Shown: one piece after another, positions 1 through 38,435 of the stretch
Layout: each line of letters opens with the position of its first letter
How positions within the stretch are numbered: position 1 is the stretch's first letter
NCBI GenBank assembly: GCA_019750465.1
Contig: JAIEOP010000401.1
Coordinates: 1-38,435 of the forward strand
DNA: 38,435 nucleotides
Reading direction: 5' to 3'
From: Acetobacteraceae bacterium
Lineage (GTDB): Bacteria; Pseudomonadota; Alphaproteobacteria; Acetobacterales; Acetobacteraceae
The notes under the pieces: model-generated
Told to the model about the DNA's origin: nothing
What the model saw: the letters and a program-made list of their open reading frames with translations, nothing else
The model's database searches: none
Made by a program: the position numbers and the translations under genes

Positions 1-756
1 GACGGGATGCCCGGGCCGGGCGGCAGCGGCGGCGGCCTCCGCCAGCAGGGGCGGCCGCGGGGCGGCGGAAGCCTCGGGTTCCGTGCGGCGCAGCGGCCAG
101 CCATCCGGGCCGAGATCCACCAACGTCGCGCCGGCACAGCCGATCGCGGCCGGCAGCAGATCGAGCAACGCGGGCAGCATGCGCGGCGCCAGTACCGCCT
201 CCCGCACCCGGCGCACCAGCGCCTGCACCGCCAGGGCGCGACGCAGTGCGCCGGCCTGCGCCTCGGCCTCCCCGACCTCGACGGTGATGTCGCGGGCAAC
301 GCCGCGCAGGCCCATGAAGCGGCCATCCCGCCCGAACAGCGGCGCCACGGTGAAGCTCAGGCAGGCGGCTTCGCCATCCATCCGGCAGAGCCAGGCGCGC
401 ACGTCGCGTGCCGGCACGCGCAGTGCGAAAGGGTCGGGGTCGGTGCGCAGCAGCAGCCCCTCCTCCAGCGGCCGGCGTCCCAGCAGGCTGGTTGCAGGCC
501 AGCCGAGCGCCTGGTCGGGTGCGAGGAAGCTGAGGCGACCGTCGGAATCGGTTTCGAACGCGAGGTCGGCGGCGAGGCCGACCAGGTCCCGCCAGCGCTG
601 GCGGGACTCGATCAGCGCGCCCTGGGCGGCGTTGCGCAGGGCGACGACCTCGCCGGTAGGCGGCAGGGCAGGCGCCAGGGTGAGCGCCGGTCCCTCCGCC
701 TCGGACGGGGCGTCCGGCATCTCCAGGGGCGCGACGATCGCATCGGGACGCGGCAT
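1..756 (-). CDS. PAS-domain protein, N-terminal part (runs off the left edge)
   Basis: An open frame on the minus strand starts with ATG at 756 and reads without a stop to base 1, giving the first 252 residues. It begins [17 protein letters not shown]. Residues about 50-160 look like one PAS domain: a [20 protein letters not shown] helix/strand start, a LGRRPLEEG stretch, and the PAC-like end [15 protein letters not shown]. After it comes a helical linker (about 165-190) and the start of a second alpha/beta region that could be a GAF-like domain. No kinase, GGDEF or EAL motif lies inside the window, so the output domain is unknown. It is divergent from dapD with about 150 bp between the starts. 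A cytoplasmic sensory or signalling protein is the likely class; this is inference from the PAS domain. Confidence 0.7.
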
Positions 757-850
757 GCGCCCAGATTGCGCGCCCGCGGTGAATGCGCGGTTAGCGCGCG
801 CCCCGAAGGTTGCCCGCATGACGGGGCGCTCCGCGACGCCAGCCACCGCG

Positions 851-879
851 TTGACAGCCGCCGGGCGCCGTCGTCATGG
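851..879 (+). promoter_or_regulatory. Candidate sigma-70 promoter of dapD
   Basis: A perfect TTGACA lies at 851-856. A 17-base spacer separates it from a weak -10 (TCATGG, 874-879). The dapD ATG is 29 bases further on. The -35 is strong and the -10 is poor, so this is a candidate only. Confidence 0.4.
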
Positions 880-907
880 TCCGGGGCCTCTCGCCCGGGA
901 CCGACCG

Positions 908-1750
<843 letters not shown>

Positions 1751-1757
1751 GCGCACC

Positions 1758-2894
1758 GTGCAGAACGCCGCCACCGATCCGCTTCCACTCGCCCAGGCGC
1801 TGATCCGCTGCCCCTCGGTCACGCCGGCCGATGCCGGGGCGATGGCGGTGCTGGAGACGGCGCTGCGCCCGCTCGGCTTCACCTGCCACCGGCTGAAATT
1901 CGGCGAGATCGAGAACCTGTTTGCCCGGCGCGGCACGGCCGGGCCGCATTTCTGCTTCGCCGGCCATACCGATGTGGTGCCGCCCGGCGCGCGCGAAGGC
2001 TGGCAGGATGACCCCTTCTCCGGCGCGGTGCGGGACGGGCTGCTGCATGGCCGCGGCGCCTGCGACATGAAGGGCGGCATCGCCGCCTTCGTCGCGGGCC
2101 TGGCGGACTGGATCGCGGCGCATGGCAGCCGCCCGGGCAGCGTCTCGCTGCTCATCACCGGGGACGAGGAGGGGCCTGCCAGGGACGGCACCGTGCGCGT
2201 GCTGGAATGGATGGCGGCGAACGGGCACATCCCGGACGTGGCCCTGGTGGGCGAGCCGACCTCCCGCGCCGCGCTCGGCGACATCGTGAAGGTCGGGCGG
2301 CGCGGCAGCATGACGGCCTGGATCACGCTGCTCGGCACCCAGGGCCATTCCGCCTATCCGCAGCGCGCCGACAACCCGATCCACCGCCTGGTGCGGGTGC
2401 TGCACCGCCTGATCGCGACGCCGCTCGATGCCGGCAGCCGGTTCTTCGAGGCCTCGACGCTTCAGGTGACGGGGTTCGATGTCGGCAACGCGGCGAACAA
2501 CGTGATCCCCGCGGAGGCGCGGGCGATGATCAACATCCGCTTCAACGACCTGCACACATCGGCGACGCTCACCGAACACCTGCACGCCGCGCTGCGGGCT
2601 GAGGAGGCGCGCTACGAGATGCGCGTCGAGTGCTCCGGCGAGAGCTTCCTGACCCGGCCCGGACCCTTCGTGGAGGCGCTGCGCCGCGCCGTCCTGCGCG
2701 CCACCGGCACCGAGACCACGCTGGATACCGGGGGCGGCACCTCCGATGCCCGCTTCATCGCCCGCTACTGCCCGGTGGCGGAACTCGGCGCGGTCGGCGC
2801 CACCATGCACAAGGCCAATGAATGCGTGCCGGTCGAGGAACTGCGCGCGCTCGCCGGCCTCTATCGCACCGTGCTCGAGGAGGTTTTCGCCTGA
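1758..2894 (+). CDS. dapE: Succinyl-diaminopimelate desuccinylase
   Basis: DapE is a di-zinc M20-family hydrolase that releases succinate from N-succinyl-LL-2,6-diaminopimelate. From the GTG at 1758 (7 bp after dapD) the protein has 378 residues, the family norm. Visible metal and catalytic motifs are FAGHTDVVPPG (H70, D72), CDMKGG, GDEEGPA (the Glu pair), VGEPT, and the C-terminal MHKANECV histidine. An ATG-less frame extends upstream to 1701 but overlaps dapD and is not needed. The neighbouring dapD gene confirms the pathway. Confidence 0.95.
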   Translation: MQNAATDPLPLAQALIRCPSVTPADAGAMAVLETALRPLGFTCHRLKFGEIENLFARRGTAGPHFCFAGHTDVVPPGAREGWQDDPFSGAVRDGLLHGRGACDMKGGIAAFVAGLADWIAAHGSRPGSVSLLITGDEEGPARDGTVRVLEWMAANGHIPDVALVGEPTSRAALGDIVKVGRRGSMTAWITLLGTQGHSAYPQRADNPIHRLVRVLHRLIATPLDAGSRFFEASTLQVTGFDVGNAANNVIPAEARAMINIRFNDLHTSATLTEHLHAALRAEEARYEMRVECSGESFLTRPGPFVEALRRAVLRATGTETTLDTGGGTSDARFIARYCPVAELGAVGATMHKANECVPVEELRALAGLYRTVLEEVFA

Positions 2895-2938
2895 GCGGAT
2901 CAGCACCGCCGCCGCTGCCGCCGGCCAGCGGCAGCCCG

Positions 2939-3511
2939 ATGCCCGGCGGCACCCTCGGCGCCGGGCTGCGCGGCGCCGTGCTGCTGGCGCGCGGCCAGGC
3001 CGCGGGCCTGGCGCTGATCGACGGCTCGGCGGAGGGCGCGGCGAAGAGCTTCCAGGTCGCGCTGTTCTGCCTGCCGCCCTTCGTCATTCTGCGCCTGCTG
3101 TCCTGGGCCGCCGGGACACCGCCCGGCGGCGGCTACGGCATGGGCCTGGCGGCCGAGATCCTCGGCTTCGTCATCGCCTGGGCCGGCTTCGCGCTCGCCT
3201 CCCTGCCGGCGGCGGAGGCGGCGCAGCGGCGGGCCCGCTGGCCGCTCTTCATCGCGGCCTGGAACTACACCAATGTCGCGCAGTATGCGCTGCTGATGCT
3301 GGTCGGCGGCGTGCCGGTCCTGCTGGGCCTGCCGGACACGGTGGCGCAGGTGCTCGGGCTCGCCGCACTCGGCTACGTGGTCTGGCTGGAATGGTTCGTC
3401 GCGCGGGTGGCCCTGAACGTGCCGCCGATCCAGGCGGCCGGCTTCGTGCTGATGGACCTTGCGATCAGCGTCTTCGTCGCCGGCCTGGTGGCGAGGCTTT
3501 CGGCGGGATGA
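2939..3511 (+). CDS. Integral membrane protein of unknown function
   Basis: About 190 residues from the ATG at 2939. The frame is open further upstream, and a CTG at 2891 overlaps the dapE stop, so the true start is uncertain. Four hydrophobic stretches are visible: around FQVALFCLPPFVILRLL, GLAAEILGFVIAWAGFALASL, YALLMLVGGVPVLLGL with VLGLAALGYVVWLEW, and the C-terminal AAGFVLMDLAISVFVAGLVA. It probably sits in the inner membrane. I do not recognise the family. It follows dapE on the same strand and ends 9 bases before the truA stop, so it may be the last gene of the dapDE operon. Codon use and GC look like the neighbours. Confidence 0.65.
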   Translation: MPGGTLGAGLRGAVLLARGQAAGLALIDGSAEGAAKSFQVALFCLPPFVILRLLSWAAGTPPGGGYGMGLAAEILGFVIAWAGFALASLPAAEAAQRRARWPLFIAAWNYTNVAQYALLMLVGGVPVLLGLPDTVAQVLGLAALGYVVWLEWFVARVALNVPPIQAAGFVLMDLAISVFVAGLVARLSAG

Positions 3512-3520
3512 GGCGGGGCG

Positions 3521-4288
3521 CTACTGCCAATCCGGCTCCGGGTCGTAGCGCACGGCCATGAAGCACAGCCCTTCCGCCGGTGCGGTCTGTCCCCCGGCGG
3601 CGCGGTCGCGGCCGTCCAGCACGGCGCGCGGCCAGGCCGCCGGGCGACGGCCGAGCCCCACCTCGACCAGCGTTCCGACCAGGTTGCGCACCTGGTGGTG
3701 CAAAAAGCTTCGCGCCTCGACGGTGACCACCACCGCCGCACCATCCCGTGCCACGTCGAGCCGTTCCAGCGTGCGCAGCGGCGTCCTCGCCTGGCAGGCA
3801 GCGGCCCGATAGGCGGAAAAATCATGCCGGCCGAGCAGCGTCTGCGCCGCCGCGTGCATGGCCGCATCATCGAGCGGATGGCGGATGTGCCAGGCCCGCC
3901 CGGCCTCCAGCACCGGCCGGGCGCGGCGGTTGAGGATGCCGTAGCGGTAAGAGCGGCGGATCGCGCTGAACCGGGCGTGCCACCCCTCCGGCGCCAGGGC
4001 GCCGCGTACCGCCGCCACGGGGTGCGGCCGCAGGTGGTGGTTCAGCGCCTCGCAGAGCCGCCCCGGCGCGATCTCCCGCGCCAGGTCGATCTGCACGACC
4101 TGGCCGGCGGCATGCACGCCGGCATCGGTGCGCCCGGCGGCCAGCACCTCCGGGGGGGAGCCGCCGGGCAGTTGCAGCGCGGCGGCGGCGGCCTCCATCA
4201 CCTGTTGCACGGAGAGCCCGGCATCCTGGCGCTGCCAGCCGACAAAGGGGCCGCCGTCGTATTCCAGGGTCACCGCGTAGCGGGGCAT
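3521..4288 (-). CDS. truA: tRNA pseudouridine(38-40) synthase
   Basis: TruA makes pseudouridine at positions 38-40 of the tRNA anticodon arm. The protein has 255 residues starting [21 protein letters not shown]. The catalytic aspartate is D55 in AAGRTDAGVHAAGQV, the TruA signature. SYRYGILNRRARP and SFLHHQVRNLVGTLVEVG are further conserved blocks. Its ATG overlaps the fmt stop by one base (TGATG), so it is translationally coupled as the third gene of def-fmt-truA. A longer open frame covers def and fmt in a different reading phase and is only a shadow. Confidence 0.95.
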   Translation of the reverse strand: MPRYAVTLEYDGGPFVGWQRQDAGLSVQQVMEAAAAALQLPGGSPPEVLAAGRTDAGVHAAGQVVQIDLAREIAPGRLCEALNHHLRPHPVAAVRGALAPEGWHARFSAIRRSYRYGILNRRARPVLEAGRAWHIRHPLDDAAMHAAAQTLLGRHDFSAYRAAACQARTPLRTLERLDVARDGAAVVVTVEARSFLHHQVRNLVGTLVEVGLGRRPAAWPRAVLDGRDRAAGGQTAPAEGLCFMAVRYDPEPDWQ

Positions 4289-5214
4289 CAGCCCAGCACG
4301 GCGCCGGGCGGCAGGGGAAAGCCGCGGAGGAACGCCGCCGCCGGCAGCGGCGCGCGGCCGGGCCGCTGCAGCCGGGTGAGGCGCAGCGCCGTGCCGTTGC
4401 CGCAGGCGATCGCCGGCGCCCCGTCCAGCACCGTGCCGGGCGCCGCATCGGTGGCCCCGGCGGGTTCGGCGGCCAGCACGCGGATCGCCTCGCCGCCCTG
4501 CTCGAAATAGGTCCCAGGCCAGGGGTTGAGCGCGCGGACGCGCCGGTCCAGCGCCGCGGCATCCAGCGTCCAGTCGAGCTTCCCGTCGGCCTTGCCGAGC
4601 TTCGGGGCGTAGGTCGCGCCTGCTTCGGGCTGCGGCACCGCGGGCGGGTCGCGCTCCAGCGCCTCCAGGATCAGCCGCGCCCCCAGCGCCGCCAGCGCAT
4701 CGTGGATCTCGGCCGTCCCCGCGCGGGGGCCGATCGGCACCGTGCCCTTCAGCAGCATCGGGCCGGTGTCGAGGCCTTCGTCCATGCGCATGATGGTCAC
4801 GCCGGTCTCGGCATCGCCGGCCATGATCGCCGCCTGGATGGGCGCCGCGCCACGCCAGCGCGGCAGCAGCGAGGCATGGATGTTCAGGCAACCGCGCCGC
4901 GGCGCCGCCAGCATGGGCAGGGGCAGGATCAGCCCATAGGCCGCAACCACGGCGACATCGAGATCGAGTGCCGCGAAGGCGGCATGCTCGGCCGCCTCGC
5001 GCCGCAGCCGCGCCGGGGTCCGCACCGGCAACCCGAGATCCTGCGCGGCACGCTGCACCGGGCACGGGGTCTCGCGCTGCCCGCGTCCCGCCGGGCGCGG
5101 CGGCTGGCAATACACCGCGGCGATGTCGTGCCCGGCCGCATGCAGCGCGCGCAGCGCCGGCACGGCGAAATCGGGGCTGCCCATGAAGGCGACCCGCAGG
5201 CGCGCGCCGTTCAT
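4288..5214 (-). CDS. fmt: Methionyl-tRNA formyltransferase
   Basis: Fmt formylates initiator Met-tRNA using 10-formyl-tetrahydrofolate. The protein has 308 residues starting [21 protein letters not shown]. The formyltransferase domain shows [16 protein letters not shown] (the catalytic Asn and His, with the SLLPxxRGAAP signature) and later [12 protein letters not shown] with the catalytic Asp. A C-terminal OB-like domain begins near residue 205 ([14 protein letters not shown]). It lies 18 bp after def and overlaps truA by one base. Pairing with peptide deformylase is the standard arrangement: one enzyme adds the formyl group, the other removes it. Confidence 0.95.
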
Positions 5215-5232
5215 GCTGGCTGCCGCACCGGG

Positions 5233-5853
5233 TCAGTCCCGCGCCCTGGCCTTCAGCTCCTTGGCCAGCTTGCGCAGCAGCATGTTGCGCTTCAGCGCGG
5301 ACAGGCGATCGACGAAGAGAACACCGTCCAGGTGATCCAGCTCGTGCTGCACGCAGGTGGCGAGCAGGCCTTCCGCATCCAGCTCGCACCGCGCGCCGGC
5401 AAGGTCCTGGTAGCGCAACCGGACGCGGGCCGGGCGCGTCACGTCGGCATACTGGCCGGGCAGGGAGAGGCAGCCTTCCTCCCGCGTCACCAGCTCGGCG
5501 CTGGCGGCGACGATCTCCGGGTTCACCAGCACCATCGGCGCCTTCGCGTCGTCCTTCTGCAGATCCATCACGAAGACCCGCAGGCCGACGCCGACCTGCG
5601 GCGCGGCCAGGCCGATGCCCGGGGCGGCGTACATGCTGGCCAGCATGCGCGGCGCCAGGGCGCGCACCTCGTCCGCGTCGGCCGGGCCGACCGGCCTCGC
5701 CCGCGCGCGCAGCCGCGGGTCGGGGACCAGCAGGATCGGCAGCAGCTCGGCCGGCGCGACGATCCCGGTGGCCACCCCGGAGGCGGAGCGGGCGCCGGCG
5801 TCGGTGGTTGCGTCTGCGGTGGTGGTGTCTGCGGTGGTGGTGTCTGCGGCCAT
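5233..5853 (-). CDS. def: Peptide deformylase with a repeat-encoded N-terminal extension
   Basis: This enzyme removes the formyl group from nascent polypeptides. All three metalloprotease motifs are present: GIGLAAPQ, EEGCLSLPG and QHELDHLDG (Cys and two His as metal ligands, Glu as catalytic base). From the ATG at 5853 the protein is 206 residues, about 25-30 longer than usual. The first 26 residues (MAADTTTADTTTADATTDAG...) are low-complexity and come from a 15-bp tandem repeat. A GTG at 5775 would give a family-typical 180 residues beginning before IVAPAELLPILLVPDPRL. I list the ATG, but the GTG is a serious alternative. It is the first gene of def-fmt-truA. Confidence 0.93.
   Translation of the reverse strand: MAADTTTADTTTADATTDAGARSASGVATGIVAPAELLPILLVPDPRLRARARPVGPADADEVRALAPRMLASMYAAPGIGLAAPQVGVGLRVFVMDLQKDDAKAPMVLVNPEIVAASAELVTREEGCLSLPGQYADVTRPARVRLRYQDLAGARCELDAEGLLATCVQHELDHLDGVLFVDRLSALKRNMLLRKLAKELKARARD
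5811..5850. repeat. 15-bp tandem repeat at the 5' end of def
   Basis: A 15-base unit (plus strand TGTCTGCGGTGGTGG) is repeated about 2.7 times. The first copy has one change (C for T at its first base). Because the unit is a multiple of three, it encodes repeated ADTTT on the minus strand. Copy-number change would lengthen or shorten the N-terminus without a frameshift. Confidence 0.85.
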
Positions 5854-6064
5854 CGGTGGGGGCAAAGGGTGTTTCGCGGCCTGCGCCGCGGTCGCGCGAC
5901 GCCGAGGTTTGGCACCGGCATGTAAGGCCGGCGGGTCGGCCGCGCAACGCGGGCGTGCCCCGGCCCCTCTTGCATTGGCCCCTGTCGTGGACAACATGCG
6001 ACGCGTGGCGCGGCGCTTCGGGCCGCCCCGCACGCTTCGCTCGGCATTGAGGAGGCCGCCTGCC

Positions 6065-6526
6065 GTGTCACGTCCCTCGCCGTTCGGATCCCCGCTGTTC
6101 CTCGGGTTCGACCATCTCGAGCAGATGCTCGACCGGGTGACGAAGAACGCCGACGGCTACCCGCCCTACAACATCGAGCAGTCGGGCGAGAACCGGCTGC
6201 GCATCACCCTCGCGGTCGCCGGCTTCGCGATGGACGACCTGCAGATCACGCAGGAGGACAACCAGCTCGTCATCCGCGGCCGCCACAAGGAGGAGCCGGA
6301 AGGGCGCGTCTTCCTGCACCGCGGCATCGCCGCCCGGCAGTTCCAGCGCGCCTTCGTGCTCGCCGAGGGCATCGAGGTGGAGGGCGCCTGGCTGGACAAC
6401 GGGCTGCTGCACGTGGATCTGCGCCGGCCGCAGCCCGAGGTCCGGGTGAAGACCATCGAGATCAACGGAACCGGTGCCGGGGCGACCCGCACCGTGGTGG
6501 GCGGGCGCGCCGAACCAGCGCGCTAG
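6065..6526 (+). CDS. Hsp20/IbpA-family small heat-shock protein
   Basis: An ATP-independent holdase chaperone that binds unfolding proteins. The GTG at 6065 follows GAGGAGG (about 6049-6055) at good spacing and gives 153 residues. The frame is open further upstream without family similarity. The protein begins SRPSPFGSPLFLGFDHLEQML, an IbpA-type start. The alpha-crystallin domain spans about 30-125 (YPPYNIEQSGENRLRITLAVAGF, ...LVIRGRHKEEPEG, ...FQRAFVLAEGIEVEGAWLDNG) and ends with the beta strand GLLHVDL. The I-x-I/V tail motif is not clear. About 210 bp separate its start from the divergent def. I see TTGCAT at 5970 but no convincing sigma-32 promoter. The DUF1150 gene follows, the usual alphaproteobacterial pair. 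Confidence 0.92.
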   Translation: MSRPSPFGSPLFLGFDHLEQMLDRVTKNADGYPPYNIEQSGENRLRITLAVAGFAMDDLQITQEDNQLVIRGRHKEEPEGRVFLHRGIAARQFQRAFVLAEGIEVEGAWLDNGLLHVDLRRPQPEVRVKTIEINGTGAGATRTVVGGRAEPAR

Positions 6527-6612
6527 GCCCTGATCGAGGCGCCGGGGCCGCACGGAGGACCGGCGCGCAGGAACCGCCAGCGCCTTCGGGGCGGCGGAAA
6601 GGAGACAGACAG

Positions 6613-6861
6613 ATGAGCCACAATCATCAGCCCGATGGCAATGCCGGCAACCCTCCGGCGAACCTGCGGCAGCTTTCCGCCGCCGACTGGGCAGCCTTCG
6701 GCGTTCAGCAGATCGCCTATATCCGACCCGTTCTCGTGAACGGCGTACGCGGCATCTCGATCCACGCGGCCGATGGCACGCCGATCGGCGCCGCGCCGGA
6801 TGCGCGCCTCGCCATCGCCGCGATCCTGCAGCACGAGATGGAGCCTGCCCTCGTGCATTGA
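6613..6861 (+). CDS. DUF1150 family protein
   Basis: An 82-residue protein starting MSHNHQPDGNAGNPP, with ribosome site GGAAAGGAG at 6596-6604. The core LSAADWAAFGVQQIAYIRPV, GVRGISIHAADGTPIG and a C-terminal AIAAILQHEMEPALVH match the DUF1150 pattern, a small alphaproteobacterial family usually found directly behind ibpA-type genes. The spacing from the heat-shock gene is 86 bp on the same strand, consistent with co-expression. The molecular role is not known; a link to proteostasis is inferred from the conserved pairing. Confidence 0.85.
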   Translation: MSHNHQPDGNAGNPPANLRQLSAADWAAFGVQQIAYIRPVLVNGVRGISIHAADGTPIGAAPDARLAIAAILQHEMEPALVH

Positions 6862-6870
6862 GGGGCCGGG

Positions 6871-7248
6871 TCAGGCCGGTGCCGGTCCTTCCGGCTCCAT
6901 CAGCTCGATCCGGTTGCCGAAGGGATCGTCCACGAACAGCCGGTGCCAGCCGGGCAGCGGCGCGTCGGTGTGGGTCGGGCAGCCGGCCGCCGCCAGGCGC
7001 GCCGAGAGTCCGGCCAGATCCTCCACCAGGAAGGCCGGGTGTGCCTTGCGGGCGGCGCGGAACCCGGCCTCGACGCCGAGGTGCACCCGGACGGCGCCCG
7101 CTTCGAACCAGCAGCCGCCGCGGCCGGCGAGCGCCGCGGGTTTCGCCACTTCGGGGATGCCGAGCAGGCCGGCATAGAATCCGCGCGCGTCGGCCTCCCC
7201 GCCGGGCGGCATGGCAAGCTGGACATGGTGCAGGCCCCGGATCGCCAT
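6871..7248 (-). CDS. VOC (glyoxalase/bleomycin-resistance) superfamily protein
   Basis: A 125-residue single-domain protein from the ATG at 7248 (MAIRGLHHVQLAMPPGG). It has two beta-alpha-beta-beta-beta modules. The first ends HLGVEAGF and the second has the typical HRLFVDDPFGNRIELMEP end. Candidate metal ligands are the His in HHVQLAM, the His of HLGVE and the Glu of NRIELME. The substrate cannot be told from sequence; members include glyoxalases, dioxygenases and resistance proteins. It follows hpf by 13 bp, at the position where many proteobacterial rpoN clusters carry ptsN, so it is probably the last gene of that operon. Confidence 0.85.
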   Translation of the reverse strand: MAIRGLHHVQLAMPPGGEADARGFYAGLLGIPEVAKPAALAGRGGCWFEAGAVRVHLGVEAGFRAARKAHPAFLVEDLAGLSARLAAAGCPTHTDAPLPGWHRLFVDDPFGNRIELMEPEGPAPA

Positions 7249-7261
7249 CGCCGGCGCTCGC

Positions 7262-7870
7262 CTACGCCGCCGGCGCGTCGATCCAGCCGACATGGCCGTC
7301 GGGCCGGCGATAGACCACGTTCAGCACGCCCGAGGCGCTGTTGCGGAACATCAGCACCGGCGCATGCGTGAGGTCGAGGCGCATCACCGCCTCGCCCACC
7401 GTGAGGCGGGCGATCTCGGTCGGGTGCTCGGCCACCACGACGCCGTGCGGCGCCTCCGCCGCGACCGCCTCCGCCGCCGCCGCCTCCTCGGCCTCGTCCT
7501 CGTCCTGGCGCAGCACGACCTGGCGGGCCATCTCCGGCACCGCCGCGCTGTCGCGCTCCTCGGCCAGGCTGCGGGCATGGTCGTTGACGCGCCGGCGGTA
7601 GCGGCGCAGGCGCTTGGCCAGGTGCTCGGCCGCCACTTCGAAGGCGCGATGCGCGTCGGGCGCCTCGCCTTCCGCGCGCATGAACAGGTTGCGCCCGGCC
7701 TTCAGGTTGATGTCGCAGGCGAAGTGGGAGCGGTTGTCGCGGTGGAAGGTGACGTTGGCCTCCACGGCATGGTCGAAATACTTCTTGGTGATCGCGGCCA
7801 GGCCGTCTCGGACGTGCGTCTGCAGGGCTTCGCCGGTCTCGACCTGCTTGCCGGCGACGGTGATGTGCAT
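7262..7870 (-). CDS. hpf: Ribosome hibernation promoting factor, long form
   Basis: Binds the 30S subunit in stationary phase and, in the long form, dimerises ribosomes into inactive 100S particles. The protein has 202 residues starting MHITVAGKQVETGEALQTHV. The N-terminal S30AE domain (1-100) contains the DxNLKAGRNLFMRAE and AFEVAAEHLAKRLRRY blocks. An acidic alanine-rich linker follows (about 120-145, DEDEAEEAAAAEA). The C-terminal domain of about 55 residues (TEIARLTVGEAVMRLDL...VLNVVYRRPDGHVGWID) is the dimerisation domain. The ribosome site GAAGGAGA precedes the ATG on the minus strand. The gene lies 86 bp after rpoN, as in many proteobacteria. Confidence 0.93.
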   Translation of the reverse strand: MHITVAGKQVETGEALQTHVRDGLAAITKKYFDHAVEANVTFHRDNRSHFACDINLKAGRNLFMRAEGEAPDAHRAFEVAAEHLAKRLRRYRRRVNDHARSLAEERDSAAVPEMARQVVLRQDEDEAEEAAAAEAVAAEAPHGVVVAEHPTEIARLTVGEAVMRLDLTHAPVLMFRNSASGVLNVVYRRPDGHVGWIDAPAA

Positions 7871-7956
7871 GAACCCGGGTCTCCTTCACCAGTAAGGGGA
7901 AGGACGCCCGGCAGGTCCGGCGGCCCGGGCGGGTCGCCCCGCCGGGGAGAGCTGGA

Positions 7957-9453
<1,497 letters not shown>

Positions 9454-9475
9454 GGCAACGTCGTGGTTCGAATTT

Positions 9476-9580
9476 CCTCCCCCCACGAGCGGGGAGAGGG
9501 CAGGAGGGGGGGCGTGCCGTGGAATTGCGCGCGTCGGGCCGCCCCCACCCCAACCCTCCCCCGCAGGCGGGGGAGGGGGT
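9476..9580. repeat. Composite palindromic repeat, copy 1 (between lptB and rpoN)
   Basis: Two palindromic units flank a short spacer. The first has CTCCCC (9477-9482) pairing with GGGGAG (9491-9496), followed by GGAGGGGGGG. The second is a perfect 11-bp inverted repeat, CCCTCCCCCGC at 9554-9564 and GCGGGGGAGGG at 9567-9577, preceded by a C-rich lead CCCCCACCCCAA. The same architecture recurs at 14981-15087. It fills most of the 139-bp gap between lptB and rpoN and could fold in RNA from either strand. It lacks a T-run, so it is not a classic terminator. Confidence 0.8.
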
Positions 9581-9592
9581 GTCCGACGGTCC

Positions 9593-10390
9593 TCACAGGC
9601 TGAACCGCTCCCCCAGATAGACCCGCCGCACGCCCTCATGCGCGACGATGTCGGCGGGCAGGCCCTCCATCAGCACCTGGCCGTCATGCAGGATATAGGC
9701 GCGGTCGATGATCTCCAGCGTCTCGCGCACGTTGTGGTCGGTGATCAGCACGCCGATGCCGCGGTCCTTCAGGTGGCGCACCAGGTCGCGGATCTCGCCC
9801 ACCGCGATCGGGTCGATGCCCGCCAGAGGCTCGTCGAGAAGGATGTAGGAAGGGTGCGTGGCCAGGGCGCGCGCGATCTCGCAGCGCCGGCGCTCGCCGC
9901 CGGAGAGCGCCAGCGCGGGCGCGCGGCGCAGGTGGGCGATGCCGAACTCGGTCAGCAGCGCGTCCAGCATCTCCTCGCGGCGGGTGCGGATCGGCTCCAC
10001 CACCTCCAGGGCGGCACGGATGTTGTCCTCCACCGAGAGGCCGCGGAAGATCGAGGCCTCCTGCGGCAGGTAGCCGAGGCCGAGGCGCGCGCGCCGGTAC
10101 ATCGGCAGGTGCGTCACGTCGTTGCCGTCCATCACCACCTGGCCCTCGTCGGGCTGCACCAGGCCGGTGATCATGTAGAAGGTCGTCGTCTTGCCGGCGC
10201 CGTTCGGGCCGAGCAGGCCCACCGCCTCGCCACGCCGCAGGCTGATCGAGACGTTCCGCACCACCGGCCGCTTGCGGTAGCGCTTGCCGAGGCCGGTGGC
10301 GACCAGGCCACCCTTGCCGTCGATGGGGCGCAGGCTGTCCCGCTCGCGCGCCACCAGCCCGGTCGCGGTCATTGTGGAGGCGGCGCTCAT
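9593..10390 (-). CDS. lptB: LPS export ABC transporter ATP-binding protein
   Basis: LptB powers extraction of lipopolysaccharide from the inner membrane with LptFG. The protein has 265 residues from the ATG at 10390. The open frame runs 18 codons further upstream into lptA. The N-terminal 30 residues are an extra, non-conserved tail. Walker A is GPNGAGKTT (K67), the Q-loop is YLPQEASIFRGL, the ABC signature is LSGGERRR, Walker B is YILLDEPLAGID, and the switch His is in ITDHNVRETL; all are typical of LptB. It starts 13 bp after the lptA stop, within kdsD-lptC-lptA-lptB-rpoN-hpf. lptF and lptG are not in the window. Confidence 0.95.
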   Translation of the reverse strand: MSAASTMTATGLVARERDSLRPIDGKGGLVATGLGKRYRKRPVVRNVSISLRRGEAVGLLGPNGAGKTTTFYMITGLVQPDEGQVVMDGNDVTHLPMYRRARLGLGYLPQEASIFRGLSVEDNIRAALEVVEPIRTRREEMLDALLTEFGIAHLRRAPALALSGGERRRCEIARALATHPSYILLDEPLAGIDPIAVGEIRDLVRHLKDRGIGVLITDHNVRETLEIIDRAYILHDGQVLMEGLPADIVAHEGVRRVYLGERFSL

Positions 10391-10403
10391 CCCCGGGGGC
10401 CCC

Positions 10404-11456
10404 TCACCGGGCGCCGCCCTGGGGCCGCGGCGCCGCGCCGCCACGGGCTCCGCCGGCAGGCCCGGCCCCGCCGCCGCTCCCCTGGGCTGCCAGCGGATCC
10501 TCGCCGCCCTGCTGCTGCGGCAGGATAAGCCCCTGCACCCGCGCCCCCGGGGTGGAGACCAGCCGCGCCACGCCGGTCTGCAGGTTCACGATGGCCTCCT
10601 GGCCGTTGATCTGGTTGTCGCCCCGGGTGATGCGGACATTGCCGAGGATGCGGGCCATGCCGGTCGCCGCGGAATAGACGCCGCGGTCGCCGCGCACCAC
10701 GTCGAGCGCAGTGCGGATCTCCACGCTGCCGAAGGCCTCGACGCGGTCGAGCTTGCCGGCGCCGGGCACGTCGCGCCCCTCCGGCGTCCTGGCGCGCGGC
10801 GCCGCTGCTGGGGTGGCGCCGCCGGCCGCAGGCGCCTCCTCGAGGAAATAGGCGACGATGGTATCGGCCGTGATCCGCCGTCCCTCCGCCCGGTCGGTCA
10901 CCACCGCGCCGCCGCGCGCCACCGCCATGCGCCGTCCGGACCAGTATTCCAGGCTGTCGCGCGCGGTGATGTCGTTCGCGCCGGAGGTGAGGGACAGGTT
11001 CCGGCCGGTCAGCACGAGCACGGCCTGGTCGATGTCGTAGACCGCGCGGTCGCCGCGGGCGATGTCGGTGGCGGTGGTGATCTTCACCCGCCCCTCGGCC
11101 TCCAGCCGCCAGATCTCGCTGCCGCCCGACAGCGGCGATTCGGCGGAGGCCGCCGGGGTGGCGCCGGGTGGCCGGCCCGGTGCGGCGGCCTGCTGCCGGG
11201 AGCCCTCCTGCCTGTCCGGCGGCTGCCGGTAGCGCGCCAGCAGGCGCTCGGCATCCACCGTCACGCCGTCCTGCACGGCGCGGGCGTTGCCGCGGGCGAT
11301 CACCACCTGCTCGCCCTGGCGCCATTCGATGCCGTCGGTCGCGGTGACCTCGACCGGTCCGCCGCGGCTGAGGTCGATGCCCTGCGCCGCGGCGCCCAGG
11401 GCGCCGAGCAGCATGGCCAGCCCGGAAAGGGTGCGGAGCAGAGGTTGCCCGGTCAT
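10404..11456 (-). CDS. lptA: LptA/OstA-family LPS transport protein, long form
   Basis: LptA forms the periplasmic bridge that carries LPS from LptC to LptD. The protein has 350 residues, nearly twice the roughly 185 of E. coli LptA. A signal peptide is clear (MTGQPLLRTLSGLAMLLGAL, cleavage near GAAAQG). OstA-like beta-strand patterns appear three times: residues about 34-80 (VEVTATDGIEWRQGEQVVIARGNA), about 110-200 (ATDIARGDRAVYDIDQAVLVLTG...) and about 235-300 (LDVVRGDRGVYSAATGMARILGN). Proline/alanine-rich linkers lie between, and the tail is Gly/Pro/Ala-rich. Its ATG overlaps the lptC stop by 4 bp. Confidence 0.88.
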   Translation of the reverse strand: MTGQPLLRTLSGLAMLLGALGAAAQGIDLSRGGPVEVTATDGIEWRQGEQVVIARGNARAVQDGVTVDAERLLARYRQPPDRQEGSRQQAAAPGRPPGATPAASAESPLSGGSEIWRLEAEGRVKITTATDIARGDRAVYDIDQAVLVLTGRNLSLTSGANDITARDSLEYWSGRRMAVARGGAVVTDRAEGRRITADTIVAYFLEEAPAAGGATPAAAPRARTPEGRDVPGAGKLDRVEAFGSVEIRTALDVVRGDRGVYSAATGMARILGNVRITRGDNQINGQEAIVNLQTGVARLVSTPGARVQGLILPQQQGGEDPLAAQGSGGGAGPAGGARGGAAPRPQGGAR

Positions 11457-12172
11457 GGGCGGCTCTCCAGGACGGCCCGGGCGTTGCCGGTGAAGACCAC
11501 CACCGCGCCACGCTCGGTCAGGCGGAAGCCTTCCGAGGTCAGGGTGCCGAAGCCGCCCTGCGCGGCGACCGGCGTGTCGCCCTCGGCCGCGCCCTCATCC
11601 AGCAGCACCAGCGCCTGCGCCGTGCGCAGCATGGTGCCGTTGTCGTGGTAGATGGTGACGTTCCCCTCCAGCAGCAGCCGGTGCGCCGGCTTGTCGTAGC
11701 GGCCGGTATCGGCGCGCACGAAGACCCAGGCGCCGTCGTTCAGCACGATGTCGCCGCGCGGCTCGGTGAGATCGAGGATCTCCTCGGCGCCCACCTGCTG
11801 GCCGATGGCGGCGGTGATGGTGTAGGGCCGGCTTTCCTCGTCGATGCCGCGGTAGCGCGGGTTGACGACGCGCAGCGCCTCCGCCCGCGGTTCGATGGTG
11901 CGGCGGAAGCTGACGCGCCCGCCATCGCCCTGGCCGTCGATCTCCGGCCAGAAGGCGATGGCGGAGAGCAGGCCGAGCGCCAGGACCGGCAGCAGGACCT
12001 TCACCGCCCGGACGGCGAACCGCCGGCGGGCCAGCGCGCCTGGGCTCGGCGCGCGGCGCGCCCGCGAGGGCGGCGGCATGTGCCGGCCAGGCCCGCCTGT
12101 CGCGGCCCGCCGCGGGCCGGGGCCCGCAAGGACCGGCGCGGGCCGGTCCGGCGTTCCGGTCCGTCCGCTCAT
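11453..12172 (-). CDS. lptC: LPS export system protein LptC
   Basis: LptC is an inner-membrane protein with a periplasmic beta-jellyroll that receives LPS from LptBFG and passes it to LptA. The protein has 239 residues. A long Arg/Pro-rich cytoplasmic N-terminus (1-50) precedes one membrane segment (about 57-75, VKVLLPVLALGLLSAIAFW). The periplasmic part has VVNPRYRGIDEESRPYTITA and repeated strands LTEPRGDIVLNDGAWVFVRA and LLLEGNVTIYHDNGT, the typical LptC fold. It overlaps kdsD upstream and lptA downstream by 4 bp each, so the three are translationally coupled. Confidence 0.9.
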   Translation of the reverse strand: MSGRTGTPDRPAPVLAGPGPRRAATGGPGRHMPPPSRARRAPSPGALARRRFAVRAVKVLLPVLALGLLSAIAFWPEIDGQGDGGRVSFRRTIEPRAEALRVVNPRYRGIDEESRPYTITAAIGQQVGAEEILDLTEPRGDIVLNDGAWVFVRADTGRYDKPAHRLLLEGNVTIYHDNGTMLRTAQALVLLDEGAAEGDTPVAAQGGFGTLTSEGFRLTERGAVVVFTGNARAVLESRP

Positions 12173-13218
12173 GCGACGCCGGCCCGCAGCAGGTCGTGCA
12201 CGTGCAGGATGCCGACCGGGGCGCCACCGTCCGCCACCACGAAGAGCGTGGTGATGCTGCGCTCGTTCATCAGGCGCAGCGCCTCGGCGGCCAGGGTGTC
12301 GGGGCCGATGGTGCGCGGCGCGCGCGTCATCACCTCGCCCGCGGTGCGCGCCAGCAGCGAGGATTGCGGCGCCGCCCCGCCAGGGGCGAGGGCCCGGCGC
12401 AGGTCGCCATCCGTGATCACGCCGACCAGCCGCCCGTCCGCGACGATGCCGAGGCAGCCGAAGCGCTTCTCCGACATCGCCACCAGGGCGGCGTCCATGC
12501 GCATCTCCGGCGGCGCCAGCGGCACCTCCGCGCCGCCATGCATCAGGTCCCGCGCGCGCGACAGCTTGGCGCCCAGCCGCCCGCCCGGGTGGAAGGTGCG
12601 GAAATCGGCGGCGGTGAAGCCGCGCCGGGTCAGCAGCGCCACCGCCAGCGCGTCGCCCAGCGCGAGTTGCATGGTGGTGCTGGTGGTGGGTGCGAGGCCC
12701 ATGGGGCAGGCCTCAGGCGCCGCCGGCAGCAGCAGCGCCACGTCGGCATCGCGCGCGAGCGCGCTGTCGGCCCGGCCGGAGATCGCCACCAGCGGCAGGC
12801 CGAAGCGGCGGGCATGCGCCACCAGGTCCGCGAGTTCCGGCGTCTCCCCCGAATTCGACAGCGCCAGCACGCCGTCCCCGGGGACCACCATGCCGAGATC
12901 GCCATGCGAGGCTTCGGCAGGGTGCACGAACAGCGCGGGGGTGCCGGTGGAGGCAAGGGTCGCGGCGATCTTGCGGGCGACATGGCCCGACTTGCCCATG
13001 CCGGTGACGACGACCCGGCCGGTCACCCCGGACAGCAGGGCGACGGCCCGGGCGAAGCCGCCCGCCTCGAGGCCCTCGGCGAGTTGCCGGAGCGCGGCCG
13101 CCTCCAGCGACAGCACCCGGCGGCCGACCTCCAGGTCGGCCGAGGCGGCAGACGCTGGCAGGGTCGGCGCGGCGTCGGGGCCGAGCCGGGCGGGAAGGCT
13201 GGTCTGGGGCAGGTCCAC
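12169..13218 (-). CDS. kdsD: Arabinose-5-phosphate isomerase (KdsD/KpsF family)
   Basis: Interconverts ribulose-5-phosphate and arabinose-5-phosphate, the first step of Kdo synthesis for LPS. A SIS sugar-isomerase domain covers the first two thirds (VVVTGMGKSGHVARKIAATLASTGTP, HPAEASHGDLGMV, LALSNSGETPEL, CPMGLAPTTSTT). Two CBS domains follow (DLMHGG...VAMSEKRFGCLGIVADGRLVGVITDGDLRR and VMTRAPRTIGPDTL...GILHVHDLLRAG). The start is uncertain. The GTG at 13218 gives 349 residues. A TTG at 13326 overlaps the upstream hydrolase stop (TTGA) but adds a 36-residue tail unlike the family. A GTG at 13116 gives 315 residues. E. coli KdsD is 328. A promoter candidate at 13226-13254 would exclude the TTG. 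Confidence 0.9.
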   Translation of the reverse strand: MDLPQTSLPARLGPDAAPTLPASAASADLEVGRRVLSLEAAALRQLAEGLEAGGFARAVALLSGVTGRVVVTGMGKSGHVARKIAATLASTGTPALFVHPAEASHGDLGMVVPGDGVLALSNSGETPELADLVAHARRFGLPLVAISGRADSALARDADVALLLPAAPEACPMGLAPTTSTTMQLALGDALAVALLTRRGFTAADFRTFHPGGRLGAKLSRARDLMHGGAEVPLAPPEMRMDAALVAMSEKRFGCLGIVADGRLVGVITDGDLRRALAPGGAAPQSSLLARTAGEVMTRAPRTIGPDTLAAEALRLMNERSITTLFVVADGGAPVGILHVHDLLRAGVA

Positions 13219-13225
13219 GCCCGCC

Positions 13226-13254
13226 TGTATGCTGCCCGAGGCCCAGGGGGTCAA
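13226..13254 (-). promoter_or_regulatory. Candidate sigma-70 promoter of the kdsD-lpt-rpoN operon
   Basis: On the minus strand TTGACC (13254-13249) is separated by 17 bases from CATACA (13231-13226). It lies in the gap between the hydrolase stop and kdsD. If it is used, transcription would begin at about 13219, next to the GTG at 13218, and translation might start there leaderless or at the downstream GTG at 13116. Confidence 0.4.
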
Positions 13255-13322
13255 CGACAGCGTGCGGATGTGATCAAGAATCGTGCCAACGGGTGGGGAG
13301 CGGCGGACGGGTGGCGTCGTGA

Positions 13323-14108
13323 TCAACTGCCCGCGTCCAGGAACGGCTGGAGCAGGCCGAGGAACCCTTCTGGATTCTCCGCATGCACCCAGTGTCCCGC
13401 CCGCGGCACGGTGGCGAAGCGGGCGGCGGGGAACAGCGCCCGGAAGCGGGCGTGGTGCTCGGGCCGGATGTAGTCGGACCGCTCCCCCGCGAGCACCAGG
13501 ACGGGGCCGGGATAGCGGGTCGCCAGTTGGGGGAAGCCCTCGATCGCGGGCATGGCGGCGCCGATCGCGGGCAGGTTGAGCCGCCAGGACGGCCGGTCGG
13601 GTTCGAACGGGGCACCCTCGAAGCGCAGGTTCTGCACCAGGAAGGCGCGGATGCCGGGCTGCGGCACCGCCCCGGCCAGCGCCGCATCGGCCTCGCGCCG
13701 GGTCAGGCCGGGCCGCAGCGGCACCGCCTGCATGGCCGCGACATAGGGCCGCAAGGCCGGCGGATTGGCCGCCGGGGCGACGTCCACGACCACCAGCCGG
13801 CCCACCGTGTCCGGCCGGGTCAGCGCCAGGACCATGGCGACCTTGCCGCCCATGGAATGGCCGACCACCGTGGCGCCTGGCGCGGCCAGCGCCGCCAGCG
13901 TCTCCGCAACGTCCCCGGCCATGGTCGGGTAGTCCATCGCGGCATCCCAGGGGCTGGCGCCGTGGTTGCGCAGGTCGAGGGCGATCACCCGCCGCCCCGC
14001 CCCGGCCAGGCGCTTCTGCACCGTGCCCCAGTTCTGCGCCGCCCCGAACAGCCCGTGCAGCAGCACGACCGGCGCGCCCGTGCCCATCTCCACCGCGTTC
14101 AGTCGCAT
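13323..14108 (-). CDS. Alpha/beta hydrolase (YbfF/ABHD11-like)
   Basis: A 261-residue single-domain hydrolase. Oxyanion motif HGLFGAAQNW (from residue 18), nucleophile elbow GHSMGG (Ser85), acid residue in AGERSDYI, and C-terminal His in AGHWVHAENPEGF. The pattern DLRNHGASPW is typical of the YbfF/ABHD11 esterase branch. The substrate is not determined by sequence; small acyl or acyl-CoA esters are plausible. It is cytoplasmic with no signal peptide. It lies 10 bp after the EamA transporter on the same strand and just upstream of kdsD. Confidence 0.88.
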   Translation of the reverse strand: MRLNAVEMGTGAPVVLLHGLFGAAQNWGTVQKRLAGAGRRVIALDLRNHGASPWDAAMDYPTMAGDVAETLAALAAPGATVVGHSMGGKVAMVLALTRPDTVGRLVVVDVAPAANPPALRPYVAAMQAVPLRPGLTRREADAALAGAVPQPGIRAFLVQNLRFEGAPFEPDRPSWRLNLPAIGAAMPAIEGFPQLATRYPGPVLVLAGERSDYIRPEHHARFRALFPAARFATVPRAGHWVHAENPEGFLGLLQPFLDAGS

Positions 14109-14118
14109 GGCAGCGTCC

Positions 14119-14979
14119 CTACCCGCGCGAGGCCAGCCAGACGCTGACCCCGATCAGCGCCCCGCCCAGCAGGATGTCCGGCCCGAGCGCCTCGTCCAGC
14201 CACAGATGGGAGACGACCACCCCCATGGCGGGGATCAGCAGGAAGCCCACCGCCGTCATCACGCCGGAGAGCCGGCGTCCGGCCTCGATGGTGGCCCAGG
14301 TGCCGATCGGCGCGGCGAAGGCGCCGACGAAGAGGGCGTGCCACAGCGCCTCCCGCGGCACCCCGCCCGTCGGCGCGCGCCACAGTGCCAGCGGCAGGAT
14401 CAGCAAGGCGCCCAGGGCGAAGCACCAGGGCAGCAGGTCGAGCACGGGCCGGGTCGGCGGAAAGCGCCGGGTCACCAGGATGGCGACGCTCCACGCCAGG
14501 CTCGCCCCCAGCAGCAGCCCGTAGCCCGGCAGCATCCCAAGCGTGGCGCCGGAGAGCAGCGACCAGGGCGCCATCAGCATCGCCACGCCGAGCAGCCCGA
14601 TGCCCGCCGCCCACCACTGCCGCGGCGAGACGCGCTCGCCCAGCACCACGACCGAGAGCGGGATCAGCCAGAACACCGTGACATTGCCGAGGATCGCCGT
14701 GCGCCCCGCCGGCACGTAGTCCAGCGCCAGGTGCGCCATGGCGAAGAAGCTGCCGATCTGCAGCAGCCCCACGGCGACCACCGTGGGCCGGTCCGCCCGC
14801 GCCGGGATCCGCAGCCGCCCCAGCGCCGCCAGCAGCAGCCCCGAGACCAGCGCCGCCAGCGCAGCCCGGTTCAGCGCGAACCACAGCGAGGAGGCGCCGG
14901 CATCCAGCGCATGCTTGGTGATCGGCCAGATGCCGCCGAACAGCACGACGGAGACCAGCAGGTAGCGAAGGCCCGACAG
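14119..14979 (-). CDS. DMT-superfamily (EamA) transporter, start unclear
   Basis: An inner-membrane permease of the drug/metabolite transporter superfamily, with two EamA repeats of five membrane segments each. First segment: YLLVSVVLFGGIWPITKHAL. Later: VGLLQIGSFFAMAHLALDYV, ILGNVTVFWLIPLSVVVLGE (the conserved end of repeat 1), then PIGTWATIEAGRRLSG and LIPAMGVVVSHLWLDEALG (end of repeat 2). The 5' end abuts the composite repeat at 14981-15087. The best family-length start is a CTG at 14979 behind repeat-derived AGGGGAGGGG. A GTG at 14946 would cut into the first membrane segment, and GTGs at 15030/15033 would translate part of the repeat. The substrate is unknown. Confidence 0.8.
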   Translation of the reverse strand: MSGLRYLLVSVVLFGGIWPITKHALDAGASSLWFALNRAALAALVSGLLLAALGRLRIPARADRPTVVAVGLLQIGSFFAMAHLALDYVPAGRTAILGNVTVFWLIPLSVVVLGERVSPRQWWAAGIGLLGVAMLMAPWSLLSGATLGMLPGYGLLLGASLAWSVAILVTRRFPPTRPVLDLLPWCFALGALLILPLALWRAPTGGVPREALWHALFVGAFAAPIGTWATIEAGRRLSGVMTAVGFLLIPAMGVVVSHLWLDEALGPDILLGGALIGVSVWLASRG

Positions 14980-14980
14980 C

Positions 14981-15087
14981 GCCCCCCTCCCCTGCGGAGC
15001 GGGGAAGGGGTCGGGGGTGGGGGGGGCCACCACCGATGATGGCGGCCCCCACCCCCACCCAGCCCTCCCCCGCCAGCGGGGGAGGGT
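14981..15087. repeat. Composite palindromic repeat, copy 2 (between quinone oxidoreductase and EamA gene)
   Basis: It has the same organisation as copy 1 at 9476-9580. A first unit (CCCCCTCCCCTGC ... GCGGGGAAGGGG, 14982-15010) is followed by G-rich sequence, a short spacer, a C-rich lead (GGCCCCCACCCCCACCCAG) and a perfect 11-bp inverted repeat: CCCTCCCCCGC at 15063-15073 and GCGGGGGAGGG at 15076-15086. It ends 3 bases before the stop of the quinone oxidoreductase gene and begins 1 base from the possible start of the EamA gene. Confidence 0.8.
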
Positions 15088-15089
15088 GC

Positions 15090-16100
15090 TCAATCGGCGA
15101 CCTTCAGCATGATCTTGCCGATGTGCTGGCTGCTCTCCATCAGCCGGTGCGCCGCGGCCGCCTCGGCCAGCGGGAAGACCTTGTAGATCGGCGGCGCGCA
15201 ACGGCCCTCATCCAGCAAGGGCCAGACCTTGGCCCGCAGCTCGGCGGCGATCGCGCCCTTCTGCGCCGTGGTGCGCGGCCGCATGGTGCTGCCCGTCACC
15301 GTCAGCCGGCGCAGCATGATCGGCAGCAGGTCCGCCCGCTCCACCGTGTTTCCGCCCAGCATGGCGATCAGCACCAGCCGCCCGTCCATGCGCAGCGAGC
15401 GCAGGTTGCGCCCGAAATAGCCGCCGCCGACCATGTCCAGCACCACGTCGACCAGCCCGCCGTCGGTGAGGCGCTTCACTTCCTCGACGAAGTCCTGCGT
15501 CTTGTAGTCGATCGCCGCATCCGCCCCGAGATCGAGACAGGCCTTCACCTTCTCCGCACTGCCGGCGGTGGCGAAGACCGTCGCACCGAAGGCCTTGCCG
15601 AGCTGGATGGCGGTGACGCCGATGCCGGAGGTGCCGCCATGCACCAGCACCGTCTCGCCGGCCGCCAGCCGGCCATGGCCGAACAGGTTGGCCCAGACGG
15701 TGAAGAAGACCTCGGGCAGCGATGCCGCCCGGATCGCGTCGGAGCCCTTCGGCCAGGGCAGGCATTGCGGCGCCGGCGCCGCGCAGTATTCCGCATAGCC
15801 GCCACCGTTGGTCAGGGCGCAGACCCGGTCGCCGACCTTCCAGGGGCCTGCCTCGGGTCCGGCGGCCACCACCTCGCCCGCGACCTCCAGGCCGATCACG
15901 GTATTGGCACCGATGGGGGCGGGGTAGTTGCCCTCCCGCTGCGCCACGTCCGGCCGGTTCACGCCGGCCGCCTGCACGCGGATCAGCACCTCGTCCGCCT
16001 TCGGCTGCGGCAGCGGGGCGGTGGCGGGCACCAGCACCTCCGGCCCGCCGCCGGCGCCATGCGTGATGAAGGTCATGCTCGGCGGCAGCGTGGCGGCCAT
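15090..16100 (-). CDS. NAD(P)H quinone oxidoreductase (PIG3/TP53I3 type, MDR superfamily)
   Basis: A zinc-free medium-chain dehydrogenase/reductase that reduces quinones with NADPH. The protein has 336 residues from the ATG at 16100 (GGGAG site 8 bases upstream); a GTG at 16109 is possible. The N-terminal GroES-like domain has VQAAGVNRPDVAQREGNYP and GLEVAGEVVAAG. The Rossmann domain has VHGGTSGIGVTAIQLGKAFG (NADPH-binding AxxGxxG type), then VDVVLDMVGGGYF and LVLIAMLGG. The C-terminus HIGKIMLKV is typical of the PIG3 subgroup. It is the first gene on minus here, divergent from the binding-protein gene. The composite repeat sits directly behind its stop. Confidence 0.92.
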   Translation of the reverse strand: MAATLPPSMTFITHGAGGGPEVLVPATAPLPQPKADEVLIRVQAAGVNRPDVAQREGNYPAPIGANTVIGLEVAGEVVAAGPEAGPWKVGDRVCALTNGGGYAEYCAAPAPQCLPWPKGSDAIRAASLPEVFFTVWANLFGHGRLAAGETVLVHGGTSGIGVTAIQLGKAFGATVFATAGSAEKVKACLDLGADAAIDYKTQDFVEEVKRLTDGGLVDVVLDMVGGGYFGRNLRSLRMDGRLVLIAMLGGNTVERADLLPIMLRRLTVTGSTMRPRTTAQKGAIAAELRAKVWPLLDEGRCAPPIYKVFPLAEAAAAHRLMESSQHIGKIMLKVAD

Positions 16101-16249
16101 GGCGGTCACTCCCGGACAGGGGCGCTGGCTTCCGGCCTGCCGGGCGCCGCGTCAAGCGTCGCATCCGGGGGGTGCAGGTGCGGGATGGACAGCGGCGGCT
16201 GCTGCGCCTTCACTCCCGCCACAGCGCCGCGCCGGGAAGAGGAGGATGC

Positions 16250-17512
16250 GTGCCGAAGCATCACGTCCCCGGTCGACGCCGGGTCCTGGGTGGTGCGGCC
16301 CTGCTCGCCGCCGCCCTGGCCGCGGCTCGCCCCGCGCCTGCCCAGCCCACGCCCGGCCAGGCACCGGCGGAGTTGCGCTTCGGTGCGCTCTTTCCGCTCT
16401 CCGGCCCGCTCGCCCTGCTCGGTGACGAGTGCGTCCGCGGCGTCGAGCTGGCGACCGAGGAGCGCAACGCGGGGGGCGGCGTGCTCGGGCGCCCGGCGCG
16501 GCTGTTGCGCACCGATGTCACCGACCCCGCCCAGGCCGGGGCCGAGGCGCGGCGCCTGGCCGGGCTCCCCGGCACCGAGCGCCCCGTGGCGCTGTTCGGC
16601 ACGCTGGATGGCCAGCTCGCGCTGGCCGCCTCGCAGGCCGCGGAACTTGCCAGCCTCCCCTATCTCGAGCTCGCCGCCGGGACCGATGCGCTGACCGAGC
16701 GGGGCTTCCGCCTGCTGTTCCGCGCCTGTCCGCGCGCCACCGAACTGGCCAGCACGGCGCTGGAGGCGGTGCCGCCGCTGGCCGCCCTGATCGGGGAGGC
16801 GCCGGCCGCGCTGCGCCTCGGCCTGCTGCAGGACGATGCGCTGAGCCCGCAGGCCCTGGCCGAGACGCTGGAGGCGCGGATCCGGGAGCAGGGCCTGACG
16901 CTCGCGGCCAGGGCCGGGTACCGCGCGCAGCAGCCGGCCGAGATCGCGGTCGCGCTGCGCCGCCTGCGCGCGGCGGAGACGCAGGTGCTGATCCATTGCA
17001 GCCGCGCCGCCAATCCGGTGCCGCTGTTCCGCGCGCTGCGCGAGGAGGGCTGGCTGCCGCGGGCGCATCTCGGCCTCGGCGGCGGCTATGCCCTTGCGGA
17101 TACCGCGCTGGCGCTGGGGCCCGAGCTCGACTTCACCCTGCTCGGCGACCTGCCGCAGCCGCGCATCGACGACCGCTTCGCGCCCGGCGTCGCCGCCTTC
17201 ACCGAGGCCTATCGCCGCCGCTACGGCGCCGAGCCGCGCTCCGGCCACTCGCTCGCCTGCTATGGCGGGGCGCTGATGTTCTACGAGGCGTTCCAGCGCG
17301 CCGGGGCCACCGACCCGGCGCGGGTCCGGGCCGCGATCCTGGCCACCGACCTGCCGCTCGGCGCGCTGCCGAATGGCTGGGGCGCGCGGTTCGACGAGCG
17401 CGGGCAGAATGGCCGGGCGCGCACGGTGGTGCTGCAATGGCGCGGCGGCGTGCTCAGCACGGTGCTGCCGGCGGAGGCGGCGGTCGCCCCGCTGGCCCTG
17501 GCCCCGCCCTGA
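16250..17512 (+). CDS. ABC transporter substrate-binding protein (LIV/amide type), orphan
   Basis: A periplasmic type I binding protein of 420 residues. The GTG at 16250 follows AAGAGGAGGA (16236-16245). The N-terminus has a twin-arginine-like signal, GRRRVLGGAALLAAALAAARPAPAQ. The mature part starts ELRFGALFPLSGPLALLGDECVRGVELATEE, the classic start of the branched-chain amino acid/amide binding family. The two lobes are joined near residues 120-160 and 290-330 (LACYGGALMFYEAFQRAGATDPARVRAAI). No permease or ATPase gene is adjacent, so its transporter partners lie elsewhere. The ligand is not predictable. The FAH-family gene and a hydrolase follow on the same strand, which suggests uptake and breakdown of a related carboxylate, but this is weak inference. 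Confidence 0.88.
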   Translation: MPKHHVPGRRRVLGGAALLAAALAAARPAPAQPTPGQAPAELRFGALFPLSGPLALLGDECVRGVELATEERNAGGGVLGRPARLLRTDVTDPAQAGAEARRLAGLPGTERPVALFGTLDGQLALAASQAAELASLPYLELAAGTDALTERGFRLLFRACPRATELASTALEAVPPLAALIGEAPAALRLGLLQDDALSPQALAETLEARIREQGLTLAARAGYRAQQPAEIAVALRRLRAAETQVLIHCSRAANPVPLFRALREEGWLPRAHLGLGGGYALADTALALGPELDFTLLGDLPQPRIDDRFAPGVAAFTEAYRRRYGAEPRSGHSLACYGGALMFYEAFQRAGATDPARVRAAILATDLPLGALPNGWGARFDERGQNGRARTVVLQWRGGVLSTVLPAEAAVAPLALAPP

Positions 17513-17541
17513 CGGGGGCGGACCGCGGCGGCGCGGCGCCG

Positions 17542-17569
17542 TTGTCGGGACGCCACGGCGATGTAGTTT
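17542..17569 (+). promoter_or_regulatory. Candidate promoter of the FAH-family gene
   Basis: TTGTCG (17542-17547), a 16-base spacer and TAGTTT (17564-17569) lie 27 bases before the ATG at 17596. The ribosome site AGGAGGAACGACGAGG is between. The sequence TAGTTTGGCCCCG recurs with one change just before the TPR gene (20573). Confidence 0.4.
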
Positions 17570-17595
17570 GGCCCCGGACAGGAGGAACGACGAGG

Positions 17596-18858
17596 ATGCT
17601 GCGCCTGGACGAGCACGCGCTGCCTGCCGACTGGCCGAACGGTGCCCATGTCGCGCGGGTGCATATGCCGGCGGAGCTGCCGCCCGCGGTGCCGATCAAC
17701 GACCGGCGGATCCCTGGCGACCGGCGCGCCGGCACGCCACGCCCGCCCGAGGGGCCGCTGCCGGCGGGCCCGAGCGCCATCGCCCTGCTGGACGGCGCCG
17801 CCTTCGACATGACGCCGGCCTTCGGAACGGTCAGCGCCTGGCTGAACGCCGAGGACCCGGTGGGCGCGATCCGCCGCAAGGGCGTGCCGATCGCCCTCGA
17901 TCTGCGGGCCGTGCTGGCCAACACGCCGCACCACGCGCGGGACCCGCTGAAGCCCTACCTGCTGGCGCCCATCGACCTGCAGGCGGTGAAGGCCTGCGGC
18001 GTGACCTATGTGCGCTCCATGCTGGAGCGCGTCATCGAGGAGCGCTGCCATGGCGATGCGGCGCGGGCCGCGGCGGCCCGTGCCGAGGTGCGCGAGTTCA
18101 TCGGCGACGACCTGGCGGCCATCCGCCCCGGCAGCACCGAGGCGCTGCGGCTGAAGGATGCGCTGGTGGCGAAGGGCTGGTGGAGCGGGTACCTCGAGGT
18201 CGGCATCGGCGCCGATGCCGAGATCTTCACCAAGTGCCAACCCATGGCCGCCGTCGGCACCGGTGCCAGAATTGGCGTACATCCGGCCAGCCAGTGGTCG
18301 AATCCGGAGCCCGAGGCGGTGCTGGCGGTGAATGCGCAGGGCGCCATCCTTGGCGCCATGCTCGGCAACGACGTGAACCTGCGCGACGTGGAGGGGCGCA
18401 GCGCGCTGCTGCTGGGCCGGGCGAAGGACAACAACGCCGCCTGCGCGCTGGGGCCGCTGCTGCGGCTGTTCGACGCGGCGTTCACGCTGGAGGATGTCCG
18501 CCGCGCCACGCTCCGCCTGACCATCGAGGGCAGGGACGGCTTCCGCCTGGAGGAGGAGGGCGCGGTCGGGGCGATCAGCCGCGACCCAACCGAGCTGGTC
18601 GATCAGCTCATCGGGCCGCACCACCAGTACCCGGACGGCGTGGTGCTGTTCCTCGGCACGCCCTTCTCGCCGGCCAAGGACCGCGGCGGGCCGGGCCTGG
18701 GCTTCACGCACCGGGAGGGCGACGTCGTGCGCATCGCCTCGCCGCGGCTCGGCACCCTGGTGAACGAGGTTGCCCGCACGGATGACTGCCCGCCCTGGAG
18801 CTTCGGCGTCGGCGCGCTGATGGGCAACCTGGCGCGTCGCGGGCTGCCGCGGCTGTGA
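17596..18858 (+). CDS. Fumarylacetoacetate hydrolase (FAH) family protein
   Basis: A 420-residue cytoplasmic enzyme from the ATG at 17596, with a strong AGGAGG site at 17580-17585. The N-terminal 150 residues are a family-specific extension (AIALLDGAAFDMTPAFGTVSAW, KPYLLAPIDLQAVKACGVTYV). The FAH fold follows: metal-ligand region YLEVGIGADAEIFTKCQPMAAVGTG, EPEAVLAVNAQG (about 237), then LGNDVNLRDVEGRSALLLGRAKDNNAACALGP (about 255-285), the signature with metal-binding Asp. Enzymes of this class act on 2-keto acids (hydrolysis, hydration or dehydration). This longer NNAACALGP subgroup is seen in sugar-acid and aromatic catabolism, but the substrate here is unknown. It overlaps the next hydrolase gene by 4 bp. 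Confidence 0.87.
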   Translation: MLRLDEHALPADWPNGAHVARVHMPAELPPAVPINDRRIPGDRRAGTPRPPEGPLPAGPSAIALLDGAAFDMTPAFGTVSAWLNAEDPVGAIRRKGVPIALDLRAVLANTPHHARDPLKPYLLAPIDLQAVKACGVTYVRSMLERVIEERCHGDAARAAAARAEVREFIGDDLAAIRPGSTEALRLKDALVAKGWWSGYLEVGIGADAEIFTKCQPMAAVGTGARIGVHPASQWSNPEPEAVLAVNAQGAILGAMLGNDVNLRDVEGRSALLLGRAKDNNAACALGPLLRLFDAAFTLEDVRRATLRLTIEGRDGFRLEEEGAVGAISRDPTELVDQLIGPHHQYPDGVVLFLGTPFSPAKDRGGPGLGFTHREGDVVRIASPRLGTLVNEVARTDDCPPWSFGVGALMGNLARRGLPRL

Positions 18859-19667
18859 GTGGACGTCTTGCCAGTGGCGCGGAGGAGGCGGGCCGCCTCG
18901 ATCGAGGTGATGGCGTGGAGCTGGCCTGGCGTCGGCGCGCCGGGCGCGGCCCGGGGGTGGTCTTCCTCGGCGGCTTCAACAGCGACATGACCGGCACCAA
19001 GGCGGAGGCGCTGTCCGCCCTCTGCGCGGCGCAGGGCCGGGCCTTCCTGCGCTTCGACTATTCCGGCCACGGCGCCAGCGGCGGGCGCTTCATCGACGGC
19101 ACCATCGGCCGCTGGGCCGCGGATGCCGCCTGCGTGATCGATGCGCTGACCGCCGGGCCGGTGGTGCTGGTCGGGTCCTCCATGGGGGGCTGGATCGCGC
19201 TGCTGCTGGCGGCGCGGCTGCGGCCCGCGCGGGTGGCCGGGCTGGTCGGCATCGCCGCCGCGCCGGATTTCACCCGCCGCATCGGCGAGGGCCTGGCGCC
19301 GGAGGCCCGCGCGGCCATCGCCCGCGACGGCGTCTGGCACCGGCCGAGCGCCTATGGCGATCCCTACCCGATCACCCGCGCGCTGCTGGAGGAGGGCGAG
19401 CGCCAAATCCTGCTCGACGCGCCGATCCCGCTGGCCATCCCGGTGCGGCTGCTGCATGGCCAGGGGGATCCGGACGTGCCCTGGCAGCTCTCGCTGACGA
19501 TCGCCGAGCGGATCGCCGGGCCGGACGTGTCGGTGACGCTGGTGAAGGACGGCGACCACCGGCTGTCCCGGCCGCAGGACCTGGCGCTGCTAGGAAGCAC
19601 CCTCGGCGCGCTCCTCGGCGAGGATGGCGACGAGGCCCTCGCGGTAGGTGGGGTATCGCCAGGATAG
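18855..19667 (+). CDS. Alpha/beta hydrolase (ABHD10-like)
   Basis: A 270-residue hydrolase. The GTG at 18855 overlaps the stop of the FAH gene (GTGA), so it is translationally coupled. The fold shows VVFLGGFNSDMTGTKAEAL, FDYSGHGASGGRF, nucleophile elbow VGSSMGGW (about residue 107), acid region LLHGQGDPDVPW and the His in KDGDHRLSRPQDL. These blocks are characteristic of the ABHD10 branch (acyl-thioesterase/esterase). The last 26 codons overlap the 3' end of the convergent SDR-like gene at 19590-19667; the tail after DHRLSRPQDL (about 35 residues) looks dispensable. It probably works with the FAH-family enzyme, given the coupling. Confidence 0.87.
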   Translation: MSGRLASGAEEAGRLDRGDGVELAWRRRAGRGPGVVFLGGFNSDMTGTKAEALSALCAAQGRAFLRFDYSGHGASGGRFIDGTIGRWAADAACVIDALTAGPVVLVGSSMGGWIALLLAARLRPARVAGLVGIAAAPDFTRRIGEGLAPEARAAIARDGVWHRPSAYGDPYPITRALLEEGERQILLDAPIPLAIPVRLLHGQGDPDVPWQLSLTIAERIAGPDVSVTLVKDGDHRLSRPQDLALLGSTLGALLGEDGDEALAVGGVSPG

Positions 19668-20489
19668 GCCCAGCGCCGCCTTGGTCGCCGCGTTCGCCAC
19701 GCGCCGGTTCTCCGACCAGAAGCTCAGCGCCATGGGAGACATGGTCTGTGCCGCCTCCTCGAAGGGGATCGCGGGGGGCGGGTCCATGCCGAGCATCCGC
19801 GCCGCCGCCTCGATGACGGTGGCGCTCTCGCTCGGCTCGTCGTCCACGAGGTGCAGGACGCGCCGCCCGCCGGGGGCCGCGGTGCGCATGGCCGCCAGCA
19901 CGGCCAGGGCGATGTCGTCGCGGTGGATGCGGCTGAAGGCGTGGCCGGGGCGGATGGTGCGCCGCGCGGTGCCGGCGCGGACGTCGTCGAAGGCGCTGCG
20001 GCCGGGCCCGTAGATGCCGCCGACCCGGAAGATGTCGAGCGCGCGCGGGCCGGCCAGCGCTGCCCAGTCCTGCTCGGCCGCCAGACGCCGGCGGGTCCGC
20101 GCCTGCCCGGGGGTGGGGGCGGTGTTCTCGTCCACCCAGGCGCCGCCGCGGTCGCCATAGACACCGGTGGTGGAGAGATAGCCGATCCAGCGCAGCCCAG
20201 GGGCGGCCGCGAGCACGGCGCGGTGCCGGGCGATCACCGGGTCGCCGGCCTCGCCGGGCGCCGCGGTGACCAGCAGGTGGCTGGCGCCCGCGATCACCGG
20301 CCCCGCCGCGTCGAACGCCACCACCGCGACACCCGGCGGCGGCTGCGCGGCAGCGCCGGGATCCCGCGCCGTGCCGGTGACGCGCCAGCCGGCGCCAAGG
20401 GCGGCGCGCGCCACGGCGGTGCCGGCATAGCCCAGGCCGGCGATCACCAGGTGGGGGGCGGGGCCGTTGCATGGATCGGGCATGGACAT
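19590..20489 (-). CDS. Atypical SDR / NAD-dependent epimerase-like protein (YeeZ-like)
   Basis: A 299-residue Rossmann-fold protein. The nucleotide-binding loop is VIAGLGYAGTAVARAAL. The YeeZ-like block GYLSTTGVYGDRGGAWVDENT is followed by ALDIFRVGGIYGPGRSAFDDV and FSRIHRDDIALAVLAAM. The catalytic YxxxK of classical extended SDRs is not present (the region reads TRRRLAAEQDW), as in YeeZ-type atypical SDRs, so activity on a nucleotide sugar is uncertain. The ATG at 20489 is followed by a second ATG at 20483. Its end overlaps the convergent hydrolase gene by 78 bp. Confidence 0.82.
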   Translation of the reverse strand: MSMPDPCNGPAPHLVIAGLGYAGTAVARAALGAGWRVTGTARDPGAAAQPPPGVAVVAFDAAGPVIAGASHLLVTAAPGEAGDPVIARHRAVLAAAPGLRWIGYLSTTGVYGDRGGAWVDENTAPTPGQARTRRRLAAEQDWAALAGPRALDIFRVGGIYGPGRSAFDDVRAGTARRTIRPGHAFSRIHRDDIALAVLAAMRTAAPGGRRVLHLVDDEPSESATVIEAAARMLGMDPPPAIPFEEAAQTMSPMALSFWSENRRVANAATKAALGLSWRYPTYREGLVAILAEERAEGAS

Positions 20490-20584
20490 GATCTGGCATC
20501 ACGTCGCGCGGCTTGCCAGGGCGGGCCCCGGGACGCGCCGCGCCGCGATTTCCCGCGGCCCGGGCGGCACGCTAGTCTGGCCCC

Positions 20585-21415
20585 GTGCCCTTGTCCCGCT
20601 CCGTCCTGCTCGGCGCCCTTGCCGGCCTGCTGCTGGCCGTGGCGGCGGCCCTGGCCTGGGTCATGCTGCTGGCGCCCGGTGCCGATGCGGCGGGCGAGAC
20701 CCTGCCGCTGCCGCCCGCCCTGCCGCGCCTCGCCGCGAGCCCGGAGTACGAGGCCTGCCTCGATCTGACTGGCCAGGATCCGGATGCTGCCCGCATCCAG
20801 GCCGAACGGTGGGAGGCCGCCGGCGGCGGCGAGGCGGCGCGGCATTGCCTCGGCCTTGCGATGCTGGCCCAGGGCGACGCGGCGCGCGCGGCGGAGCGGC
20901 TGGAATCGCTCGCGGCGCGCAGTGCCGCCGCCGTCGCGGTGCGCGCCGCGATCTTCGGCCAGGCCGGCCAGGCCTGGATGATCGCGGGCCAGCCCGGCCG
21001 GGCCTTCGCCGCCACCACCATGGGCCTCGTGCTGCTGCCGGACGACATCGAGCTGCTGACCGACCGGGCGCTGGTACAGGCGGCCCTCGGCCGCAACGCC
21101 GATGCCGTCGCCGACCTGGACCGCGTGCTGACGCTCGATCCGCGGCGGGCGGAGGCGCTGGTGCTGCGCGCCGCGGCGAAGCGCCGCATGGACCGCATCG
21201 CCGAGGCGGAGGCCGATATCGCGCGGGCGCTCACGCTTGGCGCCGACAATGCGGAGGCGCTGCTGGAGCGCGGCATCATCCGCCAGCTGCGCGGCGACAC
21301 CGCGGGCGCGCGGGCGGACTGGGAGCGGGCGCTGGCGCTGGCGCCGGATACGGCGACGGCGGACCTGGCGCTGCAGAACCTGGCCTTGAGCGAGGCGGGG
21401 CCGCAGCGCCGGTAG
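20585..21415 (+). CDS. TPR-repeat protein with N-terminal membrane anchor
   Basis: 276 residues from a GTG at 20585. The N-terminus carries a hydrophobic stretch (SVLLGALAGLLLAVAAALAWVMLLA, residues 5-29), either a signal anchor or a signal peptide. After a proline-rich piece and a cysteine pair region, tetratricopeptide-like repeats fill about 120-270, with the clearest units IELLTDRALVQAALGRNADAVADLDRVLTLDP, AEALVLRAAAKRRMDRIAEAEADIARALTLG and AEALLERGIIRQLRGDTAGARADWERALALAP. The protein is likely periplasmic-facing and mediates protein contacts; the partner is unknown. TAGTCT (20573-20578) is only 6 bases before the GTG, so the mRNA may be leaderless. It converges on fzlA. Confidence 0.82.
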   Translation: MPLSRSVLLGALAGLLLAVAAALAWVMLLAPGADAAGETLPLPPALPRLAASPEYEACLDLTGQDPDAARIQAERWEAAGGGEAARHCLGLAMLAQGDAARAAERLESLAARSAAAVAVRAAIFGQAGQAWMIAGQPGRAFAATTMGLVLLPDDIELLTDRALVQAALGRNADAVADLDRVLTLDPRRAEALVLRAAAKRRMDRIAEAEADIARALTLGADNAEALLERGIIRQLRGDTAGARADWERALALAPDTATADLALQNLALSEAGPQRR

Positions 21416-21422
21416 GCGTTGG

Positions 21423-22091
21423 TCAGAAATCCAGGTCCGCGTAGTGCGCGGGCGGGGTCAGGCCGCTGACGCGGTCGGCCAGCAGGCCGCGGAAATTCGG
21501 CCGCGACTTCATGCGCGCGTACCAGTCCTTCGCCGCGTCGTTCACCGACCAGTCCACGTCGCCGATGAAGTCCAGCGCCGAGAGATGCGCGGCGGCGGCG
21601 AAATCCGCCAGGCTCACCTGCCCGCCGGCGAGCCAGGCCCGCGTCTCGTGCAGCCAGCCCAGGTATTCGAGGTGCGGGCGGAGGTTGGCGTAGCCGGCGC
21701 GGATCGCCGAGGCATCCGGGTTGCCGCGGCCCATGGCGCGCTTCATCTGCTTCTCGTAGAGCAGGTTCTGCGTGACCTCCTGCGCGAATTTGCCGTCGAA
21801 CCAGGCGACGAGGCGGCGCACCTCGGCACGTTCGGCAAGCGTCCGGCCGAGCAGGTTGGTGTCGGGATAGGCCTCGTCGAGGTATTCGCAGATGGCGTTG
21901 CTGTCGGCGATCGCGAGGCCGTTCTCCTCGGTCAGCACCGGCACGGTGCAGGCGGGATTCAACGCGAGGAATTCCGCGCGCCGGTCCCAGACCCGCTCGA
22001 TGCGGAGCTCGAAGGGGAGGCGCTTCTCCGCCAGGGCGAGGCGGACCTTGCGGGCATAGGGCGAGAGCGGAAGGTGATACAGGATGCGCAC
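21423..22091 (-). CDS. fzlA: FtsZ-localized protein A homologue (GST-like)
   Basis: 222 residues from a GTG at 22091. It has a glutathione-S-transferase fold: thioredoxin-like N-domain (MRILYHLPLSPYARKVRLALAEKRLPFE, ALNPACTVPVLTEENG, ICEYLDEAYP) and an all-helical C-domain with SLADFAAAAHLSALDFIGDVDW and WYARMKSRPNFRGLLADRVSG. The C-terminus PPAHYADLDF closely resembles that of Caulobacter FzlA, where the extreme C-terminal tail matters for cell constriction. FzlA binds and curves FtsZ filaments and controls the constriction rate in Alphaproteobacteria. A generic GST is the alternative, but the specific C-terminal blocks favour FzlA. Confidence 0.85.
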   Translation of the reverse strand: MRILYHLPLSPYARKVRLALAEKRLPFELRIERVWDRRAEFLALNPACTVPVLTEENGLAIADSNAICEYLDEAYPDTNLLGRTLAERAEVRRLVAWFDGKFAQEVTQNLLYEKQMKRAMGRGNPDASAIRAGYANLRPHLEYLGWLHETRAWLAGGQVSLADFAAAAHLSALDFIGDVDWSVNDAAKDWYARMKSRPNFRGLLADRVSGLTPPAHYADLDF

Positions 22092-22132
22092 GGCGCGGGC
22101 TTATGGCATGCCGGTGCGGGGCGGCCAACCGC

Positions 22133-22675
22133 TCATGCCTGGCTCGCCGGCGACGGCGGATTGCGCGGGCCCTCCAGCGCCTCCAGCCGGTCCAGCGCGC
22201 GGCGCAGCATCTCCGTCAGCGCCATGATCTCCTGCGCGCGCAGCATGTCGATCTTCTCGTGCAGCAGGGCGATGTCGGCCTCCGCGCGCAGGTTCACGCG
22301 GTAGTCGGCGATGGCGCGGGCGCGGTCGATCTCCTCCTGCCGGTTCTGGCTCATCATGATGATGGGCGCCGTGTAGGCGGCCTGGAACGACAGCAGCAGG
22401 TTCAGCAGGATGAAGGGGAAGGGGTCCCAGGCCGCGGCGCCGGCGAGCGCGTTGCCGAGCAGCCAGGCCGCCAGCAGCGCGCTCTGCGCCAGCACGAAGC
22501 GCCAGGAGCCGACGAGCGCGGCCAGCGCATCCGCCATGCGGGCGCCGAGCGGCAGCGGCAGGTCGCGGGCGGTGCCGCGCTTGCGGCGCGATCGGGCGAC
22601 GACGGCCCGGACGTGCCGCGGCGGGTGCGGCGCCGGGGAGGATGGGGTGGGGGCGTGCGGGTGCGAGGTGGCCAT
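22133..22675 (-). CDS. DUF1003 domain membrane protein
   Basis: 180 residues from the ATG at 22675; a GTG three codons upstream is possible. A His/Pro- and Arg-rich N-terminus (1-45) precedes the DUF1003 core: GARMADALAALVGSWRFVLAQSALLAAWLLGNALA (first membrane segment), WDPFPFILLNLLLSFQAAYTAPIIMMSQNRQ (second segment followed by the conserved SQNRQ), then DRARAIADYRVNLRAEADIALLHEKIDMLR, a cytoplasmic amphipathic helix. This is the family's standard layout. The function is not established. It lies between fzlA and gltB on the minus strand, 36 bp after the gltB stop. Confidence 0.88.
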   Translation of the reverse strand: MATSHPHAPTPSSPAPHPPRHVRAVVARSRRKRGTARDLPLPLGARMADALAALVGSWRFVLAQSALLAAWLLGNALAGAAAWDPFPFILLNLLLSFQAAYTAPIIMMSQNRQEEIDRARAIADYRVNLRAEADIALLHEKIDMLRAQEIMALTEMLRRALDRLEALEGPRNPPSPASQA

Positions 22676-22711
22676 GGCGGGCACCCTATGCGCCCGGCCA
22701 TGCCCGCCCGG

Positions 22712-25700
22712 CTACTCCGCTGCGATCGCCGGCGCGACGGCCGGTGCGGCCGCGTCCTGCATCGGCGTCGGCAGGTAGCGTGCGTAGTCCTTCGGCACGA
22801 CGTGCCAGAACCGCTCCCGCACCCCCGCCCAGTCGTTCAGCAGCCGGGCCGCCAGGGGCGAGCCGGTCTCGGCCGCGTGCCGCGCGATCAGCTCGCGCAG
22901 CACGCCCGCCCAGTGCGCCGAGCCGAGGCGGCACCGGTGCAGCGAGTCGGGGTTGATCCGCCGCTCGAAGCTGCCGTCGGCGTCGAGGACGAAGGCCATG
23001 CCGCCGGTGAAGCCGGCGCCGAAATTGTCGCCCACGGGCCCGAGGATCGCGACCGTGCCGCCGGTCATGTACTCGCAGCCATTGGCGCCGCAGCCTTCCA
23101 CCACCGCGACGGCGCCGCTGTTGCGCACCGCGAAGCGCTCCCCGGCCTGGCCGGCGGCGAAGAGCTCGCCCGCGGTCGCGCCGTAGAGCACGGTGTTGCC
23201 GATGATGGTGTTCTCGCTCCAGACGAAGGGGGCGGAGGGCGAGGGGCGCACCACGATGGTGGCGCCCGACAGCCCCTTGCCCACGTAGTCGTTTGCATCG
23301 CCGACCACGTCCAGCTTCAGGCCCCGCACGGCGAAGGCGCCGAGCGACTGCCCCGCCGTGCCGCGCAGGCGCACGGTGAGGTGGCCGGGCTGCAGCCCGG
23401 CCATGCCGAACTGCCGCACGATCTTCGACGACACCTTGGTGCCGATGGCGCGGTGCGTGTTGCGGATGTTGTACTGCAGCTGCATCTTCTCGCCGGCGCG
23501 GAACAGTGCGTCGGCGTCGCGGATCATCTCCGCGTCCAGCGTCTCCGGCACCTCGTTGCGCCCCGTCAGAGTGCAGTAGGGCGGGTTGCCGCCCGCATCG
23601 GCCTGCACCAGCAGCGGGTTGAGGTCGAGGTCGTCGAGGTCCTCGGCGCCGCGGCTGACCTGGCGCAGCAGGTCGGTCCGCCCGATCACGTCAGTCAGCC
23701 GGCGGAAGCCGAGGGAGGCAAGGATCTCGCGCACCTCCTCGGCGATGAAGGAGAACAGGTTGATCACCTTCTCCGGGCTGCCGGCGAACTTGGCGCGCAG
23801 CGTCTCGTCCTGGGTGCAGACGCCGACGGGGCAGGTGTTGGAATGGCACTGCCGCACCATGATGCAGCCCATGGCGACCAGGCTGGCCGTGCCGATGCCG
23901 AACTCCTCGGCGCCGAGCATCGCCGCGATCACCACGTCGCGCCCCGTCTTCAGCCCGCCATCGGTGCGCAGCTTCACGCGGTGGCGCAGCCGGTTCAGCA
24001 GCAGCACCTGGTGCGTCTCGGTCAGCCCCATCTCCCAGGGCAGGCCGGCATACTTGATGGAGGATTGCGGGCTCGCGCCCGTGCCGCCGGAATGGCCGGA
24101 GACCAGGATCGCATCCGCCTTCGCCTTGGCCACGCCGGCCGCGATGGTGCCGATGCCGGAGCGGGCCACCAGCTTCACGCACACTGTGGCGTCCGGGTTG
24201 ATCTGCTTCAGGTCGTAGATGAGCTGCGCCAGATCCTCGATCGAGTAGATGTCGTGGTGCGGCGGGGGCGAGATCAGCATCACCCCCGGCGTGGAATGCC
24301 GGAGTTTAGCGATCAGCCCGCTGACCTTGAAGCCGGGCAGCTGGCCGCCCTCGCCGGGCTTGGCGCCCTGCGCCACCTTGATCTCGATCTCGCGGCAGTT
24401 GTTCAGGTATTCGGCGGTGACGCCGAAGCGGCCCGAGGCGATCTGCTTGATGGCGCTGTTGGCGTTGTCGCCGTTCGGGCGCGGCCTGGCGCGCGCCGGG
24501 TCCTCGCCGCCCTCGCCGCTGTCGGACTTGGCGCCGATGCGGTTCATGGCGATCGACAGCGTCTCGTGCGCCTCGGGGCTGAGCGCGCCGAGGGAGATGC
24601 CGGGCGAGACCAGGCGCTTCCTGATCTCCGTGATGCTCTCGACCTCCTCGAGCGGCACGGCGCTGCGGCCCTCGATGCGGAAGTCGAGCAGGTCGCGCAG
24701 CGCCACCGGCGGCAATGCGCGCACGGCCTTGGAATAGGCCCTGAAGGTGGCGTAGCTGTCGGTCTCCACGGCCTTCTGCAGCATGTGGATCAGCCCGCCC
24801 TCGAAGGCGTGCGTCTCGCCACGCAGGCGCTTCTTGTAGAGGCCGCCCACCGGCAGGGTCACCACATCCGCGGCCCAGGCGCGCGCATGCAGCGCCAGCA
24901 GCCGCCGCGCGATGCCGGAAAGGCCGATGCCGGATATCCGGGAGGCGGTGCCGGGGAAGAATTCCGCCACCAGCGCGCGGGAGAGGCCGATCGCCTCGAA
25001 ATTCATTCCCCCGCGGTAGGAGGAGATCACGCCGATGCCCATCTTCGACATCACCTTCAGCAGGCCCTTGTCCACCGCCTTCTTGTAGCGGGCGACGCAC
25101 TCCTCCAGGCCGAGGTCGCCGAACAGGCCGCGGCGCTGGCGGTCGGCGATGCTCTCCTGCGCGAGGTAGGCGTTCACCGTGGTGGCGCCGGCGCCGATCA
25201 GCACGGCGAAGCAGTGCACGTCCAGGCATTCGGCGACGCGGACGTTCAGGCTGGTGAAGGTACGGAGCGAGTGACGCACGAGGTGGGTGTGCACGCCGCC
25301 CACCGCCAGGATCATCGGGATCGCCGCGCGCTCCGGCCCCTGGTGCTCATCGGTCAGGATGATGTGGGTGCAGCCGGACTGCACGCCGATCTCGGCCTCG
25401 CGGCGGATGCGCTCCATGTGGCGGCGCAGCCCTGCCTCGCCCTCAGCGACGGGGAAGGTGCAGTCCACCTCGCAGGCGGTGCTGCCCATGTAGGTACGCA
25501 TGGCGGTGAACTGCGCCGTTGAGAGCACCGGGCTGTCCAGCATCAGCATGTCGCACTGCGTCGGGTCCTCATCGAGGATGTTGCCGAGGTTGCCGAGGCG
25601 GGTGCGCAAGGTCATCACACGCGTCTCGCGGAGACTGTCGATCGGCGGGTTGGTGACCTGGCTGAAGGACTGCCGGAAATAGTGGTGCAGGCCGCGGTAC

Positions 25701-27256
25701 TGGCCCGACAGCACGGCGATCGGCGTGTCGTCGCCCATGCTGCCCACCGCTTCGTTCGCATCCTCCACCATCGGATGTAGGATGGTCTCCAGCTCCTCCA
25801 GCGTGGTGCCGACCGCGAGCTGGCGCCGGCGCAGCGCCTCCCCGGCGAGGGCCACGGGCTCCCCGGCGCCGGCGCGCACGATGTCGTCGATGCGGGTGGT
25901 GCGCGAGGTCCACTGGCCGAAGGGACGGCGTGCCGCCAGCGCGTCCTTCAGCGCGCCGTCCTCGTAGAAGCGGCCCTCGGCGAGATCGACGCCGATGCAC
26001 TGGCCGGGACCGACCCGGCCCTTGGCGAGGACCGCCTCCTCCGCCAGCTTCACCATCCCGGTCTCGGAGCCGACGATGAGCAGGCCGGTGTCCGTGATGG
26101 TGTAGCGCATCGGCCGCAGCCCGTTGCGGTCGAGGCCGGCGATCACCCAGCGCCCATCCGTGCCGGCGATCGCCGCCGGCCCGTCCCAGGGTTCCATCAC
26201 CGCGTTGCAGTACATGAACAGCTCGCGGTGCGCCGCCGGCATGGTGGCGTTGTTGCCGGTGCTCTCCGGGATCAGCAAGGCCTTGGCCATGGGCGCGTCG
26301 CGCCCGCCGCGGACCAGCAGCTCGAAGACGTTGTCGAGCGTCGCGGTGTCCGACCCGCCGGCCTGCACGACCGGCTTGATGTCCTCGAGGTAGGGGTCGA
26401 GCAGCCGGTGCGAGAGCCGCGTCTCGTGGCTGCGCATCCAGTTCACGTTGCCGGACAGCGTGTTGATCTCGCCGTTGTGGGCGATGCAGCGGAAGGGCTG
26501 CGCCAGGCGCCAGGTCGGGAAGGTGTTGGTGGAGTAGCGCTGGTGGTAGATCGCGAAGCGGCTCGCGAAACGTGCGTCGAGCAGGTCCGGGTAGAACTCC
26601 GTCAGGTGTTCGGCCAGGAACATGCCCTTGTAGATGATGGACCGGCAGGAGAGCGAGCACAGGTAGAGCTCCTGGATCTGCGCCGCGATCGCCTGCTTCT
26701 CGATACGCCGGCGGATGACATAGAGGTCGCGCTCGACAGTATCCTCCGTGCGGCGCTCCGGGTCCCAGATCAGGATCTGCTCGATCTCGGGACGGGTCGC
26801 GTTGGCCTTCTCGCCGATGCAGGCGGTGTTGATGGGCACCTGGCGCCAGCCATAGATGCGGTATCCGGCCGCGAGGATTTCGGTCTCGACGATCTGCCGG
26901 CACCGCTCCTGCGCACCGAAATCGGTCTTCGGCAGGAAGACCTGGCCCACGGCGATGCGCCCCGGCCGCAGCCGGTCGCCGCCGTCGCGCACGACCTGGG
27001 CGAAGAATTCCTGCGGGATCTCGATGTGGATGCCGGCGCCGTCGCCGGTCTTGCCATCGGCATCCACGGCGCCGCGGTGCCACACCGCCTTCAGCGCGTC
27101 GATGCCGGCCTGCACCACCTCCCGCCGCGCCGTTCCGTCAAGGGAGGCGACGAGGCCGACGCCGCAGGCGTCGTGCTCGGCGAGGTCGACATGGGCCGCC
27201 GCGAGCGCCGTGGCGTTGCGGTGCCAGGATGCGACGAATTCGGGCCCGCTCTCCAT
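22712..27256 (-). CDS. gltB: Glutamate synthase (NADPH) large subunit
   Basis: The alpha subunit of GOGAT. It releases ammonia from glutamine and makes glutamate from 2-oxoglutarate. From the ATG at 27256 (GAGGAG 7 bases upstream; another ATG at 27262 is too close to that site) it has 1514 residues. It is made as a pro-protein: Cys31 in [12 protein letters not shown] becomes the N-terminal nucleophile of the glutaminase domain after removal of 30 residues. Next come the central domain, the FMN-binding synthase domain ([36 protein letters not shown]), the 3Fe-4S cysteines in [18 protein letters not shown] (about residue 1130), and the C-terminal beta-helix GXXGXXXG repeats. It lies 11 bp after gltD, which comes first here. 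Confidence 0.96.
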   Translation of the reverse strand: [1514 protein letters not shown]

Positions 27257-27267
27257 TGCCATGCTCC

Positions 27268-28707
27268 TCACGCCGCCGCCCGGGCCGGTTCGGCCCGCGC
27301 GCGAACCCAGGTCTCGATCTGCTCCGCCGCGTCGCGGCCATCGCGGATCGCCCACACCACCAGCGAGGCGCCGCGCACGATGTCGCCGCCGGCGAAGACG
27401 CCGGGCAGGCTGGTCATGAAGGTGCGGTGGTTGATCTTGAGCGTGCCCCAGCGCGTCACCGCCAGCGCGGGTTCGTCGAACATGGCCGGCACGTCCTCGG
27501 GGTCGAAGCCGAGCGCCTTGATGGCGAGGTCGCAGGGCAGTTCGAACCCGCTGCCCGGGACCGGCGCCACCCCCTGGCGCCCCGTCGCGTCGGGCAGGCC
27601 GAGATGCATGCGCGTGGCGCGTACCGCCGCGACGTGGCCATCCTTGCCGACGAAGGCCTCCGGCGCGGCCTGCCATTCGAAGCGCACGCCCTCCTCCTCG
27701 GCGTTCTTCACCTCCCGCATGGAGCCCGGCATGTTCGCCCGGTCGCGCCGGTAGAGGCAGGTGACGGCGGCCGCCCCCTGGCGCACCGCGGTGCGCACGC
27801 AGTCCATCGCCGTGTCGCCGCCGCCCACCACCACCACGCGCTTGCCACGCGCATCCAAGGCACCGCTGTCGAAGCCGGCTACCGCGTCGCCCAGGTTGTT
27901 GCGGTTGGATGCGGTGAGGTAGTCGAGCGCCGGCACCACGCCGTCCAGCCCCAGGCCGGGGCAGTCGATGTCGCGCGGCCTGTAGACGCCGGTGGCGATG
28001 AACACCGCGTCGTGGCGCGCGCGCAGCTCGGCGAGCGTGACGTCGCGCCCCACCACGCAATCCAGGTGGAAGCGGATGCCGCCGGCCTCGAACTGGCGCC
28101 AGCGGCGCAGCACGACCGCCTTCTCCAGCTTGAAGTTGGGGATGCCGTAGATCATCAGGCCGCCGACGCGGTCATGGCGGTCATAGACATGCACCCCCCA
28201 GCCGCGCCGGCGCAGCCGCTCCGCCACCGCCAGGCCCGCCGGGCCGGCGCCGATGATGCCGATGCTGTGCGGCAGCTCCACCCGCGGCGTCGGCGGCGAA
28301 ACCCAGCCGCGCTCCCAGGCGGTGTCGGTGATGTATCTCTCGACGGCGCCGATGGTGACGCTCTCGAAGCCCTTCTCGATGACGCAGTTGCCCTCGCAGA
28401 GGCGATCCTGCGGGCAGATGCGGCCGCAGATCTCGGGGAAGGTGTTGGTGGCCGAGGAGACCTCGTAGGCCTCCTCCAGCCGGCCCTCGGCGGTCAGCTT
28501 CAGCCAGTCCGGGATGTTGTTCTGCAGCGGGCAGTGCACGGAGCAGAAGGGCACGCCGCACTGGCTGCAGCGGCTGGCCTGCGCCGCGGCGGCGGCCTGG
28601 GTGTACTCGCGGTAGATCTCGCCGAAATCGGTGCGCCGCTCGGCGAGATCGCGCTTTTCCGGCTGGGCCTGGGGGAGGCGCACGAATTGCAGCATGCGAT
28701 CGGCCAT
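27268..28707 (-). CDS. gltD: Glutamate synthase (NADPH) small subunit
   Basis: The beta subunit of GOGAT. It takes electrons from NADPH through FAD and 4Fe-4S clusters to the large subunit. From the ATG at 28707 it has 479 residues; the open frame continues 30 codons upstream without family similarity. N-terminal cysteine motifs CSQCGVPFCSVHCP and CGRICPQDRLCEGNC are the cluster ligands. The FAD motif is IGIIGAGPAGLAVAERL and the NADPH motif is VVVVGGGDTAMDCVRTA. The C-terminal GVFAGGDIVRGASLVVWAI closes the FAD site. It is the first gene of a gltD-gltB unit, the reverse of the E. coli gltBD order. A 221-bp upstream region with comparatively low GC probably holds its control sites. Confidence 0.95.
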   Translation of the reverse strand: MADRMLQFVRLPQAQPEKRDLAERRTDFGEIYREYTQAAAAAQASRCSQCGVPFCSVHCPLQNNIPDWLKLTAEGRLEEAYEVSSATNTFPEICGRICPQDRLCEGNCVIEKGFESVTIGAVERYITDTAWERGWVSPPTPRVELPHSIGIIGAGPAGLAVAERLRRRGWGVHVYDRHDRVGGLMIYGIPNFKLEKAVVLRRWRQFEAGGIRFHLDCVVGRDVTLAELRARHDAVFIATGVYRPRDIDCPGLGLDGVVPALDYLTASNRNNLGDAVAGFDSGALDARGKRVVVVGGGDTAMDCVRTAVRQGAAAVTCLYRRDRANMPGSMREVKNAEEEGVRFEWQAAPEAFVGKDGHVAAVRATRMHLGLPDATGRQGVAPVPGSGFELPCDLAIKALGFDPEDVPAMFDEPALAVTRWGTLKINHRTFMTSLPGVFAGGDIVRGASLVVWAIRDGRDAAEQIETWVRARAEPARAAA

Positions 28708-28827
28708 GGCGGCGGGTCCCGGACGGTGGATGGGGCGGGCGCTGGGCGGCAAGACAGCAGCCGGATGCGACCATCCCAGGTGTTTGGGGCGCAGCATTAC
28801 GCGTCCCGTCCCGGCCTTGCGAGTCCT

Positions 28828-28853
28828 TTCTGGCTGAAATGGCAGAAATTCTG
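28828..28853. promoter_or_regulatory. Overlapping inverted repeats upstream of gltD (operator candidate)
   Basis: CAGAAATTCTG at 28843-28853 is a perfect 11-base palindrome around a central base. Its left arm also pairs with TTTCTG at 28828-28833. The site lies about 120-145 bases upstream of the gltD ATG, in the most AT-rich part of this gap. I found no convincing -35/-10 or -24/-12 pair beside it. It is a candidate binding site for a dimeric regulator. Confidence 0.35.
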
Positions 28854-28910
28854 ACCTAAACAGGCGCCACCGCCGCCAAGCCTCTCGAAGAAACAGCCGG
28901 AGTTCTGATT

Positions 28911-28930
28911 AAAAGGTCCGAAAAGGACCT
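28911..28930 (-). terminator. Rho-independent terminator of the NDUFA9-like gene
   Basis: Read on the minus strand, AGGTCC, a 5-base loop (TTTTC) and GGACCT form a 6-bp hairpin (28930-28914) followed by TTTTAA. The stop codon (28931-28929) overlaps the left arm, so the message ends directly after the gene. Confidence 0.6.
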
Positions 28931-29891
28931 ATATAGCGGCAGCCCTTGGCCGGCGGCCGCCGCCGGGCCGGAACCGCGCCAGGTAGCCCGGCACCACGGC
29001 CTCCATCGCCTTCGGGGCGATCCCAAGCTCGGCCAGCCCGTGCGCGTCGTTCGCCACCACGTTGTCGCGCCGCAGCATCAGCAGCTGGTCCCGGGTCAGC
29101 GGCGGGGTGGGCAGCAGCTCGCCCAGCCGTGCCTGCAGGGCAGCGATCCCATCCGGGATCGCGACCAGCGGCCGGCGGTGGCCGGTCACCTCCAGCACGT
29201 AGCGCAGCAGCTCCCGGAAGCTCGCCACGCGGGGTCCGCCCAGCTCGTAGGTCCGGCCCGGCGCGTCCGCGCGTTCCGCCGCGGCGAGCACGGCATCGGC
29301 CACGTCGCCGACATAGACGGGCTGGAACCGCGTATCGCCGTGGATCACCGGCATCACGGGCAGCATCCGCGCCAGCCCGGCGAAGCGGTTGAAGAAGGCA
29401 TCCTCCGGCCCGAAGACGATGGAGGGGCGGAGGATCGTGGCGTCCGGGAAGGCCGCGCGCACCGCCGCCTCGCCCTCGGCCTTGCTGCGGCCATAGGCGG
29501 AGGGGCTGGCCGGATCGGCGCCGATCGCCGAGACATGCACCAGCCGCGCGACCCCGGCCGCTGCGGACAGGCGCGCGACGCGGCCCGCGCCCTCGGCATG
29601 GATGCGCCGGAAGTCACCGGCGCGGCGCTCGTGCAGGATGCCGACGAGGTTCACCACCAGGTGCGCGCCGGCCACCGCCCGCGCCACCGCGCGCTCATCG
29701 GTGACGCCGGCGGCGAGCGGGACGATCTGCCCGACCCGCCCCTGGGTCTGCAGGAAGTGCGCGCCGGAGGGGTTGGTCACGGCGACGCGCACCACCCAGT
29801 CGGCATTCGCCAGGCGCTGCACGACGTAGCGGCCGATGAAGCCGGAGCCCCCGAACACCGTCGCCACCTTCCGCACCATCTCGCCGCGCAT
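28929..29891 (-). CDS. NDUFA9-like NAD(P)-binding protein (atypical SDR)
   Basis: 320 residues from the ATG at 29891, chosen because AGGGG lies 9 bases upstream; ATGs at 29936, 29924, 29900 and 29879 are in frame. The Rossmann start is KVATVFGGSGFIGRYVVQRLA. LVVNLVGILHERRAGDFRRIHAEGAGRVA and VHVSAIGADPASPSAYGRSKAEGE (with YxxxK) follow, then ILRPSIVFGPEDAFFNRFA and FQPVYVGDVADAVLAA. This set is typical of the NDUFA9 family, an accessory subunit of complex I in mitochondria and some Alphaproteobacteria. It is not next to nuo genes here. A role in complex I or quinone biology is inference. Confidence 0.85.
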   Translation of the reverse strand: MRGEMVRKVATVFGGSGFIGRYVVQRLANADWVVRVAVTNPSGAHFLQTQGRVGQIVPLAAGVTDERAVARAVAGAHLVVNLVGILHERRAGDFRRIHAEGAGRVARLSAAAGVARLVHVSAIGADPASPSAYGRSKAEGEAAVRAAFPDATILRPSIVFGPEDAFFNRFAGLARMLPVMPVIHGDTRFQPVYVGDVADAVLAAAERADAPGRTYELGGPRVASFRELLRYVLEVTGHRRPLVAIPDGIAALQARLGELLPTPPLTRDQLLMLRRDNVVANDAHGLAELGIAPKAMEAVVPGYLARFRPGGGRRPRAAAI

Positions 29892-29965
29892 CCGCCGCAT
29901 CCCCTGCCGAATGGCCGCGACCATATGGGTCCGCACGGCCGGCGCAAGGGCAGGGCACGCCGCGC

Positions 29966-29994
29966 TTGACGGGGCACCGGGGCGCCTCTATCTC
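29966..29994 (+). promoter_or_regulatory. Sigma-70 promoter of tRNA-Leu
   Basis: TTGACG (29966-29971), a 17-base spacer and TATCTC (29989-29994) are placed to start transcription near 30001, some 15 bases before the tRNA. This is one of the best-matching -35/-10 pairs in the window, as expected for a stable RNA gene. Confidence 0.65.
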
Positions 29995-30015
29995 GCGGCC
30001 CCTCGCCGCACCGAT

Positions 30016-30102
30016 GCCCAGGTGGCGGAATTGGTAGACGCGCAGGTTTCAGGTACCTGTGGCCGCAAGGTCGTGAAGGTTCGAGTCCTTTCCTGGGCAC
30101 CA
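30016..30102 (+). tRNA. tRNA-Leu (anticodon CAG)
   Basis: An 87-base class II tRNA. The acceptor arms are GCCCAGG (30016) and CCTGGGC, followed by an encoded ACCA ending at 30102. The D arm carries the Leu-type GGCGGAATTGGTAGACGC. The anticodon arm is CAGGT-TTCAGGT-ACCTG, so the loop gives CAG and reads CUG. A long variable arm (GGCCGCAAGGTCG) and the T arm with GGTTCGAGTCC complete the cloverleaf. The last A of CCA is also the A of an ATG that opens the RNase D frame. Confidence 0.96.
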
Positions 30103-30167
30103 TGTCCTCTCCCAACGCCGCACCCGCGCAGGGCCTGCTGCTGGTGCCTCTCCTGGGGCGCCACGCC

Positions 30168-30791
30168 GTGATCCACCTGCACCGCCACGACCTGCCGGAG
30201 GGTCTCGACCTCGGCCGGATGGTCGCCGTCGATACCGAGACGATGGGGCTGAACCCGCACCGCGACCGGCTCTGCCTGGTGCAGCTCTCCGCCGGCGACG
30301 GTCATGCGCATCTGGTGCAGATCGTGCCGCCCGCGCTGGGGGGCCACGGCGCCGACTGCCCGAACCTGAAGCGCCTGCTGGCCGACCCGGCCACCACCAA
30401 GCTGCTGCACTTCGCCCGCTTCGACTGCGCGGCGGTGCGCCTGCATCTCGGCGTGGAGATGGCGCCGGTGGTCTGCACCAAGGTCGCGGCGAAGCTGGTG
30501 CGCACCTTCACCGACCGGCACGGGCTGAAGGATCTCTGCAAGGAACTGCTGGGCATCGACCTCTCGAAGCAGCAGCAGAGCTCGGACTGGGGAGCGCCGG
30601 AGCTGACAGCCGAGCAGCAGGCCTATGCGGCGTCCGACGTGCTGCACCTGCACGCGCTCTGGGCGCGGCTGGAGGGATTGCTGCAGCGCGAGGGGCGGCT
30701 GGAGCTGGCACAGGCCGTGTTCCGCTTCCTGCCAACGCGCGGCGCGCTGGACCTGCTGGGCTACGAGGATCCGGACATACTGAGTCACTAA
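30168..30791 (+). CDS. rnd: Short ribonuclease D (DEDDy 3'-5' exonuclease)
   Basis: A single-domain RNase D-like exonuclease without HRDC domains. The DEDDy residues are visible: D22 and E24 in VAVDTETMGL, the Asp in LHFARFDCAAV, and Tyr/Asp in AYAASDVLHLHAL. The frame is open from an ATG at 30102 (229 residues), but that ATG uses the last base of the tRNA CCA and would be destroyed on tRNA maturation. The GTG at 30168 gives 207 residues beginning IHLHRHDLPEGLDLG, matching the usual size and start of alphaproteobacterial members. RNase D trims tRNA 3' ends, so the position directly behind tRNA-Leu is striking. The TAA stop lies inside a large hairpin. Confidence 0.88.
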   Translation: MIHLHRHDLPEGLDLGRMVAVDTETMGLNPHRDRLCLVQLSAGDGHAHLVQIVPPALGGHGADCPNLKRLLADPATTKLLHFARFDCAAVRLHLGVEMAPVVCTKVAAKLVRTFTDRHGLKDLCKELLGIDLSKQQQSSDWGAPELTAEQQAYAASDVLHLHALWARLEGLLQREGRLELAQAVFRFLPTRGALDLLGYEDPDILSH

Positions 30792-30863
30792 GCAGGCTTT
30801 CATGGCTTGGCCCACACATTGTGTGGTCCAATCCATTGTAGCGAAAGCCTGCTTAGGTTTTTT
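30788..30863 (+). terminator. Long near-perfect hairpin with T-run behind rnd (hairpin 1)
   Basis: A perfect 14-bp outer stem pairs CTAAGCAGGCTTTC (30788-30801) with GAAAGCCTGCTTAG (30843-30856). Inside it, ATGG, TTGG and CCACACA pair with TGTGTGG, CCAA and CCAT, separated only by single C/T mismatches and one 6-base bulge (30837-30842). TTTTTT follows at 30858-30863, so on the plus strand it should terminate rnd transcription. The outer arms begin and end with TA, as for a small insertion at a TA site. The rnd stop codon is inside the left arm. Confidence 0.75.
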
Positions 30864-30870
30864 GTCGTGC

Positions 30871-30890
30871 GCAAACCTCCAGAGGTTTGC
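30871..30890. repeat. Perfect 9-bp hairpin (hairpin 2)
   Basis: GCAAACCTC (30871-30879) pairs with GAGGTTTGC (30882-30890) across a 2-base centre. No T-run follows on either strand. It lies 8 bases after the T-run of hairpin 1. Confidence 0.7.
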
Positions 30891-30891
30891 T

Positions 30892-30949
30892 TAGGGCAGC
30901 CTCCGACCGGATGGAACGCGCGCGCTCCATCCGGTCGGAGGCTGCTCTA
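30892..30949. repeat. Perfect 20-bp hairpin (hairpin 3)
   Basis: GCAGCCTCCGACCGGATGGA (30896-30915) is perfectly complementary to 30926-30945. The loop is ten bases of alternating GC. The stem extends outward to TTAGG/CTCTAG with one G-T pair. At 20 perfect pairs this is one of the strongest structures in the window. It has no T-run. Confidence 0.75.
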
Positions 30950-30974
30950 GTATCTGTGTCTTCTGGCGCAGGAC

Positions 30975-31025
30975 ATCCGACCAGGTGATTCCATCTTACT
31001 GGATATTGCTCCAGAGTGGTCCGAT
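30975..31025. repeat. Imperfect hairpin with inner stem (hairpin 4)
   Basis: ATCCGACCA (30975-30983) pairs with TGGTCCGAT (31017-31025) with one mismatch. Inside, CTGGA (30999-31003) pairs with TCCAG (31010-31014). TCCGACC is shared with hairpin 3, which hints that the two derive from related sequence. Confidence 0.45.
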
Positions 31026-31170
31026 CCTGCCACTCGAGTTCCAAGTGCCAGGTGAATTGCCCCGCCAACCCAACGCCCAATGGGCCGGTCCGATGGGCAC
31101 CGCACTGGCGGCGAACTTCGGAACCGGGACACTGGTCGGCGACGCCCTGGGTGCCGAGTCATGCCAATGC

Positions 31171-31282
31171 GCGTTGATGTTGCCACATCAACGCCCCTCG
31201 GACGCCGCGCATCCGCGCGCCCTGGCTTCGTGCCAGTGGGCGCGGGCCGCGTTCGCGGCCTCGGCGCGCCATCCGGCGCGCC
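31171..31282. repeat. Four further stem-loops in the intergenic island
   Basis: GCGTTGATGT/ACATCAACGC (31171-31194) is a perfect 10-bp stem with a 4-base loop. CTGGC/GCCAG is at 31222-31236. GGCCGCG/CGCGGCC is at 31245-31260 (7 bp). GGCGCGCC occurs twice, at 31263-31270 and 31275-31282, self-complementary and able to pair across a 4-base loop. Between 31026 and 31170 I see no gene and no clear structure. Confidence 0.55.
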
Positions 31283-31311
31283 GCATGGGTCGACAACTCG
31301 GCGCGTTGGTA

Positions 31312-31656
31312 TCAAGCCAGGGAGGCATTGCGGCAGGCCTTGGCGCTTTCCTTGCGTTCGTCATTCGGCAGTGCGGTGAAGGCGACGCGAGAGGCATCGT
31401 CTGTCGCGGCGTGGAGGCATGGCCATCCGGTGCCGCGCTTGCTGCTCCGGCCACGGCGGCCGCCGGTGGCGCGATGACCGACACCGCTGATCGGGCCGCG
31501 CTGCTCGATGCCGATACGGATCGGCCCGCCTGGATGCCCGCACTCGCAGCGGAGGATGCGCGGCCGGCGATCGCGGGCGGCCGGATGGCGGCCCTGGCCG
31601 CACCGCAGCACCACCGTGCAGGCGGTGGAGCGCCGGCGACCGGTGCGCCGCGCCAT
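31312..31656 (-). pseudogene. IS481-family transposase remnant
   Basis: A 114-codon frame on the minus strand carries the central part of an IS481-type DDE transposase. GHPGGPIRIGIEQRG corresponds to the usual PGELIHIDIKKLG, then ISGVGHRATGGRRGRSSKRG, then GTGWPCLHAATDDASRVAFTA (usual GWEYVHVAIDDASRVAF), then LPNDERKESAKA. The first catalytic Asp is replaced by Gly (IRIGIE). The frame ends at a TGA soon after ERKESAKA, and the third catalytic region (TDNG...RPYTPRTNGKAER) is absent downstream. The N-terminal helix-turn-helix is degraded; traces such as RAGMAD occur upstream in another phase. It is a dead fragment; no terminal repeats were found. Confidence 0.8.
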
Positions 31657-32024
31657 GGCCGGGAATGACGGCGAACTGGGCTCTGCCTGGCGACCACCCG
31701 CGGGGCGGCATCCTCACATGCCGGATCCGCCATGCCGGCCCGGGCCCGTCCAGGACGGGATGCATCCGTTAGCTCGGATTCGATCTGACCGTCAGTGTCG
31801 GTTTCGGAAGGATGGAGCCGAGGAGCAGGGCGCGCTTCTTGCCCCTGGCCTGGCCGCAACCGCCGTTCCGCGCGCGGCGTCGAGCCCACCATCGCCCGCG
31901 CAACTGCCCGCCTCTACGCCGCCCCCGCTATGCTGCTCATCCGCAGGCCGGCACGTCCCTCACCGGTTCCGGGCGGGCTCCAAGGTGGCGAATCGCATGG
32001 CGCCGCCCCGTCGCAGCCGCCCCG
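31657..32024. other. Stretch without a recognisable gene
   Basis: About 370 bases lie between the transposase remnant and the flagellar gene. Open frames exist on both strands, as always in GC-rich DNA, but none shows family features or a convincing ribosome site. Part of the minus strand may be the decayed N-terminal region of the transposase. Confidence 0.5.
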
Positions 32025-32465
32025 TCACACCCGTGCCTGCACCGCCAACGCCACCGCCCGCCGCGGCGCGCTGCGCTGCCCGCCCGCGCCGTACCGTGCT
32101 CCCTCCGCCGTTGCCCTTGGCAGCGCCGCGCCGGCGATCACCTCGATGACCCGCGACTGGATGCCGACCGCGCGCTGCAGCAGACGCTGGTTCTCCTGGC
32201 CCAGGCTGGAAAGCTCCTTCGCCAGCCCCGCCACGCTGTGCGCCATCGGCCCCGCTGCCCGCGCGCCGGTCCGCGTCGCCGCCTGCTGTGCGGCGGCGAA
32301 GGCGTCCGTCGCGCGGATCTTGCCGTCCGCCAGTCCCGCCGCGCGCGGCAGGTCGAGCCCTGCCAGCGCCGCATTCTCCGCGCGCAGCGCCTCGGCCAGG
32401 CGTTCGCCGGCGATCAGCAGCGCCGCCAGCAGCGGCGCCTCGGGCGAGGTGTTGCATGTGCTCAT
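32025..32465 (-). CDS. FlgN-like flagellar protein (putative chaperone)
   Basis: 146 residues from the ATG at 32465, which overlaps the stop of the preceding gene by 4 bp (ATGA). It is mostly alpha-helical: LLAALLIAGERLAEALRAENAALAGLD and a second helix LAKELSSLGQENQRLLQRAVGIQSRVIEVIAGAA, the helix-pair layout of FlgN-type secretion chaperones for hook-associated proteins. The C-terminal 30 residues are Arg/Ala-rich and may be a non-conserved tail. The identification rests on this pattern and on its place behind flgI and the rod-binding gene, so it is a probable rather than certain FlgN. It is the last gene of the sigma-54-controlled flgI unit. Confidence 0.65.
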   Translation of the reverse strand: MSTCNTSPEAPLLAALLIAGERLAEALRAENAALAGLDLPRAAGLADGKIRATDAFAAAQQAATRTGARAAGPMAHSVAGLAKELSSLGQENQRLLQRAVGIQSRVIEVIAGAALPRATAEGARYGAGGQRSAPRRAVALAVQARV

Positions 32466-32761
32466 GTGCCACCGTCCTCCTGCACGGAACCCTGGGCCTG
32501 GCGCTGCAGCATCGCCCGCAGCACGGCGTCCGCCAGGCCGATGCCGCCGCCGCCGCGCACCGCCGCGCCGGCCATCGCATCCAGCAGCATCGGCCGCCAC
32601 TGCGCCTCCGCCGCGCCGCCGCCGAAGGCGCTGCGGCTCATGTCCACGGTGGCGAAGGCCGGGGCCAGCAGCTGGGACAGGGCCTGCGCCTCGAAGTCGA
32701 GCGCGGCGCGCCGCAGGGCCGGCGTCGCGCCGGCGGGGGGGGTCGTGGCAAGGGTCAGCAT
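32462..32761 (-). CDS. flgJ: Flagellar rod-binding protein (FlgJ N-terminal domain type)
   Basis: 99 residues that form only the rod-binding domain: RRAALDFEAQALSQLLAPAFATVDMSRSAFGGGAAEAQWRPMLLDAMAGAAVRGGGGIGLADAVLRAML. The pattern FExxxLxxLL ... GGGxAExxWxxML...A...GGxGLAD is the FlgJ N-terminal signature. The muramidase domain found in enteric FlgJ is absent, as in many Alphaproteobacteria, where a separate enzyme opens the peptidoglycan. The ATG overlaps the flgI stop by one base (TGATG). It acts in the periplasm during rod assembly. Confidence 0.85.
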   Translation of the reverse strand: MLTLATTPPAGATPALRRAALDFEAQALSQLLAPAFATVDMSRSAFGGGAAEAQWRPMLLDAMAGAAVRGGGGIGLADAVLRAMLQRQAQGSVQEDGGT

Positions 32762-33906
32762 CAGCGCAGCTCCAGTTCCGCCTGCAGCGCGCCGGCGGCC
32801 TTGATGGATTGCAGGATGGGGATCATGTCACGCGGCCCGATGCCGAGCGCGTTCAGCGCCCGCACCAGTTCCTGCAGCGTAACGCCGCCGGAGAACACGC
32901 CGAAGCGCCGCTCCGCCCCGTCGTCGACCTCGATGTTGGTGCGCGGCGTCACCACCGTCTCGCCGTTCGCGAGGGCGTTGGGCTGGCTCACCTGCGGCGT
33001 CTCGGTGATGCGGATCGTGAGGTTGCCCTGTGCCACGGCAACGGTGGAGACGCGCACATTGGCGCCCATGACGATGGTGCCCGAGGCTTCCTCGATGATG
33101 ATGCGCGCGATCTGGTCCGGCTCGACGCGCAGCCCCTCGATGGCGGCGAGGAAGCCCACGGCGTCGCGTCCGTTCAGCGCCAGCGCCACGGTGCGCGGGT
33201 CGGTCGCGGTGGCGGAGCCCGGCGCGGCGCGGTTCACCACCGCGGCAATGCGCCGTGCCGTGGTGAGGTCGGGGTTGCGCAGCGCCAGGCGGATCGTGCC
33301 GCGCGCCCCGAGCGTATAGGGGATCTCGCGCTCCACCACGGCGCCCGAGGCGATGCGGGCCGAGGTGGGCACGCCGCGCTGCACGGAGGCGCCGGCGCCG
33401 CGCGCGGCGATCGCCCCGGTCGCCACCGCGCCCTGGGCCACCGCGTAGACCTCGCCGTCGGCGCCGAGCAGCGGCGTGACCAGCAGGGTGCCGCCCTGCA
33501 GGTTGGTGGCGTCGCCGAGTGCCGAGACCGCGATGTCGATGCGGCTGCCGGGCCGCGCGAAGGGCGGCAGGTTGGCGGTGACCATCACCGCCGCGACGTT
33601 CTTCGTCTCCAGCCGCGTTTCCTGGTCGCGGGTGTTGACGCCGAGCCGCTCCAGCATGCCGACCAGGGATTGCCGGGTGAAGGGCGAGGTGCGCAGCCGG
33701 TCGCCGGTGCCGGCCAGCCCGACCACCAGGCCGTAGCCGACGAGCTGGTTGTCGCGCACGCCCTCGATATCGGCAATGTCCTTGATGCGCACCGACTGGG
33801 CCGCGGCCAGTCCGGGGGCGAGCAGCAGCGCCAGGGCGAGTCGCAGCAGCCAAGGGCGGTACTGCCGGGCGCGCGGGTTTGCGCTTGCGAAAGCTTTTGC
33901 CGCCAA
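32761..33906 (-). CDS. flgI: Flagellar P-ring protein
   Basis: FlgI forms the P-ring around the rod in the peptidoglycan layer. The start is a TTG at 33906: GGAGG stands 6 bases upstream, no ATG or GTG fits, and the frame from here gives 381 residues, the family norm. A signal peptide (RPWLLRLALALLLAPGLAAAQ, about residues 17-37) leads to the mature VRIKDIADIEGVRDNQLVGYGLVVGLAGTGD, the FlgI hallmark. Later blocks are MVTANLPPFARPGSRIDIAVSALGDATNLQGGTLL and the C-terminal GVTLQELVRALNALGIGPRDMIPILQSIKAAGALQAEL. A sigma-54 promoter lies 49 bases upstream of the start codon. Confidence 0.94.
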   Translation of the reverse strand: MAAKAFASANPRARQYRPWLLRLALALLLAPGLAAAQSVRIKDIADIEGVRDNQLVGYGLVVGLAGTGDRLRTSPFTRQSLVGMLERLGVNTRDQETRLETKNVAAVMVTANLPPFARPGSRIDIAVSALGDATNLQGGTLLVTPLLGADGEVYAVAQGAVATGAIAARGAGASVQRGVPTSARIASGAVVEREIPYTLGARGTIRLALRNPDLTTARRIAAVVNRAAPGSATATDPRTVALALNGRDAVGFLAAIEGLRVEPDQIARIIIEEASGTIVMGANVRVSTVAVAQGNLTIRITETPQVSQPNALANGETVVTPRTNIEVDDGAERRFGVFSGGVTLQELVRALNALGIGPRDMIPILQSIKAAGALQAELELR

Positions 33907-33954
33907 GGGTGGCCTCCAGGCGCGGCCTTCGGATGAGGACGCGGCGGAGTTGTC

Positions 33955-33969
33955 GCAAGCCGCGTGCCA
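33955..33969 (-). promoter_or_regulatory. Sigma-54 (-24/-12) promoter of flgI
   Basis: The minus strand reads TGGCACGCGGCTTGC from 33969 to 33955. It has TGGCACG, four bases, then TTGC, with the invariant GG and GC separated by 10 bases, matching the sigma-54 consensus. The predicted start near 33943 leaves a 37-base leader before the TTG start of flgI. A sigma-54 factor is encoded in the same window at 7957-9453. Confidence 0.85.
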
Positions 33970-34083
33970 GACCCGGGCGGGCGCGGCGTGGGGCGGGTGC
34001 CCGTCCGGACGGTCCGGATGGGCAGGCGGCCGGCAGCTCCTGCCGGGTCCCCCGGCAGGCCTGACCGGAACGGAGGCCAAGGC

Positions 34084-34533
34084 ATGCAGGCGGCGGGCAA
34101 GGGTGGCGCGACAGGCGCGGTTGGCAGGGTGGGGGCTGCGGCACGGCACGGGCCGCGGGGGCCGGCGCCGGCGGCTGGATTCACGCTGGACGCCGCCGTG
34201 CCCGCCGGTGCGGGCGTGGCCCCGAGCGCCGCCGTGGCGGCTGCGGCAACGGAGTCACTGCTCGTCCTTCAGGCGGCGGGTGGCGCGGCAGCGCGAGAGA
34301 AGGCGGCGGTCCAGACCAGGGCGGCGGCGGTGCTGGATGGCCTCGGCGCACTGCAACACGCGCTTTTGATGGGGGGTGGTGGTGCGGTGGCGCGTGGGCG
34401 GCTGCAGGCGCTGGCCGACGCGTTGGCGGCCGCAGGGCCGGCGCAGGATCCCGCGCTGGCCGAGATCCAGGCCGCCATTGCGCTCCGCGCGCAAATCGAG
34501 CTGGCGCGGCACGAGCGGGCGGGGCGAGGGTGA
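34084..34533 (+). CDS. fliX: Flagellar assembly protein FliX
   Basis: 149 residues from the ATG at 34084, with GGAGG seven bases upstream. FliX in Caulobacter regulates FlbD, the activator of sigma-54 flagellar promoters, and couples class III/IV gene expression to basal-body assembly. The N-terminal half is Gly/Ala-rich. The conserved C-terminal part shows ESLLVLQAAGG, RAAAVLDGLGALQHALLMGG, RLQALADAL and DPALAEIQAAIALRAQIELAR, the FliX pattern. It is divergent from flgI across 177 bp that hold the flgI sigma-54 promoter, the usual arrangement in Alphaproteobacteria. No similar clear promoter was found for fliX itself. Confidence 0.85.
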   Translation: MQAAGKGGATGAVGRVGAAARHGPRGPAPAAGFTLDAAVPAGAGVAPSAAVAAAATESLLVLQAAGGAAAREKAAVQTRAAAVLDGLGALQHALLMGGGGAVARGRLQALADALAAAGPAQDPALAEIQAAIALRAQIELARHERAGRG

Positions 34534-34656
34534 GCGGCACGGCGCTGACCGGTGGCAAGGCCGGGGAAACGGCGCTGCCCCGGAGGCAAGGCCGGGCAAT
34601 CCGTGGCAGCCCGATGAAAACCCCGCCGTTTCAGCCCTTTGGGGTCATTGCGCCCC

Positions 34657-34685
34657 TTGGCGTGTCCGGACGGTCGCCTGTATGG
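34657..34685 (+). promoter_or_regulatory. Candidate promoter of dksA
   Basis: TTGGCG (34657-34662), a 17-base spacer and GTATGG (34680-34685) lie 66 bases before the dksA ATG. The -10 match is weak. Confidence 0.3.
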
Positions 34686-34750
34686 TCCTGCCGCCTTCCG
34701 AACCGGGGCGTCGGGCCATGGCAAGCCGTAGGCATGGGACCGTCCAGACA

Positions 34751-35167
34751 ATGTTGATCACGCTTCCGCCCGATTACCGGCCGACGGATGACGAAGAGTT
34801 CATGAGTCCGCGGCAGCTCGAGTATTTCCGCCAGAAGCTGCTGCGCTGGCGGCATGATCTGCTGCGCGAGGCGGGTGATACGCTCGCCAGTCTCTCGGCC
34901 GGCGGAATCGCCGAGGCCGACCTCACCGATCGTGCCAGCGTGGAGACCGACCGCGCGCTGGAACTCCGTACCCGGGACCGGGCGCGCAAGCTCATCTCCA
35001 AGATCGACCAGGCCGTCGAGCGCATCGAGAACGGCACCTACGGCTATTGCGAGGAGACCGGTGAGCCGATCGGCCTACGCCGTCTCGAGGCGCGGCCCAT
35101 TGCCACGCTGTCCATCGAGGCGCAGGAGCGGCACGAGCGGATGGAGCGGGTGCACCGCGACGACTGA
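34751..35167 (+). CDS. dksA: RNA polymerase-binding transcription factor DksA, degenerate zinc site
   Basis: 138 residues from the ATG at 34751 (MLITLPPDYRPTDDEEFMSP). DksA enters the RNA polymerase secondary channel and works with ppGpp in the stringent response. The coiled-coil (about 20-95) has the tip motif D57-L-T-D60-R-A62. The globular end reads YGYCEETGEPIGLRRLEARPIATLSIEAQERHE. Of the four zinc cysteines of E. coli DksA only one remains: C100, with T103, S121 and A124 in the other places, so it should not bind zinc the classical way. This form resembles other alphaproteobacterial DksA proteins and zinc-independent paralogues such as Pseudomonas DksA2. It lies downstream of fliX. The frame is open further upstream without family similarity. 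Confidence 0.92.
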   Translation: MLITLPPDYRPTDDEEFMSPRQLEYFRQKLLRWRHDLLREAGDTLASLSAGGIAEADLTDRASVETDRALELRTRDRARKLISKIDQAVERIENGTYGYCEETGEPIGLRRLEARPIATLSIEAQERHERMERVHRDD

Positions 35168-35378
35168 GCGACTGTGCGCCGGATCGAACGCCGCCTTGCC
35201 CCCTGGCGGTCTTCCGGCGGCTGTCCCGCATCAGGGCGGGCGCAGCCCTGCGGGGCTCGGGCATCGCTGCGGCCATTGGCGGCGTCGGCCTCGACCCGGC
35301 CTCGTCGTGCGCCCGGCGGGAGGGGGTGGGCATCAAGCCCACCAGCCGCCGGCAAAACCTGGGCGGTTCAAACCGGCC

Positions 35379-35855
35379 CTATTGGCGCCGGGTGAGGCGC
35401 GGCCGCCACACGCCGAGCACGACATTGGCGATAGCCACGGCAAGCAGCACCCACAGGACACCCTGCTCGCCATGCAGCGACGCCCCGAGCGTCGCGGGGT
35501 CGGCGCTGCCGGCGAGCGCCATGGCGCTTTGCTCCGCTTCCTGCTGGATCGGCCCAAGCACCCCCACGAAGCCGCTTTCGAACACCAGGATGCCGCTCGC
35601 GGCCTTCAGCCAGGCCCAACCCGCATTCTGATAGGCGCGGCTGTAGGCGATGGCGAGAAGGCCGGCGATCAGCGTCACCACGAGCGAGGGGAAGAAGATC
35701 CACGTGGCGATGACGCCCATGGCGCCGCGGAGCAGGGCATAGCCTTCCAGCGCGGCCGGCGGCGGCGCCATCCTCGAGAGGACGAGCAGGGCCGCCATCG
35801 CGCCGATCAACCCGATCGCACCGAGGGTATGGAGGAATTTCAGGAGGTGCCGCAC
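35379..35855 (-). CDS. DUF2269-like integral membrane protein
   Basis: 158 residues from a GTG at 35855. Four membrane segments are visible: LLKFLHTLGAIGLIGAMAALLVL (with a His in the first), YALLRGAMGVIATWIFFPSLVVTLIAGLLAIAY, WAWLKAASGILVFESGFVGVL and VLWVLLAVAIANVVLGVW. The size, the N-terminal KFLHTLGAIG and the segment layout fit the DUF2269 predicted membrane proteins, but I cannot confirm the family. It has no close operon partner. The 211 bp to dksA and the 179 bp to the carbonic-anhydrase stop show no further gene. Confidence 0.65.
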   Translation of the reverse strand: MRHLLKFLHTLGAIGLIGAMAALLVLSRMAPPPAALEGYALLRGAMGVIATWIFFPSLVVTLIAGLLAIAYSRAYQNAGWAWLKAASGILVFESGFVGVLGPIQQEAEQSAMALAGSADPATLGASLHGEQGVLWVLLAVAIANVVLGVWRPRLTRRQ

Positions 35856-36034
35856 CGCCGTCCGTCACCCTCCACTTCGGCGCCGCACCGAGACTACAGC
35901 AGACGGCCTGGCCCGGGGAAGAACGACGCCGGGGGCTGGGCGCCCTGCCGTCCGGCTCGGCACCCAGGGGAGGCACCGGGTACCGCGCCGCGGCTCCCGC
36001 CCGGGCACGCGGGGGAGCTTGCGCCGCCATTCCC

Positions 36035-36565
36035 TCAGTCGATGCGTCGCAGCCCCGCCACGTAGCGGCGCCAATTCGCCACGTAGTGCGCGGCCGAATC
36101 CAGCAGCCGCGCCACCGCCGCCTCGTCCAGTGTGCGCACTGCCTTGGCCGGGCTGCCGACGATCAGCGAGCGCTCCGGGAAGGCCTTGCCCTCCGTCACC
36201 AGCGCATTGGCGCCGACGATGCACCCCGGCCCGATCTGCGCCCCGTTCAGCAGCGTCGCCCCCATGCCGATCAGCGCGCCGTCGCCGACCGTGCAGCCAT
36301 GCAGGATGGCGTGGTGGCCGACCGTCACGTCCCCGCCCACCGTGCAGGGGAAGCCGGGGTCGGCGTGCAGCATGGCGCCCTCCTGGATGTTGCTGCGGGC
36401 GCCGATGGTGATGGGCTCGTTGTCGCCGCGCAGCACCGCGCCGAACCAGATGCCGACCTCGGCGCCGAGGATCACGCGGCCGATCACATGCGCATCCGGC
36501 GCCACCCAGAAGCTGCCGGCCGGGGGCAGCTCCGGCCTCAGGTCGTGCAGGACATAGATCGGCAT
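36035..36565 (-). CDS. Gamma-carbonic anhydrase family protein
   Basis: 176 residues from the ATG at 36565, with AGGAG about nine bases upstream. It is a trimeric left-handed beta-helix of hexapeptide repeats (VIGRVILGAEVGIWFGAVLRGDNEPITIGARSNIQEG...). The three zinc histidines are in place: H67 in MLHADPG, H84 and H89 in VGHHAILHG. The C-terminal part IVGSPAKAVRTLDEAAVARL is typical of the YrdA/PaaY-like branch. Many members have weak or no carbonic-anhydrase activity, so the reaction is not certain. It is cytoplasmic. It is a single gene, with no terminator evident. Confidence 0.9.
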   Translation of the reverse strand: MPIYVLHDLRPELPPAGSFWVAPDAHVIGRVILGAEVGIWFGAVLRGDNEPITIGARSNIQEGAMLHADPGFPCTVGGDVTVGHHAILHGCTVGDGALIGMGATLLNGAQIGPGCIVGANALVTEGKAFPERSLIVGSPAKAVRTLDEAAVARLLDSAAHYVANWRRYVAGLRRID

Positions 36566-36791
36566 GGCGCGGTCTCCTGGAATCGCCATGCAGCGTGGCA
36601 CCAAAGTGCCCGTCGCGCAGCGTTTCCCGGCAGCGCGCCCGCCCTACATCTGCATGCCGGCCGCTGCGTGGTCAGCCGCCGGCCATCGGTAGCCACGGGG
36701 ACGATCGCGCGCACCAGGCGGAGAGCCCGGCAGGGACCGGCGGAAGGCCAAACCGCGCCGCCGTCCCGGGGCCGCCGCCGGGGTCTTGCCG

Positions 36792-37205
36792 TCAGATCAG
36801 GCAGGGCAGCAGGGTGAGCCCCTGCGCGGCGCTGCGGTGCCGGCCCGCGGCGCGGCGCACCGAGGCGACCAGCGCCGAATCCTCCCATGGCTTGCGGAGG
36901 ACGGCGGCAATCCGGTCTCCACCGGCCCGGCGCGCCGCCGCCACCAGCGGATCGTCAGCTTGGCGGCCGGTGCTGATCACCATGCCGAGGCCGGGCCGCG
37001 CCGCCAGCAGCTGGCGCACCAGGTCGGCGCCCGGCGCGTCCGGCAGGCCGAGATCGATGATTGCGGCATCGAAGCGGCGGGTCCGCACGGCAGCGAGCGC
37101 CGCGGCGGCGGTGCTGACCCCGGTCGTCGTCCAGCCCTCGGCCTCGAGGATGTCGGTGGCAAGCAGCCGGATCAGCGGCTCGTCCTCGATGATCAGAACC
37201 TGCAT
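36792..37205 (-). CDS. Single-domain response regulator (receiver)
   Basis: 137 residues from the ATG at 37205 (MQVLIIEDEPLIRLLATDILEAEGW). The acidic pair is E7/D8, the phospho-acceptor is D51 in AAIIDLGLPDAPG, the switch Ser/Thr is in MVISTGR, and the conserved Lys is in LRKPW. There is no output domain; after the receiver only a 20-residue tail remains. Such proteins pass phosphoryl groups or act by protein contact. The sequence resembles the receivers paired with HWE-type kinases, but no kinase lies nearby. It is divergent from the creatininase-family gene with 167 bp between. The 226 bp up to the carbonic-anhydrase start hold no gene that I can support. Confidence 0.88.
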   Translation of the reverse strand: MQVLIIEDEPLIRLLATDILEAEGWTTTGVSTAAAALAAVRTRRFDAAIIDLGLPDAPGADLVRQLLAARPGLGMVISTGRQADDPLVAAARRAGGDRIAAVLRKPWEDSALVASVRRAAGRHRSAAQGLTLLPCLI

Positions 37206-37372
37206 GCGATGCTCCCGGTGTTGCTGATCACAGGCTGGCGGGGTCTGCGTGATCCGAGCGTGAGAGGGCGGCCCCGCCACGGGCGTGCGCCGCCGCGCTC
37301 GCCGTCCCACGGTTCCCCCGCCGCCGGCGCCGCGCCATGCTGCGCGGCCGGGCTACAGCAAGGGAGAACGCC

Positions 37373-38167
37373 ATGGCCACCGAAATCCGCTGGGAGCGCA
37401 TGACGGCGCCGGAGCTGAAGACGCTGGCCGCCGACCCGGAGGCGCTGGTGGTGCTGCCGGTCGGCAGCCTGGAGCAGCACGGGCCGCACCTGCCGGTCTG
37501 GACGGACAGCTTCTGCGCGCATGCCTTCGCGACCCGCGCGGCCGAGGCGGCCGGCATCCCGGTGGCGGTGCTGCCGCCGATGTGGATGGGCCTTTCCGAG
37601 CACCATTTTCCCTTCGGCGGCACGATCAGCCTCGATCACGCGACCTTCCACGCGGTGCTGCGCTGCGTCGTGCGCTCCATCATGGCGGACGGCTTCCGGC
37701 GGTTGCTGATCGTGAACGGCCATGGCGGCAACATCGAGCCGCTGGCCGTGTCGGTGCGGGAGATGGCGCATGAGTTCGGCGTCCCCATCGTCACCACCAC
37801 CTGGCCGATGGCAGCGGCGCAGGCGATCGGCGCGATCCTGACCACCCAGCCCGGCGTGCAGCACGCCTGCGAGGGCGAGACCAGCCTGTGGCTGGCGCTG
37901 GATGCGGCGCAGGTGCGCATGGCCCGGATCGCCGACAGCCTCTCCAACCCGGTGCCGAACCCGCCGGCCGGCTTCAGCCGGTTCTGGAGCTTCGAGGAGC
38001 GCGCCCCGCGTACCGGCGTGCGCGGCGACCCGCGTGCGGCAACGGCCGAGAAGGGCGAGGCGATCCTCGCCGCGGTGGTGGAAGCCCTGGTGCGCGCCAT
38101 GCGCGACCCCGCCTTGTGGAGCCTGCCGGATCCGGTCTGGCAGGCGGGACGCGCGGCGGCTCAGTAG
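37373..38167 (+). CDS. Creatininase family protein
   Basis: 264 residues from the ATG at 37373, with AGGGAG ten bases upstream. It is a metal-dependent amidohydrolase-like fold. The metal ligands are visible: E34 and H36 in VGSLEQHGPHLP, D45 in WTDSF, the His in IVNGHGGN and the Glu in HACEGETS. The family contains creatinine amidohydrolase, formamide hydrolases of flavin metabolism and MftE-like peptidases. The substrate here cannot be assigned. It overlaps the convergent gene at the right edge by 7 bp. Confidence 0.9.
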   Translation: MATEIRWERMTAPELKTLAADPEALVVLPVGSLEQHGPHLPVWTDSFCAHAFATRAAEAAGIPVAVLPPMWMGLSEHHFPFGGTISLDHATFHAVLRCVVRSIMADGFRRLLIVNGHGGNIEPLAVSVREMAHEFGVPIVTTTWPMAAAQAIGAILTTQPGVQHACEGETSLWLALDAAQVRMARIADSLSNPVPNPPAGFSRFWSFEERAPRTGVRGDPRAATAEKGEAILAAVVEALVRAMRDPALWSLPDPVWQAGRAAAQ

Positions 38168-38435
38168 GAGAAGGGTACGGTCAGCCGGGCGCCGGGCGCG
38201 GGGAAGAACAGGCGTTCCTCGTCGTAATTGCGCGCGCCGTCGCGCGCGGCGCCGGTATTGGGCAGCGGGCGGTGGATGATGCTGGGCTCGAAGCTCGTGC
38301 TGTCGCCGGGCGTCCTCGACCGGGGCGGTTCCAGGTTGCGGTTCGGCACGGGCGCGGGTTCCAGCCGCGGCGGCGGGGCAAGCGCCTCCTCCCGCGCCGG
38401 GGGCGGATCGGGGCGGCGCGTGGCGCGGCGGCGCC
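38161..38435 (-). CDS. C-terminal part of a proline-rich hypothetical protein (runs off the right edge)
   Basis: A minus-strand frame is open from the window edge to a TGA at 38161-38163, giving the last 90 residues. The start is outside. It is rich in Pro and Arg (PDPPPAREEALAPPPRLEPAP), then less biased at the end: STSFEPSIIHRPLPNTGAA, ARNYDEERLFFPAPGARLTVPFSY. The ordered end with aromatic residues looks like a real protein terminus and not random frame. I do not recognise the family. It could be a secreted or membrane-anchored protein with a proline-rich linker, but the N-terminus is needed to say. Confidence 0.5.
   Translation of the reverse strand, partial: RRRATRRPDPPPAREEALAPPPRLEPAPVPNRNLEPPRSRTPGDSTSFEPSIIHRPLPNTGAARDGARNYDEERLFFPAPGARLTVPFSY

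Follow-up and report, generated by a model that had tools for sequence, protein, structure and literature searches.

What are the four strong hairpins that lie directly behind an rnd-type exonuclease gene in an Acetobacteraceae genome, and do they belong together? The region is part of a window of 38,435 nt, the whole stretch of DNA that we analyzed, from a draft genome of 6.04 Mb in 522 contigs. An earlier note had treated the hairpins as a single set that fit no known class of feature, and had offered three readings: nested small palindromic insertions resembling MITEs, a structured RNA of the rnd locus, or folded ends left by a neighboring insertion sequence. All four hairpins were found where the note had placed them, and the 251-nt stretch that holds them folds very stably on both strands (z = -11.0 on the plus strand and -11.1 on the minus strand, with 0 of 200 shuffles as good). 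The perfect outer stem of the first hairpin, its overlap with the rnd stop codon, and the trailing run of six T's were confirmed (Table 1), as were the 9-bp hairpin and the imperfect fourth; the third, described as a perfect 20 bp, instead has longer, slightly imperfect arms. The set exists, but it is not a unit. The hairpins group two and two, as two repeats meeting at a TA rather than as one structure. Our results indicate that positions 30789-31013 are very probably two abutting non-autonomous mini-transposons (MITEs) of the IS630 (Tc1/mariner) type, here called elements A and B.

Table 1. Features of the hairpin region behind rnd, in window coordinates.
Feature	Position	Strand	Evidence and details
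rnd-type 3'-5' exonuclease gene	30102..30791	+	Pfam PF01612, E 1e-34; stop TAA (30789-30791) supplied by left end of element A
Element A, left TA to right TA; very probable IS630-type MITE with two hairpins	30789..30893	+	about 40 places in own genome; also in relatives
Hairpin 1 of A (C-TA-AGCAGG...CCTGCT-TA-G)	30788..30856	+	69 nt; 14-bp perfect outer stem; fold
Linker of A, 14 nt, TTTTTT at 30858-30863	30857..30870	+	unpaired in all A-type variants folded but two, where pairing is local and weak
Hairpin 2 of A (GCAAACCTC-CA-GAGGTTTGC)	30871..30890	+	9 bp, perfect; stem search; fold
TA common to A and B	30892..30893	.	boundaries of both families
Element B, left TA to decayed right TA (CA); very probable IS630-type MITE with two hairpins	30892..31013	+	about 8 copies in own genome
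Hairpin 1 of B (third hairpin)	30892..30949	+	29-nt arms, 93% complementary
Hairpin 2 of B, decayed (fourth hairpin, imperfect)	30963..31014	+	intact copies have CTAGAGCA...TGCTCTAG with GATTC (GANTC) in the loop; compared with L044, L045 and L046

The similarity search of the genome and its relatives that the note had proposed brought up multi-copy families in the genome itself and further copies in relatives. Query bases 9-116 and 113-235 behaved as independent repeats in the genome. When flanks were compared, copies of A ended sharply at C-TA-AGCA ... TGCT-TA-G and copies of B at C-TA-GAGCA ... TGCTC-TA-G. The own-genome sequence examined holds 36 distinct full copies of A, which falls into two subfamilies (A and A2) that are about 83% alike. 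Both A and B are short and non-coding, with many dispersed and sharp-ended copies, as expected of MITEs. Two more families are likewise bounded by CTAG, namely C (106 bp; L115:17177-17282), which has the same plan as A and B, and D (156 bp; L112:10370-10525). Family C is commoner than A, with 7 occurrences in the 395 kb sampled (about 100 genome-wide by extrapolation), and 27 of 150 Acetobacteraceae genomes contained it. A or parts of it matched genomes from seven genera of the family, including about 58 matches in one genome of another genus; the named organisms with its hairpin-2 end are Roseomonas acroporae and an uncultured Acetobacteraceae bacterium. Searches of a plasmid collection with A plus B and with C plus D gave no match. 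When the ends were compared for terminal inverted repeats, B had TAGAGCANNNTCCGA and C had TAGAGCGNNNTGCGTT at both ends, and the two ends of A shared only TAAGCA plus scattered matches.

Some copies hint at units larger or smaller than a single element. Wherever C meets D, at four junctions (L112:10268-10525, L044:1251-1508, L015:1237-1492, and L045:1645-1901), D comes after C and the relative orientation is unchanged, and the outer left flanks of the four pairs differ; C and D may travel together as a unit of about 258 bp. An isolated hairpin 2 of B (51 bp; L116:19534-19584) has CTAG on both sides and abuts a C, and single hairpins may be units of their own.

The way in which copies sit in the genome points to insertion at TA with duplication of that dinucleotide, typically within CTAG. 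Specifically, one copy of A lies within an older A2-type copy (L018), whose halves flank it, split at an internal CTAG with TA at both junctions. Another copy (L027) has A-TA...TA-T in place of C-TA...TA-G, which identifies TA as the constant part of the flanks. Furthermore, 18 of the 36 copies of A abut another such element with one TA in common, in arrays that reach C-D-B-D and C-D-A; the window is an A-B array, and A2-B and B-A2 occur in L013 and L047, respectively. In a congener (G035), the insertion point of the copy at L026 is free of any element, with an 81% alignment over 227 nt in which a few bases differ at the point itself. The first of the three readings in the note is favored by how many copies there are and how exactly they end, by the TA pattern at their targets, by insertions that nest or abut, by this empty site, and by the IS630 ends described below.

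At rnd itself, we infer that the gene formerly ended in CTAG. A relative (L079) has an rnd that ends CAC TAG G, which is the expected insertion site; the orthologue in the congener G035 ends in TGA rather than TAG, and the earlier CTAG of the rnd in the window is for that reason a reconstruction. Element A would have entered a CTAG whose C closed the final His codon and whose TAG was the stop, with duplication of TA. Since A continues C-TA with an A, the stop would have become TAA, leaving Rnd whole. B lies at the TA of the far end of A, which accounts for the single TA common to both; A followed by B is the presumed order of insertion.

Which enzyme could have moved these elements? IS630-family elements are established to insert at TA with its duplication (PMC2170065). 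In our data, C-type left ends run into an IS630-family transposase at contig ends of three genomes (G018, G015, and G005). An insertion sequence of about 1.06 kb in G018 (L262) has TAGAGC ends like those of B, and one of about 1.13 kb in G270 (L253), which sits in CTAG, has C-TA-AGCAG at both ends and encodes HTH and DDE_3 domains (Pfam) in two overlapping frames. An IS630 composite transposon is reportedly credited with a preference for CTAG in the title of a 1991 paper by Tenzen and Ohtsubo, to which PMC2170065 refers. With the first six bases fixed and the remainder shuffled, the left end of C matched its insertion sequence at z = 5.9, the right end of B matched L262 at z = 4.3, and the left end of A matched the ends of L253 at z = 3.7-5.2. 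For related left ends in G059, G205, and G012, the z values were about 4-5.6. The right end of A reached only z = 1.1-2.1 against any IS630 end, having little in common beyond TAAGCA. The link to IS630 is thus strong for C, good for B, and, for A, good at the left end only, as judged from the sequences. Within the own draft genome, we found a broken transposase (L052) related to L253 and no intact partner with the ends of A or B; its IS630 places, searched for A, B, or C ends, had adjacent insertions only. In the mechanism that we envisage, a transposase of the IS630 family, supplied in trans, would excise an element at its TA-bounded ends and insert it into another CTAG. Mobilization in trans is presumed here, as is any role for the hairpins.

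Other enzymes deserve consideration. If the elements moved in single-stranded form, with a Y1 (HUH) transposase recognizing the end hairpins as in IS200/IS605 derivatives and REP sequences, this would explain why A-type elements keep a hairpin at each end while the sequence changes between genera. It is nevertheless an improbable account, since the elements have TA on both sides at CTAG and share their ends with IS630 elements, and for C and B the IS630 partners largely rule it out. Moreover, Y1_Tnp (PF01797) had 0 matches in the own draft genome, under a search to which control genomes responded, and the same result speaks against REP or BIME sequences served by a Y1 transposase (RAYT). We regard as equally improbable the proposal that the partner of A is some other DDE insertion sequence duplicating TA at YTAR, such as one of the IS5/IS711 type. 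IS711 does duplicate TA in YTAR (PMC2266754), and D has an end near a DDE_Tnp_1 transposase of the own genome (L141), but the IS630 element of G270 has A-type ends, and a search of 25 DDE_Tnp_1 places in the own genome turned up adjacent insertions only, with no end of type A, B, or C attributable to the DDE_Tnp_1 elements themselves. An IS5/IS711-type partner for families A to C was dropped once IS630 elements with similar ends had been found. The D end in question (20 bp; L141:2094-2113, C520) follows a short DDE_Tnp_1 frame at a distance of about 130 bp, and D may come from another family, outside IS630, that likewise occupies CTAG sites.

The least credible alternative assigns the region to rnd itself, as a structured non-coding RNA or as a structure for 3'-end processing or termination. 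It could appeal to the very stable folding and to the T run behind hairpin 1, but it is already largely refuted by the occurrence of A and B separately and in either order, by the absence of the T run in A2, G059, G205b, and others, by the absence of the hairpins behind rnd in 15 of 15 relatives read downstream of the gene (loci on the plus strand), by an Rfam 15 scan with only tRNA and chance-level matches, and by promoter and terminator scans that found nothing. An intrinsic terminator with a T run kept among copies was rejected for the same reasons, being neither called by the scan nor conserved among variants. A may nonetheless happen to terminate rnd transcripts.

Even if the hairpins belong to IS630-type MITEs, their constancy calls for comment, as a mariner-type MITE can do without hairpins at both ends, a point against this reading. 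Across several genera, the A-type plan is constant: a hairpin, a linker of 14-17 nt, a second hairpin, and TTAG or CTAG, for a total of 105-107 nt. Hairpin sequences differ between genera and hairpin lengths trade off, at about 69 + 20 nt in our A, G270, G059, and G017 and about 42 + 46 nt in G205 and G012. The covariance check that the note had suggested gave a divided answer. Among 38 copies of A from two genera, 22 cells had two-sided changes, compared with 1-7 when pairing partners were slid, whereas the number of pairs with such changes (5) fell within the range of shuffles (4.0 +- 0.9); covariation within this set of close copies is therefore modest. We tentatively entertain the idea that, in a class of alphaproteobacterial mini-elements driven by IS630 (these families and perhaps CIR repeats), the hairpins have a function, folded DNA or RNA being needed for mobility or for harmless residence. 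If so, the two-arm plan, the linker, and the constant A-type length would have been kept despite changes in the arms because folding is needed.

The elements are ordinary in kind; their architecture and their habit of piling up are unusual. Contrary to the note, close known classes exist in RUP-like MITEs and CIR repeats. RUP of Streptococcus pneumoniae, a MITE of IS630-Spn1, is a known IS630-linked repeat of 107 bp, non-coding and present in about a hundred copies, with a TA target and terminal repeats that resemble an IS630-family element (PMC2229807). By description, A and B share its size class, its lack of coding sequence, its TA target, and its IS630-like ends, in a host of a different phylum. 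Separate arms with a linker are given in that review only for the CIR repeats (CcrM-associated intergenic; Chen and Shapiro 2003) of Caulobacter and Brucella and not for RUP. CIR repeats are about 110 bp with two long arms and a linker, TA ends, GANTC in the loop, no gene inside, and many copies; as of 2007, their mobility mechanism was still to be ascertained and no transposase partner was known (PMC2229807). Compared by description, A, B, and C agree with them in length (about 110 bp), arms and linker, TA ends, freedom from genes, copy number, and residence in alphaproteobacteria, and B (GATTC) and C (GAATC) also have GANTC in the loop. A and A2 do not have GANTC, and for this reason we call A CIR-like in plan without filing it as a CIR repeat. 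Unlike CIR repeats, with no known transposase partner, these repeats have ends that are carried by IS630 elements. Further likenesses, again by description and in other hosts, are the palindromic Bru-RS1/2 repeats of Brucella, which are hot spots for an insertion sequence that duplicates TA in YTAR (PMC2266754), and MITEPsy1 of Pseudomonas syringae (100 bp), which shares the CTAG site (CTAG or YTAA) but is associated with ISPsy2 and a 4-nt duplication (PMC3189936).

The choice of target has consequences for where elements are found. In the 395 kb of own genome sampled, CTAG is about fivefold rarer than its parts predict (76 observed versus 384), and by our count about one-sixth of the listed sites are element ends. 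With all families pooled, and for flanks with a clear coding signal, which is our codon-usage score and not a set of gene calls, a gene ended in frame at the TAA or TAG of the element in 24 of 49 flanks, compared with 10 of 76 at element-free CTAGs (Fisher p = 2e-5); counted per site, the figures were 23 of 63 and 10 of 60 (p = 0.015). Flanks of related copies are only partly independent in these statistics. Selection against elements that land within genes would by itself suffice to explain the excess at stop codons.

Our analysis draws attention to the two-arm architecture, the common-TA arrays, and a possible link to CIR repeats. IS630-family transposases emerge as the probable partners of two-armed palindromic repeats in alphaproteobacteria, with TA in CTAG as the target, and the mobility question for CIR repeats becomes directly testable if they and these families prove related. 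The results further suggest a way for such elements to pile up in a compact genome, by aiming at a rare site that their own ends renew for the next element. At a C-TAG stop codon, inserted elements would leave a stop behind.

GANTC is the CcrM methylation site. Three occurrences fall within about 60 bp of the left ends in two IS630 elements (L232 and L262), and the site is also present in the loops of B and C, compared with 0.8 per kb in the own genome; methylation might regulate these elements. As to the surroundings in the window, the note's third reading, of folded ends left by a neighboring insertion sequence, was not supported; the presumed remnant had no Pfam match, and the stretch holds a different dispersed repeat. 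This G+C-rich repeat (window 31158-31315), which adjoins B, is 83-97% alike in L145, L115, L027, L024, L135, and L020 and is not CTAG-bounded in the window. Upstream of rnd, ARAGORN called a tRNA-Arg (tcg) of 96 bases at 28976-29071, within the reverse-strand open reading frame 28929-29936, which is probably a false positive.
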